This document shows positions 1 to 45,609 of a stretch of DNA of 45,609 nt, in pieces. The DNA comes from Candidatus Endomicrobiellum guadaloupense (lineage in GTDB: Bacteria > Elusimicrobiota > Endomicrobiia > Endomicrobiales > Endomicrobiaceae). The DNA is taken from the NCBI GenBank assembly GCA_031278895.1, contig JAITJN010000017.1:1-45609 (forward strand). The letters are read 5' to 3'. Made by a program: the position numbers and the translations under genes. The notes beneath the pieces were generated by a model, which had not been told where the DNA came from, did not search any database, and worked only from the letters and a program-made list of their open reading frames with translations. How positions within the stretch are numbered: the first letter of the stretch is position 1; every line of letters begins with the position of its first letter.

Positions 1-227
1 TCCCATTTGTCATATATATACAATCCTTCAAATATCTTTTTATTCCCTTTGAATAGTTCTTCAAATGTTCCTACTATCAGCGATTTCCCAAATCTTCTAG
101 GCCGCGATAGAAAATAAAATTTCCCTCTATCTATCAGCTCCCATACATATCTTGTTTTATCTATATACACATATTCATTTTCTCTTAGTTCTTTAAATGA
201 TTGTATTCCTATCGGTAACTTCTTCAT
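1..227 (-). CDS. AAA-ATPase-like / PD-(D/E)XK family protein, N-terminus only (runs off the window)
   Basis: An open frame begins with ATG at 227 and continues past position 1, giving 75 codons. It is preceded by a good ribosome site (AAGGGAAG, about 5 nt from the ATG). The start reads MKKLPIGIQSFKELRENEY, followed by YVYIDKT and then RPRRFGKSL around residues 42-50. That order (a conserved IGIQSFKELR start, an IDKT box and an RPRRFGKS P-loop-like motif) is the signature of the AAA-ATPase-like family (PF09820), whose members usually carry a C-terminal PD-(D/E)XK nuclease-like domain of about 520 aa in total. The cellular role is not established. These genes are often multicopy and can be mobile or decayed, so whether this copy is intact cannot be judged here. 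Confidence 0.8.
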   Translation of the reverse strand, partial: MKKLPIGIQSFKELRENEYVYIDKTRYVWELIDRGKFYFLSRPRRFGKSLIVGTFEELFKGNKKIFEGLYIYDKW

Positions 228-485
228 TCTTTCTTCCCTTATTCTTAACTCTATTACTAATACCTTTTCTTTTATCTTTCTATCTTATTATATCAATTTT
301 TTAACTCTTTGCTGGATAATACATAATAATTATCAATATACAGAAGTTAAAAGAAAACTGAAAGGATATACTTTAATCCAAGAAAAAGAGGATGAAGGCA
401 TGATCAAAATAGACAAGAGGGTTAGCAATTTATTAAAATTTTTTAACATTTTTGCTAAAATAAAATATTTTATTGGAGGCTTTTA
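228..485. other. Divergent intergenic region with a short open frame of unknown meaning
   Basis: This 258-nt AT-rich stretch separates two divergent genes. On the plus strand one frame stays open through most of it and ends in a TAA that overlaps the helicase ATG (TAATG at 484-488). An ATG at 400 in that frame would give a 28-residue peptide, and the frame upstream of it has no ATG. It could be a leader peptide, a remnant of an older gene or chance. I see no clear terminator or convincing promoter box. The helicase ribosome site GGAGG is at 475-479. Confidence 0.35.
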
Positions 486-3458
486 ATGTTTTTCTATTCC
501 GACTTACACATACATTCAAAATATTCACGAGCTACTAGTCAAAATTGTAATCTTGAAGAGTTAGCTATCTGGGCACAAAAGAAAGGGTTAAGTGTTATAT
601 CAACAGGTGATTTTACACATCCAGCTTGGTTTAACGAAATAAAAGAAAAGCTTGCTCCTGCTGAACATGGCGTTTTCAAATTAAGAGATGATATTGAAAA
701 GCATGTCTTAACAAATAACTATCATCTAAGATTTTTGTTGTCAGTTGAAATTTCAACAATATATAAGAAAGACGAAAAAACAAGAAAGGTCCATCATGTC
801 GTGTTTGTTCCTGATATTAAAAGCGCTCAAAACTTAAGACAAAAACTCTCTGCTATTGGAAATATAGTTTCTGATGGTCGTCCTATATTAGGATTAGATT
901 CAAGAAATCTCCTTGAAATTACTTTAGAATCAGGAGAAGGCTCATATATAGTTCCGGCACATATATGGACCCCGTGGTTTTCAATATTAGGCTCAAAGTC
1001 AGGCTTTGATTCAGTAAAGGATTGCTATGGAGATCTTACAGAGCATGTTTTTGCATTAGAGACAGGGCTTTCATCTGATCCAGAAATGAACTGGCGGGTT
1101 TCTAGTCTTGATAAATACAGACTAATATCTAATTCCGATGCTCATTGCCCGTCTAAACTTGCTCGTGAAGCTACAGTTTTCGATACTGCCAGTGACTATT
1201 TTTCTATCAGAAAAGCATTAAAAACTGGTGAAGGATATGTTGGCACAGTAGAGTTTTTCCCTCAAGAAGGGAAATACCACGAAGATGGACATAGAAAGTG
1301 TAATATTTGTCTAACACCTGAAGAAACAAAAAAACTTAAAGGAATATGCCCTATATGTAATAAACCTCTTACAATAGGAGTTATGCATAGAGTTAATGAA
1401 CTGGCTGATCGTAAAGATAAAACTTTTACAATTCCCCAAACTGCGGGAAAAGTGTTTAGTCTTGTTCCTTTACAAGAAATTCTTTCTGAGATTATGCAGG
1501 TTGGCGCATCTAGTAAGTCACTAAACATTGCATATGAAAAATTAATACAAGCTTTAGGCCCTGAGTTATCTATTTTAAGAAGTATATCTATAGGCGAAAT
1601 ATCAAAAGCTCATTCCTCTCTACTTGGAGAAGCAATCTCACGGCTAAGAGAAGGTAAAGTTATAAAACATGCAGGATTTGATGGTGAATATGGTGTTATA
1701 AAATTATTTGAGCAAAGAGAATTAGATAGTTTTAATTCTACAAACATGATGTTTGATATGGAAATATCTTTAAAACAAATAGAAAATAAGAAAACGAATG
1801 CTCCTGACTTGCCTAAAAAAGAAATAGAATCACAAGAATTGAATTATCAAAATAATAACTGCAATACAACTAAACCTAATGTTCCACATATCTCTATAGA
1901 AAATAAAGAAATACTTTCAGGTCTTGACGAATATCAGTTAAATGCCGTAAAAAGTACAAATAAGCAGCTTTTAATAATTGCAGGGCCTGGATCAGGCAAA
2001 ACTACACTATTAACAAAACGTATAGCTTATATGGTTTTAGAAAATAATACTTCTCCTGAAAATTTTCTTGCAATAACATTTACACGCAGAGCAGCTAATG
2101 AAATGAATTATAGACTTAATCTATTGCTTCATAAAAATTATGGCAATATAAATGTTCATACCTTCCACTCTTTATGTTTTTCTATTTTAAAAGAAAATTA
2201 TGATAAAGCTAGCCTAAATCCTAATTTTAAAGTAGCAAGCGAACATGAAATGAAATTATATAAAGAACAATCTCAGTCAGAAGATATTCTAGATTTTGAC
2301 GATTTGATAACTTCTACAGTAAAACTTCTTAATGATAATCCGGATATCGCCAAAGAATACCAGGAAAGATTCAAATATATTTCAGTTGATGAATATCAAG
2401 ATATTGATGCAAAACAATATGAATTAATTAGACTATTAGCGCATTCAGATGGAAATTTATTTGTAATAGGAGACCCTAATCAAGCAATCTATGGATTTAG
2501 AGATGGTGACTCAAAATTTTTTGATAGTTTTTCTAGAGATTATCCTCAATCTCAAATAATTGGGTTAAAGAATAACTATCGTTCCATTAGAACTATTGTA
2601 AATGCTTCAAACCAACTTATTAACTCATACAATATAGTTGCAAAATATGACAACCCTCTTGAGAAAATTACTATTCACTCAGCGCCAACTGACAAGTCAG
2701 AAGCTGAGTTTGTTGTAAAAACTATTGAAAGTCTAATTGGCGGACATACTTTCTTTTCTATTGATACTAACAGATCTTTAGGAGGAGAAACAAATTTTTC
2801 ATTTTCTGATTTTGCTATCTTATATCGCACATCATCACAGTTAGCACCTATAGTTGAGTCTCTTAAAAGATCCGGCATGCCATTTGTAAAGTTATCTAAT
2901 GATCTGTTATGTGACAAAAAACCAGTTATAAAACTACTAAACAAATTAACAAATGATGAGCCGATTATATCGCAACTCAATAAAATTACAGATGAATTTA
3001 AAGAAGAAATTGACGATAATACCATACAATACATCATTAAACTGGCACAAACTTATAGAATAAGAAATGAATTTATTCATGAGATCTCTCTTCTATCTGA
3101 GATAGATACACTTGATAAAAGAGCTGATAGAATTTCGCTATTGACATTGCATTCTTCAAAAGGACTAGAGTTTAAATGCGTTTTTATAGTTGGAATGGAA
3201 AATGGGATTATCCCATTCTATCGCGCTAAAACACATTCTGAAATTGAAGAAGAAAAACGTTTATTATATGTTGGTATGACAAGGGCCCAACAAAAATTGT
3301 TTTTAACTCGGAGTGTAAAAAGAAAATGGTTAGGAGTTTATAAAAATCTAGAAACCTCACCATTTTTAGAGAATATTGAAAGTGAACTATTGAGCTTTAG
3401 TAAACCTGAAAAAATATTTCAAGCAAAAGCAAAATCTTGTCAGCTTGATTTATTCTAA
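486..3458 (+). CDS. PHP-domain / UvrD-Rep family fusion DNA helicase
   Basis: The 990-aa protein fuses a metal-dependent PHP phosphoesterase-like domain (about residues 1-250) to a superfamily 1 helicase (about 470-980). The PHP part shows DLHIH at 6-10, TGDFTHP, SVEIS and SNSDAH near 217, all expected metal ligands. A four-cysteine zinc-finger-like segment follows near 272-293 (CNIC ... CPIC). The helicase shows Walker A GPGSGKTT near 500, VDEYQD (motif II), GDPNQAIYGFR (III), NNYRS (IV), TLHSSKGLEF (V) and YVGMTRAQ (VI). Such fusions are known as uncharacterised UvrD/Rep proteins, so a repair or replication-restart role with a nuclease-like PHP module is inference. It starts at ATG 486 with GGAGG six bases upstream. 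It stands alone on the plus strand among minus-strand operons. Confidence 0.88.
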   Translation: MFFYSDLHIHSKYSRATSQNCNLEELAIWAQKKGLSVISTGDFTHPAWFNEIKEKLAPAEHGVFKLRDDIEKHVLTNNYHLRFLLSVEISTIYKKDEKTRKVHHVVFVPDIKSAQNLRQKLSAIGNIVSDGRPILGLDSRNLLEITLESGEGSYIVPAHIWTPWFSILGSKSGFDSVKDCYGDLTEHVFALETGLSSDPEMNWRVSSLDKYRLISNSDAHCPSKLAREATVFDTASDYFSIRKALKTGEGYVGTVEFFPQEGKYHEDGHRKCNICLTPEETKKLKGICPICNKPLTIGVMHRVNELADRKDKTFTIPQTAGKVFSLVPLQEILSEIMQVGASSKSLNIAYEKLIQALGPELSILRSISIGEISKAHSSLLGEAISRLREGKVIKHAGFDGEYGVIKLFEQRELDSFNSTNMMFDMEISLKQIENKKTNAPDLPKKEIESQELNYQNNNCNTTKPNVPHISIENKEILSGLDEYQLNAVKSTNKQLLIIAGPGSGKTTLLTKRIAYMVLENNTSPENFLAITFTRRAANEMNYRLNLLLHKNYGNINVHTFHSLCFSILKENYDKASLNPNFKVASEHEMKLYKEQSQSEDILDFDDLITSTVKLLNDNPDIAKEYQERFKYISVDEYQDIDAKQYELIRLLAHSDGNLFVIGDPNQAIYGFRDGDSKFFDSFSRDYPQSQIIGLKNNYRSIRTIVNASNQLINSYNIVAKYDNPLEKITIHSAPTDKSEAEFVVKTIESLIGGHTFFSIDTNRSLGGETNFSFSDFAILYRTSSQLAPIVESLKRSGMPFVKLSNDLLCDKKPVIKLLNKLTNDEPIISQLNKITDEFKEEIDDNTIQYIIKLAQTYRIRNEFIHEISLLSEIDTLDKRADRISLLTLHSSKGLEFKCVFIVGMENGIIPFYRAKTHSEIEEEKRLLYVGMTRAQQKLFLTRSVKRKWLGVYKNLETSPFLENIESELLSFSKPEKIFQAKAKSCQLDLF

Positions 3459-3476
3459 AGTAAAACTTTTAAAGAA

Positions 3477-3550
3477 TCGGGGTGACTGGACTTGAACCAG
3501 CGACCTCTCCCACCCCAAGGGAGTGCGCTAGCCAACTGCGCCACACCCCG
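3477..3550 (-). tRNA. tRNA-Pro (anticodon GGG)
   Basis: The reverse complement folds as a complete cloverleaf. The acceptor stem pairs CGGGGUG (3550-3544) with CACCCCG, and the discriminator A is at 3477. The anticodon stem CUCCC/GGGAG encloses the loop UUGGGGU, giving anticodon GGG, and the T loop is UUCAAGU. CCA is not encoded. It lies 87 nt downstream of the merR-like gene and may be processed from that operon's transcript. Confidence 0.93.
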
Positions 3551-3637
3551 CTCTAAGATTAAGTGAATTCCTTTTTGGGAAACCTTAAATAAGAGAAAGA
3601 TTACTTCTAAGGGGTTTTCAACGACTGAGATATTATA

Positions 3638-4012
3638 CTATTTTTTCAATAACTTTAAAATATGTCTTAATTCGTCTTTAATACTTTGTAGTAATTTATT
3701 ATCAGGAATGCGTTCTAAATCAAGATCTAAATTCTGTTGAATGCCTTTATTTTTTTTACGTTTATCACCAATTAAATATTTCTTGGCACCTTCTATGCTA
3801 TACTTTTGATTGTACAACAAATCTTTAATCTTAAAAACTAATTCCACTTCTTCCTTACGATATTTTCTTCTCCCAGAACTTTTTCTAATAGGTCGTAAAA
3901 GATTAAACTCGTTTTCCCAATACCTTAAAGTATGCTTTGCTACAAGCGTTATTTGCGATACTTCGCTGATAGAAAAATATTCTTTGTCCGGTATTGGCGG
4001 AATCTGGGGCAT
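3638..4012 (-). CDS. MerR-family DNA-binding regulator (HU/IHF-linked type)
   Basis: A 124-aa protein with an N-terminal MerR winged helix: YFSISEVSQITLVAKHTLRYWE near residues 12-33, then the wing GRRKYRKEEVELVFKIK. It lacks the cysteine-rich C-terminus of metal sensors and ends in a lysine-rich helix (LRHILKLLKK), so the effector is unknown. Small MerR proteins of this type commonly sit beside IHF/HU genes in several Gram-negative phyla. Here it begins 11 nt after the HU stop, with a GAGGG ribosome site, and is the last protein gene of the der operon. Confidence 0.82.
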   Translation of the reverse strand: MPQIPPIPDKEYFSISEVSQITLVAKHTLRYWENEFNLLRPIRKSSGRRKYRKEEVELVFKIKDLLYNQKYSIEGAKKYLIGDKRKKNKGIQQNLDLDLERIPDNKLLQSIKDELRHILKLLKK

Positions 4013-4023
4013 TTATTTTCCCT

Positions 4024-4284
4024 CTAATCAAAAAAATCTTTTGACAATTTAAATTTTATCTTTTTCATCGGAGCAATAACAAGCTTTTCTCCTGTTTTAG
4101 GATTTCGCCCATTTTTTGTTTTAGTCTCAAAAACGTTAAAACTGCCAAAGCCTGTAATTACAACTTTCTCAGAATTCTTTAATGCATTTATTATTTCTTC
4201 AAAAACTTTATTAACAGCAGCATCGGCTTCTTTCTTTGAACTTAATATTTTTGACAATGCTGTAGCTATATCGTTTTTTGTCAC
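4024..4284 (-). CDS. hup: HU/IHF-family nucleoid DNA-binding protein
   Basis: An 86-aa histone-like protein matching the HU/IHF fold and length. It has the dimerisation helices with KNDIATALSKILSSKKEA, the VVITGFGSF turn near residue 43 and the DNA-intercalating arm GRNPKTGE near residue 59. Such proteins bend DNA and compact the nucleoid as dimers. The start is GTG (GTG ACA AAA AAC) with an AAGGTG ribosome site. It lies 11 nt after gpsA. HU versus IHF subunit cannot be decided by eye; a single-gene homodimeric HU is the simpler reading. Confidence 0.9.
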   Translation of the reverse strand: MTKNDIATALSKILSSKKEADAAVNKVFEEIINALKNSEKVVITGFGSFNVFETKTKNGRNPKTGEKLVIAPMKKIKFKLSKDFFD

Positions 4285-4295
4285 TTTTTATCACC

Positions 4296-5288
4296 TTATT
4301 CTTTTTTTGCGTCTCTTTTCATTAAGTCATTTACTGCATCAATGGGATTTTTGTTTTCAAATAAAACATAATAAACTGCGTTAATTATAGGGAGTTCTAT
4401 ATTAAGTTTTTTACCAAGTTCATAAGCACTAACTGTATTTTTTATACCTTCAGCTACCATTCCCAGACTCTTTTGTGCTTTTTCAATGGGAATTCCGTCG
4501 CCAACAGCCTGACCTACAGACCTATTCCTTGAATGTTTTGAGAAACATGTCACCATTAAATCGCCAAGTCCTGATAATCCGTAAAAAGTTTGCTCTTTTC
4601 CACCCAAAACAACACCTATTTTTACAAGCTCTCTAAGACCTCGCGAAACAACAGCAGCTTTTGTATTATCCCCATATTTTAATCCATCAATTATTCCTGC
4701 GGCTACAGCAAAAACATTCTTTAAAGCTGCTCCTATTTCCACGCCAACAATATCGTCTTGCGTATAAACTCTGAAATAATCATTCATGAAAAGTTTTCTA
4801 CATTTTTCGGCTGTTGCAAGGTTTTTTGAGGCCGACGTAATTACAGTCGGAACTTTTCTACATACTTCCTCAGCATGACTTGGCCCTGAAATAACAGCTA
4901 TATTATCGTAAATTCCTTTAAAAACATCTCCTATAACTTCCGACATTCTCAAAAGTGTTTTGTTTTCAATACCCTTAGTAGCACTCATTACAAGCTTGTC
5001 ATCTAAAGATATACCTTTATCTTTTAAAAGCTTACAAGTCTCCCTCATATACTGTGATGGAACAGCAAATAATATACCTCTGCTATCTTTAACACTATCT
5101 AAATTACTTGTAATATTTATTTCTTTAGGTAGATCTACTCCTGCTTCAAAAGGCTTTATTTTTCTATCGTTTAAATCTTTAGCTCTTTTTTCGTCAATTT
5201 CCCAGATAATTACATTATGTCCATTCTCAACCAAAAGAGCCGCTAAAGTTGCACCCCATGAGCCAGCACCCAAAACAGTTATCTTCAT
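4296..5288 (-). CDS. gpsA: Glycerol-3-phosphate dehydrogenase [NAD(P)+]
   Basis: A 330-aa cytoplasmic enzyme that reduces dihydroxyacetone phosphate to sn-glycerol-3-phosphate for phospholipid synthesis. The N-terminal Rossmann motif GAGSWGATLAALL starts at residue 7. The family motifs VISGPSHAEEV, GAALKNVFAVAAGI (substrate-binding lysine) and GLSGLGDLMVTCFS are all present, and the length is typical. It sits one base after plsY. The product of GpsA is the acceptor used by PlsY, so the two consecutive genes encode consecutive steps. The ATG at 5288 has AAGGAAAT upstream. Confidence 0.96.
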   Translation of the reverse strand: MKITVLGAGSWGATLAALLVENGHNVIIWEIDEKRAKDLNDRKIKPFEAGVDLPKEINITSNLDSVKDSRGILFAVPSQYMRETCKLLKDKGISLDDKLVMSATKGIENKTLLRMSEVIGDVFKGIYDNIAVISGPSHAEEVCRKVPTVITSASKNLATAEKCRKLFMNDYFRVYTQDDIVGVEIGAALKNVFAVAAGIIDGLKYGDNTKAAVVSRGLRELVKIGVVLGGKEQTFYGLSGLGDLMVTCFSKHSRNRSVGQAVGDGIPIEKAQKSLGMVAEGIKNTVSAYELGKKLNIELPIINAVYYVLFENKNPIDAVNDLMKRDAKKE

Positions 5289-5289
5289 A

Positions 5290-5889
5290 TTATTTCCTTT
5301 TAAATATTTTAAATCTGTTCTCAGTACCGTTTTTTAATCTTTTAATATTTGCTCTATGTCTATAAATAATAAGCATTCCTGCTGCAAAAGAAAAAATTAT
5401 AGGCTCTAACGCATACCCAGAAAAATAAGCAGCTAAAGGAAGTGATATTGCAGCAACTATCGAGCCCAAAGCGACATATCTTGAAAATAAAACAACGATT
5501 CCAAAAATTGCAAAAGCTATCAAACTAGGCAAGGGCATTAAAGCCAAAAATACACCAAGACCTGCAGCTACGCCTTTACCGCCTCTGAAATTCAAAAATA
5601 TAGTAAACATGTGGCCAACAATAGCAACAGCAGCTACGGCAACAGAATAAGAAAAAGAGCTATCTATAAATATCGCAAAGAAAACAGGAATAAAACCTTT
5701 AAGCGTGTCTAAAACAAATACTGTAACACCCGCGCCTTTCCCTATTGACCTGAGAACATTTGTTGTTCCGGGGTTTTCTGATCCAACTTTTCTTATATCA
5801 ACTTTTTTCACTGCTTTTGCAACAATATAAGCAAATGGGATTGAGCCGCATAAGTAAGCAAAAATCAAATACAAACATTTTATAAACAT
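5290..5889 (-). CDS. plsY: Acyl-phosphate:glycerol-3-phosphate acyltransferase
   Basis: A 199-aa polytopic inner-membrane enzyme with about five or six hydrophobic segments. It shows the PlsY signatures CGSIPFAYIVAK near the N-terminus, KVGSENPGTTNVLRSIGKG, the central GHMFTIFLNFRGGKGVA and the C-terminal IYRHRANIKRL. PlsY transfers an acyl group from acyl-phosphate to glycerol-3-phosphate to form lysophosphatidate. The ATG directly abuts the der stop codon (TAA-A-ATG) and there is no clear Shine-Dalgarno sequence, which suggests translation coupled to der. Confidence 0.95.
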   Translation of the reverse strand: MFIKCLYLIFAYLCGSIPFAYIVAKAVKKVDIRKVGSENPGTTNVLRSIGKGAGVTVFVLDTLKGFIPVFFAIFIDSSFSYSVAVAAVAIVGHMFTIFLNFRGGKGVAAGLGVFLALMPLPSLIAFAIFGIVVLFSRYVALGSIVAAISLPLAAYFSGYALEPIIFSFAAGMLIIYRHRANIKRLKNGTENRFKIFKRK

Positions 5890-5890
5890 T

Positions 5891-7213
5891 TTAGTTTTCC
5901 ATTTTTTTTCTATAATATTTTCTAAATTTTAAAACAATTGGAGTTCCATGAAAACCAAATCTATATCTTAAACAATTTTCAAGAAATCTTTCGTACGAAA
6001 AATGAACAAGTTCCATGTCGTTAACTGAAAAAACAAAAACAGGTGGTTTTACTGCAACTTGAGCATATTCTTTAAGCTTTAAAGTTTTTCCTTTACTTGT
6101 GTATGGTTTTCTTGCTAAAGCATCGCGTATAACTTCGTTAAGTTCTTCTTGCGTCACTTGTTTTGTATATTGCTCAAAAATTATTTCAGCTTCTTGAAAA
6201 ATCTTATCTAATCTCTGCCCTGTTTTAGCAGATATAAAAATTATATCTGCCCAGCTCATAAACTTTATTCTTTCCCTAAGCTGTTCTTCAAAATACTTTG
6301 CAGCTTCTTCTTTTTGTTCAATTAAATCCCACTTATTTATAGCTACAACAACAGGTTTATTTTTCCCAATTAAAAGTCTTGCTATTTTAACTTCAGTCTC
6401 ACCAATTCCTTGAGACGCATCAGCAACTAAAACAGCAACGTCTGCGTCTTCAATTGCATAGTCTGTACTTAAAGTTGATAGATATTCCATATCATCTTTT
6501 GTTTTACTTCCTCTATGCAACCCGGCCGTATCTATAACTATATATTCCTTCTCATTAACATGAATATGTGCTGTAAGAGAATCTCTGGTTGTTCCTGGGA
6601 TGTCATGCACTATACTTCTTTCTTCTTTTGTAACAGAGTTTATAAATGAAGATTTACCAACATTAGGTTTGCCGACGAGAATAATCTTTAGCAGTTCTTT
6701 ATTTTTTTTTGTCTTTCTATCATACTTTATATTGTCCCAAATTTTATCAAGCAAATCATGTATACTTCTTCCATGATTTGCCGATACAAAAACTATATTG
6801 TCAAAACCAAGTTCGTAAAATTCGTACCCTTTAACTTCTTCAGCCTCTGTGTCTATTTTATTTACTACAAGAATTGTTTTCTTTTTGCTTAGTCTTACTT
6901 GTTGGGCAATTTGTAAATCTGTAGAGTGAACTCCAGTTTTTCCATCAACAACAAACAAAACTATGTCAGACTGTTCAATTGCTGTATCAAGCTGACGGGA
7001 CATATCTGAAGAAAAAACAGAAATATCTTTGCTCCAACCTGCAGTATCTGTAACGATAAATTTTTTATCTTTCCAAGAAACTTCATAATCGTTTCTATCT
7101 CTTGTTGTTCCCGGAGTCTCGTGGATAATAGCTTTTTTTCTGCCGATAAGCCTATTAAAAAGAGTGGATTTGCCTACATTTGGTCTGCCTACAATAGCAA
7201 CTTTTGTTAACAT
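5891..7213 (-). CDS. der: Ribosome-associated double GTPase Der (EngA)
   Basis: A 440-aa protein with two tandem GTPase domains and a C-terminal KH-like domain, required for 50S subunit maturation. The first P-loop is GRPNVGKS near residue 9 and the second GKPNVGKSS near 180. Both have DTAGW/DTAGL and NKID/NKWD boxes. The C-terminus GFHGTPIVLKFR is typical. The open frame reaches a TTG at 7231, but ATG 7213 is preferred: GAGG lies seven to eight bases before it and family members begin near M-x-x-VAIVGRPN. It heads the der-plsY-gpsA-HU-merR operon. Confidence 0.95.
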   Translation of the reverse strand: MLTKVAIVGRPNVGKSTLFNRLIGRKKAIIHETPGTTRDRNDYEVSWKDKKFIVTDTAGWSKDISVFSSDMSRQLDTAIEQSDIVLFVVDGKTGVHSTDLQIAQQVRLSKKKTILVVNKIDTEAEEVKGYEFYELGFDNIVFVSANHGRSIHDLLDKIWDNIKYDRKTKKNKELLKIILVGKPNVGKSSFINSVTKEERSIVHDIPGTTRDSLTAHIHVNEKEYIVIDTAGLHRGSKTKDDMEYLSTLSTDYAIEDADVAVLVADASQGIGETEVKIARLLIGKNKPVVVAINKWDLIEQKEEAAKYFEEQLRERIKFMSWADIIFISAKTGQRLDKIFQEAEIIFEQYTKQVTQEELNEVIRDALARKPYTSKGKTLKLKEYAQVAVKPPVFVFSVNDMELVHFSYERFLENCLRYRFGFHGTPIVLKFRKYYRKKMEN

Positions 7214-7241
7214 CAAAAAAACCTCATACAAATTTTCTTAA

Positions 7242-7270
7242 ATTTAAATATTATTCTAACATATTGGCAA
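7242..7270 (-). promoter_or_regulatory. Putative promoter of the der operon
   Basis: On the minus strand TTGCCA (7270-7265) is followed after 17 nt by TTAAAT (7247-7242), upstream of the der ribosome site. It begins right after the U-tract of the ibrB terminator, a sensible place for a new transcription unit. The -10 box is weak. Confidence 0.4.
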
Positions 7271-7271
7271 T

Positions 7272-7298
7272 AAAAAAAACCAGTCGCTAAGGCCGGTT
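7272..7298 (-). terminator. Rho-independent terminator of the ibrA-ibrB unit
   Basis: Read on the minus strand, AACCGG (7298-7293) pairs with CTGGTT (7283-7278) around a nine-base loop, with one G-U pair. It is followed by an eight-base U-tract (A-run at 7272-7279 on the plus strand). It separates the accessory pair from the der operon. Confidence 0.75.
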
Positions 7299-7439
7299 CT
7301 TAAATTTACAATAAAACTTTTAATAGCTATACTATTTTCTCTATCACTTTAAAATGGGATATATTATTTATTAACAAAAAAAACATTTAATTTCGCATTT
7401 TCTTTAAATGATTTAAGTTTAAACAAGTTCAATAAATGA

Positions 7440-7973
7440 TTATCTATAATCTTCTTCCATTACTTCCCCAGGTTCCCATGACTTTGAAAATTTGCAATTT
7501 TCAAATAAAGCAGCTAATCCTGTTAACTGCTTTAACCTTAAGATTTCATCAACTGACATCCCTAAATGTTCTGATATCCACGATTCTGTTTTCCCTATTT
7601 CTACAAGTTCTGCTACTATACTAGATATTAAATTAATATCAGAGCTTCCTCTTGCTCTATTGTGTCTTATAGTACTTGCCATTCTATCACTTAAATCTTT
7701 ATCAATTATGCTTACAGGTATTTTTCCATTTTCTCGTTTATAAATATCTTTATATTTTTTCATTATAGTGTAACGATGAAATCCGTCGACTATTATGTAC
7801 TTATCCTTCTTTTTATCATAATAACAAACTATTGGCATTGTATATCCATCGTTTTTGATACTTTCATATAGTAACTTCATTTCCGGAGGCGCGACGCTAT
7901 TTGGGTTATAATCATTTGCTTTTATTTTACTAATTTTAACTGCCTTAATATTATATACTGGACTTTTAAACAT
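7440..7973 (-). CDS. ibrB: ParB/Srx-like protein of the IbrB type
   Basis: A 177-aa protein with an N-terminal ParB-like fold: KISKIKANDYNPNSV, then LYESIKNDGYTMPIV and the box DGFHRYT at residues 63-69. A helical part resembling the ParB helix-turn-helix follows (GKTESWISEHLGMSVDEIL). It is not a chromosome-partition ParB: it is short and has no parA partner. In E. coli, IbrB/YbdM-like proteins pair with IbrA/YbdN, as here, where ibrA lies 29 nt upstream. IbrAB was described as an activator of immunoglobulin-binding (eib) genes, but the biochemical activity is unknown. The GGAG ribosome site is at good spacing. Naming is by domain and neighbour. Confidence 0.82.
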   Translation of the reverse strand: MFKSPVYNIKAVKISKIKANDYNPNSVAPPEMKLLYESIKNDGYTMPIVCYYDKKKDKYIIVDGFHRYTIMKKYKDIYKRENGKIPVSIIDKDLSDRMASTIRHNRARGSSDINLISSIVAELVEIGKTESWISEHLGMSVDEILRLKQLTGLAALFENCKFSKSWEPGEVMEEDYR

Positions 7974-8002
7974 AAAGCACTCCTATGATAAAATTAGCCT
8001 TT

Positions 8003-9343
8003 CTACAAATTCTTATATTTCTCTACTAACTTTTTTTGTCGTAAAGTTAAATCTTTTGTTATAGAAAACGATAAACTGTAACATATAATGTCATTTTTAA
8101 TTATACATATCGCCATTCTTCTCCATGTGAGATAGTCATCTTTATTGTCAAGCCCGGGCAACTCATCAACAATTCTTTTAAATCTAATTACTTCTTTATT
8201 TCTTGTCCCTCTATTACTGTAGCTGTGAGTATTTATAGTATAGTTTGCATACTTATTTTCTAAAATCTTTACATGTTCATCTATTACAGGGCATCCGATT
8301 CTATGCCAATACTTAATAAATTTAACAAATTTATGTTTATAAGTATTTGCTGTTTCTACAGGAAGTGTCTTTAATAGAAATTTAGTAAAACTTCTCCATG
8401 TGTGATTTTTAGGCAAAGTATATGCACTGCTCATTATTTTGCTTCCATTATAAATATTGCCAAAATTTGCCCCGCTAACTCTGTTTACAACTTTGACCCA
8501 CGTTTGTGGCTCAATAACTTTAAATAAACTTAACCCCTCTTTAGCAGCATTGCCAAAAGGCTCGTCAAGACGCATTCTAGTGATGTTCACCCCGGCTTTG
8601 TAGAACAAGTCATATAATCTATTATAATCTTTATTGAATTTTGCATTGTAAGCCCATACATCTGAAACCGCCCAATCATATATTGGATAAAAATTATATG
8701 TCACCTCGTTCACTTTTGTTGAATAATCCAAGTTTTTGTACTTTACTTTATTATTGCAAAAAATTGCTCTAACCCTGTTTAAGCTCTCATCTGTTCGCAG
8801 TCCAAGTAAACAAGCAGTCTGCTCTCCTTTTCCATACCAAACACCAAAATACTTTACAAATCTTTCAAAAGACATATTTTTTTCATAAAAATCAAACTTG
8901 CTGTTTTTCTCATTAATTACAAATTGATTTTGTGGCATTTTCCTAACCCAAATCTTTTCCTTGCCTTTATCCCACCATATCCAAGTAGGGTCTAAATAAC
9001 TTAAAGAATTTTGGCTTTCCATAGGCAGACATACCCAAAATGGCTCTAGCACGCTTAAATTGTTAAACATCATTCTTTCTACAAAATTAGTACTCACAGA
9101 ATAAAACGCTTCTACGTCTATAAATAAACATCCTATTTTGCGTTTCAATCTTAGCGCTTTATCTATACACATGTTTAATAATACACCGCTGTCTTTCCCT
9201 CCACTAAAAGAAACATATATCTTCTTAAAATTATTAAAAATAATATCCAATCGCTCATTAGTAGCATCATATACATTTTTATCACTATATCTCTTTCCTT
9301 TCATTGTTTTAATGTTTTCATTTTTAGTTATCATTGTATTCAT
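8003..9343 (-). CDS. ibrA: PAPS-reductase-superfamily ATPase, DUF3440 (IbrA-like)
   Basis: A 446-aa protein with an N-type ATP-pyrophosphatase domain. The PP-loop SGGKDS is at residues 47-52, followed by FIDVEAFYS and LGLRTDESLNRVRA, which are typical of the PAPS reductase fold. The long C-terminal part (YPIYDWAVSDVWAYNAKFN, then MRLDEPFGNAAKEGL) matches DUF3440 as in E. coli IbrA/YbdN. It is unlike CysH, which is about 240 aa with a C-terminal cysteine pair. Adenylation or sulfur transfer to some substrate is plausible from the fold but untested. It forms a two-gene unit with the downstream ParB-like gene, ended by a hairpin terminator. No clear ribosome site precedes the ATG at 9343; ATG codons four and fourteen residues in are alternatives. 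Confidence 0.85.
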   Translation of the reverse strand: MNTMITKNENIKTMKGKRYSDKNVYDATNERLDIIFNNFKKIYVSFSGGKDSGVLLNMCIDKALRLKRKIGCLFIDVEAFYSVSTNFVERMMFNNLSVLEPFWVCLPMESQNSLSYLDPTWIWWDKGKEKIWVRKMPQNQFVINEKNSKFDFYEKNMSFERFVKYFGVWYGKGEQTACLLGLRTDESLNRVRAIFCNNKVKYKNLDYSTKVNEVTYNFYPIYDWAVSDVWAYNAKFNKDYNRLYDLFYKAGVNITRMRLDEPFGNAAKEGLSLFKVIEPQTWVKVVNRVSGANFGNIYNGSKIMSSAYTLPKNHTWRSFTKFLLKTLPVETANTYKHKFVKFIKYWHRIGCPVIDEHVKILENKYANYTINTHSYSNRGTRNKEVIRFKRIVDELPGLDNKDDYLTWRRMAICIIKNDIICYSLSFSITKDLTLRQKKLVEKYKNL

Positions 9344-9465
9344 ATTATTTAGTATTCAATGCTTTTTGTTTTGCTAAATTTTAAGAGGGACAATAGAAAA
9401 TTTAATCTTCTATTAACTTTTTAGTAATTTGGATGATAAACAGATGGTTAGAGTTTAGTATAACA

Positions 9466-9537
9466 AGCGGGCGATGGGACTTGAACCCACGACCTTCTCG
9501 TTGGCAACGAGACGTTCTACCACTGAACTACACCCGC
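9466..9537 (-). tRNA. tRNA-Gly (anticodon GCC)
   Basis: The reverse complement gives acceptor GCGGGUG/CGCCCGC, anticodon stem UCUCG/CGAGA with loop UUGCCAA (anticodon GCC) and T loop UUCAAGU. The discriminator is U, usual for tRNA-Gly. CCA is not encoded. It lies 17 nt downstream of tRNA-Leu, probably on the same transcript, and its 3' end faces the ibrAB module. Confidence 0.94.
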
Positions 9538-9554
9538 AAAAATTGACATTAAAG

Positions 9555-9636
9555 TGCTGAGGGCGGGATTTGAACCCGCATCCGGTTAAGGACACGCCCC
9601 TCAAACGTGCGCGTATGCCAGTTCCGCCACCCCAGC
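9555..9636 (-). tRNA. leuU: tRNA-Leu (anticodon GAG)
   Basis: The reverse complement gives a class II tRNA of 82 nt with a long variable arm. The acceptor stem is GCUGGGG/CCUCAGC with G-U, the anticodon stem CACGU/GCGUG with loop UUGAGGG (anticodon GAG), and the discriminator A. It begins six bases after the secG stop. The secG-leuU (GAG) order is also found in E. coli, so this is an ancient arrangement or a convergent one. Confidence 0.94.
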
Positions 9637-9642
9637 GTTATG

Positions 9643-9954
9643 CTATTTACTTACAGGCTCTACTGGAGCACTTAAAGGGATATTTGAAAGTTGATTTACG
9701 ATAGACATCATACCCATATTTGTGGAAAGTCTTGTTAACAATAAAGAGGTAAACAAAAATATACAAGCCATAACTATTGTCAACTTTTTTATAAAAGCCA
9801 TACCCGACGGGACATTAAAAATTTGATCTGAACCACCACCACCAAAAATACCAACCATTCCTCCACTTTTTCCTGCTTGCAGAAGAACTACAAGAATCAA
9901 TCCTATACATACTGAATAATGAACAAATTTTAAAGCAAAGAATAAAAGATTCAT
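9643..9954 (-). CDS. secG: Preprotein translocase subunit SecG
   Basis: A 103-aa membrane protein of the SecYEG channel. There are two hydrophobic segments (about residues 8-26 and 57-77) separated by the family hallmark LLQAGKSGGMVGIFGGGGSDQIF. The tail is short and proline-containing. SecG aids protein export across the inner membrane. Its promoter is consensus-like and its -10 box ends only nine bases before the ATG, so the mRNA is probably leaderless; no Shine-Dalgarno sequence is visible. Downstream come tRNA-Leu and tRNA-Gly. Confidence 0.94.
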   Translation of the reverse strand: MNLLFFALKFVHYSVCIGLILVVLLQAGKSGGMVGIFGGGGSDQIFNVPSGMAFIKKLTIVMACIFLFTSLLLTRLSTNMGMMSIVNQLSNIPLSAPVEPVSK

Positions 9955-9963
9955 AATGATGTT

Positions 9964-9992
9964 ATTCTATAACAAAAACCGACGTATGTCAA
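9964..9992 (-). promoter_or_regulatory. secG promoter
   Basis: On the minus strand TTGACA (9992-9987), a 17-nt spacer, then TAGAAT (9969-9964). Only nine bases separate the -10 box from the secG ATG, so a start about seven bases downstream gives a leader of two or three bases. Confidence 0.75.
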
Positions 9993-10013
9993 CTTATTTA
10001 TATCTTACAAGAC

Positions 10014-10049
10014 TTCTGACTATTTTTATGACTAAAAAATTTGTCAGAA
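10014..10049. repeat. Inverted repeat between pgk and secG
   Basis: TTCTGAC (10014-10020) is inverted as GTCAGAA (10043-10049), and an inner ATTTTT/AAAAAT pairing is possible after a small bulge. There is no U-tract on either strand, so it is not a standard terminator. It may be an mRNA 3'-end stabiliser for pgk or a protein site for secG control; neither is shown. Confidence 0.45.
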
Positions 10050-10074
10050 CTCCGTCAAGATGTTTTATTTATTT

Positions 10075-11325
10075 CTACTTTCTATCTGGGAGAACGACTA
10101 TTCCAGGAAGGGCTTTTCCTTCTAAGAATTCCAAAGACGCTCCACCGCCTGTGGAAATGTGGCTTATTCTCTTATCCACACCTGCTTTTTTTACAGCAGA
10201 AACAGAATCTCCACCACCGACTACAGATATAGCTCCTTCATCTGTAGCGTCTGCAACCATCTTCGCGATTTCAACAGTACCTTTTGAAAATTCATCTATT
10301 TCAAAAATTCCTAAAGGTCCGTTCCAGACTATTGTTTTTGCCGACTTAACAACTTCTGCGAATTTTTCTATTGATTTGGCTCCAATATCAACGCCCATAA
10401 AGCCTTCACTTATTGCTTCGTCTATTGTGGTTTCTACAATGGCGTCTGAAGGAACGTTCTTTCCTGTAAAGTCCACTTTATTTGCAACAACATGATCAAC
10501 TGGAAGTAAAAAATCAACTTTTCTTTCTTTAGCCTTTTTAAGAAGCTCTAAAGCCAAATCAAGCTTGTCATTTTCAACCAAAGATGTTCCTGTGCTTACG
10601 CCTTGGGCCTTTAAGAATGTATAAGCCATAGCTCCGCCGATAATAATAGCATCAACTTTGCTTAAAAGGTTTTCTATAACATTTATCTTATCAGATACTT
10701 TTGCTCCGCCAAGAATTGCCAAGAAAGGGCTTACAGGGTTTTCAAGAGATTCTCCCAAGAACTTTAGCTCTTTTTCTACAAGGAATCCTGCTGCTGCATC
10801 TTTAACATAACTAACAATCCCAGCCGTTGAAGCATGAGATCTGTGTACTGTACCAAACGCATCTTGGACAAAAACCTCTCCCATAGAAGCAAGTTCTTTA
10901 GCAAAAGCGTCCATAGCAGCTTTATCTTTTTCACCTGATGCATTTTTGCCTTCTTCTTCAGGATGGAATCTCAAGTTTTCAAGCAAAAGAATTTCTCCTG
11001 GCTTTAGATCTGCAGCCGCTTTCTTTGATTGATCACTTATACAGTCTCCACCTACAAATTTAACACGTTTACCCAAAACTTCCCCTAAACGAACAGCAAC
11101 TGGTCTTAAGCTCATTTCAGGAACGACTTTACCATTTGGCCTTCCTAAATGAGATATAAGAATTATTGCAGCCTTTTTCTTCAAAAGGTACTCTATTGTA
11201 GGAAAAGTAGCCATAATTCTTTTATCGTTTGTTATTTTAAGATTTGCGTCAAGTGGCACATTATAATCTACTCTAACCAAAACCTTCTTTCCCTTCACAC
11301 CAATATCAGCAAGCGTCTTTTTCAT
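10075..11325 (-). CDS. pgk: Phosphoglycerate kinase
   Basis: A 416-aa cytoplasmic glycolytic enzyme that makes ATP from 1,3-bisphosphoglycerate and ADP. Family motifs are intact: VLVRVDYNVPLD near residue 14, ISHLGRPNG, LLENLRFHPEEE, AFGTVHRSHAS, LGGAKVSDK, WNGPLGIFE and the nucleotide loop VVGGGDSVSAV. The length is typical. The ATG has GGAG six bases before it. It lies downstream of gap but behind a strong hairpin, so its expression depends on read-through or on an unseen promoter. The tpiA gene often found between pgk and secG is absent. Confidence 0.97.
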   Translation of the reverse strand: MKKTLADIGVKGKKVLVRVDYNVPLDANLKITNDKRIMATFPTIEYLLKKKAAIILISHLGRPNGKVVPEMSLRPVAVRLGEVLGKRVKFVGGDCISDQSKKAAADLKPGEILLLENLRFHPEEEGKNASGEKDKAAMDAFAKELASMGEVFVQDAFGTVHRSHASTAGIVSYVKDAAAGFLVEKELKFLGESLENPVSPFLAILGGAKVSDKINVIENLLSKVDAIIIGGAMAYTFLKAQGVSTGTSLVENDKLDLALELLKKAKERKVDFLLPVDHVVANKVDFTGKNVPSDAIVETTIDEAISEGFMGVDIGAKSIEKFAEVVKSAKTIVWNGPLGIFEIDEFSKGTVEIAKMVADATDEGAISVVGGGDSVSAVKKAGVDKRISHISTGGGASLEFLEGKALPGIVVLPDRK

Positions 11326-11343
11326 TTAAGTCTCCGTTTGACC

Positions 11344-11382
11344 AAAAACCGCACAGCGCAAATATAAATGCGCAAGCGCGGT
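11344..11382 (-). terminator. Strong hairpin terminator/attenuator between gap and pgk
   Basis: On the minus strand ACCGCGC (11382-11376) pairs with GTGCGGT (7 bp, one G-U). After a small internal loop GCGCA pairs with TGCGC around an eight-base A/U loop. Five U residues follow. It lies about 20 nt before the pgk start, so it can uncouple gap from pgk or act as an attenuator. Confidence 0.75.
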
Positions 11383-11472
11383 CTTTTATAGTTTTTATAA
11401 ACTTTTATTTTAGCAATACTAGTTATGCAAGTAATACATAGCGCCGGCATTGTTAATTTATTTGAAACAGAA

Positions 11473-12513
<1,041 letters not shown>

Positions 12514-12554
12514 TTATAGTTTTATAGGGTACGGCTTGCTACACGTGTCTAAAT

Positions 12555-12582
12555 AGTATAAAAATACGACAATTTTTGTCAA
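12555..12582 (-). promoter_or_regulatory. gap promoter
   Basis: On the minus strand TTGACA (12582-12577) is followed after 16 nt by TATACT (12560-12555). The resulting leader of about 70 nt ends in AGGAGGAGG ahead of the gap ATG. In contrast to several other promoters here, this one has a normal leader. Confidence 0.8.
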
Positions 12583-12596
12583 ATTTAGGGAATGTT

Positions 12597-13247
12597 TTAT
12601 TGCGTCGTAATTGCTTTTTTGGCAGATGGGCAGATCTTATTTAATGGGCATTCATTATGATTTGGATTTCTTGCCTTGCAAATTCTTCTGCCCAAAGCCT
12701 GAATAAGAAGAGAAATCTCAATCCAATATTGGTTAGGAACTATTTCCATTAAATCTCTTTCTATTTTAACAGGATTTTCACGATTTGTAAGTTTGAGCAA
12801 GATTGCTATTCTTATAACATGCGTGTCAACAGCAATCCCTTCTGCTTTACAAAAAGCATGCCCTAAAACAACATTAGCCGTTTTTCTTGCAACGCCAGGA
12901 AGTTTAATAAGGCCTTCCATTGTTTGAGGGCATTTACCATCATATAACCTTAATACCATTTGAGCGGATTTTATAATGCTTTTTGCTTTGCTTCTAAAAA
13001 AACCAGCTGATTTTATACAATTTTCAAGCTTAGATATATCAGCATTAGCATAATCTTGTAAACTTTTATATTGTTTGAACAAGACTTCTGTTATCTTATT
13101 TACTCTTTCGTCCCTACATTGAGCAGATAATATTACAGCAACCAAAAGCTCAAAAGGGTTTGAAAACTTTAGAGGACATTTTATATCGCCAAAAGATTCT
13201 TTTAGAACTTTTATTACCTTTACAACGTATTTCTTTTTATCTTTCAT
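12597..13247 (-). CDS. nth: Endonuclease III (DNA glycosylase/AP lyase)
   Basis: A 216-aa base-excision repair enzyme that removes oxidised pyrimidines. It shows the helix-hairpin-helix LPGVARKTA at 116-124 with catalytic Lys122, the catalytic aspartate in VDTHV (Asp141) and SAQCRDERVN at 41-50. The C-terminal iron-sulfur motif is unusual: the usual C-x6-C-x2-C-x5-C reads C190-x6-H197-x2-C200-x5-C206, so the second ligand is His (codon CAT). Otherwise the protein looks intact. Its ATG overlaps the end of the suhB remnant by 11 nt, so the two were once coupled. Confidence 0.93.
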   Translation of the reverse strand: MKDKKKYVVKVIKVLKESFGDIKCPLKFSNPFELLVAVILSAQCRDERVNKITEVLFKQYKSLQDYANADISKLENCIKSAGFFRSKAKSIIKSAQMVLRLYDGKCPQTMEGLIKLPGVARKTANVVLGHAFCKAEGIAVDTHVIRIAILLKLTNRENPVKIERDLMEIVPNQYWIEISLLIQALGRRICKARNPNHNECPLNKICPSAKKAITTQ

Positions 13248-13661
13248 TTATAATACCAAGTATTTTTTTATGTATAGTCTGGTTATTTGCCGCAAGAAGA
13301 GTCCCACTAAATAAAGGATTGTTACCCCCATAATAATCTGAAGTTTCTCCACCTACTTCTTTAACTATTAAAATACCTGCAGCAACATCCCAAGGTTTTA
13401 ATCCCTCTTCCCAAAAAAAATCGAAACGCCCACAAGCAACATACCCTAAATCCAACGCTGCTGCACCTAGCCTCCTCACTCCTTGCGATTCATAAACTAT
13501 ATTGTATTGTAAAAATTCTTCATTACTCTCTTACTATCTTTTCTAAAATAATACGGGAAACATGCAGCTGCCAAAGATCTTATAATATCTTGATTTTTTG
13601 AAACTTCTATTTTTTTACCATTAAGCCAAGCACCTTTTCCTCTTTCAGCAATAAATACCTC
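13237..13661 (-). pseudogene. suhB: Inositol monophosphatase (SuhB) remnant: N-terminus lost and frameshifted
   Basis: Two frames carry adjacent parts of one protein. The first (from about 13661) reads VFIAERGKGAWLNGKKIEV and later LAAACFPYYFRKDSKR, then hits TAG at 13499-13497. The second continues as VYESQGVRRLGAAALDLGY, then the WEEGLKPWDVAAGILIVKE substrate/metal motif, and ends as IINER. The join needs a one-base shift near 13500. The N-terminal ~100 residues, including the metal-binding DxVDPLDGT-type region, are absent: a TAA lies just upstream and a lipoprotein gene follows. It is therefore a non-functional fragment. The downstream part alone is an 80-codon open frame that should not be taken as a gene. 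Confidence 0.85.
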
Positions 13662-13669
13662 TTATATCC

Positions 13670-14545
13670 TCACTTTTTCAATATATAGTCGTTTGATTCT
13701 AATCTTTCTCCGTTAGTTCCAAGTTTTTCTATACTACTTTTATTAATAAAATAGAATATTAAATCCTTATTCTTATTTAAAACAAAAGAGCTTATATCAA
13801 CCGATGGATACCACTTCCCAGATGATTCAAAGACTCTCCCGTTATCTACCAAATATTTCTGCTTTAGCGTATATGAATAATCTGGTTTTAAACTCAATTC
13901 CGTAAAAATTTTGTTGTTATTTGCTGCAGGTAAAATTCCTTTGTATATTCCTGTATAATGTTCCAACATGTCAGGAATATCCACAGGAGATTTGTTATAT
14001 CTGTTTCCAAACGGAACAACAAATGCTTTGTTATCCTTATTAATAAAATAGACATTCAATACAACGGATGGTTTTTCTATTTCAAAAACGCCTAAGCTTT
14101 GAACAAAATATCCATTATCAGAGCCTTGTTCTTTAATTTCATATTCAATATATATATTATTATCCTTCATGTAGACTTGATTTATAATAATATCATGCAA
14201 ATTTACTAAAGGCTTCTCAGCAATAATCAATAAAATACTTTCGTTAAAATTAGGTGTAACAACTGTGCTAGATATTGTTTTTGCAATGCCAAGCAAGTTT
14301 TTAAACTTATTTATTGAGCTTATAGTGAAGAAATTTATATCGTTAGGTAAAGTAACACTTGTTTTAAGAAAAAATCCTGTACATTTTTTAAATTTAAGAG
14401 AGTCTTTTTGTTCATAACGTAACTCTGATTCTGTTACTTCTACTTCTTTAATAGTTGTTGTTTTTAAAAATCTACGATCTTGGGTTAGATATAAGCAGCC
14501 TGAAATAAGAAAAGGAAACAACAGCAAGATTCCCGTGTGTTTCAT
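13670..14545 (-). CDS. Lipoprotein with an NlpE-like C-terminal domain
   Basis: A 291-aa protein with a lipoprotein signal peptide ending LISGC (Cys17), so probably membrane-anchored after export. The middle is not recognised. Residues about 195-260 (YTGIYKGILPAANNNKIF, then LSLKPDYSYTLKQKYLV, then SSGKWYP) resemble the NlpE N-terminal barrel, but the CxxC normally found after YxGxLPC is missing (PAANNNK). A copper or redox role is therefore unlikely, and an envelope-stress or structural role is a guess. GAGG precedes the ATG, with a promoter upstream. It lies just upstream of the broken suhB. Confidence 0.75.
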   Translation of the reverse strand: MKHTGILLLFPFLISGCLYLTQDRRFLKTTTIKEVEVTESELRYEQKDSLKFKKCTGFFLKTSVTLPNDINFFTISSINKFKNLLGIAKTISSTVVTPNFNESILLIIAEKPLVNLHDIIINQVYMKDNNIYIEYEIKEQGSDNGYFVQSLGVFEIEKPSVVLNVYFINKDNKAFVVPFGNRYNKSPVDIPDMLEHYTGIYKGILPAANNNKIFTELSLKPDYSYTLKQKYLVDNGRVFESSGKWYPSVDISSFVLNKNKDLIFYFINKSSIEKLGTNGERLESNDYILKK

Positions 14546-14590
14546 TATCTACCTCTATAAAAACTTTAAGAGTTTTACTTGCGACAGTTT

Positions 14591-14618
14591 AGTATATAGG
14601 GTAATCTTTTTCAAGCAA
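14591..14618 (-). promoter_or_regulatory. Putative promoter of the NlpE-like lipoprotein gene
   Basis: On the minus strand TTGCTT (14618-14613), a 16-nt spacer, then TATACT (14596-14591). It yields a leader of about 40 nt with a GAGG ribosome site, so this gene has a conventional start. Confidence 0.5.
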
Positions 14619-14796
14619 ATTTTTATTTTTCTCAAAGTTTCGGTTTCACGCATCGCATAAAGATTATTTTACGAAAAAATTATCTAAGAAATTGTTAAAG
14701 AGGATTTAATAAAAACAAAGTCTAATCTGTTAATTGAAGTACTATGTAAAGAGATTGTAAAAGTTCGTGTTGAGTTTTAATGACATCACTGTGAAT

Positions 14797-15534
14797 TTAG
14801 CGCATATTTGACAAACTTAAGTAAAGCTTCTTTTGAGATTGTGATAGTTTTTCAATGGAGTATCTTAGCATTGTTCTCGGCATTTTAGTAACATATTTAT
14901 CCAAAAAAGTTATTAAACTCTCTATGTCTCTCTTGCCGATCTCTCTAAGCATCCAGCCAGAAGCTTTATGAATCAAATCGTGCTTATGATTTAAGAACAT
15001 TTCAACAAGTTTTAAAGTCTCTTCAAATCTATTTTGTCTTATAAAATAAAAAGTGGATATCATAGATATCCTTTCTTTCCATAAATTTCCAGATTTAGCA
15101 AACTCCCAAAATTTGTCCAATTCGTTGTTATACCAATAGTGGCCAGATATATGTGGCGCAGAGGTATCAACTAAATCCCAGTTGTTAATATATCTATAAT
15201 TTCTTAAATATATTTCTGCTATTTTAGACTTAAAATCATTGTTAGCTTTTTTATACTTTTGAGACAAAATAGCTAATGCAATAAATCTAAGTTCATGGAT
15301 TTCATCTTGAAGCAATTTTTCTATTTCTTTTAGATTTATTGATGCAGAATATTTTTTTGCCAAAAACCTCTGATGATGGACTCGTACACCTAGGAGCATG
15401 TCATCTTGTGCGTACCTACCGTTACAAATATTTAAAAGCTTTTTTGTGAATTGAATGAAATCTTGTGATTCTATATGAATTTTTAAATCTTTTAAAAGTA
15501 AAATTTTAATATTTTGCGAAGAATTCGTTTTCAT
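14797..15534 (-). CDS. alkD: AlkD-type DNA alkylation repair protein
   Basis: A 245-aa helical (HEAT-like) protein of the AlkC/AlkD DNA glycosylase family, which excises alkylated purines without base flipping. Motifs include HELRFIALAIL near 80-90, YINNWDLVDTSAP at 115-127 (the conserved Trp-Asp DNA-contact pair) and HKASGWMLREIGKR. The length fits AlkD (about 230-240). The ATG overlaps the stop of a small membrane-protein gene (ATGA), so translation is probably coupled. It ends the operon that includes uvrA, another DNA repair gene. Confidence 0.9.
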   Translation of the reverse strand: MKTNSSQNIKILLLKDLKIHIESQDFIQFTKKLLNICNGRYAQDDMLLGVRVHHQRFLAKKYSASINLKEIEKLLQDEIHELRFIALAILSQKYKKANNDFKSKIAEIYLRNYRYINNWDLVDTSAPHISGHYWYNNELDKFWEFAKSGNLWKERISMISTFYFIRQNRFEETLKLVEMFLNHKHDLIHKASGWMLREIGKRDIESLITFLDKYVTKMPRTMLRYSIEKLSQSQKKLYLSLSNMR

Positions 15535-15704
15535 AGATTTACATATTTTTTCACTAAAAAAGTGATGAGAAAGTACATAATTGCAGAGAAAAAAAATATA
15601 GAAACAAACTTTATTTTAATCATTTTCATTTTATAGACCAACAAAAATATAAGCGTAAAGAAAATAGAGAATATTATAGCGTTTATTATTAGATTTAAAA
15701 TCAT
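15531..15704 (-). CDS. 57-aa two-helix membrane protein between uvrA and alkD
   Basis: A short gene of 57 codons plus stop. It starts at ATG 15704 with a strong GAGAGGAG ribosome site and ends in a TGA overlapping the alkD ATG (ATGA, 15534-15531). The product has two hydrophobic helices: residues 3-24 (LNLIINAIIFSIFFTLIFLL) and about 33-50 (VSIFFFSAIMYFLITF), with a lysine-rich turn (KMKMIKIK) between them. It is probably an inner-membrane hairpin. It lies 35 nt after uvrA. I recognise no family. The ribosome site and stop/start coupling support a real gene. Confidence 0.7.
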   Translation of the reverse strand: MILNLIINAIIFSIFFTLIFLLVYKMKMIKIKFVSIFFFSAIMYFLITFLVKKYVNL

Positions 15705-15739
15705 TTTCTCCTCTCAATTAACTAATATAGATTCTCCTA

Positions 15740-18556
15740 CTATTGTCTTTTATGACGGTTTATAAGCTTTTTCAAGTAATGACCTGTAAAAGATTTTGGA
15801 TTACTCATTATCTCTTCAGGAGTACCCTCTGCAACAATTTCTCCGCCTTTGTCTCCGCCTTCTGGGCCTAAATCTATAACCCAGTCAGCAGTTTTAATAA
15901 CATCAAGATTATGCTCTATTACAAGCACAGTGTTTCCAGCATAAGAAAGCCTTTGAAGGACTTCAAGAAGTTTTGCAACGTCAGCAAAGTGCAAGCCTGT
16001 TGTAGGCTCATCTAAAATATAAATTGTTCTGCCTGTAGCTCTTTTTGAAAGCTCTGAAGCAAGCTTTATTCTTTGAGCTTCTCCACCAGAAAGCGTAGTT
16101 GCTGGCTGTCCAACTTTTATATAGCCAAGACCAACATCTTCTAATGTTGAAAGTATTCTTTTTAATGTAGGTATATTCTCAAAAAACTTTACACTTTCTT
16201 CTACAGTCATATTCAAGACTTTATCTATATTTTCCCCTTTATATCGTATCTGTAAAGTCTCTTCATTAAACCTTCTTCCTGCGCATACATCGCATTTTAC
16301 GTAAACATCCGGCAAGAACTGCATTTCTATTTTTAATGTTCCATCACCTTGGCAATTTTCACATCTACCACCTTTTACATTAAAAGAAAATCTTCCTGAC
16401 TGGTATCCTCTAGCTTTAGATTCTGGAACTTGGGCAAATAAATCCCTTATCATTGAAAAAGCTCCAGTATACGTAGCTGGGTTTGATCTTGGCGTTTTTC
16501 CTATTGGAGACTGGTCTACTATTACAACTTTGTCTATATTTACAAGGCCTTCCATACTTTTAAACTTACCAGGAGTAGCTTTTGATCCGTAAAGCTCTTT
16601 AGCCAGATTTTTATATATTATTTCGTGAACTAATGTAGATTTACCGCTTCCAGATACACCTGTGACACAAACCAAAAGACCAAGAGGTATTTGTACGTTT
16701 AAATTTTTTAAATTAAATTGCTGAGCACCTCCAACACAAAGCCATTTATCCAACAATTGTTTTCTTTTTTTAGGCACTGGAATTTCTAACGCGCCGCTTA
16801 AATATTGCCCTGTTAAAGACGCTCTGCTTTTTATTATCTCTTTTGCATTCCCTTGCGCCACTACGTGACCACCATGAGAGCCAGCTCCTGGTCCTAAATC
16901 TATTATGTAATCCGCTGCCCTCATTGTATCTTCATCATGCTCAACAACAATTAATGTATTTCCTAAATCTCTAAGTCTAATCAAAGTTTCTAAAAGTTTG
17001 TCATTATCACGTTGATGAAGACCTATTGAAGGCTCATCTAGAACATACAACACACCTGTAAGGCCAGAGCCTATTTGAGTAGCCAAATGAATTCTCTGTC
17101 CTTCACCACCAGAGAGTGTTCCACTTTCTCTATCTAAGCTTAAATAGCCTAACCCTACATTGTTTAAAAATTTTAGTCTCTCTCGTATTTCTTTTAAAAT
17201 AGTTTTGCTTATCTCTTTATCTTTTTCCAAAAATTTAATTTTATTGAAAAAATCAAAAGATTTCTCAACAGGCAGCTTGGTAATGTCTGCTATTGATTTA
17301 TCATCAATTAAAACAGAAAGAGCTTCTTTTTTAAGTCTTTTTCCTTTGCAAGATGGACAAATTCTTTGCCCCATATATTTATTAAAAATTTCTTCTCTGA
17401 CAAATTCAGACTCAGTTTCATTATACCTACGCTGCATATTGGTTATAACACCTTCAAAATCACCATGCCCGTATAGAAGAATTTCCTGTTGTTTTTTTGT
17501 TAAGTCTTTCCAAGCTGTATTTAGAGATATCTTGTTTGCTTTTGCAGCATCTGACAGAAGCTCCCAGTAATAACCACCCCAGCTACTTTTCCATCTATTT
17601 GTTCTTGTTGTTATTGGTTCAGCCCAAGCAATTATAGACCCTTGCTTTAAGCTGCGATTTTTATCAGGAACTACTAGATTCTCATCAATTTCTATTTTAT
17701 TTCCAAGCCCTCCACATTCTGGACATGCCCCAAAAGGAGAATTAAAAGAGAACAGTCTAGGCTCTAGTTCTGAAATACTTATACCACAATCAATGCATGC
17801 GTACTTCTCGCTATAAACTTTTTCTGAAACAAGTTTTCCATTCTCTATAACTCCAACAGAGATCATTCCTTTAGATTCTTTCAAAGCAGTTTCTACAGAG
17901 CTTGCAACTCTTATACGTAAATTTTTGTTGAGTTTTATTCTATCAATAACTATATCTATTGTGTGTTTTTTGTATCTATCCAACTCTACTTTTTCATCAA
18001 GCATGTAACTATTATTGTCAACTCTAACTCTCGAATAGCCACTTTTTGCAAGACGAGCAAAAAGCTCTTCATAAGTACCAGCTCTTCCTTTTATAAGAGG
18101 CGAGAAGATATAAATCATTGTTCCTTCGGGAAACTTCATTATCTCATCTATTATTTGTTGGGCAGACTGAGGCTTTACTTGTTTACCACATTTTGGACAA
18201 TGAGGAATACCAACTCTTGCAAATAGTAACCTTAAATAATCATAAATTTCTGTAACTGTACCAACGGTAGAACGAGGATTATGTGATGGGTTTCTTTGCT
18301 CAATTGAAATAGCAGGAGATAAACCTTCAATAATATCCACATCTGGCTTATCCATAAGGTCAAGAAATTGTCTTGCATAAGCTGACAGAGATTCTACATA
18401 TCTTCTCTGCCCTTCAGCATAAATAGTGTCAAAAGCAAGAGAAGATTTGCCAGATCCAGACAAGCCTGTAACAACAACAAGCTTATTTCTAGGAATATCA
18501 AGGTCTATATTTTTTAAGTTATGCTGCCTTGCGCCACGAATTTTAATTATGTCCAT
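15740..18556 (-). CDS. uvrA: Excinuclease ABC subunit A
   Basis: A 938-aa damage-recognition ATPase of nucleotide excision repair, acting with UvrB. It has two ABC modules: Walker [13 protein letters not shown] near residue 30 and [13 protein letters not shown] near 635, with signature sequences [12 protein letters not shown] and [12 protein letters not shown]. The zinc-module cysteine pairs are present (CIDC/CPEC and CENC/CDVC). The length is typical. The frame extends to 18586, but ATG 18556 is preferred because the family starts M-x-x-I-x-I-x-GARxHNLKNI and AAAGGGA precedes it. It overlaps the nadB end by 14 nt. Confidence 0.97.
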
Positions 18557-20153
18557 ATTTTCCCTTTGAAACAAACCCACACACATCTTCTTTAATATTT
18601 ATATTTAAGATTGTATCGCAACTTTCAGTTAACATAAAAGGATAATCTACATTAAAATGAAGACCTCTGCTTTCTTTTCTAATCATTGCAGAACGTAATA
18701 TTAACTCTGCTATACAAGCAATATTTCTCAATTCAATACTGTCAACACTTATACTTGCCTGCACAAAATATTTATCTATTTCATTTTTTAAAACATCTAT
18801 CCTTTTTTTAGCTTTTAAAAACTTTTCGTTTGAACGATATATTCCAAGATAACTCCAAGCTAAACGTCTTATTTCTTCCCATTCGTGCATATAAACAGTT
18901 GCAGGATTTCTTGATACATATAGAATTTTATCCGCATTTTCTTCAATTTTTGAATGTTGTCTATCTAAAAGTCTAAGAGAGTCTTTATAAGCTCTATCGG
19001 CATAAACAATACCTTCTAGCAAAGAATTTGATGCTAATCTGTTTGCTCCGTGTACTCCAGAGCAGGAGGTTTCCCCTATAGCATAAAGATTCTTTACGTC
19101 AGTTCTTCCGTTTTCTTCTATTTTAATGCCGCCGCAAAAGAAATGAGCTGCTGGAATTACAGGAATCATGTCTTTTGCCATATCTATTGTGTATTCTAAA
19201 CACTTAGAATATATATTTGGAAATCTTCTTACAAGGAAATCTCTGCTTTTTGATGTGATATCCAAATAAACAAAACTTTCTCTTCTAGCTTTTAACTCTG
19301 TATCTATAGCTCTTGCTACAATATCTCTGGGAGCAAGCTCTTTTTGTGAGCTGTACTTATCCATAAAACGTTCGCCATTTTTAAGTCTTAAAACAGCACC
19401 TTCGCCACGAACCGCCTCAGATATTAAAAAAGATTTAGCCTCGCTGTTGTATAAACATGTAGGATGAAACTGCACAAATTCCATATTTGCTATATCAGCG
19501 CCTGCTCTATAAGCCATAGCTATGCCATCGCCTGTTGCAACATCAGGGTTTGAAGTATATAAATAAGTTTTTCCTGAGCCGCCACAAGCTAGAACAACTA
19601 CTTTTGACTGAAAAATCTCTATATTTCCTTTATCATTATTTAAAACATATGCTCCACAACAAACACCACAAGAATCTAAAATTAAATCTATGGCAGTATA
19701 TTCTTCATAAATTGTAATACTCTTAAATTTAAGGACGTTATTTATAAGAACTTTTTCTATTTCACCGCCAGTAACATCGCCAGCGTGAAGAACTCTTCTT
19801 TTTCCATGTCCGCCTTCTAAACCCAAATCAAAGTCAGGAGAATCATCTTTTTTTGTAAACTTAACGCCAAGTTCTATAAGATCTTTTATTCTATCTGGAG
19901 CTTCTTTAACCATTTTTTTAACCATTTCTTTATCACAAAGACCTGCTCCAGAAACAAGTGTATCTTGGACATGCTCATTCAATGTATCAAGGTTATCGGT
20001 AACACAAGCAATACCGCCTTGCGCTCTACCTGTAGAAGAATCAAAAAGTTTTCTCTTTGTAATTAAAGAAACTGTTCCTTTTGTTGCAGCTTTTAACGCA
20101 AAACTTAAGCCAGCTATCCCGCTGCCTATAACCAAATAATCTGATTTTATCAT
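18543..20153 (-). CDS. nadB: L-aspartate oxidase
   Basis: A 536-aa FAD enzyme that oxidises L-aspartate to iminoaspartate, the first step of de novo NAD synthesis. It shows the FAD-binding [15 protein letters not shown] at the N-terminus, [21 protein letters not shown], the catalytic arginine region [10 protein letters not shown] and [18 protein letters not shown]. The succinate dehydrogenase/fumarate reductase-like fold and length agree with NadB. A GTG nine bases upstream (20162) is an alternative start, but GAGG is too close to it. nadA and nadC are not in the window. It sits in the folK-panBC operon. Confidence 0.94.
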
Positions 20154-20166
20154 TCTGTGCACATCC

Positions 20167-21006
20167 TCATTTTGTAATCACAATATTATCTATAAGTCTT
20201 GTTTTCCCAACCCAAACTGCAACAGCAAGAACTGCTTTTTTAGTATTTTTACCAGCCTGAGACAAATCATTTAAGTTTACAATTTCAATATAGTCTATTC
20301 TACTATTTGGAATCTTTTTTAGTTTATTTAATGCATTTTTCTTAACTACATTAAAATGTTTATTTTTGAATTCTACAGATGCTTCTTTTAAAGTTTTAGA
20401 AATACTTAATGAAGAATTTTTTTCTTCTGAACTTAAATAAAAATTTCTACTTGAAATGGCAAGACCGCTTTTCTCTCTGACTATTGGACAAGGAACTATT
20501 TTTGTTCTGAAATTTAAGTCTTTGATCATTTTCTCTATAATTTTAACCTGTTGAAAATCTTTCATACCAAAATATGCCCTGTCAGCATAAGATATATTAA
20601 ACATCTTAGAAATTACTGTAGCTACACCTCTAAAATGAGTTGGTCTAAACACGCCACACATTATATCCTGCAAAGTTTTTACTTCAACAAAAGTTTTATG
20701 ATCCGAAGGAAACATATCATTTACTGTTGGCATAAAAACATAAGCTACATGGTTTTTTTTACAAATCTGTAAATCATTTTTAACAGGACGAGGATACTTT
20801 AAGTAGTCCTCATTTGGTCCAAACTGGACAGGATTTATAAAAATAGAAACTATAGTAATGTCATCATTTTTTACCGACTTTTCTATTAACGAAATATGTC
20901 CTGCATGAAGCGCACCCATAGTAGGAACTAAACCTATTTCATCACCATTTAAAAGATGTTTAAAAGCGATTCTTTGCATCTGTAAAGCATTTTTTATAAC
21001 CTTCAT
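20167..21006 (-). CDS. panC: Pantothenate synthetase
   Basis: A 279-aa enzyme that condenses pantoate and beta-alanine using ATP in the CoA pathway. The nucleotidyltransferase motif [13 protein letters not shown] (HxGH-type) is near residue 30, then [28 protein letters not shown] and the KMSKS-like AISSRN. The conserved FGEKD reads FGMKD here, a mild deviation outside the HxGH core. The ATG overlaps the panB stop by four bases, so panBC is a coupled pair. panD is not seen. Confidence 0.95.
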
Positions 21007-21803
21007 TTGTATGTATTTTCTTCTTTTGGAAATTTTCCTTCTTTGACTTCATCTATATAATTTTTAACCGCTGCTTTTATTGTTTCACCAATGTTAGCGT
21101 ATTTCTTGACAAACTTCGGAGTAAAATCTGTAAACATTCCAAGCATATCGTCAATAACCAAAACTTGTCCATCGCAATAACGACCAGCACCTATGCCTAT
21201 TGTCGGAATATTTAATACTTCTGTTACTTCTTTAGCAAGCTGTTCAGGTATAGCTTCAAGAACAATTGCAAATGCTCCAGATTGTTCAAGAGCTTTTGCA
21301 TCTGCAATAAGCTTATCTTGGGCTTCTTGCCATCTTCCTTGAACTTTAAACCCACCAAATTTATTTATAGCTTGTGGCGTCAACCCCAAATGCCCAACAA
21401 CAGGAATTTTTGCATTTACTATTGCTTTGAGCTGTTCTATAATTTCTATCCCTCCTTCAATTTTGACAGCTTCACTTCCGCCTTCTTTAACAATTCTTCC
21501 TGCATTTTTGATAGCTTCTTCAACATTTGATTCATATGACATAAACGGCATGTCTGTAATAAGCATTGCTCCGGTATTGCCTCTTTTTACAGATTTCGTA
21601 TGATAAATCATATCATCTAGAGTTACAGGAAGAGTATTTTCGTAACCAAGTTTTACATTTCCAAGAGAATCTCCAATAAGTAACATATCTATGTCTTGGG
21701 AAGATATAAGCTTTGCCATAACATAGTCGTAACAAGTAAGCATCGTTACCTTTTCATTGTTTCGTTTTTTATCTAAAATTGTTGCAGTTGTTTTCTTGTT
21801 CAT
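21003..21803 (-). CDS. panB: Ketopantoate hydroxymethyltransferase
   Basis: A 266-aa TIM-barrel enzyme that transfers a hydroxymethyl group from methylene-tetrahydrofolate to alpha-ketoisovalerate. Motifs: [33 protein letters not shown] (metal-binding Asp), [20 protein letters not shown] and [15 protein letters not shown]. The length is typical. It follows folK by 21 nt. The link is sensible, since PanB consumes a folate cofactor whose pathway includes FolK. Confidence 0.96.
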
Positions 21804-21824
21804 TTAAACACTCTTTTTACAAAT

Positions 21825-22319
21825 TTATCGTAAGATTTTAACCTTTTGACATCTGAGTGTCAACAACTTCTCATTTAAAATATCACATATCTTTTGTTTT
21901 AAAATTGGGTGGATAAAATCCCTAGCAATTTCTGCAAGCGGAACCAAAACGAAAAGTCTATTTTGAATTTCTTTATGAGGGATTGTTAAGAATTGTTTTT
22001 TAACAATGTCATTATTGAAAAATAAAATATCTATATCTATAATGCGTGGACCCCAATGCAAAGTTTTGACACGCCCTATAACTTCTTGCGTCTCTTTTAG
22101 GAGATGTAGAAGATTGTCTGGACTTAAATTTGTTTTTGCACTTGCAACAATGTTATAAAAGCTTCTTTGTTTTGGTCCTATTGGAGACGTTTTATAAAAA
22201 GATGAGATTTTTTTTATATAGATAAAACAACTGCTCTGTAGAAAAGATAAAGTTATCTCTATGTTCCCCATTCTGTTTCCAATATTCGAGCCTAAACTTA
22301 GAAATATTTTATTTTTCAT
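21825..22319 (-). CDS. folK: HPPK: hydroxymethyl-dihydropterin pyrophosphokinase
   Basis: A 164-aa folate pathway kinase. From ATG 22319 it reads MKNKIFLSLGSNIGNR, the family start. YKTSPIGPKQRSFYNIVASA and the ATP/pterin site WGPRIIDIDILFF, then IPHKEIQNRLFVLVPLAEI, are intact. The frame extends upstream to 22361, but family length and the MKNK start favour 22319. No ribosome site precedes it and a -10 box lies nine bases upstream, so a leaderless mRNA is likely. It is the first gene of folK-panB-panC-nadB-uvrA-alkD. Confidence 0.93.
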   Translation of the reverse strand: MKNKIFLSLGSNIGNRMGNIEITLSFLQSSCFIYIKKISSFYKTSPIGPKQRSFYNIVASAKTNLSPDNLLHLLKETQEVIGRVKTLHWGPRIIDIDILFFNNDIVKKQFLTIPHKEIQNRLFVLVPLAEIARDFIHPILKQKICDILNEKLLTLRCQKVKILR

Positions 22320-22328
22320 TTGACGATA

Positions 22329-22358
22329 AGTATATATAAACCGAAATGCACTTGTAAA
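22329..22358 (-). promoter_or_regulatory. Putative folK operon promoter
   Basis: On the minus strand TTTACA (22358-22353), an 18-nt spacer, then TATACT (22334-22329), nine bases before the folK ATG. The spacing implies a leader of at most about three bases. Confidence 0.5.
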
Positions 22359-22419
22359 CATAAATTTTGTATTATATACGCAAATTTAAATTATATTTCA
22401 AAAGAGTTTAAACTTTCAA

Positions 22420-22448
22420 TTGAAAAAATTCAGTTAAGTTGGTATAGT
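22420..22448 (+). promoter_or_regulatory. Putative sulP promoter
   Basis: TTGAAA (22420-22425), a 17-nt spacer and TATAGT (22443-22448), only four bases before the ATG at 22453. Transcription would begin at or just inside the start codon, so either the mRNA is leaderless or this match is not the active promoter. Confidence 0.4.
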
Positions 22449-22452
22449 TAAA

Positions 22453-24147
22453 ATGTTTAAACCAAAATTATTTACATTATTAAAAAACAATCCTAAAGAA
22501 TTTACCACTAACCGCATAATTACAGATATAAATGCTGGGTTAATAGTTGCATTCATTGCTATTCCTCTTTCAATAGCTTTTGGAATAGCGTCTGGAGTCA
22601 TGCCTGGCAAAGGGCTTATAACAGCCGTAATTGCAGGTTTTCTCATTTCGTTTTTTGGAGGAAGTCGCGTACAGATTGGCGGGCCTACTGGGGCATTTGT
22701 AGTTATAGTTTATGGAATAATACAAAATTATGGGACAAGAGGACTTATAACAGCAACTGCAATGGCTGGTATTTTTTTAATACTGATGGGATTATTTAAA
22801 TTCGGGAAAATAATACGTTATATACCTGACCCTATAACAATAGGCTTTACAAGTGGAATAGCAGTTGTTTTGTTTTCAACTCAAATCAATGATTTTTTAG
22901 GTCTTGGAATTGCATCAATACCACATAGATTTGTTGACAAATGGATTATATATCTTAAAAATATAAATCAAATAACTTTTCAAACATTAGGATTAGGTAT
23001 CAGCATTTTGTTATTTATGAGATTCTACCCAAAAAAATTTAAGTTTTTTCCAGCACCTCTTGCTGCATTGATAATTTCAACTTTAATCGTAAAACTTTTT
23101 AATTTAAATATTGAAACTATTTACTCTCACTTTGGAGATATAACCGGATCCATGTCTTTTTCTCCACAAATGCCAACATTGAGCTTTGAGCTTGTAGGAA
23201 AACTATTTCAACCTGCGCTGACAATTGCAATCCTTGCTGGAATAGAATCTTTACTTTCAGCTGTAGTTGCAGATGGAATGATAGGGAAAAAGCATAGATC
23301 TAATACTGAACTTATTGCTCAAGGTATAGCAAATATTGGTTCTGCAGCTTTTGGAGGAATTCCAGCAACAGGAGCAATAGCAAGAACTGCTGCAAACATA
23401 AATAATGGTGGAAGAACGCCAATAGCAGGGATAGCTCATGCGATTTTTATATTAATAATCCTTCTTGCATTTATAAATTATATTGTGCTTATACCTATGG
23501 TAACACTTGCAGTAATATTATTTACTGTAGCTTACAGAATGATGGATTTTGAAGCATTTAAAGAGCTTCTCAAAGCTCCTTTAAGCGATTCTATTATTAT
23601 GCTTACAACTTTTGTTTTAACTGTATTTGTTGACTTAGTTTATGCAATTGAAATAGGCATGGTATTAGCAGCATTCTTATTTATGAAAAGAATGGCTGAC
23701 ATTGCAAATATTGATACTTCTTCAGGCGATGCTTATGAAGGTATTGATGAAGATGAAATTGAAAACAAGAAAAATATGAAAGGCGTGGTTTTATATGAAA
23801 TAAATGGGCCTTTCTTTTTTGGTGCAGCAAGCACTTTTGTCGAATATATAGAAAAACTTAAGGATTGTAAAGTTATAATACTTAGAATGAGAAAAGTACC
23901 TGCTATGGACGCAACAGGGTATCATGCTTTATATAAAATTTATAGAAAATGCGCGGCTACAAATAGTTGTCTTATTCTTTGCCAGATACAAAAACAGCCA
24001 TTAAAAGTATTAAAGAATTATGGTTTTATAAACATTCTTGGAAGATCAAACTTTGCTATGAATTTAGACACTGCATTTAGAAAAGCACAAGAGTACATAA
24101 CAGATCTTGAAGAATACAACAAAACATTTAATATAAAAAAACGATAA
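22453..24147 (+). CDS. SulP-family anion transporter with STAS domain
   Basis: A 564-aa inner-membrane permease. The N-terminal two thirds has about 10-14 hydrophobic segments with SulP signatures: DINAGLIVAFIAIPLSIAFG near residue 25, QIGGPTGAFVVIVYG and FGGIPATGAIARTAANI. Residues about 440-550 form a cytoplasmic STAS domain (VVLYEINGPFFFGAASTF, then ILRMRKVPAMDATGYHAL). Substrates in the family include sulfate and bicarbonate, and this copy cannot be assigned by eye. It lies next to no sulfate-assimilation or carbonic-anhydrase genes. No ribosome site precedes the ATG. Confidence 0.9.
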   Translation: MFKPKLFTLLKNNPKEFTTNRIITDINAGLIVAFIAIPLSIAFGIASGVMPGKGLITAVIAGFLISFFGGSRVQIGGPTGAFVVIVYGIIQNYGTRGLITATAMAGIFLILMGLFKFGKIIRYIPDPITIGFTSGIAVVLFSTQINDFLGLGIASIPHRFVDKWIIYLKNINQITFQTLGLGISILLFMRFYPKKFKFFPAPLAALIISTLIVKLFNLNIETIYSHFGDITGSMSFSPQMPTLSFELVGKLFQPALTIAILAGIESLLSAVVADGMIGKKHRSNTELIAQGIANIGSAAFGGIPATGAIARTAANINNGGRTPIAGIAHAIFILIILLAFINYIVLIPMVTLAVILFTVAYRMMDFEAFKELLKAPLSDSIIMLTTFVLTVFVDLVYAIEIGMVLAAFLFMKRMADIANIDTSSGDAYEGIDEDEIENKKNMKGVVLYEINGPFFFGAASTFVEYIEKLKDCKVIILRMRKVPAMDATGYHALYKIYRKCAATNSCLILCQIQKQPLKVLKNYGFINILGRSNFAMNLDTAFRKAQEYITDLEEYNKTFNIKKR

Positions 24148-24154
24148 AAGCAAA

Positions 24155-24454
24155 ATGAAGAAATTAGTAATAATACTTATGCTCCTTTTAGTAGTTACCT
24201 GTAGCGCGCACCTTTAGGGGCGCTAGTCTAGATCCATCGAAGAAAATTTGGAATCATGGTGAACCTATGTCTGATGAAACTACCCCATACTGCTACCAAT
24301 GAAGAGCAAAGATTACAAATTACAAGCAGATATAATATTTTTTGAAGTAGTGACAGAAATAGTATTAAATAGATTAATAAGAGAAACCTCAGGCGAGACT
24401 ACAACAACCAGATCACATTATTTAGAACCTGATAGACTAGCCCTTTATCATTAG
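24155..24454 (+). pseudogene. Broken lipoprotein gene (three fragments)
   Basis: Directly after the sulP stop, an ATG at 24155 opens MKKLVIILMLLLVVTCSAHL, a lipoprotein signal with lipobox VVTC, then hits TAG at 24215. A second frame (24219-24302) continues plausibly as GASLDPSKKIWNHGEPMSDE and ends at TGA. A third (24299-24454) reads DYKLQADIIFFEVVTEIVL and onward to LEPDRLALYH. Together they look like one small eroded lipoprotein of about 100 aa with at least two frame changes. A 6-bp inverted repeat lies exactly at the first break. No family is recognised. The third piece alone could be a 51-codon gene, but it has no ribosome site. Confidence 0.6.
24202..24225. repeat. Inverted repeat at the first break of the lipoprotein pseudogene
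   Basis: TAGCGC (24202-24207) is inverted as GCGCTA (24220-24225) around a 12-base loop. It is not followed by a U-tract on the plus strand. It coincides with the loss of reading frame. Confidence 0.5.
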
Positions 24455-24556
24455 GCTTTAGAGTTTCCCGAATCGTACAAAAATAATAAATTTAGCACAA
24501 CAAAAAAGTACCCTAATTTTTTAATAATTATAAATATCGAGACTTTATCTAAAACT

Positions 24557-26389
24557 TTATTCTTCAGCTTCATTTTGTGAAGAACGTTTTCTTAATAAAT
24601 GATTTAAAATTTTCTTTCTTAACCGCACAGATGTTTGAGTTACTTCTACAAGTTCATCCGGTGCAATATATTCTATAGCTTGTTCAAGATTCATAATTCT
24701 AGGAGGGGTAAGCATAGGTGCATCGTCAGCGCTTTTACTTCTCATATTGCTTAACTTTTTAAGTTTGCATGGATTTACAACTAAATCATTTTCTCTTGAG
24801 TTTTGCCCTACTATCATCCCTTCATAAACTTCAACACCAGGTCCTACAAAAAGTTGACCGCTTATTTGAAGATTATCTAACGCGTAAGCTGTGGTTTTTC
24901 CTTGCTCTTTAGCTATAAAAACACCATTTGTTCTTAGATCTGCAACATTGACTTTAGGCATATAATCATAAAAACTGTGGTGCATTATACCTTGACCTCT
25001 GGTATTTGTCAAAAACTCATTTTTAAAGCCTATCAATGCCCTTGACGGTATTATATACTCAAGACGCATTCTATTTTCCCCTTCACTTACCATATTTTCA
25101 AGCTTTGCAGAACGCTTACCAACAAGCTCAAAGATAGCTCCTTGATACTGGATTTCTATATCAAGAGTAAGCAACTCCATAGGCTCACAGATTCTTCCAT
25201 CTATCTCTTTATAAATAACTTCTGGAGAAGAAACAGAAAGTTCAAACCCTTCGCGACGCATAGTTTCAATTAAAACAGTTAAGTGAAGTTCGCCTCTTCC
25301 TGAAATTTTGAATCTGCCTTCACCTTCCAGTGTTTCTATTCTTAAGCCCACATTTGTTTGAGCTTCTTTTTCAAGCCTTGCTTTTATGTGTCTGCTTGTC
25401 AAAAATTTTCCTTCACGACCTGCAAAAGGGGAATCATTTACAAGAAAGTTCATTGAAACAGTTGGCTCATCTATAGAAAGACGAGGAAGTGGTAATATAT
25501 TATCAACACTACATACAGTATCGCCAACTTCAACACCTTCAAGACCTGATATAGCAACTATGTCACCGGCTTTTGCTTCTTCAACTTCTTGTTTGCCAAG
25601 TCCATAAAATTTATCTATACGTACAGCTTTTGTAATTTTTGGAGAGTTAACATTTTGATCATTTACAAGAGTTATCGTTTGCCCTTTTTTTACTGAACCG
25701 TTTAGGATTCTTCCTATACCAATACTTCCTAGAAAATTGTTATAGGCAAGCATTGTTATCTGCATTTGTAGAGGTTTAGTCTCATCAGCATCAGGAGGTA
25801 GGATATGAGTCATAATTGTGGTGAAAACAGGCTCTATATCTTTACCCTTTATATCCATGTCTGTGCTCGCCCACCCTTCACGCCCTGAAGCATAAAGAAT
25901 AGGAAAATCAAGCTGTTCATCTGTAGCACCAAGTTTTATAAACAAATCGAAAACGCTATCTACAACAGCACTTGGAGTGGCATTTGGTCTGTCCATTTTA
26001 TTTATAACTACAATAAGTCTTAATCCTAAAGCCAAAGCTTTTCTCAAAACGAATCTTGTTTGTGGCATGGGCCCTTCTACAGCATCAACCATAAGTATGG
26101 CACCATCCACCATTTTTAATACTCTTTCAACTTCGCTACCAAAATCTGCATGACCTGGTGTATCTACTATGTTTATTGTATTTCCTTTATAATTTACAGA
26201 AGTACATTTTGCTAGAATTGTAATGCCTCTTTCTCTTTCAAGAGGATTAGAATCCAAAACCATATCCTGAGCTTCATCGCTTTTAACCGTAAACTGTCCC
26301 GAAAATTTCAGCAAAGAATCTACTATAGTTGTTTTACCATGATCAACGTGAGCTATAATTGCAACATTCCTTACATCATTTCTTTTCAT
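24557..26389 (-). CDS. typA: Translational GTPase TypA/BipA
   Basis: A 610-aa ribosome-associated GTPase related to EF-G and LepA, involved in 50S assembly and stress or cold growth. It shows the G1 box AHVDHGKTT near residue 12, DTPGHADFGSEVERVL (G3) and NKMDRPNA (G4). The BipA-specific C-terminus is present: SRALIGFKNEFLTNTRGQGI, then SNMRSKSADDAP and EQAIEYIAPDELVEVTP-like residues. The frame extends to a TTG at 26413, but ATG 26389 with AGGGAAAAA upstream matches the family start. It appears monocistronic, with its own promoter. Confidence 0.96.
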   Translation of the reverse strand: MKRNDVRNVAIIAHVDHGKTTIVDSLLKFSGQFTVKSDEAQDMVLDSNPLERERGITILAKCTSVNYKGNTINIVDTPGHADFGSEVERVLKMVDGAILMVDAVEGPMPQTRFVLRKALALGLRLIVVINKMDRPNATPSAVVDSVFDLFIKLGATDEQLDFPILYASGREGWASTDMDIKGKDIEPVFTTIMTHILPPDADETKPLQMQITMLAYNNFLGSIGIGRILNGSVKKGQTITLVNDQNVNSPKITKAVRIDKFYGLGKQEVEEAKAGDIVAISGLEGVEVGDTVCSVDNILPLPRLSIDEPTVSMNFLVNDSPFAGREGKFLTSRHIKARLEKEAQTNVGLRIETLEGEGRFKISGRGELHLTVLIETMRREGFELSVSSPEVIYKEIDGRICEPMELLTLDIEIQYQGAIFELVGKRSAKLENMVSEGENRMRLEYIIPSRALIGFKNEFLTNTRGQGIMHHSFYDYMPKVNVADLRTNGVFIAKEQGKTTAYALDNLQISGQLFVGPGVEVYEGMIVGQNSRENDLVVNPCKLKKLSNMRSKSADDAPMLTPPRIMNLEQAIEYIAPDELVEVTQTSVRLRKKILNHLLRKRSSQNEAEE

Positions 26390-26467
26390 TTTTTCCCTAT
26401 TCCTATTTATCAAAAAACAACCTTTACAACAACAGGTCGCTTTTTCGCGCTCGTAGTTTATGGTATA

Positions 26468-26496
26468 ATTGTACCAATTTTATACTATTTTGTCAT
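26468..26496 (-). promoter_or_regulatory. Putative typA promoter
   Basis: On the minus strand ATGACA (26496-26491), a 17-nt spacer and TACAAT (26473-26468), giving a leader of about 70 nt to the typA ATG. The -10 region overlaps the near-palindrome GGTATAATTGTACC (26462-26475). Confidence 0.5.
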
Positions 26497-26531
26497 TGTT
26501 CATTGTAATATAGAACATTTATAAGAGGTAT

Positions 26532-26567
26532 AATGCTAAAAGCATTGAGAAATCACAAAAATTTCTC
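26532..26567 (+). repeat. Two tandem small hairpins upstream of the autotransporter gene
   Basis: AATGC/GCATT (26532-26546) and GAGAAAT/ATTTCTC (26547-26567) are adjacent inverted repeats followed on the plus strand by a run of eight A residues. Neither strand has a U-tract after the stem, so they do not read as a terminator. They lie between the typA promoter and the autotransporter promoter and could be regulatory. Confidence 0.4.
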
Positions 26568-26589
26568 AAAAAAAATAATAACTTTTGCG

Positions 26590-26619
26590 TTGACCTATTA
26601 TATATTATAGTTGTAAATA
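26590..26619 (+). promoter_or_regulatory. Possible promoter of the 903-aa autotransporter gene
   Basis: TTGACC (26590-26595) with TAAATA at 26614-26619 (18-nt spacer). The surrounding DNA is very AT-rich, so the -10 choice is uncertain. Confidence 0.35.
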
Positions 26620-26662
26620 TATCTGAACTTAAGAAAAAATTTGAAAAGAAAGGCTTTCTTTA

Positions 26663-29374
26663 ATGAAAAAACTTTTATTTTTTATATGTACACTATTTTT
26701 ATTATCAGCGCATAATTGCTTTGCAGGACATATACTTATAGTTGATAAAGTAAGTGGGCGCGTTATTAACGGAAATTCTCCTGCGTCTGAAAGCAGTCAA
26801 GCAAGTGAAGATCCAAACTTTAATACAGTATTGGTCTCAACTGGTATTATTTCTATAGTTAATGGTGCACAATGGTCAAGTGGGGATGTGTCAAACAATA
26901 AAATCCTATTGAATTATGGAAGCAATGTACAGACTGTTTGTGGTGGGTACATCGTATATACAGGTAATGCATATAACAATGAAATTATAATTAATGGTGA
27001 TGCAATCGCAGGTATGACTTCAAGCAATCTAAACAGTCCAATCGGTATTGTATACGGCGCGCGAGTTTCCACAGGAAATGCACATAATAACACTGTTGTA
27101 GTTGAAAATGGCGGAATAGTAAATTTTGACATTCGAGCTTCAATGGTTGATGATGGTAATGCAATAGATAATACTATTACGGTAAATTCTGGAGGAGCTG
27201 TAAAAGGAACGATTTATGGTGGAATGAGTAGAAAAAATGGTCATGCAAATACAAACACAGTTATAATAAACGCCAGAGCAACTGTAAACAATGATGTTTA
27301 TGGTGGGCGGGCAACAAATGGAAACGCTAACAACAACTCAGTCACAATTGAAGCTAGTAATATAGGAAATTGTGTTAATGGCGGATTTGTTAGTAATTTT
27401 GGCTATTCTATAGGCAATACAGTAAATATAAGGACCGGGACTATAGGAGCAGATGTTTATGGTGGAGGTGCAACACATGGAAACGCTAACAACAACTCAG
27501 TCACAATTGAAGCTAGTAATATAGGAAATTGTGTTCATGGCGGCTGGAGCAATGATGGGGATACAAATGACAATATAGTCAATATAAGATCCATGTCCAA
27601 AATATCACAAAATGTCTATGGTGGGTGGGCTAGAGGGAATGGAAATGCAAATGGGAATTTAGTTAATTTAGAAAACTCTAATATAAGCTCACATGTTTTT
27701 TGTGGGCGTGTTGGTGGTAATAATGGAGGAGACAGTAATAACAATACTGTTAACATATATGGTACAACAAATGCTGAAAAAGTGTATGCTGCGTATATTC
27801 ATAATAATGGCAATGCAAGAAACAATATTATTAATATTTATGGAACTGCAAATACGAATATTCTTTGCGCATGGGTTGATGGTAATGGTTTAGCAACAGA
27901 TAATAAAGTTATAATTCACGAAACCGGCAAACTTGGCCAAGACTTTATCATATTTGGCGCGAAGACTGAAGAAGGAGCAAATAATAATACGTTGGAAATA
28001 CATTCTAAAGATAATATTGCATATGGAGTTTATGGTTTTCAAAATTATATTTTCTTTCTGCCTTCAGACATAAAATCTGGTGATACAATGTTTACAGCAC
28101 TTAATGGAAAAGGACAAGACAGATGGGATGTGCACAGCAGCGGCTTCTTCCATGATAATAGAATAGATCTTACCAGTATAGTCAAAATTGATATAGAGAT
28201 GTCTCCTTATACTAAATTAAACCAAGGCGATTCCATAACTATTTTGTGTTCCAATGATGGATTTGCTAACGATCTAAATACAGATATAAGAGAGATAGAA
28301 GGGCAAGGACAAACGCTTGCTCTCAATGTTAAGCATAAGTTCACATTACATAAAGAAGCACATAAGTTAAACGCTAAATTAGAATCAAAAAAAATCGAGA
28401 TCAGACCTGAAGCGAAATCTTTTTCTAAAGGCAACATTGGTGAACTAGTATTTTTAAATTTTGGGTCAGACCTTATAGCAAATAATGGAATACAAGAAGC
28501 ATCCAAAGTTTTAGGCTTAAAAGCTTTTGGCGCTTTTGCCGCAGGACAAAGCAAGTATAATATCGGAGGGACTATAAATTTAAATAATATATCATCGTTG
28601 TTTGGAATAGCAAAAAATTTTAAAATAACAGACGCAAGTACACACATAATCACTGCCGCAATATTTTGTGAATATGGAAATGGAAATTACAAAATAAAAG
28701 ACATAATATCTACAGGAGAAGTAAGAAGCAATGGGGATATAAGCTATATAGGAGCAGGATTGTTAGGAAAGCTAGATATTGGGAAAATTGAAGGATTGTA
28801 TTGCCAAGGCTCAGTAAGAGCAGGAAAAAGTAAAAACATATTTAATAGTGCAGACATAAGAGATACTTTTCAAAACAAAAAGGCAAGTTATGATTACGAT
28901 GTCCCATATTATAGTTGTCATATAGGATGTGGTTATACATATAAACTAGCAGAAAATATTAATTTAGAAGGGTATAGCAAATATATATTTACACACCAAA
29001 ATGAAAAAAAAGCAAATTTTTCTACAAGTGAAAAAATAAATTTCAAAGGACTAAACTCCAATAGAATAGGAGTAGGGGTAAAATGTAAATACGAAGGAAA
29101 AAGGGATAAAAAATCAACACAAAAACATACTAAATGGACAACAAATTTCTATACTGGTATTATGCATGAGCAAGAATTTCAAGGAAATATAAACGCTACA
29201 ACCCAAGATAGTTATCAATTAGAAGAAATAAATTTGTCAGGAGCAACAGAGGTAGGAGAATTAGGGTTTCAAATAAATGTCGGGAGAATAAATATAGATG
29301 TAAGTGGAGAAGTTTTTGTAGGAAAAAGAGAAGGAATAAGTGGAAATGTTAAAATAAAATGCGCTATACCATAA
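26663..29374 (+). CDS. Autotransporter-type surface protein with ~50-residue repeats
   Basis: A 903-aa exported protein. A signal peptide of about 21 residues ends NCFA before GHIL. Residues about 70-440 are degenerate repeats with the pattern GNAxNNxVxI followed by V-Y/C-x-GG, fitting a beta-helical passenger. Two units share a perfect 59-bp DNA segment. Several repeats carry a Cys where others have Tyr (QTVCGG, GNCVNGG, GNCVHGG, HVFCGR), which is unusual for a secreted passenger. Residues about 600-903 alternate hydrophobic and polar residues with GCGYTYKLAENINLEGYSKY, like a C-terminal outer-membrane barrel. The last residues (KIKCAIP) lack the usual terminal aromatic. It converges with the next gene, 12 nt apart. 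Confidence 0.75.
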   Translation: MKKLLFFICTLFLLSAHNCFAGHILIVDKVSGRVINGNSPASESSQASEDPNFNTVLVSTGIISIVNGAQWSSGDVSNNKILLNYGSNVQTVCGGYIVYTGNAYNNEIIINGDAIAGMTSSNLNSPIGIVYGARVSTGNAHNNTVVVENGGIVNFDIRASMVDDGNAIDNTITVNSGGAVKGTIYGGMSRKNGHANTNTVIINARATVNNDVYGGRATNGNANNNSVTIEASNIGNCVNGGFVSNFGYSIGNTVNIRTGTIGADVYGGGATHGNANNNSVTIEASNIGNCVHGGWSNDGDTNDNIVNIRSMSKISQNVYGGWARGNGNANGNLVNLENSNISSHVFCGRVGGNNGGDSNNNTVNIYGTTNAEKVYAAYIHNNGNARNNIINIYGTANTNILCAWVDGNGLATDNKVIIHETGKLGQDFIIFGAKTEEGANNNTLEIHSKDNIAYGVYGFQNYIFFLPSDIKSGDTMFTALNGKGQDRWDVHSSGFFHDNRIDLTSIVKIDIEMSPYTKLNQGDSITILCSNDGFANDLNTDIREIEGQGQTLALNVKHKFTLHKEAHKLNAKLESKKIEIRPEAKSFSKGNIGELVFLNFGSDLIANNGIQEASKVLGLKAFGAFAAGQSKYNIGGTINLNNISSLFGIAKNFKITDASTHIITAAIFCEYGNGNYKIKDIISTGEVRSNGDISYIGAGLLGKLDIGKIEGLYCQGSVRAGKSKNIFNSADIRDTFQNKKASYDYDVPYYSCHIGCGYTYKLAENINLEGYSKYIFTHQNEKKANFSTSEKINFKGLNSNRIGVGVKCKYEGKRDKKSTQKHTKWTTNFYTGIMHEQEFQGNINATTQDSYQLEEINLSGATEVGELGFQINVGRINIDVSGEVFVGKREGISGNVKIKCAIP
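27318..27535 (+). repeat. 59-bp perfect direct repeat, 159-bp period
   Basis: Copies at 27318-27376 and 27477-27535 are identical, with near-identity extending a few bases on both sides. The 159-bp offset is exactly 53 codons, so the frame is kept and one passenger repeat has been duplicated or homogenised recently. Confidence 0.9.
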
Positions 29375-29386
29375 ATGACTATATTT

Positions 29387-31936
29387 TCACTCTGTTAGCT
29401 TAGATGTTTCTTCATAAAAATCTTTTTTAAGATCATTAAATTTAAAATTTGTTCCAACATTGCAGTAAAACCCTCTGAGTATATCAGCTCCAAGGATAGA
29501 AGTATTTATATTTGCGTAAATGCCAAAAGACTTGGTAATGTCGTAAATGATTCCCGCATCGACATTGGCATTGAAGATATCATTTTCTATTCCTTTAATA
29601 GTCATGGATTGTCTGCCATTTTTCATTTTCTGTGTAATTTCACCATATCTGCCATAAAGAAGTAGATCTATTTTTAATTCAATCTGCCACTTAAATTTTG
29701 CATTTACACCATTGTTTATTTGAAACCCAAATACTGGTCCGGCTTTATTGTATGAATTATCAAAAACGCTTAGATTTGCAGCATCAGCACCTTTTTCAAT
29801 AAAATCATCTATATGTACATAATCATAATCAACTCCAACAAAAGGTCTTAAACATAATTTATCTCTGTAATAGAAACTATACGCAAGTTCAGCTGCAATA
29901 TTAACGCTATACCCTTCAAACTGTGCGTTAGTTTCCCTATTTAAATATTTTATACTTCTTGAGGAAGTATATTTTTCCCTACTACCAGCAAGCAAAGCTC
30001 TTATTTCTAAATTATTATCAAGAAAATATGAACCGTAACATCCAACATTATATCCGGTTATATCTACTTTATCATCATTCTCAATACAGTTAGAATCAAT
30101 AGAGCCTGCTGTTATACCAAAAATATGAGCATCATCTTTTAATGTATCAAAACCCACTTGGATACCATTGCGAGTAGATTTAAAATCGCCAGGAGAGTCG
30201 TTATTTCCTTCATATAAGTCATTAGCACTGTAGCAATGTCCCCATATATTTCTTTTGCTTAATGTATCATCATTTGGGAAGTAACTTCTTTCCAACCTTG
30301 AAAAAATATTATTTCTTACATCGTTTAGAGCTGGCACTGTAATGGCATTAGCATAAATATATCCAGAAAGACTATTCAAAGCATCTTTTTTACTTAAAGT
30401 ATTATTATCATAACGTGAAATCATGCTTCTTGGAGTACTCATTTTATCTATTGTGTCAATTATATAAAAGAAGTCCCCTAAGGATTGGCCATAATCACTG
30501 TCTAAAGCAAAAGCTGTTGTGCGCTCATTGCCTGACAAACCACTAATATTACTCAATTGATCAACTTGAATATTTAGATTGACCTCATTCCAGTGATTTG
30601 TATTTCCTCCACTACCATAATCAATGTCTCCATGAACTCTAGTCATTCTACTGCCTTGCGCATTTGTATTGTCAAAAGTAATATATCCATTTCCGCCAAC
30701 AACGCCGCTTGCTATAATTATGTTATATTTTAAACTAGAACTGTTAACGCCTGAAAGAGAAATTTTAACCCTGGTACCGTTCATTAGAGCGCTAGTATTA
30801 ACAATTATTAGATCTACATATCTGCTGTTCAAATCTACATCATAATATAAAGATGCCGCTGAATTTAACTTTTCAAATTTTAACTCGTTTGAGCTTCTAG
30901 TTACCATATTTATAAATGCGCTTGATGAAAAATTAACACTTTCTCCAAAAAATGTTGAACCAGCTCCAAAACGTAATGTCCCATCATATACATTAAGATT
31001 TTGAATGTAAAAATCTCCATTAAAGATAAGTACTCCTTGTCCTATTTTAGTTACAATATTATTGCTAGCGTTGCATACTATTCCACCGTCAAGAGTTATT
31101 GTCCTTGCCTTAGCTACATCAAATGTCAAATTGCTACCTGATTCCATATATATATCATTTCTTAAATAAGTACCATCTAATTCTCTTTTCATTGTATTTC
31201 CAGAAAACAGAACATCTTTTGTTATAGCTCTTATATTTGAAAAACCTCCTACTAAGTATAGCGCTCCGCCAGAATTAGCTTTATTGCCAATAAAATATCC
31301 ACCATCATTTAAAACAATACCATTCGCACGTACTACCCCGCCTAAAGAAGACTCATTATTTTCAGCAATAACATAAGATTCGAACTTTACACTTCCAGAA
31401 GCACAATAAACAGCTCCAGCTCCACTTAAAGCTGAGTTTTCTTTAAATACAACATTATCAGTAAACGTTAGAGTTCCTGAAGATAAAAATATAGCTCCTC
31501 CTGCGCCTGTTCTTGAGCTATTTTGTATAAAAGATGCTTTACCATTTAATGTAAAATTCATTCCAGGGATACGAATTGCAGCACCACCATTAAGAGAACT
31601 CCCCTTATAAATCCCTCCTTTTAGAACTATTTTATTTATATTTAAAGATGTATTCTGTGAATTTTCTGTAAGAGAAAAAAAACTATTCTCGTTGCTTGCT
31701 GTAAGAGTTCTTGTTGTGTTGTAATCATCGCTACTTAGACTCGAGCTTGATTGAAGGACAATTGATGTTGATAAAGAAAAGTTCTCATAGAAAATAGCAG
31801 GATTGCTAGCACTGATAGCTGCCCAATTTTCAGTATTATCTACATCAGACTGCGTTTTAAAGTTTACAGCGCTTAAAAACGCTGTAGTATAAAAGAAAAA
31901 ACAAATAATAGAACCTATTATTTTTAACTTTTTCAT
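29387..31936 (-). CDS. Pmp-like autotransporter surface protein
   Basis: An 849-aa protein with a signal peptide (about residues 1-23, ending TTAFLSA). The passenger (about 90-450) carries Chlamydia Pmp-type motifs, repeated FxxN and GGA[IVL]: FIQNSSRTGAGGAIF, FKENSALSGAGAVYC and FIGNKANSGGALYL. A linker follows, then a C-terminal autotransporter barrel from about 575 (NIWGHCYSANDLYEG, GIQVGFDTLKDD, GYNVGCYGSYFLDNN). The last strand reads FYCNVGTNFKF, an aromatic end, then a 15-residue charged extension. It probably acts in adhesion or host/surface contact, which is inference. The -10 box lies eight bases before the ATG. Confidence 0.83.
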   Translation of the reverse strand: MKKLKIIGSIICFFFYTTAFLSAVNFKTQSDVDNTENWAAISASNPAIFYENFSLSTSIVLQSSSSLSSDDYNTTRTLTASNENSFFSLTENSQNTSLNINKIVLKGGIYKGSSLNGGAAIRIPGMNFTLNGKASFIQNSSRTGAGGAIFLSSGTLTFTDNVVFKENSALSGAGAVYCASGSVKFESYVIAENNESSLGGVVRANGIVLNDGGYFIGNKANSGGALYLVGGFSNIRAITKDVLFSGNTMKRELDGTYLRNDIYMESGSNLTFDVAKARTITLDGGIVCNASNNIVTKIGQGVLIFNGDFYIQNLNVYDGTLRFGAGSTFFGESVNFSSSAFINMVTRSSNELKFEKLNSAASLYYDVDLNSRYVDLIIVNTSALMNGTRVKISLSGVNSSSLKYNIIIASGVVGGNGYITFDNTNAQGSRMTRVHGDIDYGSGGNTNHWNEVNLNIQVDQLSNISGLSGNERTTAFALDSDYGQSLGDFFYIIDTIDKMSTPRSMISRYDNNTLSKKDALNSLSGYIYANAITVPALNDVRNNIFSRLERSYFPNDDTLSKRNIWGHCYSANDLYEGNNDSPGDFKSTRNGIQVGFDTLKDDAHIFGITAGSIDSNCIENDDKVDITGYNVGCYGSYFLDNNLEIRALLAGSREKYTSSRSIKYLNRETNAQFEGYSVNIAAELAYSFYYRDKLCLRPFVGVDYDYVHIDDFIEKGADAANLSVFDNSYNKAGPVFGFQINNGVNAKFKWQIELKIDLLLYGRYGEITQKMKNGRQSMTIKGIENDIFNANVDAGIIYDITKSFGIYANINTSILGADILRGFYCNVGTNFKFNDLKKDFYEETSKLTE

Positions 31937-31944
31937 CTATCGGG

Positions 31945-31973
31945 ATTCTATATAATACTTTGAGATTTGTAAA
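31945..31973 (-). promoter_or_regulatory. Putative promoter of the Pmp-like autotransporter
   Basis: On the minus strand TTTACA (31973-31968), a 17-nt spacer and TAGAAT (31950-31945), with only eight bases (CCCGATAG) to the ATG. A leaderless or nearly leaderless mRNA is implied; no ribosome site is visible. Confidence 0.55.
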
Positions 31974-31997
31974 ATATAAAAATATATTTAAAATGAA

Positions 31998-32267
31998 TTA
32001 ATCTTTAATTGAAAATCTATACTCTATCTCTCCAGGAGCTATAACGTTTAGTTCGATACGGACCATTCTTTCTAAGTAAGATGGTTCGTTTTCAAGATAG
32101 TATATTCTTTTTTTAAGCAATTCATTTTGATAACGAGCATATTTAATGCTTCTATTTAGTTTATTTACTTCAAAAAATCGTCTAACAAGAGTTCTGTTCC
32201 CTTCGTTAAAAATCAAAATTAACAAAAACACTAGTAATATAATATAGCGGATTCTTATTTTTTTCAT
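31998..32267 (-). CDS. ftsB: FtsB/DivIC-family septum formation protein
   Basis: An 89-aa bitopic membrane protein with one N-terminal transmembrane helix (about residues 7-20, YIILLVFLLILIF). A coiled coil follows (about 33-60, KLNRSIKYARYQNELLKKRI), then the family box YLERMVRIELNVIAPGEIEYRF. It fits the septum initiator family (FtsB/DivIC), which bridges FtsL and FtsQ in the divisome. It is the last gene of the long zapB-to-ftsB gene run, which also begins with division genes. Confidence 0.85.
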   Translation of the reverse strand: MKKIRIRYIILLVFLLILIFNEGNRTLVRRFFEVNKLNRSIKYARYQNELLKKRIYYLENEPSYLERMVRIELNVIAPGEIEYRFSIKD

Positions 32268-32293
32268 GATTTCGTTTTTAACAACTTTTCTTA

Positions 32294-32878
32294 TTATTGA
32301 GCTGGAACTTTTTTTTCAGACATACTAGTTACAGAACCAAAACCTTTAATAACTCTTTTTATAATATTTCTAGACATTTTACCCCAGACAATTTCTCTTG
32401 CTTCATCTTCGCTCATTCCTTCCCCGAAAGCGTCTTCATCACTTGGTCTTTTATTTATATCGCGATAAATCTGTATACCCTCCATGTTAGGTTCAGTCCA
32501 TAGAGTTACATTATTATCTTTATCAATCAGTGAAACACTTACAATAGTCCACATTTTGTATTGCTCTACAGAACCGCTTGTATCATATATAAGCGGTTGT
32601 AAAATGTATTTTTTAATAGTTGCAGTAAGAACACCATCTGCATCCTTTTCATCATTTACTAAGGACAAACGCCCATCAGTAATTATTTCATCTATAACCG
32701 CATTTGTAAATTTTGATTCTATACCGAATTGATTAGTATTATTTTCAAAAGGCTTAACATAAACATTCTTTATGTGTTCCGGCAGGAGTTGAGCTGCAGG
32801 TTCATAAGGAGACATGCACGAAGTAAGATTTGTTATAAATAAAGTAATCACAAATAAATATGTAATAAATTTTTTCAC
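32294..32878 (-). CDS. lptE: LPS-assembly lipoprotein LptE
   Basis: A 194-aa outer-membrane lipoprotein with lipobox LTSC (Cys21). The LptE pattern follows: LLPEHIKNVYVKPFENNT, then FTNAVIDEIITDGRLSLV, then ADGVLTATIKKYILQPL. LptE plugs LptD to deliver lipopolysaccharide to the cell surface, so the cell should build an LPS outer membrane. It is 13 nt after leuS, the same leuS-lptE adjacency seen in E. coli. The start is GTG at 32878 with GGAGG upstream. Confidence 0.88.
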   Translation of the reverse strand: MKKFITYLFVITLFITNLTSCMSPYEPAAQLLPEHIKNVYVKPFENNTNQFGIESKFTNAVIDEIITDGRLSLVNDEKDADGVLTATIKKYILQPLIYDTSGSVEQYKMWTIVSVSLIDKDNNVTLWTEPNMEGIQIYRDINKRPSDEDAFGEGMSEDEAREIVWGKMSRNIIKRVIKGFGSVTSMSEKKVPAQ

Positions 32879-32891
32879 AAAGCCTCCATAG

Positions 32892-35330
32892 CTACTTTGC
32901 TACTATAGTAACTATTTTATTTTTAACATATATCCATTTTATTATCTCTTTACCCTTTAACTGCAGCGAGATTTTATCGTTGGAACTTACAGCATTTTTA
33001 ACATCATTTTCAGACGCATTAACCGAAACTATAATTCTTCCTTTTAATTTTCCATTTATTTGAACTGGAAGTTCAACTGAGGATTCTTTAATCATATTCT
33101 CATCGAAGATAGGCCAAGCATGAACAGATATAGAGCCGTTATTGCCTAATCTTTCCCAAATTTCCTCGCAAATGTGAGGAGTAACTGGAGAAAGCAGTAA
33201 TATCAATGTCTTATATACTTCTAGAGACGCTCCATCATCATTAGAATGATATTTGTATGAATATAATACATTTACAAGTTCCATAATAGAAGATATTACA
33301 GTATTAAGTTGAAATTCTTTTTCAATATCAAGTGTTACCTTTTTTATTGTTTTATGCATTATTTTTAAAATATCTTCTCTATCTTTTTGAGAAGCAGAAT
33401 TTTCAGACTTTGTATTTACAACGTCAAAAAGACGCCATACTCTGTTTACAAATCTCCAACAACCCTCTATTCCATCAGAAGACCAGTCAAGCTGCTTTTG
33501 AGGTGGAGCTGCAAAAAGAATAAATAGTCTTGCAGTATCTGCGCCATATTTGGGAAGAATTTCATCTGGACTTACAATATTTCCTTTTGATTTTGACATT
33601 GCGCTGCCGCCGAGAATTACCATCCCTTGTGTTAATAGATTTGTAAATGGTTCATCATATTTTACAAGACCTAAATCTCTCATAACTTTAAACCAAAAAC
33701 GAGCGTATATCAAATGCATGCATGCATGTTCTATACCGCCAATGTATTGATTTACAGGCATCCAATAGTTTGCTTTTTGGCTATCAAAAGGTGCTTTGTC
33801 GTTGTGCACATCGCAATATCTTAAGTAGTACCAAGAAGAGTCTACAAAAGTGTCCATAGTGTCTGTTTCTCTTCTTGCATCTTTGCCGCATTTTGGACAT
33901 TTAACGCTTACAAATGTTTTGCTTGTCTTTAAAGGTGATTGCCCTGCTCCTGTGAACTCTACGTCTTGCGGAAGAAGTACAGGTAAATTTTTTTCAGGTA
34001 CAGGGACAATACCGCAATGATCACAATGAATCATTGGTATGGGAGCGCCCCAATATCTTTGCCTTGAAACCAACCAATCTTTAAGTTTAAAGTTTACTGT
34101 CTTTTTTCCAAAACCTTGTTTTTCAATCCAACTTGAAACAATATCAAAAGCTTCAGTTGATTTTGTTGAATCAAACTGGCCTGAATTTATGAGAATACCT
34201 TCATCTTCATAAGCATGTTTACTTACGTCTGAATTATCGCCTTTTATTACTTCTATAATTGGTACGCCAAATTTCTTAGCAAATTCCCAATCTCTTTGAT
34301 CATGAGCAGGAACCGCCATTATAGCGCCGGTACCGTATCCTGTTAAAACATAATCTGCGGTGAAAATATGGATTTCCTTTCCTGTAGCAGGATTTATAGC
34401 ATTTATGCCTTCTAATCTTATTCCAGTTTTTTCTTTGCTGGATGATCTCTCTATATTTGATTTTCTACTGCTTGCAACAATATACTCTGCGACCTGCGCA
34501 TAATTTGTGATTTGAGACTTCAGTTCATTTATTATTTCATGTTCAGGGGCTACAACCATAAAAGTCACGCCAAAAATTGTATCTGGTCTAGTAGTAAATA
34601 TTTTTAAGTTTTTTTCAGTACCTGAAATTTTGAAATCTACTTCAGCTCCAAAAGATTTACCTATCCAGTTTTTCTGCATAGACAAAACCTGTTCAGGCCA
34701 GCCGCCGAGTTGTTTGTGCCCTTCTAAAAGTTCTTGTGCATAATCAGTAATTTTTATAAACCACTGCTCCAAGTCTCTATGTTCAGTATGACTGTCGCAT
34801 CTCCAACAAGTTCCGTTTGAGACCTGTTCGTTGGCAAGAACTGTTTGACATGACGGGCACCAATTTACATTGGCACTTTTTCTAAAAACTAAACCTTTTT
34901 CCCACATCTTTATAAAAAACCATTGAGTCCACTTGTAATACTCAGGATCGCATGTTGCGATTTCTCTGCTCCAATCATAAGAAAACCCCATAGATTTTAA
35001 CTGCTCTCTCATACGAGCTATATTTTGTTTAGTCCATTTTGCAGGATGGATTTTGTTTTTCATTGCGGCATTTTCAGCAGGAAGACCAAATGCGTCCCAG
35101 CCTGTTGTGTACAAAACATTTTTTCCTCTCATTCTATGAAACCTGGCGCAAACATCACCAATACTATAATTTCTGACATGGCCCATATGTAAATTCCCAG
35201 AAGGATAAGGGAGCATTTCTATGCAATAATATTTTTCTTTTTTAGAATCTTTTCTACTTTTAAATATTTTATTTTCAGCCCATCTATTCTGCCACTTTTT
35301 CTCTATTGCTAAATGATTATACTCTGCCAT
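32892..35330 (-). CDS. leuS: Leucyl-tRNA synthetase
   Basis: An 812-aa class I aminoacyl-tRNA synthetase charging tRNA-Leu. It shows the HIGH box as GNLHMGHVRNY near residue 46, the GWDAFGLPAENAA motif, a zinc-type CPSC...CWRC insertion, a CP1 editing domain with TTRPDTIFG and GTGAIMAVPAHDQRD, and the KMSKS box AMSKSKGN near 570. The length is typical of bacterial LeuRS. It follows tlyA by 22 nt. Confidence 0.97.
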   Translation of the reverse strand: MAEYNHLAIEKKWQNRWAENKIFKSRKDSKKEKYYCIEMLPYPSGNLHMGHVRNYSIGDVCARFHRMRGKNVLYTTGWDAFGLPAENAAMKNKIHPAKWTKQNIARMREQLKSMGFSYDWSREIATCDPEYYKWTQWFFIKMWEKGLVFRKSANVNWCPSCQTVLANEQVSNGTCWRCDSHTEHRDLEQWFIKITDYAQELLEGHKQLGGWPEQVLSMQKNWIGKSFGAEVDFKISGTEKNLKIFTTRPDTIFGVTFMVVAPEHEIINELKSQITNYAQVAEYIVASSRKSNIERSSSKEKTGIRLEGINAINPATGKEIHIFTADYVLTGYGTGAIMAVPAHDQRDWEFAKKFGVPIIEVIKGDNSDVSKHAYEDEGILINSGQFDSTKSTEAFDIVSSWIEKQGFGKKTVNFKLKDWLVSRQRYWGAPIPMIHCDHCGIVPVPEKNLPVLLPQDVEFTGAGQSPLKTSKTFVSVKCPKCGKDARRETDTMDTFVDSSWYYLRYCDVHNDKAPFDSQKANYWMPVNQYIGGIEHACMHLIYARFWFKVMRDLGLVKYDEPFTNLLTQGMVILGGSAMSKSKGNIVSPDEILPKYGADTARLFILFAAPPQKQLDWSSDGIEGCWRFVNRVWRLFDVVNTKSENSASQKDREDILKIMHKTIKKVTLDIEKEFQLNTVISSIMELVNVLYSYKYHSNDDGASLEVYKTLILLLSPVTPHICEEIWERLGNNGSISVHAWPIFDENMIKESSVELPVQINGKLKGRIIVSVNASENDVKNAVSSNDKISLQLKGKEIIKWIYVKNKIVTIVAK

Positions 35331-35352
35331 TTTTCACTCCAAATAATATATT

Positions 35353-36090
35353 TTATTTTTGTAATAAAACAAAATGTTCTAGATTTCCTTTGGGACCTTT
35401 AAGTGCTGAGTCTGCTTCTGAAATTATTTTAAAATCTAAATTCAGAGCAAAATTTTTAATTTTATTTATAGCTTTTTGCCTTAACTTTTCGTCCCTTACA
35501 ACACCTTTCTTTATTTCTGAAGGTTCAAGCTCAAATTGCGGTTTTATCATAGCTAAAACAAAGCCTTTAGCTGAAATACTTTTATACGCTATAGGCAAAA
35601 TTTTATCAAGCGATATAAAAGAAACATCTATCGTTGCAAAGTCTATTTTATCTTTTAACAAGCTATTGTCAAAATACCTGAAGTTAACGTTTTCTATGTT
35701 TATTACTCTTTTATCATTTCTTAATTTATAATGAAGCTGGCCTGAGCCAACATCTACAGCATAAACTTTGACTGCACCTTTTTGAAGCATGCAGTCTGTA
35801 AAACCGCCTGTTGAAGCGCCAATATCAAGACAAATATAGCCGTCAACGTCAACATCTAAAGCATTTAGAGCTGATTCTAACTTCAGTCCACCTCTAGAAA
35901 TATAAGGGTTTATATTTTTCACTTCAACTATGTCTTTATCGTCAACTAGCAAACCAGGTTTATATTGGACTCGACCGTTAACAAAAACACTTCCACCTAT
36001 TATAAATGCTTGAGCTTTGGTTCTTGTCTCTGACAAACCATTTTCAAACAATAAAACATCAAGTCGTTTTTTATTTTTAGTTTTTTCCAT
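35353..36090 (-). CDS. tlyA: TlyA-family rRNA methyltransferase / hemolysin A
   Basis: A 245-aa protein with an N-terminal S4 RNA-binding domain (RLDVLLFENGLSETRTKAQA) and a FtsJ-like SAM methyltransferase domain (CLDIGASTGGFTDCMLQKGA). The C-terminal KPQFELEPSEIKKGVVRD is typical. TlyA proteins 2'-O-methylate rRNA; the hemolysin name is historical. A TTG at 36096 is an alternative start. ATG 36090 overlaps the dxs end by 14 nt. The dxs-tlyA neighbourhood is common in bacteria. Confidence 0.93.
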   Translation of the reverse strand: MEKTKNKKRLDVLLFENGLSETRTKAQAFIIGGSVFVNGRVQYKPGLLVDDKDIVEVKNINPYISRGGLKLESALNALDVDVDGYICLDIGASTGGFTDCMLQKGAVKVYAVDVGSGQLHYKLRNDKRVINIENVNFRYFDNSLLKDKIDFATIDVSFISLDKILPIAYKSISAKGFVLAMIKPQFELEPSEIKKGVVRDEKLRQKAINKIKNFALNLDFKIISEADSALKGPKGNLEHFVLLQK

Positions 36091-37933
36091 TTTCAAACAT
36101 CTTCAAAGCTTTATCAGCTATGCCTTCTGGCATAAGAGAATATTTCTTTCTTAACACTTTTACATTGCCGTGTTCTACAAATTTATCCAGGAGTCCTATG
36201 CATTCAATTTCTGCTTTGGTTCCAAATAATACAGCTTTTACGCTTTCGCCAAGACCGCCAATTAAAGAATTTTCTTCAACTGTAATAAATTTTTTAGTTT
36301 TTGAAAGAGCTTCTAGTATAATATCGATATCTAAAGGTTTTAAGAATCTCATATTTACTACTGAAGCTTTTATGTCTTTTTTTTCTAACAATTCAACCGC
36401 TTTTAAACATGTCTCTACATGATTTCCTATGGCAAGAAAACAAATATCTCTTCCTTCTTTTACAAAAGTGCCTTTGCCGATTTTAAGCACTCTGGGAGAT
36501 TTGTCAAGTTTAATCCCTACACCAGCACCTCTTGGGTAACGTATAGCGCAAGGTTTGTTTGAATTTAATGCAGTTTTTAACATATGCTGCAATTCATTTT
36601 CATCTGAGGGAGACATAATAATTAAATTAGGTATATACTTCAAATAAGATAAATCAAAAGCTCCGTGATGAGTTCCACCGTCTTCACCGACAAGACCTGC
36701 TCTGTCTAAAGCAAAAGTAACAGGTAAATTCTGCAAAGCTACGTCGTGTATAACATTGTCTATTGCTCTTTGCATAAATGTTGAATAAATAGCACAAACA
36801 GGTTTCATGCCATCTGCTGCCATAGCTGCAGCAAAAGTAACGGCATGTTCTTCTGCAATACCTACATCAAAATATCTATCAGGAAATTCTCTAGCAAATT
36901 TATCAAGACCGGTTCCCTCAGGCATTGCGGCGGTTATAGCAACTATTTTTTTATCGCTATGAGCTAATTTTATAATAGTATCTGAAAAAATTTCTGTATA
37001 GGTAACAGCTCCACTTTTTGCAGTTTCGCCTGTTTTTACATTAAACTTCCCTACGCCATGAAATTTTATTGGTTCATTTTCGGCAGGAGTATATCCTTTG
37101 CCTTTTTTTGTAATTACATGCAGAAGAATTGGTCCTTCCATATCTTTAATATTTTCTAAAATAACTGCTAAATTATTTATGTCATGTCCTTGAACAGGAC
37201 CAATATACGTAAATCCCATTTCTTCAAAAAGCATGCCTGGAAATAGCATTACTTTGACTCTTTTTATAAGCTTTCTAAAAGGTGAACCAAAACCGTGAAA
37301 TCTGCTTATAGTTCTCATCACTTTTTCTTCAACTTTTCTTGCCATACCAAAAGTTAAAAGTTTAGCCAAATACCCTGCAACCGCACCAACTTTTTGAGAT
37401 ATAAACATTTCATTGTCGTTTAATATTACAAGCATATCTTTTTTAAGATGTCCGGCATTTTGCAAGCCTTCAAACGCAAGACCTCCAGTCATAGATCCAT
37501 CTCCAATAACTGCAACTACTTTATAATCTTCATCTTTTATATCTCTAGCAGCAGCAAAACCTAAAGCCACAGAAATTGAAGTTGAGGAATGCCCTGTGCC
37601 AAATGCATCATGCTCAGACTCTACTCTACACGGAAAACCGCTGAGACCGTTATGCGTCCTTATTGTCTTAAATTTATTTTTTCTTCCTGTAAGAATTTTA
37701 TGAGCATAAGCTTGATGGCCAACATCCCATATTATTTTATCGCGAGGAGAATCAAACACATAATGCATTGCAATAGTCAAATCTACAACACCAAGACTTG
37801 GAGCCAGATGACCGCCGTTTACAGAAATTGTATTTATTATTTCTTCCCTTATTTCTTCTGCAAGTATAGGAAGATCTTCTTTTTTTAGTTTTTTTAAATC
37901 TTGAGGAGTGTTTATATTATCTAATATTTTCAA
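36077..37933 (-). CDS. dxs: 1-deoxy-D-xylulose-5-phosphate synthase
   Basis: A 618-aa thiamine-diphosphate enzyme that condenses pyruvate and glyceraldehyde-3-phosphate as the first step of the MEP isoprenoid pathway. Motifs: GGHLAPSLGVVDLTIA, DVGHQAYAHKILTGR, the ThDP/Mg site GDGSMTGGLAFEGLQN with NDNEMFIS, DVGIAEEHAVTFAAAMA, DRAGLVGEDGGTHHG and the C-terminal transketolase domain. The start codon is TTG with AGGAG upstream. It lies after ispA, which uses the products of the same pathway. Confidence 0.97.
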   Translation of the reverse strand: MKILDNINTPQDLKKLKKEDLPILAEEIREEIINTISVNGGHLAPSLGVVDLTIAMHYVFDSPRDKIIWDVGHQAYAHKILTGRKNKFKTIRTHNGLSGFPCRVESEHDAFGTGHSSTSISVALGFAAARDIKDEDYKVVAVIGDGSMTGGLAFEGLQNAGHLKKDMLVILNDNEMFISQKVGAVAGYLAKLLTFGMARKVEEKVMRTISRFHGFGSPFRKLIKRVKVMLFPGMLFEEMGFTYIGPVQGHDINNLAVILENIKDMEGPILLHVITKKGKGYTPAENEPIKFHGVGKFNVKTGETAKSGAVTYTEIFSDTIIKLAHSDKKIVAITAAMPEGTGLDKFAREFPDRYFDVGIAEEHAVTFAAAMAADGMKPVCAIYSTFMQRAIDNVIHDVALQNLPVTFALDRAGLVGEDGGTHHGAFDLSYLKYIPNLIIMSPSDENELQHMLKTALNSNKPCAIRYPRGAGVGIKLDKSPRVLKIGKGTFVKEGRDICFLAIGNHVETCLKAVELLEKKDIKASVVNMRFLKPLDIDIILEALSKTKKFITVEENSLIGGLGESVKAVLFGTKAEIECIGLLDKFVEHGNVKVLRKKYSLMPEGIADKALKMFENGKN

Positions 37934-37981
37934 CTATTACTCCTAAAATATCAAAACGAGACCAAGCATGGATTCTCAAAA

Positions 37982-38878
37982 TCAGTACTTCCTTGTTGTC
38001 ATATAATCTGCTAAGAGAAGCAAAGTTTCCGCTTTATCGCAAAAAATAGACAATGCTCTCTTTGCTTTCTTTATATATCCGTCTACTTTTTTTTCTGCTT
38101 CTTCTTTGCTAAACAAAGAAAGAGCTGTAAGTTTATCATTATTTGCATCACTACCGTTTTTCCCCAAAAGCTTTTTATCGGCATAAGCATCTAAAATATC
38201 ATCTGTAATTTGGAAAGCTACTCCTATATTTGTTGCGTAAGTTCCTAGAGCTTTCAATTCTGTATTTTTTGCTCCAGCTAAAACAGCGCCAATTTTTAAG
38301 CTTGCAACAATCAATGCTGCAGTTTTTTGAATCTGTATAAACTTTAGTTTTTTCTCTAGAATTTTTTTACTTTTTTGACTCCAATTACCGGTTTCCAATG
38401 TATCTTCGACTTGCCCGGCAATCATGCCTTTATACCCGCTATAGCCTGCAAGAATTTTTATTGCTTCTTTAATATTGTCGGCTGGAGCGTTGGATTTTGT
38501 TATAAGATTGAAAGATTCTGTAAGCAAAGCGTCACCGCATAAAATAGCTGTTGCCTCACCAAACTTTTTGTGGTTTGTAGGCATACCTCTGCGCAGATCA
38601 TCATTGTCCATTGCTGGCAAATCATCATGAACTAATGAATATGTATGTAAATATTCTACTGCGCAAGCAGCAGGCAAAACATCTTTGACCTCTCCTCCAA
38701 GAATTTCAGCGGCTAAAAATACAAAAATAGGGCGAAGTCTTTTTCCACCTGCCAAAACGCTATATCTCATACTTTGGGAAATTATAGAATTGTCTTTGGG
38801 TAAAAAATTTTTTAGTGCTGAATTTACATACTCAGCTTTTGAGGCAAGATACTTTTTAAAATCTATGTTTTTTTTCAA
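37982..38878 (-). CDS. ispA: Farnesyl/geranyl diphosphate synthase (polyprenyl synthetase)
   Basis: A 298-aa trans-prenyltransferase. It has GGKRLRP near residue 44, the first aspartate-rich motif DDLPAMDNDDLRRG near 90, GDALLTESF, and the second motif QITDDILD. The residues just before the first motif (LHTYSLVHDD) fit short-chain FPP synthases. It makes farnesyl diphosphate for quinone and undecaprenyl lipids. The start is TTG, with GAGGAG at the overlapping xseB end. The xseB-ispA-dxs order matches that in many bacteria. Confidence 0.94.
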   Translation of the reverse strand: MKKNIDFKKYLASKAEYVNSALKNFLPKDNSIISQSMRYSVLAGGKRLRPIFVFLAAEILGGEVKDVLPAACAVEYLHTYSLVHDDLPAMDNDDLRRGMPTNHKKFGEATAILCGDALLTESFNLITKSNAPADNIKEAIKILAGYSGYKGMIAGQVEDTLETGNWSQKSKKILEKKLKFIQIQKTAALIVASLKIGAVLAGAKNTELKALGTYATNIGVAFQITDDILDAYADKKLLGKNGSDANNDKLTALSLFSKEEAEKKVDGYIKKAKRALSIFCDKAETLLLLADYMTTRKY

Positions 38879-38881
38879 AAT

Positions 38882-39097
38882 TCACTCCTCAAAAGATTTG
38901 ACTTCACCAGAAGCGGTTATAATTTCTATCTTTTTCTTTGTTTCACTTAGCTTTTGCGAACAAGACTTTACAAGATGTGCACCTTCTGAAAATAGGCTTA
39001 ATGCTGTGTCTAAATCTGGCTCACCATTTTCCATATCAGAAACTATTTCCTCTAACCTTTTTAAAGATTTTTCAAAATTTAACTGTTTTTTAGTCAT
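38882..39097 (-). CDS. xseB: Exodeoxyribonuclease VII small subunit
   Basis: A 71-aa helical protein with the XseB pattern FEKSLKRLEEIVSDMENGEPDLDTALSLFSEG, spread over residues 8-39. It forms a complex with several XseB chains per XseA, degrading single-stranded DNA. It overlaps xseA by eight bases and is followed three bases later by ispA. Confidence 0.95.
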   Translation of the reverse strand: MTKKQLNFEKSLKRLEEIVSDMENGEPDLDTALSLFSEGAHLVKSCSQKLSETKKKIEIITASGEVKSFEE

Positions 39098-40313
39098 ATG
39101 ATTTTACCTCAGCGTTAAAACCGCCAGATGCAAGCTTTATATTTACGATGTCGCCTTGCTTAACATCTTTTGAATTTTTAACAATTTTATTATCTCCGTT
39201 AAAACAAATTGAGAAGCCTCTTTCTAATACTGATAAAGGAGAAAGTATGTTTAATTTATGAGAAGTATTTTTCAATTTTTCAAACTTTGTTTCAAAAAGT
39301 CGTTCTATATTATTTTTAAGTCTTTCACCCATATCGTCAATATAGGATATTTTATCTTCATATATTAAATGAGGTTTTTGTAAACTTCTTGAAGATTCCA
39401 ATCTTTTAAAGCTTTGAAAATTTCTATTAAATATTATATCCATTGAATCTTTCAAAGAATATTTCAACTGTTCTACTTGGCCGGATATAACGTTTCTTTG
39501 TCTTAAAACCATTTCTGCTGCGGCAGACGGAGTGGGCGCTCGCATATCTGCAACAAAATCTGCTATTGTAAAATCTACTTCATGACCTACACAAGACACC
39601 GTTGGTATTTTAGAGTTGAAAATTGCTCTAGCCACAACCTCTGTGTTAAAAGCCCATAAATCTTCTATTGAACCACCACCACGACCAATAAGAATAACAT
39701 CTAAATCTTTATAATTATCATTTAAGTATTTTATTGCTCTAGGAATCTCTTTTTCAGCTTCTTCCCTCTGAACTCTTGCAGGGCATATCAAAACTTCAAC
39801 ACTTACTTTTAGATTGTCTATAACACGTAAAATATCATGCAATGCAGCGCCGTCTTGAGAAGTGACAACTCCAATTTTATTTACAATATTTGGAATTGTC
39901 TTTTTTACACTTTTGTCAAACAGTTTTTCTTCATCCAACTTTTTCTTAAGTTTCTCATAAGCCTCGTAAAACTCCCCTTTACCATACTGCTCCATATGGT
40001 TTACAATAATCTGATAATCACCATATTTAGGATAAGCGCTTACTCTACCGTAAACCAAAACTTTCATTCCATCTTGAGGAGCAAAAGTTAAACTTATATT
40101 TACATTTTGAAACATTACGACTTTTATCTGGGCATTAGTGTCTTTAACACTAAAGTACATATGCCCTGAAGTATAAAGCTTAAAGTTTGAAATCTCTCCT
40201 TGAACCCAAACACATGGATAAAAGTCTTCTAAAATAAGCTTTATTTCAGCACTTATTTGAGAAACAGTATAAATTAAACGTCTATCATTATTACCCTGCT
40301 TATCAAACATCAA
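39090..40313 (-). CDS. xseA: Exodeoxyribonuclease VII large subunit
   Basis: A 407-aa nuclease subunit. The N-terminal OB fold (YPCVWVQGEISNFKLYTSGH, then YFSVKDTNAQIKVVMF) is followed by the catalytic domain (GVVTSQDGAALHDI, LIGRGGGSIEDLWAFN, SCVGHEVDFTIADFVADMRAPTPSAAAE) and a coiled-coil tail ending PLSVLERGFSI. All family motifs are present and the length is normal. It starts 10 nt after rny. Confidence 0.96.
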   Translation of the reverse strand: MMFDKQGNNDRRLIYTVSQISAEIKLILEDFYPCVWVQGEISNFKLYTSGHMYFSVKDTNAQIKVVMFQNVNISLTFAPQDGMKVLVYGRVSAYPKYGDYQIIVNHMEQYGKGEFYEAYEKLKKKLDEEKLFDKSVKKTIPNIVNKIGVVTSQDGAALHDILRVIDNLKVSVEVLICPARVQREEAEKEIPRAIKYLNDNYKDLDVILIGRGGGSIEDLWAFNTEVVARAIFNSKIPTVSCVGHEVDFTIADFVADMRAPTPSAAAEMVLRQRNVISGQVEQLKYSLKDSMDIIFNRNFQSFKRLESSRSLQKPHLIYEDKISYIDDMGERLKNNIERLFETKFEKLKNTSHKLNILSPLSVLERGFSICFNGDNKIVKNSKDVKQGDIVNIKLASGGFNAEVKSYD

Positions 40314-40323
40314 ATGTACCTGC

Positions 40324-41865
40324 TTATTTAGCTATATATTGTGATCTTGTTTCGCGTATTACTGTTATTTTAATTTGTCCTGGATATTCAAGCTCTTCCT
40401 CAACTTTTTTAGCTATATCATGAGCTAAAACTTTAGCTTGCCTATCATCAACATTTTCTGGTTCTACAAGTATTCTTACTTCTCTTCCAGCCTGAACAGC
40501 ATAAGCCAATGAAACACCCTGAAATTCTTTAGCTACTTTTTCAAGTTTTTCAAGACGTTTTAAATAATGTTCTACAGATTCTCTTCTTGCACCAGGTCTT
40601 GCAGCTGAAATTGCGTCTGCTGCTGCAATCACAAAAGCCTCAGGACTTGTTGGAGCTTCAATCCCTTCATGGTGCGACAAAATAGCATTTATCATTTTCG
40701 ATGATTCACCATATTTCTTAGCTATATCTGCAGAAATTTGATGATGTGTACCTTCAACTTCGTGGTCAACCGCTTTACCTATATCATGGAGCAATGCAGC
40801 CTTTTTACAAAACATTACGTCAAGCCCAAGCTCACCAGCTATCGCGCCTGCAAGCCATGTAACCTCCAATGTATGTTGGAGTTGATTCTGTCCGTAAGAC
40901 GTTCTGTATTTTAAGTTGCCAAGAAGTTTAATAATCTCTAAGTTGAGTCCAGGAACGCCTGCATCAATAACGGCCTGCTCGCCAATTTCTTTAAGATGTT
41001 GATCCATTTCTTTTTTTACTTTTGCAACAACTTCTTCAATTCTAGCAGGATGTATTCTTCCATCTGCTATCAATCTTTCTAAAGCAATTTTGGCTATCTG
41101 TCTTCTTACGCCGTCAAAAGCGGAAATAGTAATAGCTTCTGGAGTATCGTCAACTATTAAGTCTACCCCTGTAGCTTGTTCAAAAGCTCTTATATTTCTT
41201 CCCTCTCTTCCTATAATTCTCCCTTTAATGTCATCATTAGGTATTTGAACAGTTGAGGTCGTAATGTCTGCTGTATGATCTGCAGCTACACGCTGTATTG
41301 CAACGGAAAGGATTTCTTTTGATTTTTTGTCGGCATTTTCGCGTGTTTCTTGCTCTAGTTTCTGGGCTAAAATAGCAGCATCCTGCTTTGCTTCTTTTTC
41401 CATTTCGTTTATCAAGGCTTTTTTTGCTTCTTCTCTTGTCATTCCTGATACACGCTCTAAAACTTTCCTTTGTTCTTCTTTTATTTTATCAACTTCGGAA
41501 AACTTTACTGCAACCTGTTGTGCTTTGTTTGAAATTTCTTTTTCCCTGTTTGACAACTCTTTTTCTTTTTTATCCATAGAATCCATTTTGCGTTCTAGAT
41601 TTTCTTCGCGCTGGTTGATTCTATTTCCCATATTTTGAACTGAGCGCTTCTTTTCTTTTATTTCCTGTTCAAACTCTTTTCTTTCTTTGTCAACTATGAC
41701 TTTCGCTTCTAGCAAAGCTTCTTTTGTTTTGCTCTCTGCGAGCATTTTAGCTTCTTTTATTATTCTTTCGGAAATTTGTTCTGCTGATTTTGCATTTACT
41801 TTTGCATAAACCAAACGCAAAACATATCCTGCAACAATGCCCAAAATAATTATAATCACTACCAT
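40324..41865 (-). CDS. rny: Ribonuclease Y
   Basis: A 513-aa membrane-anchored endoribonuclease that initiates mRNA decay. It has one N-terminal transmembrane helix (about residues 1-20), a long coiled coil (about 25-190), a KH domain ([15 protein letters not shown]) and an HD domain with [12 protein letters not shown] and the HHEG box. The upstream TTG at 41880 is less likely than ATG 41865, which has GAGGAG at good spacing. It overlaps no coding part of ygfA from this start. Confidence 0.96.
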
Positions 41866-41876
41866 CTTTTTGCTCC

Positions 41877-42467
41877 TCAATTTATAGTTTGTATGATTCT
41901 TTGTTCAGTAACGATAGTTCCTATCGGCAGATCATGTTTTCCAGCTGGAAGATTGTTCGTAATTTGAAAATCGTATGCCAGTCCAACAGTTTTACATAAT
42001 GGAATATCTTTTAACCATCTGTCGTAATAGCCTTTCCCATAGCCTAGTCTATTTCTTGAAAGATCAAAAGCAAGACCAGGAACCAAAACTAAATTAATAT
42101 CTTCTTTTAGTACAACATCCTCAGGAATTACTTCAGGCTGTCTAATGCCGTAGACAGATTCATTTGCTTCTTCAATCCCCATTATTTTTACTGCCTGCAT
42201 ACATAAATCTCCTGGATTTTTTATCGCCGGAACAACAACATTTTTCCCTTCTTCAATAGCTGATTTTATAATAAAATCAGTTATAACTTCAGATCCATAA
42301 GACAGATAACTCATGAGAGTATTTGCTTGTTTGTACATTGGAAGCTTCTTAACTGATGCAAGAATAATAACGCTACACGCTAGCGCTGAAGCTGGATCAA
42401 GCCTATTTCTCATAGACAAAAATTCAACTCTTTTTCTCTTTTTCTCTTTTTCCAAGTAACCGCTCAC
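41877..42467 (-). CDS. ygfA: 5-formyltetrahydrofolate cyclo-ligase
   Basis: A 196-aa enzyme that converts 5-formyl-THF to methenyl-THF with ATP. Motifs: [16 protein letters not shown] near the N-terminus, [37 protein letters not shown] and the C-terminal [13 protein letters not shown]. The frame extends to 42503. A GTG at 42467 with GGGGAG five bases upstream matches family length best, and overlaps the rarA end by 44 nt. The zapA-6S RNA-ygfA linkage seen in E. coli is retained here, with rarA interposed. Confidence 0.9.
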
Positions 42468-43743
42468 GTATTCTCCCCTCATATCCTTCTTTTGAAGGAA
42501 CATATAATTCTACAGGATCTGGCCAATACTCTTGCTTTACAAAATGTCCTTCAAAATCATGCGGATACTTATAGCCTCTACCATGCCCTAAATCTTTAGT
42601 GTCAAGATTTGCATCTTTTAAATGGTTGGGAACGTTACGAGCTTTCCCATTTTTTACTTCAGATAAAGCGTTTTCTATTGCTAAATAAGAAGCATTGGAT
42701 TTGGGAGCACTTGCTACATAAATAGCGGCCTGAGCTAAAATAATCCTTGCTTCAGGCATACCTACAAATTCAACAGCATTAAGAGCAGAAACAGCAAGTG
42801 TCAACGCTCTGGGATCTGCAATGCCTATATCTTCACAAGCGCAAATTATTATCCTTCTAGCAATAAAGCGCGGATCTTCTCCAGCTGCAAGCATCTTTGC
42901 CAACCAATAAACAGTTGCGTCTGGGTCTGTGCCTCTCATTGATTTTATAAATGCCGAGATATGATCATAATGAGCCTCCCCACTGCGATCATAAACAACA
43001 ATTCTCTTCTGCATTGATTCTTGAGCTACGTCTATGTCAAAAACTCTTATACCTTCTTCATTTACTTTTGTTGAAAGAACTCCTATTTCAAGAGCGTTAA
43101 GAAGTTTTCTCGCATCTCCACTTGAATTTGAAACCAAATATTCTTTTGCTTCTTGCAACATTTTGACATTATAATTGCCAAGTCCTTTATCTTTGTCATT
43201 TAAAGCTCTATCCATAATTGCAGATAAAGATTTATGTGCTAAAGGAATAAACTCAAAAACCGTGCTTCTTGAAATAATCGCTGCATTAATATAAAAAAAC
43301 GGATTTTCTGTTGTTATACCTATTAAAGTTATCATTCCTCTTTCAACGTCTGGAAGTAAAGCATCTTGCTGAGAACGATTAAAATGATGAATTTCATCAA
43401 GCATTAAAATAGTTTTTTTGCCTGACATTTCTGCTCTGGATTTAGCCACATCTAGAATCTTTTTTATATCTGATATTCCTATAGTAACAGCATTTGCTTC
43501 TTCAAAGTAAGATTTTGTTTTTGAACCAATTATCCTAGCTAATGCGCTTTTCCCAGTTCCAGGAGGACCAAAAAAAATAACAGAACCTAGGCTGTCTGCT
43601 TCTATGGCACGTCGCAACAACTTGCCGTTTCCAACAATGTTATCTTGACCCATAAATTCTTCAAAATCGCGAGGAGCCATTCTTGCAGCTAATGGTTTGT
43701 TTTTATGGATTGCTTCCTGGCTAAAAAAGTCTGTCTGTTTCAT
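42424..43743 (-). CDS. rarA: Replication-associated recombination protein A (RarA/MgsA)
   Basis: A 439-aa clamp-loader-like AAA+ ATPase acting at stalled replication forks. It begins with FFSQEAIHKNKPLAARMAPR and then the RarA box FEEFMGQDNIVG. Walker A is GPPGTGKSALARI near residue 58, Walker B is LMLDEIHHFNRSQQDALLP, and sensor GITTENPFF follows. The C-terminal RarA domain (GMPEARIILAQAAIYVASAPKSN, then NHLKDA) is complete. The ATG follows the 6S RNA 3' end by only about ten bases and has no ribosome site. Confidence 0.95.
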   Translation of the reverse strand: MKQTDFFSQEAIHKNKPLAARMAPRDFEEFMGQDNIVGNGKLLRRAIEADSLGSVIFFGPPGTGKSALARIIGSKTKSYFEEANAVTIGISDIKKILDVAKSRAEMSGKKTILMLDEIHHFNRSQQDALLPDVERGMITLIGITTENPFFYINAAIISRSTVFEFIPLAHKSLSAIMDRALNDKDKGLGNYNVKMLQEAKEYLVSNSSGDARKLLNALEIGVLSTKVNEEGIRVFDIDVAQESMQKRIVVYDRSGEAHYDHISAFIKSMRGTDPDATVYWLAKMLAAGEDPRFIARRIIICACEDIGIADPRALTLAVSALNAVEFVGMPEARIILAQAAIYVASAPKSNASYLAIENALSEVKNGKARNVPNHLKDANLDTKDLGHGRGYKYPHDFEGHFVKQEYWPDPVELYVPSKEGYEGRIRERLLGKREKEKKS

Positions 43744-43751
43744 AAATAAAA

Positions 43752-43903
43752 AATCCGCAGGTGCCGTTAGTTTTAACTAGTTTAAAGCCCTCTTTTTTTT
43801 AAGTGAGATACAGTGGCATAAGCCCACGAGCATACGCTCGACTGCTGTTCTCTAAAGTTGACTTGTAGGAATAAACCAGTCAAAACGTCACCAACACCGC
43901 AGG
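43752..43903 (-). ncRNA. ssrS: 6S RNA
   Basis: The 176-nt gap between zapA and rarA holds a structured RNA on the minus strand. GGUG near its 5' end pairs with CACC near its 3' end. Next inward GUUGGU pairs with ACUAAC, and GC-rich hairpins such as GAGCGUAUGCUC lie in the centre. The 3' end ACGGCACCUGCGG, followed by a U-run, is typical of bacterial 6S RNAs. A TATAAT lies at 43911-43906. The zapA-6S-ygfA synteny known from proteobacteria supports the call. 6S RNA binds the housekeeping RNA polymerase as a promoter mimic. Exact ends are uncertain: with the visible -10 box, transcription would start near 43899. Confidence 0.8.
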
Positions 43904-43905
43904 TT

Positions 43906-43911
43906 ATTATA
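43906..43911 (-). promoter_or_regulatory. -10 box ahead of the 6S RNA
   Basis: TATAAT on the minus strand, just after the zapA stop codon. The -35 box is poor (TTGTTC at 15-nt spacing), so the RNA may also be processed from the zapBA transcript. Confidence 0.5.
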
Positions 43912-43919
43912 AAAATATT

Positions 43920-44210
43920 TCAATTAGAACAATCGGACTCGTCAAGTTGCATAATTAGGTCTTTAATTTTCTTATCATAATTATTTGAAATACTTTCTTG
44001 CAAATCTTTTAATTTAAGCAACTCTGCCGCTATCTTAACAACAGTTAGAGCTGCTATTTTCTGCGTGTCGGGAACGTTAGAGTTTTCTTTTCTTACTTCA
44101 AGCCACTGATCATTTACAAAATTTACAACTCTATTAAAGCTCAATTCATCTAAATTATCTATATTAAATTCTATGTCTCTTCCCATTATTCTTTCGCGGG
44201 TAGTAGTCAT
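43920..44210 (-). CDS. zapA: Cell division protein ZapA
   Basis: A 96-aa protein with the ZapA layout: a short N-terminal strand (RERIMGRDIEFNI), a helical globular head, then the KIAALTVVKIAAELLKL helix leading into a C-terminal coiled coil (about 70-92). ZapA crosslinks FtsZ filaments at mid-cell. The ATG at 44210 keeps the first strand; there is no clear ribosome site. It lies six bases after the coiled-coil ZapB-like gene and directly upstream of 6S RNA. Confidence 0.82.
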   Translation of the reverse strand: MTTTRERIMGRDIEFNIDNLDELSFNRVVNFVNDQWLEVRKENSNVPDTQKIAALTVVKIAAELLKLKDLQESISNNYDKKIKDLIMQLDESDCSN

Positions 44211-44215
44211 ATTAA

Positions 44216-44446
44216 TTAAGAAACCTTTGCCGTATCAAGTTTTCTCATTATTCTTTCTATTCTTGAGGCAACTTCTTGCGTATTTCTTTTTAACAAAGCA
44301 TACTCGCTTGCTAAACTTTTATTGCGTTCATTTTCTTTTCTTAAAAATTCAACTTCTAACTTCAATTTATGGTTCTCATTTGTAATTGTTTTTAAATTTT
44401 CTGCTGCTTTTTTAACTTTAGCAGCTAAAATCTCAATATTTCCCAT
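44216..44446 (-). CDS. zapB: ZapB-like coiled-coil cell division protein
   Basis: A 76-aa protein that is almost entirely coiled coil (heptads from ILAAKVKKAAENLKTITNEN through LEVEFLRKENERN). It fits small ZapB-type proteins found beside zapA in several phyla, and the assignment leans on context. It is the first gene of the long leftward gene run. A consensus promoter has its -10 box six bases before the ATG, so transcription should start on the A of the start codon, and there is no ribosome site. Confidence 0.7.
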   Translation of the reverse strand: MGNIEILAAKVKKAAENLKTITNENHKLKLEVEFLRKENERNKSLASEYALLKRNTQEVASRIERIMRKLDTAKVS

Positions 44447-44452
44447 ATCAAT

Positions 44453-44481
44453 ATTCTATAAATTGCCCCGATGAATGTCAA
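44453..44481 (-). promoter_or_regulatory. zapB operon promoter
   Basis: On the minus strand TTGACA (44481-44476), a 17-nt spacer and TAGAAT (44458-44453), six bases before the zapB ATG. A start seven bases after the -10 box falls exactly on the ATG. Confidence 0.75.
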
Positions 44482-44569
44482 TGCAAAGTTAAAAGAGTAA
44501 CGAAAAAAAGATTTACTCCTTACATTATATTGCATTCCAATTTAGAATTTTTGTAGAATTCATGTAGAG

Positions 44570-44575
44570 TATAAT
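44570..44575 (+). promoter_or_regulatory. -10 box of the partial autotransporter gene
   Basis: A perfect TATAAT 17 nt before the ATG, with GGAGGAG between them. No good -35 box is present; the upstream DNA holds the short direct repeat TGTAGA (44552-44557 and 44563-44568), which might bind an activator. Confidence 0.5.
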
Positions 44576-44592
44576 GAATAATTGGAGGAGAA

Positions 44593-45609
44593 ATGCTTTT
44601 AAAATTCAACAAGTTTTTAGTTTTCTTTATATTCCTCTTTGTTCTTGTCTTTTTTTATAATATTTCCTACGCAGGAAGAACTGTCAACATAAATGTTAAA
44701 ATACCTGCCAATTCTTTTATTGCAGCAAATGGAGATGATAGTAATAATTATTCAGCACCTTGTGAGAAAGACTCAAATGATAATATTTTAAATTTGAATG
44801 TAGCGCCAGGAATAAAGTGTGCTATTTGTGGAGGAGCAGGAAAAGGAGAGGTTGTTGATCCTAATAAGCCAGAGTCTTTATTAGAGGATGTAAGAAATAA
44901 CACACTAAATATAAATTGTAATATTGATAATGAATGTTATCTTTTTAGTGGTATGACTTCAACAGGTACAGTTTCAAGTAATATTGTAAATGTGTATGGT
45001 GGTGGATCTTCCACTAATACTGAAGCCATGGTTGGTGGAGGTGGTGTCTTTGTTTCAGGTTGTGCTGAAAAGAATACAGTAAACATTTATAAGGACTTTA
45101 GTTGTAAAGGAGTTGTTGGAGGTATTATTGTTAGAACTGGCACTTCAAGTTTTAATACAGTAAACGTTTTTTCTAATTCTAATTTGAATATTTTAGAGCT
45201 TATTTCTGGAGGGGGAGTGCATGATAAAGGAATCAGTATTAATAATAGTGTCAATGTTTATGGCAGCATCACCGCGCAAGGAACTGGAAGGGATAAACAA
45301 TCAACTATAAGTGGTGGAAATGTTAATGGAGGTGGCAGTGCTACTAGTAACAGAGTAAACATTGCTGGAACTGTTCAGTCTACGGGGAATATATATATTA
45401 TCGGGGCAAAAGCTGAACATACTACTGGCAATATCGTAAGCATTTCAGGAAAGATTGCTCATACTGAAATTAGCACTAAAACAGTAACTATTATTGCTGG
45501 TAGTGATGGTTCTAAGAGTGCAGTAAATAATAAAGTAATAATATACGAAACAGCAGAAATACCAAATAAGTGTATTTTATATGGAAACGTAAAAGATATA
45601 CAAGGCAAT
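44593..45609 (+). CDS. Cysteine-rich autotransporter-type surface protein, N-terminal part (runs off the window)
   Basis: An open frame of 339 codons with no stop before the window end. It starts at ATG 44593 after GGAGGAG. A signal peptide of about 27 residues ends ISYA before GRTV. The passenger has repeats of the type NTVNIY / NIVNVYGGG / NSVNVYG, each separated by GG-rich turns, matching the passenger of the 903-aa gene. The stretch NNKVIIYETAEIPNK parallels DNKVIIHETGKLGQD there. Several cysteines occur (CAICGG, INCNIDNECY, SGCAEK, FSCKG, NKCILYG), more than expected for a type V passenger. The C-terminal barrel is beyond the window, so autotransporter status is by family resemblance. 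Confidence 0.75.
   Translation, partial: MLLKFNKFLVFFIFLFVLVFFYNISYAGRTVNINVKIPANSFIAANGDDSNNYSAPCEKDSNDNILNLNVAPGIKCAICGGAGKGEVVDPNKPESLLEDVRNNTLNINCNIDNECYLFSGMTSTGTVSSNIVNVYGGGSSTNTEAMVGGGGVFVSGCAEKNTVNIYKDFSCKGVVGGIIVRTGTSSFNTVNVFSNSNLNILELISGGGVHDKGISINNSVNVYGSITAQGTGRDKQSTISGGNVNGGGSATSNRVNIAGTVQSTGNIYIIGAKAEHTTGNIVSISGKIAHTEISTKTVTIIAGSDGSKSAVNNKVIIYETAEIPNKCILYGNVKDIQGN

Follow-up and report, generated by a model that had tools for sequence, protein, structure and literature searches.

Genes and features of the locus

The window, meaning the whole stretch of 45,609 nucleotides analysed here, comes from an Endomicrobium/Endomicrobiellum-type symbiont related to termite-gut symbionts; the genus is named Endomicrobiellum in PMC11257099. 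The assignment follows from congener G041, whose plasmids are 100% identical to plasmids of Candidatus Endomicrobium trichonymphae, which lives in symbiosis with Trichonympha agilis. The window contains an ibrA-type gene with an ibrB-type gene directly downstream (Table 1), and the two products belong to the IbrA and IbrB families.

Table 1. Features at and around the ibrA/ibrB cassette (window coordinates)
Feature	Position	Strand	Remarks
Whole mobile cassette	7406..9382	-	DNA common to the window and genome G038 at another locus (blastn, three-way alignment)
ibrA-type gene	8003..9343	-	446 aa; PP-loop (PAPS_reduct) domain ~42-248, DUF3440 251-431
ibrB-type gene	7440..7973	-	177 aa; ParB/Srx N-domain (DGFHR) and HTH
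Gap, tRNA-Gly 3' end to ibrA	9344..9465	-	122 bp
tRNA-Gly(gcc)	9466..9537	-	upstream of cassette, co-directional
tRNA-Leu(gag)	9554..9636	-	adjoins tRNA-Gly, co-directional
secG	9643..9954	-	head of presumed read-through unit; synteny with G026, G013, G041
Hairpin and T-run terminator	7270..7301	-	belongs to pre-existing site, not to cassette
der (GTPase)	5891..7231	-	next housekeeping gene downstream of cassette

In IbrA, Pfam places a PAPS_reduct domain (1.6e-12, 48.3 bits, cut-off 22.5) ahead of DUF3440 (1.8e-48, 165.2 bits, cut-off 25), and the protein matches the phage family phrog_2302 at 2.7e-97. IbrB matches phrog_2159 (2.4e-78) as a full-length ParB-like protein; its match to Pfam ParB_N (5e-5) lies under the Pfam cut-off. 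The PP-loop motif SGGKDS, residues 47-52 of the window copy, is present in 48 of 49 IbrA sequences. The window IbrA also keeps the invariant DUF3440 residues K416-N417-D418-C421; C421 is the sole invariant cysteine of the 49 sequences and C105 is near-invariant. IbrB carries DGFHRYT at residues 63-69, and the motifs DGxHR and RHNRAR are kept in 41/41 and 40/41 IbrB sequences, respectively. The initial annotation had read a PP-loop/DUF3440 protein and a ParB-like protein from these motifs, and the profile searches place both in those families rather than in unrelated ones.

The AF2 model of IbrA has a pLDDT of 81.9; its closest PDB folds are PAPS/APS reductases, FAD synthase, CysD, TtuA and TilS, all with partial coverage and a TM-score by query of about 0.3. 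The IbrB model (pLDDT 79) matches KorB, Noc and ParB best, including the HTH, and its N-domain also matches sulfiredoxin (Srx), SbnI and SerK. The C-terminal dimerisation domain of ParB is absent from IbrB. A match of IbrB to PDB entry 8vd6 (7e-14) was discarded, as it is made up of five short matches, all identical, to an HTH repeat that looks artificial.

Elsewhere in the window, positions 486-3458 form a single ORF of 990 aa in which a UvrD helicase (Pfam 5.8e-66) is joined to a PHP-like N-terminal part, the latter read from the sequence by eye without a Pfam match.

Insertion site and expression

The pair lies on the 3' side of a tRNA-Gly on the same strand, as first annotated. The hairpin behind it had been taken for the pair's own terminator, a reading that is not borne out: the same element stands upstream of der in G007, G028, G040, G013 and G041 (loci L065, L066, L067, L068 and L071), where the pair is absent, and it is therefore an old terminator of the site. 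Folding of the terminator region gave a stability not above that of shuffled sequences.

No sigma70-like promoter or terminator was found on the minus strand of the gap between tRNA-Gly and ibrA. The mobile DNA itself carries just about 40 bp ahead of ibrA, and each of the three intact copies is located 3' of a co-directional tRNA or of proS. Three cases are few, but their simplest reading is expression by read-through, in the window probably from secG-tRNA-Leu-tRNA-Gly.

The cargo of the der/tRNA-Gly junction (window 7231-9466; L066 1998-5193; L067 7279-9758; L072 6585-11000) differs among congeners. It is the pair in G000 (the window genome) and G026, whereas G013 has an IrrE-type peptidase (M78) there and G040 an ORF with an NYN domain; in G038 the junction contains fragments weakly similar to HSDR_N, and in G041 and G023 it is almost empty. 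By its gene content, the junction looks like an insertion hot spot.

Distribution and transfer in the genus

An intact pair was found in 3 of the 42 genomes of the genus (G000, G007 and G038), and broken or partial copies occur in four more (G026, G028, G008 and G023). The remnant in G028 has an open ibrB and an ibrA with stops that is interrupted by a contig end; a single weak match in G020 was left out of the carrier count. The absence counts are limited by fragmented assemblies: that of G000 (1.3 Mb) is split into 66 contigs, and incomplete genomes are frequent among its congeners. In the other genera of the family no convincing copy was seen.

Pair and remnants occupy about five different loci, namely the der/tRNA-Gly junction (G000, G026), tRNA-Leu(caa) (G007, G028), a position after proS (G038), the vicinity of dapA/rpmE (G008) and a further site in G023. 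The DNA common to different loci comprises the two genes, flanked by about 40 bp on the ibrA side and by no more than about 35 bp beyond ibrB; with G007 the window shares positions 7460-9383. Neither an integrase or transposase gene nor an attachment repeat was found with the cassette. Integration at a tRNA attachment site was rejected, since the tRNA 3' end is not duplicated and a border integrase is absent.

Between G000 and G038, dS is 0.55 for ibrA and 0.39 for ibrB and 1.35-1.62 for der, plsY, gpsA and secG. Because the pair values are lower than those of the core genes, the pair must have moved between the two lineages after their split. Between G000 and G007 the pair values are also lower, if less decisively (0.53 and 0.36 versus 0.66-1.39 for core genes). 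In a 72-row tree the three genus copies form a group (98/92) with Hathewaya, an uncultured Bacilli bacterium and a viral contig, and copies of three other Elusimicrobia stand apart with Rickettsiales and Fibrobacterota. The endosymbiont copies are thus nested in a Bacillota/phage clade, and the pair has spread by horizontal transfer among congeners. For this group PMC11257099 reports competence genes, and it documents that other genes have been exchanged between symbionts of flagellates. The description of the pair as a compact accessory module is borne out and extended: it is patchy, mobile and horizontally moved, and clearly far from universal vertical conservation.

The pair is clearly under purifying selection, with omega of 0.13-0.18 when G000 is compared with G007 and G038 and of 0.07-0.13 between the latter two, although these values exceed that of der. 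This bears on the view that the cassette is a mobile-element remnant without a present role, decaying in the lineage. Such decay would agree with the broken or partial copies in four of the seven carriers and with the genome reduction known in the lineage (PMC11257099), but it is improbable in view of the intact ORFs in three species, the low omega against G000 and the retention of all motifs.

Context in phages, plasmids and bacteria

Gene neighborhoods were surveyed at 80 viral and 80 cellular ibrA loci, one cellular locus being dropped to leave 79. IbrB is a near-universal companion of IbrA, close by in 77/80 viral and 75/79 cellular loci. Phage records numbered 215 and 218 in the same genera, the 215 being those with an IbrA relative. 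Plasmid records with an IbrA relative amount to 596, mostly from Klebsiella and E. coli and about half of them predicted to be conjugative.

An EctC-like (ectoine-synthase family) cupin lies near the pair in 63 of the 80 viral loci and in none of the 79 cellular ones. In 12 surveyed loci it forms the N-terminal domain of IbrB; the record of one such EctC-IbrB fusion, that of mycobacteriophage Gaia, is annotated "ectoine synthase/ParB multidomain protein". A reciprocal survey of 80 viral EctC loci recovered ibrA in 77, ibrB in all 80 and a third gene, c3, in 78; the three loci without ibrA are short or cut. Because the viral ibrA and EctC sets share loci and many of the contigs are related to one another, 80 loci do not equal 80 independent events. 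After a greedy and coarse de-replication at 70% identity into 23 viral and 14 cellular clusters, EctC is present in 6/23 viral clusters. Viral EctC scores 154.5 bits against the NCBIfam ectoine synthase model (cut-off 128), and 63 of 64 copies keep 12 of the 13 strictly conserved residues listed in PMC4795551, L87 being the one that varies. The viral cupin is accordingly predicted to possess an intact ectoine synthase active site. An EctA/EctB-like cluster does not recur with the viral EctC loci.

The c3 protein, of about 145 aa, accompanies the EctC-like cupin and occurs at 56/80 viral ibrA loci (e.g. L096:9282-9719, L130:7540-8220) and at 0/79 cellular ones. The representatives tested gave no Pfam, PHROG or NCBIfam match and none to profiles of GNAT, IbrB, EctC or IbrA. 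Small proteins of about 77 aa that adjoin c3 or are fused to it are homologues of the DUF3440 segment at the C-terminus of IbrA (hhalign 1.5e-13; e.g. viral loci L115:9594-9833, L147:5416-5643).

An SNF2 helicase adjoins the pair at 38/79 cellular loci (5/14 clusters) and 19/80 viral loci (15/23 clusters), sometimes together with a GNAT acetyltransferase. Some of this adjacency may reflect position, given how compact the early regions of phages are. Among the copies most closely related to that of the window, SNF2 accompanies those at L082, L162 and L169, with GNAT in addition at L082 and L162. Beside the window pair EctC, GNAT and SNF2 are all absent, and bare pairs are common in bacteria (9/14 cellular clusters), which indicates that these partners are dispensable. 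EctC and a Bacteroidales-type GNAT were not found elsewhere in the window genome by searches that both ran without a positive control. In the literature searched, which includes only a minority of subscription papers, neither the EctC nor the SNF2 linkage was found described, and no chemistry was found there for IbrA/IbrB pairs.

In Fusobacterium phage phiFN37 (L080, 10763-13072) a second ParB-like protein, a queuine tRNA-ribosyltransferase and a queuosine precursor transporter accompany ibrA/ibrB and SNF2, a gene set suggestive of 7-deazaguanine modification. More distant ibrA-ibrB pairs lie near terminase in mycobacteriophage Phlyer, Arthrobacter phage Salgado and Faecalibacterium phage Taranis (L321, L324, L326), often with extra ParB-like genes.

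Proposed function

The explanation that we favor, with a probability of roughly 0.45, is that the pair forms the core of a phage nucleic-acid modification or anti-restriction module, bare and horizontally spread in the genus. The PP-loop of IbrA would use ATP to activate (adenylylate) a substrate, which IbrB, with its ParB/Srx nucleotide-site domain and HTH, would bring to DNA. Where present, the SNF2 helicase would open or track the DNA, and EctC-like or GNAT enzymes would remodel the group once it is attached. The nucleic acid modified in this way would protect the mobile element or change gene expression. Of this scheme the copy in the endosymbiont would retain only the activating and targeting core, placed between tRNA-Gly and the old terminator of the unit and hence transcribable by read-through. 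The phage and plasmid context suggests that IbrAB serves the mobile elements themselves more than host defence.

The main rival, and a serious one even if we consider it rather unlikely, is transcriptional co-activation, with IbrB binding DNA by its HTH, IbrA modulating it and mobile-element or surface genes being switched on; it holds what is, to our knowledge, the sole published IbrAB phenotype. This phenotype, a regulatory one, is the activation of eib prophage genes by the E. coli IbrAB island, in the account of Sandt et al. (2002) relayed by PMC7649339. Co-activation would further agree with the match of the IbrB model to the HTH-containing KorB, Noc and ParB and with the Cro/antirepressor genes near the phage copies. 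It leaves unexplained the intact PP-loop, a DUF3440 domain with four invariant residues and the linkage to EctC, GNAT and SNF2. Nor does the window autotransporter co-occur with the pair. Three surface proteins of the window had been proposed as regulatory targets; two were tested, and Pfam finds an autotransporter domain in one (29387-31936) and not in the other. This gene is open in the pair-less G006, G010, G015 and G016 and disrupted in G007, G038 and G026, which have the pair or a remnant, so that it is not co-inherited with the pair. Regulation of the window surface proteins is thus unsupported by the congeners, though the pair may still act on the autotransporter in the window strain.

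EctC normally acts on a small molecule, and a small-molecule product is therefore possible. On this account, which appears unlikely, IbrA together with EctC or GNAT would make an amino-acid-like metabolite or modify proteins for phage takeover, and nucleic acids would not be the target. The conserved active site of the EctC-like enzyme fits it, as do the small-molecule substrates of the IbrA fold relatives FAD synthase and CysD. The DNA-binding fold of IbrB and the SNF2 helicases point to DNA instead, and the lack of a recurrent EctA/EctB-like cluster also speaks against this account.

Within the favored nucleic-acid modification reading, a bolder and doubtful version can be formulated, in which IbrA/IbrB would be the core of an undescribed phage hypermodification pathway. 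IbrA would adenylylate a base and attach an amino-acid-like group, an EctC-type cyclase or GNAT would remodel it, and IbrB with SNF2 would target the DNA; phages and plasmids would use the pathway against restriction, and the endosymbionts would have captured its core.

Phages, conjugative plasmids and bacteria commonly carry an IbrA/IbrB pair. The viral linkage, including fusions, to an ectoine synthase with a predicted intact active site and to SNF2 gives a concrete biochemical handle that makes the function easier to test, and the endosymbiont copies point to selection on the bare pair and to mobility without further partners, even where the genome is shrinking.

Comparison with known systems

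DndC and SspD of the Dnd/Ssp systems and BrxP of BREX type 4 are, like IbrA, PP-loop ATPases of the PAPS reductase superfamily, and Dnd also has a ParB-superfamily partner, DndB (PMC10853773). A phosphorothioation-like DNA sulfur modification, as had been considered for the pair, is nevertheless very improbable. The profile similarity of IbrA to DndC (2.4e-8) and BrxP (5.6e-6) is weak and confined to short stretches. The conserved four-cysteine cluster is lacking, the score of 23 against the DndC equivalog lies far under its cut-off of 290, and neither DndA/D/E-like partners nor any Dnd-like recurring neighbor is present among the annotated clusters. Judged by these sequence comparisons, membership of IbrA in the phosphorothioation family is largely refuted.

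CysH PAPS reductase shares the PP-loop fold with IbrA; identity as a PAPS/APS reductase fails, as the catalytic C-terminal CGLH motif occurs in 0/49 IbrA sequences and the score against the CysH family is 23.5 bits (cut-off 154). With the ParB/Noc/KorB CTPases IbrB shares the fold of the ParB/Srx N-domain and the HTH; it is not a canonical ParB CTPase, since the boxes GERR and ENxQR are found in 0/41 sequences and DGxHR and RHNRAR stand in their place. SerK and SbnI have DGxHR in common with IbrB. A reading as a SerK-like free serine kinase was dropped because the catalytic E30 of SerK, in a weak alignment, matches no conserved residue.

E. coli IbrA/IbrB and YbdN/YbdM have the same gene order, domains and invariant motifs as the window pair, which is 36% (A) and 46% (B) identical to YbdN/YbdM. 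Unlike the E. coli pairs, the window pair is a bare cassette in an endosymbiont, and its identity to Bacillota/phage copies (66-67%) is far higher than that to E. coli. The pairs of Streptococcus phage CHPC1230, Lactobacillus phage CR28, Flavobacterium phage FCV-1 and mycobacteriophages often adjoin an SNF2 helicase, an EctC-like cupin or terminase, whereas the window copy has none of the three; in all of them A and B are adjacent and co-directional as in the window, with identities of up to 54% for A and 72% for B.
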